IMG/VR virus record: IMGVR_UViG_3300042881_002923
Location: 1 to 22,609 of that record
Origin: a virus
DNA: 22,609 nt
Direction: 5' to 3' (one strand)
Shown here: positions 1-22,609 of the stretch, piece by piece
Layout of the letters: the number at the start of each line of letters is the position of its first letter
Position numbering within the stretch: position 1 is the first letter of the stretch
Made by a program: the position numbers and the translations under genes
The notes under the pieces: model-generated
What the model was told of the DNA's origin: nothing
The model's database searches: none
The model's input: the letters and a program-made list of their open reading frames with translations, nothing else

Positions 1-3000
1 TGCCTTTATATAAGCCTCTGTTCAATACAGTTACATTCACAATACCGCCTGTTGAATTGACGTATATTCTTGCATTTGCACCAATGTTATCATCACCAGC
101 ACCAGTAAATTGAATGAAACCATTTACACCATGAGCATTAGTGTTTGCAGTAATTGAAACGACTTGTGCGGACTCTGGTGGATATGTTTCAACAGCAACA
201 ACAGCAGCACGTGTAGGATTACCACCAGAGAACGTCAGAACTCCATTTGAATGCCCATTACCAGTGCTTGTGATAGTAGCAGTGGCAATTACGACATTTG
301 GATTTGTATTCGGTGTTGCTGTTGGATTACTCTCATATAAGCCCGAATCATTAACAATAAACGTATTGATTACAGTGTTTGGATGAACAATCACTTGAAC
401 GTTTGCATCTCTCAGTGGTGAACCACCGGAGAAAATCAACCATCCATTCGCATAACCTTGACCAGGATTTGTAATTGTAAAACTGTTTGCGTACAACACT
501 CTATGTGGATTTGACGCTGGCAAAGCAATAGGTACTGAAGAATATAAACCACCAGAAGTGAGTGTTAGTGTTCTAAGTGCGCCATTTGATGCATGTACTT
601 CAACTTGTGCAACTGCTTCAATTGATGCATCTGAACCCGAAAATGTTATTGAACCATTTTCATATCCAGAACCGCTTGCAGCGATTGTCAAACTCGTTAC
701 TTGCCCACCACCACCTGAGAAGTTGAGATAACCATTTGAATATCCAGAACCCGAATTTGCAATTCTCAGATTTGAGATATTAGACGATGTAATAATTTGT
801 GTATTGCTGACGATGGTATTAATCTTTCTCATTTCACCATTTACAGCAATCATTGAACCCAGTGACAGTATGCCTAAGGTGTTTGCAACATTAAATTTGG
901 TATTCGTGCCAACAACCAATGCTCTACCGTTGCCGACATTAACTGTACCAGAAATACTGTTTACCTTTACAGTTTCAACTGCAACGTCATTGAGTTCAAT
1001 AATATTTTGTTTATTATAGAGTGAGTAATTGACTAAACCAACAGGATGCAGAAGTTGCTTCAACATTGATTTGTATTTACTGAATTCTACTTGTGAAGAA
1101 ATCACATACGAATAATCCACATAATAGTCTTCACCTTGAATCTTTCTTTCAAATGATGAGATGATAGAATCACTTGTTGTCCAACGACCTGGAGTAGAAA
1201 CATATGAACGTTCAATCTCTGCATTTGCGGTTGCAGTTCCATCGCCACCCGAAACACTTACAGTTGGAATATATTGATAACCGCTGCCAGGATCAATAAC
1301 TTGAATTGAAGTAATTTGCCCGTTTGCGCCAAATCCATCAACAGACAATCTTTCATTATCACCAATAAGAGAATTAATTTCCACACTTGCGCTAGAACCT
1401 GTTGATGAACTAACTGTGATTGATGGAAAATTGTTCTGCGTATAGCCATAACCACCTAACGGCCAACGATTATAAACACCAATTCTTCTGTTAGTGGCTG
1501 AAAAATTAAATACAGAATCAACGACAACTGTTGTGTCTGTTGGAATTGAAGTTACTGTTCTTGATTCATTGTTGATGTCTACTTTATCACCAACAAACAA
1601 GTCTTGTTGAAAGAGTGTGCTTGTTCCAGTAATTTCATTACATGCAGCAGTAACACTACCAGTACCTCTAATTCTTGAATTGGCTGAATCAATCCTTGTA
1701 ATTGCACCTGTGCTTGCTGCAACATTACCAACGACAGCAGCAGCATGTTGCCCATAAGTTCCTAAAGGATTTGCACCAAAAACAATTTCGTCACCGATTC
1801 TATAGTTTGTACCACCGTCATTAATTTTGTAGCGGCCTATTGATCTTAAACTTTTTGAAAATCTTTTTTGTAAACCTATACCATATTCTGCACCAGCAGC
1901 ATCAAGAACAATTTGATTTTTCTCACTCAAAGGTATCGTTGTTGATAAAATTGAGATATTTGAAATTGGACCAACTTGAATTGTAATAAAATTCAATGCA
2001 TCATCTATAGAGTTTGCTGCACTGATATTTGCTTTTCCAAAAACGGAACCAAAGTTTGAAGTGTTTACATAAACTGTGCCTACGTTTAAACTTAAATTTG
2101 AAACAACATCAGGCGAAATTGTAAATGTATTTGCTGCATTTGCACCAGAAATATCAATAGCATCAACAACAACAGACATAAAAGAAAGTGCGTCATTTCC
2201 ACTCACAGAAATTGGTGAAGAAACGGTAAATACCGCGCCACCATGATGCACTAATCCAGAGTCAACTGCACCAGAAGAAATACTTGCTACGGTACCAAAA
2301 GCATTTGACGATGCATTACCACCTATAACCGAAACCAAATCGCCCACGCTATGATTGTTTCCGGCATTGATTACGTTAATTTTTCTTATGATAGAAAATG
2401 TTGATGCACGTAAATCAATTGTGACACCATTTGTCTCATCAAGAACTGGTATTGATACAACTTCTCCATTTAAAAATGAGCCTATTAAAGAATTTTCATT
2501 TAATCTCAGTTCAATTGGAAGACCTAGAGTAAATGCATCCGAAATAATTCTTTGCAAAGCAACTTCAACAATTGCGGTTGCACCAGAAGTTAGTCCTGTA
2601 ACTTTACGATTATTTAAAAGATTTGCATTAAAGTTTAAATATCTTGCAGTAATGATGGCATTATTTGCTGGTGCAGAATAAAAAACTAATCTGCGATACT
2701 CTTTGTTAATAAAGTAATCAACTTCTGGTGTTTTTAAAACATTATCAACAAAAATGTCTACTTCATCAACACCAACTTGTTTTGCAAGATAAAATACTTT
2801 TTTGGTGCCATCACCAATATAACGACTTGAAACATCTTTATTAATTCTTAATAAATTATCTACTTGCCACTTACTTGCTGATGCACGAAGAACGTTATTT
2901 TTCGGTAAAATAACTTCAATATCTTCACCAAAAACTAACCGGAATAATAATTTAAAAGAGTTCTCTCCACCTTTAGAACGATAAATGTCTGTTAGATGTT

Positions 3001-3286
3001 TGAAAAGGAGTGCTTTATTTGATTGTACACTGAGTGGAATTAAAGCAGCATAAGTGTTATAAAAGTTTTTCTCAAATTCTTCAATAGAGTCATCAACATC
3101 TTTAATGCTTCTTAAAGTTTTTGCTTTAGTAATTAAATTGTTTGACGTTACCGTTGTATTCGGCTGAGCCTCTAAAAACTCATAGTACGCTTCTAAGAAC
3201 GTAATGAATTTAGGATATTCATCTGCTATGAATTCCGGAACTTGTCTTTGAACAAATAAGGATGTTTTTAAATCTGCCGCTGACAT
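1..3286 (-). CDS. Large virion structural protein, repeat-rich (3' end outside window)
   Basis: The frame is open from the ATG at 3284-3286 to the window edge, 1095 codons with no stop, so the C-terminus is missing. It overlaps the gp6 stop by one base (TAATG), so it is translationally coupled to gp6. The N-terminus (MSAADLKTSLFVQRQVPEFI, followed by acidic/aromatic helical sequence) matches what I recall of large structural proteins encoded next to gp6 in T4-like marine phages, probably baseplate-periphery or fibre-type. From about residue 640 onward it is Gly/Ser/Asn-rich and beta-rich, with repeated G-x-G-Y-x-N-G-x-(L/I)-x-F-S-G-G units. One segment (SIQVIDPGSGYQYIPT) closely resembles a segment of gp6. 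No enzymatic motif is visible. Role as a virion protein is likely from context. The exact T4 counterpart is unknown; a gp7-like wedge protein or a distal adhesin are both possible. Confidence 0.8.
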   Translation of the reverse strand, partial: MSAADLKTSLFVQRQVPEFIADEYPKFITFLEAYYEFLEAQPNTTVTSNNLITKAKTLRSIKDVDDSIEEFEKNFYNTYAALIPLSVQSNKALLFKHLTDIYRSKGGENSFKLLFRLVFGEDIEVILPKNNVLRASASKWQVDNLLRINKDVSSRYIGDGTKKVFYLAKQVGVDEVDIFVDNVLKTPEVDYFINKEYRRLVFYSAPANNAIITARYLNFNANLLNNRKVTGLTSGATAIVEVALQRIISDAFTLGLPIELRLNENSLIGSFLNGEVVSIPVLDETNGVTIDLRASTFSIIRKINVINAGNNHSVGDLVSVIGGNASSNAFGTVASISSGAVDSGLVHHGGAVFTVSSPISVSGNDALSFMSVVVDAIDISGANAANTFTISPDVVSNLSLNVGTVYVNTSNFGSVFGKANISAANSIDDALNFITIQVGPISNISILSTTIPLSEKNQIVLDAAGAEYGIGLQKRFSKSLRSIGRYKINDGGTNYRIGDEIVFGANPLGTYGQHAAAVVGNVAASTGAITRIDSANSRIRGTGSVTAACNEITGTSTLFQQDLFVGDKVDINNESRTVTSIPTDTTVVVDSVFNFSATNRRIGVYNRWPLGGYGYTQNNFPSITVSSSTGSSASVEINSLIGDNERLSVDGFGANGQITSIQVIDPGSGYQYIPTVSVSGGDGTATANAEIERSYVSTPGRWTTSDSIISSFERKIQGEDYYVDYSYVISSQVEFSKYKSMLKQLLHPVGLVNYSLYNKQNIIELNDVAVETVKVNSISGTVNVGNGRALVVGTNTKFNVANTLGILSLGSMIAVNGEMRKINTIVSNTQIITSSNISNLRIANSGSGYSNGYLNFSGGGGQVTSLTIAASGSGYENGSITFSGSDASIEAVAQVEVHASNGALRTLTLTSGGLYSSVPIALPASNPHRVLYANSFTITNPGQGYANGWLIFSGGSPLRDANVQVIVHPNTVINTFIVNDSGLYESNPTATPNTNPNVVIATATITSTGNGHSNGVLTFSGGNPTRAAVVAVETYPPESAQVVSITANTNAHGVNGFIQFTGAGDDNIGANARIYVNSTGGIVNVTVLNRGLYKG
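110..760 (-). repeat. Imperfect protein-level repeats G-x-G-Y-x-N-G-x-L-x-F-S-G-G
   Basis: Within the large structural gene, five diverged copies of a short beta-type unit can be read on the minus strand. Their NG cores lie near 735 (GSGYSNG), 657 (GSGYENG), 448 (GQGYANG), 246 (GNGHSNG) and 124 (AHGVNG), each followed by a hydrophobic-x-F-(S/T)-G segment. Spacing is irregular: about 26, 70, 67 and 41 residues. Several units are followed by a V-x-V run and an L-x-L-T-x-x-G-L-Y closing segment. The nucleotide copies are diverged, so this looks like old duplication rather than recent slippage. Confidence 0.7.
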
Positions 3287-5343
3287 TACACAGTCTCTAA
3301 CGTTGTACTAATTGAGGTTGGATCATCTTGATCAATCGTAATAATAGTGTTTTTTGATGAACTTATAATATCTTTTTCAGATTCAATCGTTAAACGAATT
3401 TGCCCATCGGCCGATTCAATGTTCTTAATCAAAATATTGGAAATGGTGATGACGCCTGCATCATAATCTATTTCTCCTGCGTTTTCATCAACCACTTGCC
3501 TCTGAGCAAAAGAATCATAATAAACGGTGCGAATTGTTCCCACTCTTCCATCAATTATGGCAGTAGCTACAGCACCAGAGCCTCCACCACCGGAGATTGT
3601 TACTGTAGCACGTGTATAATCAATACCACGATTAACTATATCTATTCTTTGAATTTGACCATTTAAAATTGTTGCAGCAGCAGTTGCACCAGTACCGTCA
3701 CCATTAATCGTAATTGTTGGCGCTGAGGTGAATCCTGAACCTGGATTTACCACTTGTATTGATGAAATGCCGGAAAATGATTGGGGTATTTCATCAAATT
3801 GAACTGTTTGATCCACACCATTTGAATCCGCAACAGTAAAATAAGTTGACGTTAATTTATTACCAATAGTGCCTCTACGCAAAGGTACATTAAAATTAAT
3901 AGTGTATGGTGTAGAAGCGTTCAATGTTGGTGTAAATCTTTTTTGTAAACGAACGGACACACTAGAACCAATAATTGAATTTGTGTCTACTTTATCTATG
4001 CTATCTTGTACCCGCGACAAAATAAATTGTGAATCAAATTTGTCAAGATTAGTTGTTTTGTAGTTTAAAATGGAATTTCGGATAGAAGTTTTTAACTGAT
4101 CTTCTGTTTGTGTTGTTTTAGACTTTGTGTATCTAACCGACGAAACAAGTTTTAGATAGAGATACTCTGGATCACGAATAACGGTTTGAATTGCGACGAT
4201 GGCTTTTGGTTTGATAATTTCATCAATAATTCTTTGTTTTTCGGTATCAGAAATATAGTAACCCTCTTTAGGATTCAAAGCAATGTAGACGATACCAAAC
4301 TTTGGTGGCGATTCATCTTCACCACCCCAAACAGAAACAGAATTGACCGCTGGATAACTTTTTTGAATATATGCTTCATAGTCAGAAAAAGTTACCAAAC
4401 GATTCTGCGTTGTATATTGTAGAGGTGCGGCAAATTTTATATTGTCTACAGATTCTCTTTCAGCACCGCCGGCCGCTTCACTAACTGGATCAATAATGAA
4501 ATCTGTTTGAGAACCACCTAAAGAATCAACTAATGCATCAGTTGCGACAAAGTTGTTTGCTTTATTTGCGGCGTCACCGTTTGTTACCAAATATTCTACT
4601 GCAACAATTGAACCATCAGGTATTTTTTTACCTATTACATCATCACCAAAATAAATTGCATATTGTTGTGATTTATTTTCTTGTAAATAAAAAACTTCAG
4701 CCTGTGTTGACGTATTAGATGCGTCTGAAGCAAGTGTGTAAACAACAGTGTCCGTATTTTCGGGCGATGGCTGCACAGTCACAAATAAAGTTGATGTATC
4801 CACATCCGTGTCAGGCAAAACAAATAATTGTTTTGGGTTTGTTGAATCATTTTGAGTAAATGAATAAGTTACCAGTTGCCCTTCGTAAATTGGTAATTCA
4901 ATAAAAGAGAAGTCTGTATTTGCTTTTGTTGATGTGTTCTCCGACAGTGTAACGAAGCTATAACTCACACCATCAATATCATCTGATAAAAATCTGAAAC
5001 CCTTTGGTACAGTAACAGTAGATGCGGTCGTTGTTGCGGTATTTACAGTAAAGTTAATTACTGCTCTGGCAGATTTGCGTGAATAAGGAACATAACCTAA
5101 AGTTTTAGCGTGTGATACAACAGAATCACGAAGCAAAGCGGTGTCCATGAATGCTTCATTTGCAATCATGTTCAAATAGTATGCTTGATAATGAGTATTA
5201 TAAGCAAGAATATCTAAGAGAATATTTAATCCAGAACCCTCAAAGTCGTAGTCGGTAAACTCGGCTTGTTGATTCAAAAATGTTTTTAAATTGTCCTTGA
5301 TTGTGTCAAAATCAAGTTCGGTTACTTTTAAACGATCTGCCAT
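3286..5343 (-). CDS. gp6: Baseplate wedge protein gp6
   Basis: A 685-residue protein, close to the 660 residues of T4 gp6. Gp6 dimers link neighbouring wedges and form the iris-like ring that opens when the sheath contracts. The N-terminus (MADRLKVTELDFDTIKDNLK, then a GLNILLDILAYNTHYQAYYL-type segment and an ALLRDSV...AKTLGYVPYS segment) is characteristic of gp6/gpJ-like wedge proteins in T4-like marine phages. At residues about 525-603 there is a Gly-rich beta insert with PGSGF and ISGGGGSG motifs that resembles repeats in the next gene. It lies two bases downstream of gp25 and overlaps the following gene by one base, so the three form a coupled wedge operon. Identification is from family likeness and gene order. 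Confidence 0.93.
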   Translation of the reverse strand: MADRLKVTELDFDTIKDNLKTFLNQQAEFTDYDFEGSGLNILLDILAYNTHYQAYYLNMIANEAFMDTALLRDSVVSHAKTLGYVPYSRKSARAVINFTVNTATTTASTVTVPKGFRFLSDDIDGVSYSFVTLSENTSTKANTDFSFIELPIYEGQLVTYSFTQNDSTNPKQLFVLPDTDVDTSTLFVTVQPSPENTDTVVYTLASDASNTSTQAEVFYLQENKSQQYAIYFGDDVIGKKIPDGSIVAVEYLVTNGDAANKANNFVATDALVDSLGGSQTDFIIDPVSEAAGGAERESVDNIKFAAPLQYTTQNRLVTFSDYEAYIQKSYPAVNSVSVWGGEDESPPKFGIVYIALNPKEGYYISDTEKQRIIDEIIKPKAIVAIQTVIRDPEYLYLKLVSSVRYTKSKTTQTEDQLKTSIRNSILNYKTTNLDKFDSQFILSRVQDSIDKVDTNSIIGSSVSVRLQKRFTPTLNASTPYTINFNVPLRRGTIGNKLTSTYFTVADSNGVDQTVQFDEIPQSFSGISSIQVVNPGSGFTSAPTITINGDGTGATAAATILNGQIQRIDIVNRGIDYTRATVTISGGGGSGAVATAIIDGRVGTIRTVYYDSFAQRQVVDENAGEIDYDAGVITISNILIKNIESADGQIRLTIESEKDIISSSKNTIITIDQDDPTSISTTLETV

Positions 5344-5345
5344 TT

Positions 5346-5768
5346 TTATCTAATTCTCTCTAAGAAGAAATCAATGGTAATTGGGTTTGGATTGTTGATG
5401 ACGAAGAAAGTCATTGATATACTGTAACGATTATCATCCGGATATGCTGTAGCCGTAATGTTTTCAATTTCTACTCTGGGCTCATAGTTCAATATTGTTT
5501 CTTGTATTGCTCTTTCAATTTGCGCTGAGATAATCGGATCTACATTTTCAAACAACAAATTTCTCAAACCACTACCAATTTGAGGTCTGAACGGACGCTC
5601 AAAGAAGTTAGTTGAAATTAAGTTTTTTACTGAGTTAATTACAGCATATTCATTCAAATGTTTCGTTACATCTTTTTTGACTGGATGAACATTAAAAGAC
5701 AGGTCTAAGTCTCTGTAAACTCTCTCAGATTGTATAAGCGGGTTTTTAGATTTTATTGTGCTAGCCAT
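5346..5768 (-). CDS. gp25: Baseplate wedge protein gp25
   Basis: A 140-residue protein of the GPW/gp25 family (T4 gp25 is 132 residues). This is the most conserved baseplate wedge component across contractile tails, sitting next to the hub and helping prime sheath assembly. Visible family features are the N-terminal DLDLSFNVHP segment, the central NLISTNFFERPFRPQIGSGL segment (the family's (T/N)-x-x-x-E-R-x-F-R-P-x-(F/I)-G core), an I-x-x-x-I-x-x-A-I-x-x-x-I helix, and a C-terminal beta strand ending in FFLERIR. The ATG follows A-rich sequence without a strong Shine-Dalgarno. An AATAAATA late-promoter-like motif ends 4 bases upstream of it. It heads the gp25-gp6-large structural protein group. 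Confidence 0.95.
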   Translation of the reverse strand: MASTIKSKNPLIQSERVYRDLDLSFNVHPVKKDVTKHLNEYAVINSVKNLISTNFFERPFRPQIGSGLRNLLFENVDPIISAQIERAIQETILNYEPRVEIENITATAYPDDNRYSISMTFFVINNPNPITIDFFLERIR

Positions 5769-5772
5769 CTTT

Positions 5773-5780
5773 TATTTATT
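5773..5780 (-). promoter_or_regulatory. Possible T4-type late promoter (AATAAATA) before gp25
   Basis: On the minus strand the 34-base gap between the 102-residue protein gene and gp25 contains AATAAATA, one mismatch from the T4 late consensus TATAAATA, followed by AAAG and the gp25 ATG. With normal late-promoter geometry, transcription would start at about the ATG and give a message with almost no leader. It could equally be an A-rich translation-initiation region. Confidence 0.4.
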
Positions 5781-5802
5781 CTGCCTAAAATACGTTTTTG
5801 AG

Positions 5803-6111
5803 TCAAGTGTTTGATTTAGGAAATTGATTTTTAACTGCACTTATTACAGTTTGCCAGTTGTTGGTTCCATTAACTTTGTCCCAATACAACATGTCCAGTT
5901 GTTCTACTATCGCAGGATAATTTTTTGCCCTTTGACGTTGATACTCTAATGACTCATATTCTGCTTGTAAACGAGATGCCTCCGCTGAGATTTCTTCTTC
6001 GGTAGGTTGTGGATTTATCGTATCTAGCCAAGTAATACCATCATAAGTATTACCATCAACTGTCCACGCCGAATTGGGTCGTAAACTCAATAATGCTTTT
6101 GTGATATCCAT
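5803..6111 (-). CDS. Small tail accessory / fibre-associated protein
   Basis: A 102-residue protein whose start overlaps the stop of the fibre-like gene by one base (TAATG), implying coupled expression. The first half contains a short beta-type unit (AWTVDGNTYDGITWLD). The second half is a charged helix (PTEEEISAEASRLQAEYESL) ending in a YPAIVEQLDMLYWDKVNG segment and NNWQTVISAVKNQFPK. This Y-P-x-I-x-x-Q-L-D-M-L layout is widespread in small phage proteins encoded beside tail fibres (XkdW-like or fibre-assembly type), which I know only by resemblance. A fibre chaperone or minor tail component fits the position; neither is shown directly. There is no signal peptide or membrane segment. Confidence 0.7.
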   Translation of the reverse strand: MDITKALLSLRPNSAWTVDGNTYDGITWLDTINPQPTEEEISAEASRLQAEYESLEYQRQRAKNYPAIVEQLDMLYWDKVNGTNNWQTVISAVKNQFPKSNT

Positions 6112-6791
6112 TATACTGCTATCTCCATCAATGTAATTGTAGACACTGGCACAGCATCATAGTCATTTGCAAGAACTTGAAACGCTCCTGATCTGTTTAG
6201 AAAAACAGCTGGTGCGGAACTATAACCACCTAATTGAACTTGATATGTAATAGCAGAAGTAGTGGCGGGTGAATCTTGATGTGTTCCAGCCAAAGATGAT
6301 ATGTTATATTGTGAAGCACTAGCACCTACGTTATACATATTAATTGTTCCTGTGCTTCTGGGTCTACCACCTTCAGCATCTCCTACCACTGGAAAAGAAG
6401 TTACTCCACCAACCGTTTTCTTTAATCTATATGTTTGTTGATATCCAGAACCCGTTGTTTGTGAACCAACATATAATTGAGTTAGAATTAATATTCTACT
6501 TGTAGATAATGTTGGAGTAATAGTTGCTGACAATCCAGTAACATCAACAAAATAACCTCCGTTATCAACCACAGATGTTCCAGTAAACGAATTTGTTTTA
6601 GTTGTGTGTACAACTTGTAACACAGCACCAGGATAAATCACTTTTCCTGTAACTGATATGTTTCCTGTAATTGTGTTTCCGTTTGTAGCAGCACGTTGTA
6701 AAGTCGTATCAAATCGCAAGTCACGAAAGTTCTCATCCATTTCTGAATAAGTGAGTGCTGTTCCTTTTGTGCTTCTAAGAGTTATTGTCAT
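6111..6791 (-). CDS. Tail fibre-like / receptor-binding structural protein
   Basis: A 226-residue protein. The N-terminus (MTITLRSTKGTALTYSEMDE, then NFRDL) is a motif I recognise at the head of many fibre-like proteins in T4-like marine phages and probably forms the attachment tag. Then comes a short repetitive NGNTITGNISVTGKV segment typical of beta-helical or triple-stranded fibre stems. The C-terminal 150 residues are Ser/Thr/Gly-rich beta sequence with an AITYQVQLGGY strand and the ending STITLMEIAV, like the terminal jelly-roll domain common at the end of phage fibres. This suggests a short host-recognition or decoration fibre. It sits between the PAAR tip region and gp25. Host specificity cannot be read from the sequence. 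Confidence 0.7.
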   Translation of the reverse strand: MTITLRSTKGTALTYSEMDENFRDLRFDTTLQRAATNGNTITGNISVTGKVIYPGAVLQVVHTTKTNSFTGTSVVDNGGYFVDVTGLSATITPTLSTSRILILTQLYVGSQTTGSGYQQTYRLKKTVGGVTSFPVVGDAEGGRPRSTGTINMYNVGASASQYNISSLAGTHQDSPATTSAITYQVQLGGYSSAPAVFLNRSGAFQVLANDYDAVPVSTITLMEIAV

Positions 6792-6802
6792 TTTAAATTT
6801 TC

Positions 6803-6985
6803 TTAATTCGGATTGTTTGTATCACCATTATCTGCCCAATAGATGCCAATATATGCATCAAAAATTGAGGTCACATAGCCAGGATTATTCTCAACATAGT
6901 CAAAACCAAAATATTCAAAAATTTCAGTTTCTTCTTTAGTCGGTTGACTTGTAAAAGTGTATCCTGATGCTGCTAATTCTGCCAT
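6803..6985 (-). CDS. Small hypothetical tail-region protein (60 aa)
   Basis: A 60-residue acidic protein. Its ATG directly abuts the PAAR gene stop (TAAATG) and the fibre-like gene starts 11 bases after its stop, so it sits inside the tail operon with no gap. The visible pattern is SGYTFTSQPTKEETEIFEYF, then aromatic and acidic residues ending DNGDTNNPN. There are no cysteines, no membrane segment and no recognised motif. Gene-dense context and exact junctions support a real gene; function is unknown. Confidence 0.6.
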   Translation of the reverse strand: MAELAASGYTFTSQPTKEETEIFEYFGFDYVENNPGYVTSIFDAYIGIYWADNGDTNNPN

Positions 6986-7282
6986 TTATCCTCCAGCAAA
7001 TACATTTGGAGAACCAGACACTGAAGCGTTTGGTACCCAACTATCGTGTCCGCCAGTTGAATCACCTTGACGATGAACACCAATGCCATTCACAAATACA
7101 CTACCACTTGCACTTGTTGCTGGATCACCACAAGCAGTTTTGTCACCAAGCCTAACTGCTGCTGAATTATTTACAAAAACATTTGGTGAACCTTCAGCAT
7201 ATGGTGTTTGATGATATGGTGTTGGTAATGGGCTAGCATGACCAATGTGTTTATCTTTTCCAACTCTGCTGATACCTGGCAT
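6986..7282 (-). CDS. PAAR-motif spike tip protein
   Basis: A 98-residue protein of the PAAR family, which caps the membrane-piercing spike of contractile tails (T4 gp5.4) with a metal-bound point. The repeated short beta hairpins are visible: SPNVFVNNSAAVRLGDK (31-48), SGSVFVNGIGVHRQGDS (59-75) and a terminal SGSPNVFAGG. Candidate metal ligands are H12, H15, C51, H70 and H79; family members usually bind metal through three His and one Cys. It follows the gp5-like spike gene after an 11-base gap, the expected partner. An AGAGAA Shine-Dalgarno-like element precedes the ATG. PAAR proteins also occur in type VI secretion, but the T4 baseplate neighbours settle the role here. Confidence 0.92.
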   Translation of the reverse strand: MPGISRVGKDKHIGHASPLPTPYHQTPYAEGSPNVFVNNSAAVRLGDKTACGDPATSASGSVFVNGIGVHRQGDSTGGHDSWVPNASVSGSPNVFAGG

Positions 7283-7293
7283 TTTTATTCTCT

Positions 7294-8106
7294 TTAATTC
7301 AAATTAATTGTTTTACCGTTAATTCGGATATCACCAGTTACATTCAAATCATAATTACCATCAACATATATTGTAACATCACCTCTCACGTAAACTTGTT
7401 CGTTACCAACTACAACTTCAAATTTATTTCTTTGTATTCTTTCTACTCTGTCACCATCAGGTCCCCATTCTGTATATGAACCTGACCGATGATAGATGTG
7501 AACACGTTCAGCATTCTTCGTATCATCAAACTCTAATGCATGACCAGATTCAGATTCATACACACTGTTATATGGATACTGTGCTGCATAATAAGGTGCT
7601 GGCTCAACCTTGCTTGCACGTTTACTTTTCTTTGCTGCTACAATCTCTGATGGATAATCAGAATCATTTCTTGCAAGTCGTGATGTTGTTGGCTCATCTA
7701 ACTTGCGTGGATAATTTGTTGCTGACTCATAAGGTTTAACTGGTGCAGTAGAAAGTTGTGTACCGGTTCTTGGATCATTAAACGGTTGCTGTGGATTTGC
7801 AGCTTTCAAAGGTATGCTAGGAAAAGAACCCAACATGACAGGCTGTTGAGCATTTTCTGCATCAAGAAAAAATCCAAAAACCATATCGCCTTCTTTTGGC
7901 GCATAAACTACACTTGTGTTTACGGGCACACTTGGTATAGCCCACGGTAATAAATCAGTGGGTAATTCCATTTTATTTGGTGAATGCCAACCCAAACAGC
8001 GCACACGACAACGACCCAGTTTCAAAGGGTCTTTACGATCTTCAACAACACCTGTCCACCAAATAAAGCCGTCTTTACCAGCAAAATTCTTTTTACTTTC
8101 TATCAT
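7294..8106 (-). CDS. gp5-like baseplate central spike, OB-fold plus beta-helix, no lysozyme domain
   Basis: A 270-residue protein. Residues about 12-100 read as the OB-fold of gp5/VgrG-type spikes: GFIWWTGVVEDRKDPLKLGR, a V-R-C-L-G-W strand, LPWAIPSVPV, and PKEGDMVFGFFLD. Residues about 100-185 are a Pro/Ser-rich linker. The C-terminus has GHALEFDDT and HIYHRSGSYTEW, then regular VRGDVTIYVDGNYDLNVTGD and RINGKTINLN strands, the triple-stranded beta-helix needle. T4 gp5 is 575 residues with a lysozyme between OB-fold and helix; that domain is absent here. The gene overlaps the preceding gp27-like gene by four bases (ATGA), as expected for hub partners, and precedes the PAAR cap. Confidence is high for spike type, lower for one-to-one gp5 orthology. 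Confidence 0.87.
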   Translation of the reverse strand: MIESKKNFAGKDGFIWWTGVVEDRKDPLKLGRCRVRCLGWHSPNKMELPTDLLPWAIPSVPVNTSVVYAPKEGDMVFGFFLDAENAQQPVMLGSFPSIPLKAANPQQPFNDPRTGTQLSTAPVKPYESATNYPRKLDEPTTSRLARNDSDYPSEIVAAKKSKRASKVEPAPYYAAQYPYNSVYESESGHALEFDDTKNAERVHIYHRSGSYTEWGPDGDRVERIQRNKFEVVVGNEQVYVRGDVTIYVDGNYDLNVTGDIRINGKTINLN

Positions 8107-9458
8107 TTTGCTCCAGTAATTTTACTATAAACCTTCATTGCTTCAATTTGCCCTTGAGTTGTAGAAAGTTTTCTATTATCAATAGTTGAGTCTGTAGCAA
8201 CTTCAATGATTGTAATTTGACGACGTAAACTAATAATGTGTCTTGTTCCTGTAATGATATATCTTCCTGTCAAACTTCTGTCAAAACCTGGATCTTCATT
8301 TCTCGTACTTGCGCCAAAACCTGGTGTGACAATATTTACAATGTATCCAGAAGAAAGCTGAAAATTACCAGGCATAACAATTCGTATTCTTTTTTCCATT
8401 AATCTGGATAGTATTGCTCTTCTTTGTTGTAAAAATAACTCCTGAGTTTCGTTTTCAGAAATGATCGTAGGATTTTTCTTTTTTACATACTTACTGTCTC
8501 TTTGATTTTTACTGTTGACACTCAATACTTGATTTGCATTAAAATTTGTTTTATTTGATGTGCCATTTTTGTTGATAATTGTAGAGCCTATTTGATTATC
8601 ATTTGCGTGTTTCATTGAATTAAATGTTTGATCACCGCTGATAGGCAATTCTCCCATTGTTCTTGTGATTGGATCAAAACCAATAAAGACACCCGAATCA
8701 ACGCCATTCTCAAGTCTTGTTAATGTGTCTGTTTGAGACAACACTTCAAATGCCCTTGCTCTACTCAGTTCGGAAAAAGACGAATCTGGTTCAAGATTTT
8801 TTGGTGCAAAAGTAATGTCTAAGATTGGATCTTGTGTAAGTAATCTAGACAGTGAACAAAAATTATACCCCGATACATTTGAAAAGAAAACAAAGTCTGG
8901 AACATTTTGTGTATTCAATGCTCTCTTTGCACACCACTCTAACGTAGAAAGAGCCGGTATGTTTGGAGGTATAATTCGTCTTATGCCTGATGATTCTTCT
9001 ATTCTACCTATTTGTTTTAAGTCTAAACCTAAACCGATTCTTTTATCTGTTAGAATATCTTGAGCAAATTTAGAATATTTACCTTTAAAACCTTTTGCAA
9101 TCTTATTTTGTTTGGAAACAATTAACTCATTAGCCACAAAATGTATAATATATGATTCACTAGAATTATTCAGATTTTTTCTATTTGTAATTGAGTAAAT
9201 CGTAAAAGTTTTTTTAAATGTTGCTATGTCACTATTGGGACTTTTTGTTATATAAAACTGAATCGTATCATTTTCTGGGCGTAACCTCTCAATTAACTTT
9301 GCAGTATCAGTAATTACAACTTCACCAGAAGAAACAGGTAAAAGTAAATTATCATAAAAGTGTATCTCTTCAATCAGATTGGCTATGGCTATTGGTCCAC
9401 CCTTAGATTGAATGGCTGCTTCTTTTATAAAAAATTGTGTAGATTCTGATAAATTCAT
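8103..9458 (-). CDS. gp27-like baseplate hub protein
   Basis: A 451-residue protein located between gp53 and the gp5-like spike and overlapping both neighbours by four bases. It begins with beta-rich sequence (ANLIEEIHFYDNLLLPVSSG, then EVVITDTAKLIERLRPEND) resembling the first tube-like domain of hub proteins of the gp27/gpD group. A central helical segment follows (residues about 155-185, ALSTLEWCAKRALN, with PDFVFFSNVSGYNF after it), as in hub proteins with a DUF-type middle domain. The C-terminus has an IRIVMPGNFQLSSGYIVNIV beta strand and a SLTGRYIITGTRHII segment, typical of gpD-like hubs. In T4, trimeric gp27 joins the six-fold tube to the three-fold gp5 spike. Assignment rests on architecture and position; sequence divergence is large. 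Confidence 0.75.
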   Translation of the reverse strand: MNLSESTQFFIKEAAIQSKGGPIAIANLIEEIHFYDNLLLPVSSGEVVITDTAKLIERLRPENDTIQFYITKSPNSDIATFKKTFTIYSITNRKNLNNSSESYIIHFVANELIVSKQNKIAKGFKGKYSKFAQDILTDKRIGLGLDLKQIGRIEESSGIRRIIPPNIPALSTLEWCAKRALNTQNVPDFVFFSNVSGYNFCSLSRLLTQDPILDITFAPKNLEPDSSFSELSRARAFEVLSQTDTLTRLENGVDSGVFIGFDPITRTMGELPISGDQTFNSMKHANDNQIGSTIINKNGTSNKTNFNANQVLSVNSKNQRDSKYVKKKNPTIISENETQELFLQQRRAILSRLMEKRIRIVMPGNFQLSSGYIVNIVTPGFGASTRNEDPGFDRSLTGRYIITGTRHIISLRRQITIIEVATDSTIDNRKLSTTQGQIEAMKVYSKITGAK

Positions 9459-10120
9459 TGTGGGTTTATAATAACTCTAAATTCTTCCATAACAATCGGA
9501 ACAAATTCCGATTTTAAAAGTCTAATTGATCTTTTCGTTTCATTCTCTTGTGTTTCATATTCATAATAAGTCAATTTCTCTTTTGAAATTGCTTCATTAA
9601 CTTTTTTACCATTGCTTAAAGTATACTCTGTCGTTGATGCCACTACATTAGCATAAGTGTTTGCTGTAACTCTGACTTTTTCAATTATAGTTTTGTCATC
9701 TACAGTTAAAGCAGAAAGAGCCCGTGTTGTCAATTTATAATATGAGTGTACATTATTTTGGCTTTGTGACCATGTTAAACCCGATTGAACTGTGGCGTTT
9801 GCTGCACCATTTGCTGCATATTTTTCACTAACGTACTTAATAAAATTAGGATATGTCAAAGGCCAGTCATATTGTGGATCAATGATGTCATTAAACAGAA
9901 GAACGATCCAATGTTTTTCTGGATCACCATAATACTTTGTTGCTATTGACTCTGGTGTGTCACCGTCTTTTATATCATAACGATAAAATGCCGATGAATT
10001 TTCTTTAAGAGAAGATTCAAAACCAAATCGTGCAATAATATTGGTAACAGTATCTAAGTTGTTACCGTTATCATCAGACGTATAAAGGGTTAGTGGAAAA
10101 TAATTGAAGTAATTTGCCAT
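9455..10120 (-). CDS. gp53: Baseplate wedge protein gp53
   Basis: A 221-residue protein, near the 196 residues of T4 gp53, which joins adjacent wedges around the hub. It starts with the recognisable MANYFNYFPLTLYTSDD segment. Residues about 47-90 form a LysM-like unit: YRYDIKDGDTPESIATKYYG, DPEKHWIVLLFNDIIDPQ, then a YDWPLTYPNF stretch, strongly conserved in gp53 of T4-like marine phages. The second half contains a longer beta region and ends SEFVPIVMEEFRVIINPQ. It overlaps the gp27-like gene by four bases and starts three bases after the gp48 stop. An A-rich leader (GAAATAAAAA) replaces a clear Shine-Dalgarno. Confidence 0.93.
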   Translation of the reverse strand: MANYFNYFPLTLYTSDDNGNNLDTVTNIIARFGFESSLKENSSAFYRYDIKDGDTPESIATKYYGDPEKHWIVLLFNDIIDPQYDWPLTYPNFIKYVSEKYAANGAANATVQSGLTWSQSQNNVHSYYKLTTRALSALTVDDKTIIEKVRVTANTYANVVASTTEYTLSNGKKVNEAISKEKLTYYEYETQENETKRSIRLLKSEFVPIVMEEFRVIINPQ

Positions 10121-10123
10121 TTT

Positions 10124-11446
10124 TTATTTCGTATATTTTGGATTAGCAAAAATACCTTGTTTCTTTTGTTCAACGGTAGCATTGTAAGATGACACCATAC
10201 CAAAATCTTCTTTTGTGATAAATGTTGTCTCTTGAAATTGCAATGTCATTTGAATTGCAACTGGCATACCAGTTCTACCTAAAGCAGCAGAGTTTTCTCC
10301 TACTGTTTCATATGTGGAAAATCCTCTAGGCGCATAGTTGATTTGAACATTTCTTAAAACGCATGTAGCAATTGGAGGTATGTTAGGATTCTGTCTACCC
10401 GCATAGAAAAATTTAATGTCAAATTCCGACGGAGGTATCAGCAAACCAGTTTGTTGTGATATACCACCCATTAATTCTGGTGCTTGATGAAAACGAAAAC
10501 GTTCAATAATTTTTTGCACTTCAAATGCTTCTCGTTCACTTCTTGGATAAAACATAAACTCAAACTGAAATGAACGAAAATCTGGTGCAGTATAAATCAA
10601 CTCAATCATTGGATTGGTTATACCACCTGTTGCAAAGTATGCACCTAAACGAGAAACTTTATCACCTATACCCGCTTTTTGTGCTAGACTTTGTGCTGCC
10701 ATTGAACCTAATCCAGATTTTGCCGCAGCATTTAACACACCTCTTGTGTCACCCGCTTTTATCGCAGCAACTAAATTTGGTGCAGCAATCATTGCTTGAC
10801 CCAAAAGTTCTTCACCAGGACGAACATCATTATAACTTGCCGTTGAATCAAAGTTCAAAGTGTCTGGCATATACATAGCAATCGCTTCACTTGTCAATCG
10901 CGTTCTTACTAAAAAAGCACTGCCAGCAGCAGTTGATGCGTTTTTATCTGTGATTGATTTTATTGATTGTTCTACTGTACCTTTTTCATCTTTTAATTGT
11001 TCTTGTGGTTGAGGACCCTTTACAAATCCATCAATTTTACCTGATATTTTTCCAACAGTGCCACCGGCTCCAAATTTTTTAGTTAAAGATGATGTGCCTT
11101 TTGAAACTAGATTGGTCAACTTTGAATTAATTGTATCTGCAAAAGTCTCTTTACCCGCAACAACTCCACCACCCGTAAATTCTTGTTTTTTACTCAGAGC
11201 ATTAAAGACTCCTTGCTCTTGTTCTTTTGAGAAGGTTTGCGCGCCTCTAAGTGATGCGCCATATGCTGTATTTTTTTGCTCACGAACAAAGAACACCATG
11301 TAGTGTCCTTTATCAGCACTTCCAACATCAAGAGGATATTTTAGAGTAGTTTTTTCAAACGGCGATCCTTCTAGTGCAGCAAGCGGACCAAAATTCCTAG
11401 ATTCTATTTGATTGAATTTGATGTCTGTAAGACCGAAGAAAGCCAT
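10124..11446 (-). CDS. gp48: Baseplate tail tube cap gp48
   Basis: A 440-residue protein (T4 gp48: 364). Gp48 completes the hub and, with gp54, forms the platform on which the tail tube polymerises. The YPLDVGSADKGHYMVFFVRE motif near residue 37 and the C-terminal tube-like fold (FRSFQFEFMFYPRSEREAFE, then ERFRFHQAPE, then a PSEFDIKFFY strand) are the signature of gp48 in T4-like marine phages. Residues about 85-260 are an Ala/Gly/Lys-rich, largely helical insert that accounts for the extra length. It is first in the minus-strand baseplate block, with AAGGAAT four bases before the ATG and a late promoter 28 bases before it. Confidence 0.9.
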   Translation of the reverse strand: MAFFGLTDIKFNQIESRNFGPLAALEGSPFEKTTLKYPLDVGSADKGHYMVFFVREQKNTAYGASLRGAQTFSKEQEQGVFNALSKKQEFTGGGVVAGKETFADTINSKLTNLVSKGTSSLTKKFGAGGTVGKISGKIDGFVKGPQPQEQLKDEKGTVEQSIKSITDKNASTAAGSAFLVRTRLTSEAIAMYMPDTLNFDSTASYNDVRPGEELLGQAMIAAPNLVAAIKAGDTRGVLNAAAKSGLGSMAAQSLAQKAGIGDKVSRLGAYFATGGITNPMIELIYTAPDFRSFQFEFMFYPRSEREAFEVQKIIERFRFHQAPELMGGISQQTGLLIPPSEFDIKFFYAGRQNPNIPPIATCVLRNVQINYAPRGFSTYETVGENSAALGRTGMPVAIQMTLQFQETTFITKEDFGMVSSYNATVEQKKQGIFANPKYTK

Positions 11447-11450
11447 GAAG

Positions 11451-11457
11451 ATTCCTT
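11451..11457 (-). promoter_or_regulatory. gp48: Shine-Dalgarno of gp48
   Basis: AAGGAAT on the minus strand, four bases from the gp48 ATG, in the short leader after the late promoter. It is one of the clearer ribosome binding sites in this block; most later genes use stop-start overlaps instead. Confidence 0.6.
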
Positions 11458-11470
11458 GTTAGTTGACTAG

Positions 11471-11482
11471 ATAGTATTTATG
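11471..11482 (-). promoter_or_regulatory. T4-type late promoter driving the baseplate block
   Basis: On the minus strand CATAAATACTAT differs from the extended T4 late promoter (TATAAATACTAT) only in the first base. It lies 28 bases upstream of the gp48 ATG with a Shine-Dalgarno between, the normal arrangement. T4 late promoters are read by host RNA polymerase with gp55 and gp33, and a gp33 gene is in this window. Its first three bases are the complement of the gp4 start codon on the other strand, so promoter and divergent gene start are physically interlocked. Confidence 0.75.
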
Positions 11483-11914
11483 TCAAACAAAGGTAGATTT
11501 AGACCGAAAAACCCACAAAAATATAAGGGTGATGCAAATAACATCATCTATAGGTCTACGTGGGAGATAAAGGTAATGAATTATTTAGATGAGAATCCGA
11601 ACGTCATTTGGTGGGGTTCGGAAGAACTTCCCATACCTTATTTCAATCCTATAGACAAAAGAAAACATCGGTACTTTCCAGACTTCATCGCAAAGATGCG
11701 TAAATCTGATGGTACGGTTATGACTTATGTGATTGAAGTTAAACCAGAAAAACAAACACAACCACCAACACAGAAACGAAAGACTAAAACATATCTACAG
11801 GAAGCGGTAACTTATGAAATCAACAAAGCCAAGTGGTATGCCGCTGAAGAATTCTGCAAAGATCATGGCTGGCAGTTTCAGATTTTAACTGAAAAGCACT
11901 TAGGTATAAGATAA
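11480..11914 (+). CDS. gp4: Head completion protein gp4 (nuclease-fold)
   Basis: A 144-residue protein (T4 gp4: about 150). Gp4 (alleles 50/65) acts after DNA packaging to complete the head so that tails can join, and belongs to a TnsA-like endonuclease-fold family. Visible features are MSNKGRFRPKNPQKYKGDAN, the IIYRSTWEIKVMNYLDENPN helix, the HRYFPDFIAKMR segment with a P-D metal-ligand position, and VIEVKPEKQTQPP providing the E-V-K core of a restriction-like active site. The C-terminus AKWYAAEEFCKDHGWQFQIL is also typical. No Shine-Dalgarno precedes the ATG, and an in-frame TAG nine bases before it excludes a longer form. It is the first gene of the plus-strand block. Confidence 0.92.
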   Translation: MSNKGRFRPKNPQKYKGDANNIIYRSTWEIKVMNYLDENPNVIWWGSEELPIPYFNPIDKRKHRYFPDFIAKMRKSDGTVMTYVIEVKPEKQTQPPTQKRKTKTYLQEAVTYEINKAKWYAAEEFCKDHGWQFQILTEKHLGIR

Positions 11915-11917
11915 ATA
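11910..11917 (+). promoter_or_regulatory. Possible late promoter (GATAAATA) before the 193-residue protein gene
   Basis: GATAAATA, one mismatch from TATAAATA, then TAAG and the ATG at 11922. It spans the gp4 stop codon. The geometry is the same as for the motif before gp25 (4-base gap, xAAG then ATG). It would yield a virtually leaderless transcript, or it may be a translation signal. Confidence 0.38.
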
Positions 11918-11921
11918 TAAG

Positions 11922-12503
11922 ATGACGAAACGACTCATTGATAGAATCCGCGAATCTCTTGCAAAAAAAGGATATGCTCCACGTTCACGTGAAGCACGTG
12001 CGTGGCTTAGATCCAAAGTTCCATCACTCAGACCAACAAAAGGTGATCTGATGCGTGATCGTGAACGACTAAGAAACCAGTCTATCATTGGTCGTATGTA
12101 CTTTTATTATTACGATCCAAAGACGAAAGATTCGTTGCCATATTACGACAGGTTCCCATTGGTAATTCCAATAGAACGATACTCAGACGGGTTTTTAGGG
12201 TTGAATCTACATTACATTCACCCAAAGCGACGAATCATTCTTCTAGACAAATTGAGTGTTATTTTGAACAATCGTGATTATGATGAAACAACAAGGTTTA
12301 GAATTAGTTATGATTTTTTGAAAAGAGCATCAAAAATCTACGAAGCAACACCATGCATCAAACGATATTTGTCTGGTCATGTGCAGTCTAGATTTTTAGA
12401 AATTACAGCAGACGAATGGGACATTGCTGCTCTGTTACCAGTAGAATCGTTTGCAAAAGCAACGGCTAGCAAAGTCTGGTCAGAATCAGAGGATAAATTT
12501 TAA
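11922..12503 (+). CDS. Conserved phage protein of unknown function between gp4 and gp54
   Basis: A 193-residue basic protein. The N-terminal 60 residues are strongly Arg/Lys-rich (LIDRIRESLAKKGYAPRSRE, then AWLRSK and RDRERLRNQ), suggesting contact with DNA or an acidic partner. The core reads MYFYYYDPKTKDSLPYYDRF, PLVIPIERYSDGFLGLNLHY and HPKRRIILLDKLSVIL, a pattern I recall from unannotated proteins of T4-like marine phages. No catalytic motif, cysteine pair or membrane segment is obvious. It follows gp4 by seven bases and overlaps the gp54-like gene by one base (TAATG). In T4 the gp4 neighbourhood holds gp2 (DNA end protector) and gp53. A head- or neck-joining role is possible but I cannot assign it. 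Confidence 0.75.
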   Translation: MTKRLIDRIRESLAKKGYAPRSREARAWLRSKVPSLRPTKGDLMRDRERLRNQSIIGRMYFYYYDPKTKDSLPYYDRFPLVIPIERYSDGFLGLNLHYIHPKRRIILLDKLSVILNNRDYDETTRFRISYDFLKRASKIYEATPCIKRYLSGHVQSRFLEITADEWDIAALLPVESFAKATASKVWSESEDKF

Positions 12504-13234
12504 TGACATTTTCACCTAATTCATTTCTATCAAACATCAATGCTAAAGGTGGTTTGGCAAAGCCATCAAGGTATCAAGTAATATTACCTATACCCCCATA
12601 CATAGCACAGTTTGTAAAAAACTCTTTGATAGAAAAAATTTTGAATCTACCAAATTCAATTGTATCAGATGTTAGTCAAGCAATTAATGATGCATTGGGT
12701 TCTGGTGGAGGTGCAAGCAGAAGTGCAAATCCGACAATGACAAGGTACTTAGCCCTACAATGTGAATCAGCAGAACTGCCTGGTAAAAATCTAGTCACAG
12801 ACGATGTAAAGATTTATGGTCCTACATTTAAAGTACCATATCAAACACAATATGCAGAAACAACACTGACTTTTATTTGTACAAACGATTTCTATGAGCG
12901 CAAGTTATTTGAACGCTGGATGGAAGCAATCATGCCCACAGATACAAACAACTTGCGTTTTCCTAAAGGTGAAAACTCAAAGTACATGACTGAGATTACA
13001 GTCAAACAGTATAACGATGATGTTACACAAATTTTTGGTGTAAAACTGATTGATGCATTTCCAATTAGCATTGCAGCACAGCAATTAAGTTGGGGCGACG
13101 ATAACTTTCATCGTCTTGCTATTCAGTTTGCATATCAAAGATACGAAGCACTTACTGAAAGTTCGGTTGATCTTGGCGAAACAATCACAAGTCTTGCACT
13201 TGGTGCCGGCGGCGCAGCATTCAGAGCATTTTAA
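12503..13234 (+). CDS. gp54: Baseplate tail tube initiator gp54 (gp19-like fold)
   Basis: A 243-residue protein (T4 gp54: 320). Gp54 sits on gp48 and presents the first ring on which gp19 tube subunits stack. The fold is tail-tube-like: an N-terminal KPSRYQVILPIP strand, LALQCESAELPGKNL, an IYGPTFKVPYQTQYAETTLT segment, FICTNDFYERKLFERWMEAI followed by MPTDTNNLRFPK, and LAIQFAYQRYEAL. These are conserved in tube and tube-initiator proteins of T4-like marine phages. An Ala/Gly/Ser-rich loop (residues about 60-78) may be flexible. It could be a gp19 paralogue instead; the position just before gp26 and the absence of an adjacent sheath gene favour the initiator. Confidence 0.8.
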   Translation: MTFSPNSFLSNINAKGGLAKPSRYQVILPIPPYIAQFVKNSLIEKILNLPNSIVSDVSQAINDALGSGGGASRSANPTMTRYLALQCESAELPGKNLVTDDVKIYGPTFKVPYQTQYAETTLTFICTNDFYERKLFERWMEAIMPTDTNNLRFPKGENSKYMTEITVKQYNDDVTQIFGVKLIDAFPISIAAQQLSWGDDNFHRLAIQFAYQRYEALTESSVDLGETITSLALGAGGAAFRAF

Positions 13235-13252
13235 TTTTTTAATGAGGATATT

Positions 13253-13975
13253 ATGTTACCTAAAATAGACGTTCCAATTTATGAAACTCATCTAATTTCA
13301 AATGGAGAACTCATTCGGTTCAGACCATTTTTAGTCAAAGAGCAGAAATTATTTTTGATGGCAAGTGAATCTGAAGATCAAAAAGAAACCATTAACACAA
13401 TCAAACAAGTGTTAAGAAACTGTATTCTTGATGAGATTGATGTAGACAAGATGGCTACATTTGATATTGAGTATGTGTTTCTTCAATTAAGAGCAAGATC
13501 GGTTAGTGAAATTGTCAATCTAAAATTTACCTGTAATAATAACATTGACGAAGAAAAGAAGTGTGGTAATACTGTACAAATTGATGTAAACATGTTAGAC
13601 ATCAAGCCAGAATTAAACAAAGATCACAAAAACAAAATTGAAATTACCGATAAAATTGGTATTGTGATGAAGTATCCTACATTCGGTTCAGTTAATTTAG
13701 CTGATCTAAATGCTGAAGACATGGATCAAATTTTAGATGTTATCGTATCATGTATTGATTACATTTACGATGATGAACAAGTTTATCATGCAAAAGATAC
13801 ATCAAAGAAAGAACTATTGGAGTTTGTTGAAAACTTAAAACAGACTGATCTGGAAAAGATGTCTGAATTTTTCAATACACTACCAAAAATAAAGAAAGAC
13901 GTAGATTTCAAATGTAACAAGTGTGGCTATAACGAAACATTACACTTAGAAGGAATTCAAAGTTTTTTCGGATAG
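13253..13975 (+). CDS. gp26: Baseplate hub assembly protein gp26 (0-frame product)
   Basis: A 240-residue protein (T4 gp26: 208) of the T4 baseplate/gp26 family. It begins LPKIDVPIYETHLISNGELI, followed by RFRPFLVKEQKLFLMA, the family's conserved opening. GAGGAT lies 5 bases before the ATG. C94, C104 and the C221-x2-C224 pair near the end (CNKCGYNETL) could form a zinc ribbon. The protein stops as ...GIQSFFG at TAG 13973-13975. Two codons before that stop lies T_TTT_TTC in register, and the -1 frame is open for 66 further codons. I infer that this gene makes both a 240-residue protein and a frameshifted 305-residue protein, like tail assembly chaperones placed before tape measure genes in other phages. 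Confidence 0.88.
   Translation: MLPKIDVPIYETHLISNGELIRFRPFLVKEQKLFLMASESEDQKETINTIKQVLRNCILDEIDVDKMATFDIEYVFLQLRARSVSEIVNLKFTCNNNIDEEKKCGNTVQIDVNMLDIKPELNKDHKNKIEITDKIGIVMKYPTFGSVNLADLNAEDMDQILDVIVSCIDYIYDDEQVYHAKDTSKKELLEFVENLKQTDLEKMSEFFNTLPKIKKDVDFKCNKCGYNETLHLEGIQSFFG
13948..13969 (+). promoter_or_regulatory. Programmed -1 frameshift site: SD-like element plus T_TTT_TTC heptamer
   Basis: The gp26 reading frame is AGT-TTT-TTC-GGA-TAG, so 13963-13969 is T_TTT_TTC, a canonical X_XXY_YYZ slippery heptamer in the correct phase. A Shine-Dalgarno-like AGAAGGA (13948-13954) lies eight bases before it, the kind of upstream stimulator known from bacterial dnaX -1 frameshifting. After slippage the reading continues CGG-ATA-GCA and stays open to TAA 14167-14169. 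No strong downstream hairpin is obvious by eye. Confidence 0.75.
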
Positions 13976-14169
13976 CATTTAGTCATGAAACATTAGGTAA
14001 TTATTTTCAAACTAATTTTGCGTTGATGCAGCATCACAAGTATAGTTTGACTGAATTGGATAATTTGTTACCTTGGGAAAAACAAGTATACATTGATTTG
14101 CTATTGAAGTTTTTAGATGAAGAGACTGAACGAATAAAAGAAGAAAAACGGAGAGCAGGTAAAGGCTAA
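13969..14169 (+). CDS. -1 frame extension of gp26: tail assembly chaperone-like (gp51 position)
   Basis: This 66-codon segment plus stop, read from CGG at 13969, follows directly in the -1 frame of gp26. It fills the otherwise unexplained 193 bases between the gp26 stop and the next ATG. It encodes RIAFSHETLGNYFQTNFALM, a YSLTELDNLLPWEKQVYIDL helix, and a charged tail LDEETERIKEEKRRAGKG, compact and helical like the second halves of tail assembly chaperones. No usable start exists: the first in-frame ATG (14026) has no Shine-Dalgarno and would discard a conserved-looking N-terminal part. The stop overlaps the next ATG by one base (TAATG). Position between gp26 and the tape-measure-like gene parallels T4 gp51, a hub assembly factor, but orthology is not shown. 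Confidence 0.75.
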   Translation, partial: RIAFSHETLGNYFQTNFALMQHHKYSLTELDNLLPWEKQVYIDLLLKFLDEETERIKEEKRRAGKG

Positions 14170-16412
14170 TGGCAGATAACGAAGTAGCGTGGTGGACTAA
14201 AGGTAGATTGCAACGTGGCGCCAACATGGGCGGTGATGCCGCTGTGCTTAAAAAATATTTACCTAACATAGCGCAGAATCTTAATTTCATCAAAATGAAT
14301 CTTTCCTCTCTTGTCAAAATGCAAGAGTCGGATAAAAAAACTCAATATTTTGAAAAACAACGAAGACGATCCGAAGATTATGCTGCAAGATATAAGAAAG
14401 TCAAACCAACAAGAGAAGATAAAAAAGTAGTTTCTGCTGAGAAAAAATCGTTCTTTGATATCATCAAAGACGGGCTTTCAAGCATCTTCAAATTTGCTTT
14501 ACTCGGACTTGTCGCAATAGGTGCATCAAAACTTCTGAGTTTACCAGGAGTTATGGATGGATTGAAAATGTTCTTTAAAAAATTGATTTTAGGTATATCA
14601 GAACTTATTCAAAAAGGAGTTAGTTTTTTAACAGACTTATTGAAAGACAATGAAGTTGTTTCGTCTATAACCAAACTCATCAAATCAGTTTTTGTTTTTA
14701 TTGCTGATGGCATTTCAAGTGCAGCAGATTTTATCAAAAACATTGTAACTGATCCCTCAAATAAAGAAAGTATTGGTAAAGTAATTGTAGCAGTCATTGG
14801 CACGGTGTTTAGTGCAATGTTATCCTCAATTGATATTGTTGGAAAAACTTTAGGTCAAAATCAAGAAGCCATAAAAAATGGTATCGTCACAATCTTTACA
14901 AAGATTGCAGAAGGAATAGTAGGCGCAATTAAGTTTACAGATTCACTCTTAAAAGATCCAAAGTTTATTGAGTCTGTGGTAAAAATATATGATGCATTAA
15001 AAGAATTTATTGGCAACATTTTAAACACTACTATAGGCACAATTCCAGGAATTGGTCCAGTGAATCTGAAGATGGCATTAATAACGTTAGGTGGTGTAGT
15101 CGTATTAACGCAACTTGCTTTATCTTATTTCATGGGAAGATTGATTGCTGGATCAGTTGCTAGAGGTATGAAAAGTGATGGAGTTGGTGTAGTTGGTGGC
15201 AAATACGGTAAGGCAGCCGCCGCTGTCAATTTGGGTCTTGGTGCTGCTGCTGGATATTTTGCTTATCAGTCTGTTGAGCAATTCAAGGAGGCACAAAAAG
15301 CAGCAGAAAAAGATATGATGGAAAGAGTTGCGGCTGAAAGAATGAAAATGCCAGCAGATCAAGTATCACCAACAAAAATTCCATCAGTACCTTCTACAGT
15401 TCAATCTTCTTCTGCAATGTATTATGATCCCTCAAAAGGCGGTAACGCAATTAGAGATGTTATTGGCGCTGGTGAAGGCGGTAGAACTGGATACAATGCA
15501 ACGTATGGATTTGGTTATGGCAAACAAGATCCAAGAATAGAAGAAATGTTTGGTACTGGCAGAAAACTAACAGACTTATCAATCAACGAAGTTTTGTACT
15601 ACACAACAAAAAGAGGTGCAAATCAAGGTGCTGTAGGTAAATATCAGTTTATGCCTGATACGTTAAGAGGCTTGGTTTCAAAAGCATCTGGTTACGGAAT
15701 TAATTTTGAAACTAAATTTACTCCAGAAATTCAAGATAAGCTATACGGTTTGTTCTCACAAAAAAACGTTGAAGTGTTAAAGAAAAATAATATTCCTATT
15801 ACACCCGAAAATATTCACTTAGCACATTCAGTTGGTGCTGGCGGTGCAATAAAGTTGCTTACACATAAAGATCAGAACGCAAACATCTTAGAAGTTCTCG
15901 GTCTAAAAGGTGCTGAAGCAAAAACGAATCCACATCTTAACACCTCAATAGCAAATTATAGAGCAACATTGGCTGGTAAATACGGCGGGCAAGGTGGCAC
16001 CACGTTAGCATCTACAAAACCATCTTTAAATAATGCAATGACTAATGTAATGCCTCCAGAAGGTCAAAATTATTCAATGCAAAATGTTAATGCGAATGTT
16101 CCTTCTCCTGCGCCTTCTAATACAAAACCGCCGCCAGAGCCTCCACCCACACTTGGAGAAACACTGGCAAATTTAATATCAACTGGTCCGTCTGGAAACT
16201 TTTTAAAACAACTAGACGAAATGACTGGAGGTAAATTAGGTATTTCTTCTGGTGATTTAGCAAAAGCACTGAGAACAAGAAATCTATTTGAAAATGTTGG
16301 AGATGTAATTGAAGGCTCAACCAATCTAGCATCAAGTTCTTCAATAGAATTTTCTGGACCAATACCTGGAGTGTTTGACGAAACACTTCTAAGTAAACTT
16401 TCAATGGCGTAA
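14169..16412 (+). CDS. Tape-measure-like tail protein with lytic transglycosylase/muramidase-like domain
   Basis: A 747-residue protein directly after the chaperone-like gene, the usual place of a tape measure (T4 gp29 or equivalent). Residues 1-95 are basic and helical. Residues about 95-375 contain many hydrophobic and amphipathic helices (for example FKFALLGLVAIGASKLLSL and ALITLGGVVVLTQLALSYFM), which tape measures use to enter the membrane. Residues about 425-590 look like a wall-cleaving domain: AGEGG with candidate catalytic Glu436, YGFGYG, LTDLSINEVLYYTTKRGA and GAVGKYQFMPDTL (G490-L498), resembling GH104-type lytic transglycosylases such as lambda R and lysozyme-like domains. Then a Pro-rich linker and a C-terminal LDEMTGGKLGISSGDLAKAL motif shared with the next gene. 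The enzyme class is inferred from motifs only. Confidence 0.8.
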   Translation: MADNEVAWWTKGRLQRGANMGGDAAVLKKYLPNIAQNLNFIKMNLSSLVKMQESDKKTQYFEKQRRRSEDYAARYKKVKPTREDKKVVSAEKKSFFDIIKDGLSSIFKFALLGLVAIGASKLLSLPGVMDGLKMFFKKLILGISELIQKGVSFLTDLLKDNEVVSSITKLIKSVFVFIADGISSAADFIKNIVTDPSNKESIGKVIVAVIGTVFSAMLSSIDIVGKTLGQNQEAIKNGIVTIFTKIAEGIVGAIKFTDSLLKDPKFIESVVKIYDALKEFIGNILNTTIGTIPGIGPVNLKMALITLGGVVVLTQLALSYFMGRLIAGSVARGMKSDGVGVVGGKYGKAAAAVNLGLGAAAGYFAYQSVEQFKEAQKAAEKDMMERVAAERMKMPADQVSPTKIPSVPSTVQSSSAMYYDPSKGGNAIRDVIGAGEGGRTGYNATYGFGYGKQDPRIEEMFGTGRKLTDLSINEVLYYTTKRGANQGAVGKYQFMPDTLRGLVSKASGYGINFETKFTPEIQDKLYGLFSQKNVEVLKKNNIPITPENIHLAHSVGAGGAIKLLTHKDQNANILEVLGLKGAEAKTNPHLNTSIANYRATLAGKYGGQGGTTLASTKPSLNNAMTNVMPPEGQNYSMQNVNANVPSPAPSNTKPPPEPPPTLGETLANLISTGPSGNFLKQLDEMTGGKLGISSGDLAKALRTRNLFENVGDVIEGSTNLASSSSIEFSGPIPGVFDETLLSKLSMA

Positions 16413-16413
16413 A

Positions 16414-18960
16414 ATGACACCTCAAACACCCATAGCAGCAAAAAGAGGCGATTTAAATTCAGTTTTACCTGGTATTGCTAAAGATTTTGAAGCAATAAAA
16501 ATAGGATTCACAAAACTTGTTCAGTTAAAGAAACAAGAGGGTGCAATTCGTTCATCTGAGGGAGTAAGACAGAGACAACTTGCATACAAAGAAAAATTCA
16601 GTAAAGTCAAAATAGATAAAATTGATCCGAGAAAAAGAACTTTAGAAGAACATACAAAAGGATTTTTCTCAACACTTAAATCAATATCCGGTGTTTTAGG
16701 TGGCATCTTTCTAATCCTTGGTGCTGCCGGTATAGCAAAGATGATTTTTTCATCAGACGCAGGTAAGTTTTTAGGTAAATTTTTATCTGCCATCTTTACA
16801 GGGTTGATTGACTTAGCAAAGTCTGCCATCAACATAGTACAAATTTTATTTCGTGACATAGAAATAAAGTCTTCATTTTTTAAAACGATAAGTGTGATTT
16901 TTAAATTAATTGGTGAATCTTTACTCACCGCTTTTGGTATATTTAAAAGTTTTCTATCAGACAGTAGCGTTATAACAGCTATTTTAAATACTATTAAAAA
17001 TGTTTTTTCTGCAATCTTTAACTCTATAGAATCAATAGCATCTATTGTTGCGGATATCTTTATTCAAAATACAGAAAAAATAAAAAACGGATTAATTGAT
17101 TTAGTTTCTAAGATTATTGATGTAATAATTCCCATACTAAGCATAACTTCTCAAGCCTTTAAAGACTTAATGAGTAATGAAAAATTCATGGGAAGTTTGA
17201 AGGACATTGCAAAAGGTGTTGTTGATTTAATTGTTTCTGTGTTCAAAATAGATTATATTGATACTAAAACAGGAGAACAAAAAAGTGTCGCTGTTGAAAT
17301 ACTCAAAATAATAGGAGAAGCAGGGATTGCTTATTTGGCTTTTTTGGGGCTTAAAGCAAGATTGATAGAAGCGGGTGCAGCAATTTCTGCGACAAACTTT
17401 AGCAAAGCGGGACCGTGTGATTGTGGCGCTATAGAGCCATCGGACGACAAAGAAAAAAGGGACGACAAAGAAAAAAGGCGCAGGAGAAGGAACACAAGAA
17501 GAACACCGAGAAGTGTGCCGGGAGGTCGTATGCCTAGTGGTGGGGGTGGTGGACCTGTTTCTCCTGAACGATTAAGTCAAATAGAAAAAGCAAGAGGAAC
17601 AAAAGCAAGCAGAATGGAAAAATTAAAATATCTACTTGAAAAAAAATGGAGACAAATTGGTTTGCTTGCTGAAAAATTTAGATACAGTAAAATAGGTCAA
17701 AGTAAAATCATAGACTTAACGATAAGATTATTATATCGTTTGGGTGTAAAGATTGGTGAAACACGTTTGTTTATTATACTGTCTACTCTTGTTGCCGGAG
17801 CAGTTGCAAGTGGAACAGGTTTTGCATCAGTAATAGGAATTGCTATTTTGGCTGCAAATCTATACTTTGCATATGACATTATAATTCTTCTATTGGAAAA
17901 TATTGATGAATTAAACAAAGATATTGAAGATGAAGAGAAAAAATCAGAATCACCGCCACCGAAAGTAGATACATCTCCTATAGCAACACAAGCAGATGTT
18001 CGTAGAATTGATAATGCAATTGAAGAAAATAAAGTATCAACTACATCATCGGTACCTGAACCAGCAAAATCAACAACACCTTCACCATCATCAGCGGCAG
18101 AAGTTTTAGCCAGACAGAGAGAGATGGCTGGAACAGAAAGTGTCACACCAGAAAGAACAATGAGCAGTTATTCATATGAAGCAACAGCGGCACTAAAAAA
18201 TAAAATGAAAAAAGGTGATGTTATAGCAGACCCGCATGAAGCGGGTACTGATGTGTTGGCACAGAACATTTCAAGTTTAATACCTAGTTTTGGATTATTT
18301 ACTGCTTTTGATGATGCTTATCATTCCAAAATGCATCCAAATTCAAAGCATAATTCTGGTTTGGCGATTGACTTCACAATAAATGGTGGTAAAGGTGAAT
18401 ACGCACGTGCAGCGTCAGCACTGAAAAAACATTTACTTGATGCTGGATTAAATATGTCTGAATTTTTTGTTCTTGACGAAGCCAATTATCCTAATAAGTA
18501 CACGACAGGCGATCACATTCATTTTCAATTTCAATCAAAAGAAGCAGCGGCAAAATACAGAAGCAGATATTCAAATATGCCATTAACTGCATTTGCAAAA
18601 GATACTTCACCTGCTGGCGGTACACCATTTACTTTACCAGCACCACAAAACAGTGTGGTACAACAAGCAGAAAAAGAAAAAGAAGAAAAGCAAAGTTTTG
18701 CTAGTTTGATGTTTGGCGATTTGACTAAAGGTATGGCAGCACTTGATCAAATGACTGGTGGTAAGTTAGGATTAATGTCCGATGAGATGAGAACTGCAAT
18801 GAGAACTCTTGAAGATGAAGCAAATAAAGGTGGATCATTCCTTGATTTGTCTACAACTGTTATTTCAAATAAAACCGAAAATAAAAATATGGGATACTCA
18901 ACAGTTCAACAAACCAATGAAAGCATTTTATCTACGATTCTAAATCGTCAGTACGGATAA
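16414..18960 (+). CDS. Second tape-measure-like tail protein with M15 peptidase-like domain
   Basis: An 848-residue paralogue of the preceding protein, one base downstream. Shared layout: helical basic N-terminus (VLPGIAKDFEAIKIGFTKLV), many hydrophobic helices (about residues 85-330 and 435-490), and a C-terminal LDQMTGGKLGLMSDEMRTAM motif. The enzyme domain differs. Residues about 600-720 carry H646-N-S-G-L-A-I-D653-F and G-D-H701-I-H703-F, the zinc ligand layout of M15 (VanY/D-Ala-D-Ala peptidase and phage L-Ala-D-Glu peptidase) enzymes. Residues 334-375 contain an unusual CDC, a duplicated DDKEKR and an Arg-rich run. It is the last gene of the plus block, ending against the terminator. 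It would cut peptide crossbridges during DNA injection; this is inferred from motifs. Confidence 0.8.
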   Translation: MTPQTPIAAKRGDLNSVLPGIAKDFEAIKIGFTKLVQLKKQEGAIRSSEGVRQRQLAYKEKFSKVKIDKIDPRKRTLEEHTKGFFSTLKSISGVLGGIFLILGAAGIAKMIFSSDAGKFLGKFLSAIFTGLIDLAKSAINIVQILFRDIEIKSSFFKTISVIFKLIGESLLTAFGIFKSFLSDSSVITAILNTIKNVFSAIFNSIESIASIVADIFIQNTEKIKNGLIDLVSKIIDVIIPILSITSQAFKDLMSNEKFMGSLKDIAKGVVDLIVSVFKIDYIDTKTGEQKSVAVEILKIIGEAGIAYLAFLGLKARLIEAGAAISATNFSKAGPCDCGAIEPSDDKEKRDDKEKRRRRRNTRRTPRSVPGGRMPSGGGGGPVSPERLSQIEKARGTKASRMEKLKYLLEKKWRQIGLLAEKFRYSKIGQSKIIDLTIRLLYRLGVKIGETRLFIILSTLVAGAVASGTGFASVIGIAILAANLYFAYDIIILLLENIDELNKDIEDEEKKSESPPPKVDTSPIATQADVRRIDNAIEENKVSTTSSVPEPAKSTTPSPSSAAEVLARQREMAGTESVTPERTMSSYSYEATAALKNKMKKGDVIADPHEAGTDVLAQNISSLIPSFGLFTAFDDAYHSKMHPNSKHNSGLAIDFTINGGKGEYARAASALKKHLLDAGLNMSEFFVLDEANYPNKYTTGDHIHFQFQSKEAAAKYRSRYSNMPLTAFAKDTSPAGGTPFTLPAPQNSVVQQAEKEKEEKQSFASLMFGDLTKGMAALDQMTGGKLGLMSDEMRTAMRTLEDEANKGGSFLDLSTTVISNKTENKNMGYSTVQQTNESILSTILNRQYG
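17443..17478 (+). repeat. Perfect 18-bp tandem duplication (DDKEKR x2)
   Basis: GACGACAAAGAAAAAAGG occurs twice head to tail, in frame, encoding DDKEKRDDKEKR (residues 344-355) just before an Arg-rich segment of the second tape-measure-like protein. Two identical copies suggest a recent duplication by slippage in a linker that tolerates length change. Confidence 0.9.
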
Positions 18961-18985
18961 AAAAACGCCACCCGAAGGTGGCGTT
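18959..18985 (-). terminator. Intrinsic terminator of the gp32 transcript (UUCG tetraloop)
   Basis: On the minus strand a 9-bp stem AACGCCACC / GGTGGCGTT closes a TTCG loop and runs straight into seven T residues, five bases after the gp32 stop. A C(UUCG)G loop plus U-run is the classic T4-type terminator. It lies in the 30-base gap between convergent genes. On the plus strand the same stem has a CGAA loop and no T-run, so it should act mainly on the leftward transcript. Confidence 0.9.
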
Positions 18986-18990
18986 GCAGT

Positions 18991-19845
18991 TTAGTCTTCC
19001 GCTAGTGACTTGAAATAATCAAGTTCTTCATCTTCAATATCTGGTGAAGAACGTGGTGTGAAGTCTTCAGCCTTGCCCTTAGATACAGGCGCAGCACCAT
19101 CAAGACCAAGAACCTTATTCAACTTTGCTTGTAACACATCATATGGCTTGAAGTGTTTAGGATCAAGAAACTCTTTGAGTGAGTATTCTTTCTTCCAAAT
19201 TTCTTCAAGTTTTTTGTCATCACCACCAAATAATGCGGAAGCAGAATCAAACTCAGACTTATCATAGTTACGATAGCCTTCAACTTGACGAATCTTGATT
19301 TTGAAGTTTGCGCCTTCCCAGAAATCAAAAGGATTGACTGCCTTTTCATCTTCAAATTGAGGATTCATTGCTTCAGTCAACTTATCAAAGATTTTCTTAC
19401 CGTACTTGTACAGTTTGATTTGACCTTCGTTTTCCGGATTCTTAGGATCAGAAACAATCAATACATTTGAAATGTATGTCAGACGGCGTTTCTGTTTACG
19501 TGCAATTTCTTTGTTTGCTTCAATACCAGAGTTCCACAACACAGAATTATATTCTGAAACTGGATCTTTCTGATTGAGTGTAGTCAAAGAATTTTCAATG
19601 TACCAGCCACCTGGTCCCTGAAAGCCATGATTAAAGACACGCGCCCATGGAAGAGCATCATCACCATCTACTGCGGGTGCTGGTAGAAAACGAATGATTG
19701 CCATACCGTTACCAGCCTTATCAACTTCAGGTTGCCAAAAACGATCATCTTCTTTGGAACCTTCTGCTGGAGCGTTGATTGACTCAACCGCCTTGGTGAG
19801 TTTTTGAAAATCGGTGCGGTTGTTTTTTAGTTTGGAAAAGTCCAT
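18991..19845 (-). CDS. gp32: Single-stranded DNA binding protein gp32
   Basis: A 284-residue protein (T4 gp32: 301) that binds ssDNA cooperatively and organises replication, recombination and repair. The N-terminal basic helix (MDFSKLKNNRTDFQKLTKAV) is the cooperativity domain. The core has MAIIRFLPAP, a FNHGFQGPGGWYIENSLTTL segment and DPVSEYNSVLW, then QKRRLTYISNVLIVSDP and FDFWEGANFKIKIRQVEGYR. The C-terminal tail is acidic (SSPDIEDEELDYFKSLAED), as in T4, where it contacts gp59 and other partners. There are no cysteines at all, so the Cys/His zinc site of T4 gp32 is absent. GAGGTAAT precedes the ATG, a strong ribosome site fitting high expression. The UUCG terminator follows. The order 33-59-(HAD)-32 matches T4 apart from the insert. 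Confidence 0.95.
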   Translation of the reverse strand: MDFSKLKNNRTDFQKLTKAVESINAPAEGSKEDDRFWQPEVDKAGNGMAIIRFLPAPAVDGDDALPWARVFNHGFQGPGGWYIENSLTTLNQKDPVSEYNSVLWNSGIEANKEIARKQKRRLTYISNVLIVSDPKNPENEGQIKLYKYGKKIFDKLTEAMNPQFEDEKAVNPFDFWEGANFKIKIRQVEGYRNYDKSEFDSASALFGGDDKKLEEIWKKEYSLKEFLDPKHFKPYDVLQAKLNKVLGLDGAAPVSKGKAEDFTPRSSPDIEDEELDYFKSLAED

Positions 19846-19869
19846 ATATTACCTCGTATAAAAGTTGTA

Positions 19870-20412
19870 TTAAAGTGTATGTACATCTTGTCCACGTGAT
19901 TCATTATATACTTGTATATATGTATCGTCAAGAACAGATTGCACGATTTTTATCGTTTTAGCCGTATCTTTGTGAAGAATGCCTATGCCACCAGCCATAT
20001 TAAAATCATCAATGACATCTTGCGTATCATCAATTAATATAACATCAGATTTTGCATAGTTAGCCTTCAGATGACGACCAGGTACGATATTGGCTGTAAA
20101 GTCTATATGTTGTCTTTTCAGCCAGACCTTTTTCTGTCGTTTCACTTCTTCGTGATGCAAACGACCACCAGAAGATGAAAGTATTTCTACAGGTATATCA
20201 AGTGAGATGATATACTTCAATAACTCTTTACCGCCAGGATACCAATCTAGCGTTTCAAAATTTCTACCATCAACAAATGTGTTCCAATTATCATCGTGCT
20301 TTTCACCACGTTCACGACTACTAGATGCATTTTGTTTGAAGACTTCTTTATATCTTTTGTTGAAGTCTGATACTACACCATCCATGTCTAGGTAGATTTT
20401 AGTTATTCGCAT
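19870..20412 (-). CDS. HAD-superfamily 5'-nucleotidase/deoxyribonucleotidase-like protein
   Basis: A 180-residue protein from ATG 20412. A longer form from 20454 is possible but would overlap gp59 by 56 bases; the chosen start overlaps by 14 and follows AAGAAAG. Motif I is clear: YLDMDGVVSDFN with the nucleophile D9 and acid D11 of HAD phosphatases. Motif II is VEILSSSGG, a lysine region follows (VKRQKKVWLKR), and motif III/IV is DVILIDDT. The size and the D-x-D-G-V-x-x-D form resemble the NT5C (5'(3')-deoxyribonucleotidase) group, so it may dephosphorylate nucleotides or salvage host DNA products. Substrate is not readable. It lies between gp59 and gp32, which are adjacent in T4, so it is an insertion in that cluster. 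Confidence 0.8.
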   Translation of the reverse strand: MRITKIYLDMDGVVSDFNKRYKEVFKQNASSSRERGEKHDDNWNTFVDGRNFETLDWYPGGKELLKYIISLDIPVEILSSSGGRLHHEEVKRQKKVWLKRQHIDFTANIVPGRHLKANYAKSDVILIDDTQDVIDDFNMAGGIGILHKDTAKTIKIVQSVLDDTYIQVYNESRGQDVHTL

Positions 20413-20998
20413 CGTATTCTTTCTTGAGTATGATTTTATATTTTGTTGATTCAAATTGTATGAACGGTGTATATTTTTTTATTCTTCTACTGACATTTGG
20501 ATAGTGAATCGTGTCATTGATTTTCTTATCCCATGACGGCAAAAAGTTGAGTATCTTATTCAGTATACAAATCGTTTCAAGTGAAATTTCATTGTGTAAA
20601 AGTTTCTGTAGCAATATTGGATACTCACCGTCATGCACTATTAATGTGTCATTTGCGCTTTCCTGACTCATCAATGATGCAATCTCATTTGTGAAAGTGT
20701 ATGTCAAAGACTGAATAATCTTCTGACGTTTACGATACTCAATGTCAGCATCATTAGTCAGAAGATGACCTATCCATACATCATGGTTAAGCACCAAATT
20801 AGCAACAATATAATCGCGGCATATGTCATCATTTGTGAATCTCCGGCTGAGTTTGTAAAAGTGCCATTTGTCTTTACGATTCTCAAATGCGTCAATACTG
20901 GTACTTACTTTACCATTGTACTTAAAGTAATCGTAAGAATCTGAATTAAAGTGTAGTTTGAGAGAAGTGTATAGAGAAAAGGCTTCATATCCTGTCAT
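20399..20998 (-). CDS. gp59: Helicase loader gp59
   Basis: A 199-residue protein (T4 gp59: 217), which loads the gp41 replicative helicase onto gp32-coated forked DNA. The opening MTGYEAFSLYTSLKLHFNSD, then YDYFKYNGK, is diagnostic of gp59 in T4-like phages. The next parts, KDKWHFYKLSRRF and an all-helical C-terminal half (YPILLQKLLHNEISLETICI, WDKKINDTIHYP), fit the two-domain helical fold. Its start overlaps the gp33 stop by four bases (ATGA) and there is no Shine-Dalgarno, so it probably depends on translation of gp33. Downstream is the HAD gene and then gp32, its binding partner. Confidence 0.93.
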   Translation of the reverse strand: MTGYEAFSLYTSLKLHFNSDSYDYFKYNGKVSTSIDAFENRKDKWHFYKLSRRFTNDDICRDYIVANLVLNHDVWIGHLLTNDADIEYRKRQKIIQSLTYTFTNEIASLMSQESANDTLIVHDGEYPILLQKLLHNEISLETICILNKILNFLPSWDKKINDTIHYPNVSRRIKKYTPFIQFESTKYKIILKKEYDANN

Positions 20999-21219
20999 AT
21001 CGGTAAACGATTACCTTTCACTTTTAACATATTTAAACGCTCTGCTTGCTCATGAATCTTAGATTTAAGATTTGGTGTAATGAGTGAAGCAGCAACTTCT
21101 AATTCTAATCCAGTCTCTTTACAGTGTTCAGTAATAGCCTCAAGATATGTGTAATCTGTATTAGCTACCAACTGTTCAATACGCAAAGAAAACTTTAACA
21201 TTTCATCTTTTGTAGGCAT
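20995..21219 (-). CDS. gp33: Late transcription co-activator gp33
   Basis: A 74-residue protein, shorter than T4 gp33 (112). Gp33 binds the RNA polymerase flap and, together with the sigma-like gp55 and the sliding clamp gp45, activates late promoters. Visible are MPTKDEMLKFSLRIEQLVAN, a YLEAITEHCKETGLELEVAA helix and LITPNLKSKIHEQAERLNML, a small all-helical pattern I recognise from gp33 in T4-like marine phages. The gene order 33-59-32 is the T4 order and is strong support. It overlaps gp59 by four bases and the upstream gene by one. The TATAAATA-like late promoters elsewhere in the window are its expected targets. Confidence 0.82.
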   Translation of the reverse strand: MPTKDEMLKFSLRIEQLVANTDYTYLEAITEHCKETGLELEVAASLITPNLKSKIHEQAERLNMLKVKGNRLPI

Positions 21220-21524
21220 TATTTTTCAGATGCCTGTGTTAGATTTTGCACCTCAGGTTCTTTTTGTCCAAAAGGCCAGTTGTTGTTTGATATATTTGAA
21301 AAATCAAATTGTGTATCCGAACTCTGATATCCTAATACTTTATCTTCCCAAGGAATCACGCTAATGTAACCATCAATTTCATATCCACAACCTTGTAAAA
21401 ATTCTTTGAAGCGATCTAGAATATCACCAAGGTATAATTCATTAAAGTTTATTTCAAGGCTTTTTTTACCATCATTAGAATCAAACTTGAATGTAAAATT
21501 ATGATCGTCATTTTCAAAGTGCAT
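21219..21524 (-). CDS. Conserved hypothetical protein (101 aa)
   Basis: A 101-residue acidic protein upstream of gp33, overlapping it by one base, so co-translated. The N-terminal half alternates strand and helix (FTFKFDSNDGKKSLEINFNE, then LGDILDRFKEFLQGCGYEID); the pattern F-x-x-F-L-x-G-x-G-Y followed by a polar tail recurs in unannotated proteins of related phages, as far as I remember. The last 35 residues are Ser/Asn/Gln-rich and probably disordered. AGGGGAA seven bases before the ATG is a good ribosome site. Function unknown; proximity suggests expression with the replication/late-switch genes. Confidence 0.7.
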   Translation of the reverse strand: MHFENDDHNFTFKFDSNDGKKSLEINFNELYLGDILDRFKEFLQGCGYEIDGYISVIPWEDKVLGYQSSDTQFDFSNISNNNWPFGQKEPEVQNLTQASEK

Positions 21525-21539
21525 TATATATTCCCCTGT

Positions 21540-21758
21540 TTATTTTTTATTTGATGCGTGTGCGATACAAACAATATCGTCACTCTTAGCATATGAACAC
21601 CGTACGGCAAGTGGATCAATACCCTTTGCGATTGCATTTTCAATATTTGCTGCCATAAGTTTACGATCATTCAAACCGTAAATACAAATCGCAGCAATGG
21701 TTGAAAGTAAAACCAAAGTGATTGATACCGTGGTTATACTACTCAATCCTTTTTCCAT
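21540..21758 (-). CDS. Small single-pass membrane protein
   Basis: A 72-residue protein from ATG 21758. That start is preferred because AAGGAG (21765-21770) lies six bases before it; the ATG at 21761 is three bases away, and the ATG at 21791, which overlaps the hydrolase stop as ATGA, would add 11 polar residues. Residues about 5-28 (LSSITTVSITLVLLSTIAAI, then CIYGL) form one transmembrane helix. The next part is soluble (NDRKLMAANIENAIAKGIDP), with two cysteines (RCSY and DIVCIAHAS). A family of such short proteins occurs in marine phages, by memory. Lying directly after an exported wall hydrolase, it may help lysis or alter the envelope. It does not look like a classical multi-helix holin. 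Confidence 0.72.
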   Translation of the reverse strand: MEKGLSSITTVSITLVLLSTIAAICIYGLNDRKLMAANIENAIAKGIDPLAVRCSYAKSDDIVCIAHASNKK

Positions 21759-21764
21759 CATCTT

Positions 21765-21770
21765 CTCCTT
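21765..21770 (-). promoter_or_regulatory. Shine-Dalgarno that sets the start of the small membrane protein
   Basis: AAGGAG on the minus strand is six bases from the ATG at 21758 and three from the ATG at 21761. It lies inside the longer ORF that begins at 21791, so it argues for the shorter protein. Confidence 0.65.
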
Positions 21771-21787
21771 TTTGCTTGATAAAATAC

Positions 21788-22339
21788 TCATGAATTTCTT
21801 TTTACCTTATTGTAAAATAAATGTCTACCTATTTGCACAGTGTATCTCATATTATTCCACATTGGTTTCACATAATCTGCGTGAAAAAACAATGCTCCTT
21901 TTGTTGGATCTTTAAATGTTTCAGGATACAAATAAAACTTCAAAGCCATATCAGTTATCTTATTATATACTGAATTGTTATCAACTGTCAATAATTTTCT
22001 ATCAATCATTGCCTTCGCTCTGCTCTCACAATACCAAGAAAATTGGCAAACTGCACCAACTCTCTGTTTCACCACTCCGCAATATGAATCGGGAAATGCA
22101 CCAGACTGTGTGCGGTTGTGTGTGACAAATGCAACGGCTAGTTGACCTTTTTCGGGTTCCGCTCCTGCCTCAAAATACATGTTTTGTGCAAGACATTCAA
22201 CTTCTTGTCGTGCAAATGGTGCCAAATCTTCTAATTGAATTTTTGGTGCAATCGGTATTTCTACTTGTGCTGCCGCATGTCCAGTATAAACAATAAATGC
22301 TGCAAATAAACTACAAATCGTTAGTGTGATGTAACGCAT
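21788..22339 (-). CDS. Exported SleB-type cell wall hydrolase
   Basis: A 183-residue protein with an N-terminal signal peptide: MRY, then a hydrophobic run ITLTICSLFAAFIVYTG and HAAA-Q at residues 21-25 as a plausible signal peptidase I site. The mature part matches the Hydrolase_2/SleB family: LAQNMYFEAGAEPEKGQLAV (candidate catalytic Glu57), AFVTHNRTQSGAFPDSYCGV, VCQFSWYCESR and GALFFHADYVKPMW. These enzymes act as lytic transglycosylases or amidases on peptidoglycan. C49, C87, C98 and C104 could pair as disulfides in the periplasm. AGGAGA lies six bases before the ATG. A stable UUCG hairpin lies in its leader. It may be the phage endolysin, secreted by the host Sec system, or serve wall remodelling. 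Confidence 0.88.
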   Translation of the reverse strand: MRYITLTICSLFAAFIVYTGHAAAQVEIPIAPKIQLEDLAPFARQEVECLAQNMYFEAGAEPEKGQLAVAFVTHNRTQSGAFPDSYCGVVKQRVGAVCQFSWYCESRAKAMIDRKLLTVDNNSVYNKITDMALKFYLYPETFKDPTKGALFFHADYVKPMWNNMRYTVQIGRHLFYNKVKRNS

Positions 22340-22358
22340 ACTTTCTCCTATAAGTTAG

Positions 22359-22378
22359 GAGTGTGCCGAAGCACACTC
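22359..22378 (-). other. Intercistronic UUCG-loop hairpin
   Basis: GAGTGTGC / GCACACTC form a perfect 8-bp stem closing a TTCG loop on the minus strand, seven bases after the preceding stop and about nine before the Shine-Dalgarno of the hydrolase gene. What follows is CTAACTTATAGG, not a T-run, so it is a poor intrinsic terminator. It may be a processing or stabilising element or a weak attenuator. Confidence 0.75.
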
Positions 22379-22385
22379 GTTCCCG

Positions 22386-22609
22386 TCAGGCAGATTTTTT
22401 GCTCTGTGTTTTTTCTGCTGTAATGTTAGATACGAATCCATTCAAGGACTGTGCCTTGGTAATGATGTCGTTTTCTGAGGGATAAGTTGGAAAGGCTGGA
22501 TGTTCAGGTATTGCTTGTCCGTTTAGTTTAGCGGACTCTACCTTTACGTGCCATTCATTGGTTAGACGATCTTTGTTAGAGTGGTACTCTTCTAGCAAAA
22601 GTTCTTTCG
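22386..22609 (-). CDS. Partial hypothetical protein (5' end outside window)
   Basis: The frame is open from the right window edge to TGA 22386-22388, giving at least 73 C-terminal residues. No ATG is present in the visible part, only a TTG at 22596-22598 without a ribosome site, so the gene most likely begins beyond the window. The visible sequence is charged and helical at first (KELLLEEYHSNKDRLTNEWH), then QAIPEHPAFPTYPSENDIIT, ending in a basic EKTQSKKSA. No motif, cysteine or membrane segment is seen. Function unknown. It is followed by the UUCG hairpin and the hydrolase gene on the same strand. Confidence 0.7.
   Translation of the reverse strand, partial: KELLLEEYHSNKDRLTNEWHVKVESAKLNGQAIPEHPAFPTYPSENDIITKAQSLNGFVSNITAEKTQSKKSA

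Follow-up and report, generated by a model that had tools for sequence, protein, structure and literature searches.

The gp26 locus of the contig

We analysed a 22.6 kb viral contig from an uncultured T4-like virus (the window, meaning the whole stretch of 22,609 nucleotides). gp26 lies on its + strand at 13253..13975, and both ends were read directly from the sequence (start codon ATG at 13253; stop codon TAG at 13973-13975). Normal translation would give a protein of 240 amino acids, which is a putative short tail assembly chaperone (TAC-N) and matches Pfam PF12322 (T4_baseplate, E = 2.7e-63) and phrog_150 (baseplate hub, E = 1.1e-69). The 3' end of the gene reads AGT-TTT-TTC-GGA-TAG, which includes the slippery heptamer T_TTT_TTC (13963..13969, + strand) in the exact X_XXY_YYZ phase, with a single sense codon (GGA) between the heptamer and the stop. 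The sequence AGAAGGA (13948..13954, + strand), which resembles a Shine-Dalgarno (SD) site, lies 8 nt upstream of the heptamer and is probably a stimulator, as judged from its sequence and its predicted anti-SD pairing.

In the -1 frame, 66 codons can be read without a stop, from CGG (13969) to GGC, followed by TAA at 14167-14169. This extension (13969..14169, + strand; TAC-C) is called gp51 in cyanophage annotations and matches phrog_634 ("baseplate hub assembly catalyst", E = 4.7e-26). The predicted fusion (TAC-NC) has 239 + 66 = 305 amino acids, with the junction ...GIQSFF-RIAFSHE.... A first-pass annotation, made from the letters alone, had pointed out the heptamer in slippery phase near the stop, the SD-like AGAAGGA eight bases upstream, and the 66 open codons, and we confirmed all three. 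It also described the extension as ending TAATG into a tape-measure-like gene. The overlap is there (the last base of the TAA is the first base of the next gene's ATG, at 14169), but the tape-measure part is less certain. The next gene (14169..16412, + strand) encodes 747 amino acids and matches the tape measure families phrog_4200 and phrog_58 (5.7e-6 and 1e-5) as well as the lysozyme or transglycosylase families phrog_90/4067 (about 5e-9 to 9e-9). These weak matches, together with its position, suggest that it may be a tape measure or hub protein.

Directly upstream of gp26 is a tail tube gene (12503..13234, + strand; phrog_45, E = 3.9e-39), whose product's match to Phage_T4_gp19 falls under that Pfam family's cut-off. 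A tail tube gene is the usual neighbour of a chaperone gene, and gp26 has the tail tube gene on one side and the weakly tape-measure-like gene on the other.

We also note that the genes at 14169-16412 and 16414-18960 are adjacent paralogues in their N-terminal parts (28% identity over 272 amino acids, E = 6e-22). Both are tape-measure-like; one matches lysozyme/transglycosylase and the other weakly matches an endolysin family in its C-terminal part. Farther along, the minus strand encodes a cell wall hydrolase (21788-22339; Hydrolase_2, E = 3e-21), near genes for a late-transcription coactivator and the gp59 helicase loader.

Conservation of the heptamer and of the -1 frame

A lone in-phase heptamer in one window is weak evidence, because the 7,344 codons of the whole window contain 62 in-phase XXXYYYZ sites, of which 5 are TTTTTTN. 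We gathered relatives by three IMG/VR scans and from annotated phages. There are 246 loci with a full gp26 end (the window included, Ackermannviridae kept apart), which reduce to 114 representatives at <90% identity. They span cyanophages, Methylophilales phages, Emmerichvirinae, and Rhizobium phages, and some representatives are only 20-30% identical to the window's protein. TTTTTT is present in the same phase, 0-2 codons ahead of the stop, in 246/246 loci. The base that follows varies (C in 192 loci, A in 28, T in 24, and G in 2), so that a change of the heptamer's last base exchanges Phe for Leu and leaves the slippery hexamer intact. The first Phe codon of the heptamer is TTT in 114/114 representatives, while elsewhere 26% of Phe codons are TTC. 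Across the three codons of the heptamer, the ratio of observed to expected synonymous variation is 0.12, 0.00, and 0.04. This is the gene's lowest stretch of synonymous variation, the start region excepted, and the values are normal just upstream. As the heptamer and its phase are kept in every locus, chance is untenable. The first-pass annotation had proposed conservation of the heptamer and of the -1 phase as one way to check its idea, and the alignment over relatives bears it out.

The full -1 extension is present in 236 of the 246 loci, and the other loci end at a contig end. Among the 114 representatives, it is 56-69 codons long in the relatives and has no in-frame stops apart from contig ends. 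(The +1 frame was rejected as a candidate: it closes about 7-64 nt from the stop in the loci examined.) We computed pN/pS over 644 pairs and obtained 0.14 for the part of the extension ahead of a conserved Met, 0.15 for the part after it, and 0.29 for gp26. The other two frames of the extension have pN/pS above 1.2 and contain stops. Residue conservation begins directly after the slip (R/L-I-A-L...). By these measures, the extension evolves as a protein, and purifying selection acts on the -1 frame starting with the first codon after the slip.

With only one genome to judge by, this arrangement could not be told from a decayed remnant, in which a fused gp26-gp51 was split by a frameshift mutation and the -1 frame is passively open. 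But strong purifying selection in the -1 frame extends to lineages whose protein shares only 20-30% identity with that of the window, and the invariant heptamer likewise speaks against decay. The pN/pS of 0.14 refutes this explanation, and we give it almost no chance of being correct.

A second patch of low synonymous variation lies at columns 27-32 of the extension (the HHKYSLT codons), mainly in cyanophages. Several codons there are at about 0.2-0.5 of expectation, and no local helix accounts for the dip.

Another way to express the extension would be as a separate gene, gp51, of about 44 amino acids whose start is an ATG inside the extension, which is how Syn1 and other cyanophages are annotated. 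GenBank does list gp51 as its own gene (Syn1; Melnitz), and the internal Met is found in 96 of 114 relatives. However, it is replaced by I, V, or L in the others, and the roughly 20 residues ahead of it are as constrained as those after it. The window's first -1 frame ATG is at 14026, 19 codons into the extension, and its SD pairing is +2.0 kcal/mol, as compared to -6.1 kcal/mol for the gp26 start and -6.6 kcal/mol for the next gene. We found no Shine-Dalgarno site at extension start codons among the relatives (mean anti-SD energy of +0.16 kcal/mol at the first ATG or GTG). A separate gene would also leave the invariant heptamer without an explanation. Given the selection upstream of the Met, the missing SD, and the unconserved Met, we rejected an independent start, which is very unlikely. 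The first-pass annotation's view that the -1 reading frame has no plausible start of its own, with ATG and Shine-Dalgarno, holds for the window and for its relatives.

In Syn1 (locus L081, 3262-3393) and Melnitz (locus L082, 3244-3387), the gene listed as gp51 or "baseplate hub assembly" covers only part of the frameshift extension and was called from an internal start codon. Gene lists, structural models, or expression clones built on such a gp51 would thus be incomplete.

The -1 product might also arise by transcriptional slippage, in which the polymerase inserts one U too many at the T run. The slip site is a T run, and this run is longer in Melnitz-type phages. But in most relatives it has only 6 Ts, which is short for polymerase slippage. 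Also, the run keeps one reading phase in all 246 loci; tandem tRNA slippage needs this phase and polymerase slippage does not. We consider slippage by the polymerase to be highly improbable. Ribosomal slippage fits the data, because the extension lacks a start of its own (neither an SD nor a conserved Met) and because the T run is short and bound to one phase. Programmed -1 frameshifting at the end of gp26, as the first-pass annotation had proposed, is strongly supported by the comparative evidence: the invariant heptamer and phase, the selection in the -1 frame, the suppression of synonymous changes, and the lack of an alternative start.

Candidate stimulators and a proposed mechanism

Upstream of the heptamer, predicted anti-SD pairing averages -5.9 kcal/mol in the 114 relatives, as compared to -1.2 kcal/mol at random gene positions. 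This is stronger than at gp26's own starts (mean of -4.2 kcal/mol). A conserved Glu-Gly accounts for part of the pairing. Compared with synonymous recodings, cyanophages have a clear excess (-5.4 vs. -4.0 kcal/mol), and Melnitz-type phages also show one. In the window's group, the SD-like site is no stronger than the amino acids force (no excess over synonymous recoding). Among the relatives, the Glu-Gly codons vary freely at synonymous positions. These two results speak against the SD-like site as a selected element in the window's group.

Downstream of the heptamer, RNAalifold predicted no structure in the window's group. The best candidate helices in this group were not above codon permutation, so we found no conserved downstream stem-loop or pseudoknot there. 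Cyanophages can form a 9-bp stem-loop that begins 7 nt 3' of the heptamer (14 to 39 nt from the heptamer start; loci L095-L174). It is at the classical position for a stimulator and 84% of its cells are paired, but its covariation is no better than in shuffles, so its role as a stimulator is suggestive. The window's group lacks this type of stem-loop. In Melnitz-type phages, a near-perfect long-range helix can be drawn that pairs the beginning of the extension with the PWER codons, but these codons hardly vary. The SD-stimulated -1 frameshift of the dnaX type, with an SD-like site about 10 nt upstream and a stem-loop downstream, is a possible but uncertain model: an SD-like site is present in the window, and the stem-loop, without an excess of covariation, is present in cyanophages only.

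We propose that most ribosomes terminate at the TAG at 13973, which yields the short chaperone, gp26 (TAC-N). A smaller share may pause as the internal SD-like site pairs with 16S rRNA, and would then slip by -1 on T_TTT_TTC, with both tRNAs re-pairing in the -1 frame. These ribosomes would read the 66 further codons and make the 305-amino-acid TAC-NC, whose helical C-terminal domain is known as gp51 elsewhere. Slippage would presumably set the ratio of short to long forms. By analogy with lambda, many short and few long chaperones might coat the tape measure protein encoded by the next gene, the rare long form might bring in tail tube subunits via its helical extension, and both forms would depart from the finished tail. 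Overall, we think it very probable that this one gene yields both a short and a long chaperone through ribosome slippage on the T run.

The two products and their relation to known systems

The assignments of gp26 to the T4_baseplate family and of the extension to gp51 are supported by profile comparisons, in line with the gp26/gp51 identification in the first-pass annotation. A profile of the short form matches T4 gp26 (3.7e-24), and a profile of the extension matches residues 206-243 of T4 gp51 (3e-7) and the C-termini of gp51 from RB43 (8e-10) and AS-gz (1.6e-12); these values are from small search sets. The fusion profile spans T4 gp51 end to end (positions 23-279 of 296), and the end of T4 gp26 coincides with the slip column of this profile. 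T4 gp26 and gp51 are paralogues (BLASTP, 2e-6).

The AlphaFold model of gp26 has a pLDDT of 86.9. When we compared it to the PDB with Foldseek, the HK97 tail assembly chaperone (2ob9_B; probability 0.72, with a poor E value of 0.99) and an uncharacterised protein (3fgx; probability 0.77, with a poor E value of 1.2) were at ranks 3 and 4, and yqbN (3klu) was at rank 16. The model hints at a fold like that of the HK97 tail assembly chaperone. The extension is modelled as helical (pLDDT of 74), and a fold search with its 66 amino acids found no match. Nor did a sequence search of the PDB for solved chaperones. The first-pass annotation had suggested comparing the extension with phage tail chaperones and with T4 gp51; the latter was recovered and the former were not. 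The fold ranks, together with a tail tube gene upstream and a tape-measure-like gene downstream, support a tail assembly chaperone pair. We are confident that this T4-like myovirus carries a chaperone gene for tail assembly of the lambda G/GT type, with a short form and a 305-amino-acid long form that would be made by ribosomal -1 slippage.

Chaperone frameshifts in long-tailed phages were reportedly described by Xu, Hendrix and Duda in 2004. As in lambda G/GT and P2 E/E', the window has short and long chaperones from one gene, by predicted -1 slippage near the 3' end, and in the same setting beside tail tube and tape measure genes. It differs from the lambda G/GT type in its heptamer, T_TTT_TTC, and we detected no sequence similarity to solved chaperones. 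For T4-like phages, Vladimirov, Gautam and Davidson (Virology 2022, 566:9-15) are said to have identified 26/51 as the chaperone pair and to have found that frameshifting appears conserved in several T4-like groups, with T4 using another mechanism. The first-pass annotation had implied that such a finding would be new for T4-like phages, but the pair had already been named and this kind of finding is already known (Vladimirov et al. 2022). The window shares the gp26/gp51 family with that system, and its uncultured lineage is a further member. PMC12846349 credits Vladimirov et al. 2022 with frameshift signals of the poly-T kind in the TAC-N genes of T4-like phages, and PMC10885494, citing the same work, states that in some T4-like phages the short and the fused long form have a gene each. 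Atkins et al. 2016 describe G-T frameshifting as conserved in long-tailed phages "except T4" (PMC5009743). Our literature search for ribosome profiling of a T4-like cyanophage found none. We extend the published claim to a large, uncultured lineage and back it with a very strong record of conservation; what is new here is the breadth and statistics of that conservation, the differences between lineages in stimulators, and the recognition of annotated gp51 genes as fragments.

Phage Adele (Vandenendeviridae/Andersonviridae) belongs to other phage families. As described in PMC12846349, it shares a conserved -1 frame and an invariant GTTTTT, and its downstream ORF is annotated as a separate gene; the likeness to the window is by this description, not by sequence. 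Separately, gp26 of the Ackermannviridae type and of Cygsa01 (loci L086-L092 and L259) has a homologous -1 extension with the motif PWH, and the overlap sites there are CTTTTC, CTTTTT, or ATTTTC, which are not classical heptamers.

In T4, the pair is encoded by two divergent genes on opposite strands, in contrast to the window's one gene with slippage. The first-pass annotation was right that T4 has separate genes, but they do not correspond to the fusion's two parts: T4 gp26, which ends at the slip column, represents the short form, and T4 gp51 is the complete long form (chaperone domain plus extension). Because gp51 can be aligned over the entire fusion and gp26 reaches no farther than the slip point, we conclude that in T4 a second gene supplies the long form. 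RB43 has gp51 and then gp26 in tandem, with an 8-bp overlap (locus L261, 2501-3244 and 3237-3794), which is possibly a trace of duplication. A broader scenario, which we think is about equally likely to be right or wrong, is that T_TTT_TTN slippage is ancestral across the T4-like phages (cyanophages, Methylophilales phages, Emmerichvirinae, Rhizobium phages, and the window's group) and that the branch of T4, RB43, and AS-gz escaped it by a gene duplication that fixed the long form as gp51, with the RB43 tandem as its trace. Stimulators would then be lineage-specific, with the SD-like site alone in the window's group and a stem-loop in addition in cyanophages. The comparison with T4 illustrates concretely how either ribosome slippage or gene duplication can lead to one and the same pair of products.
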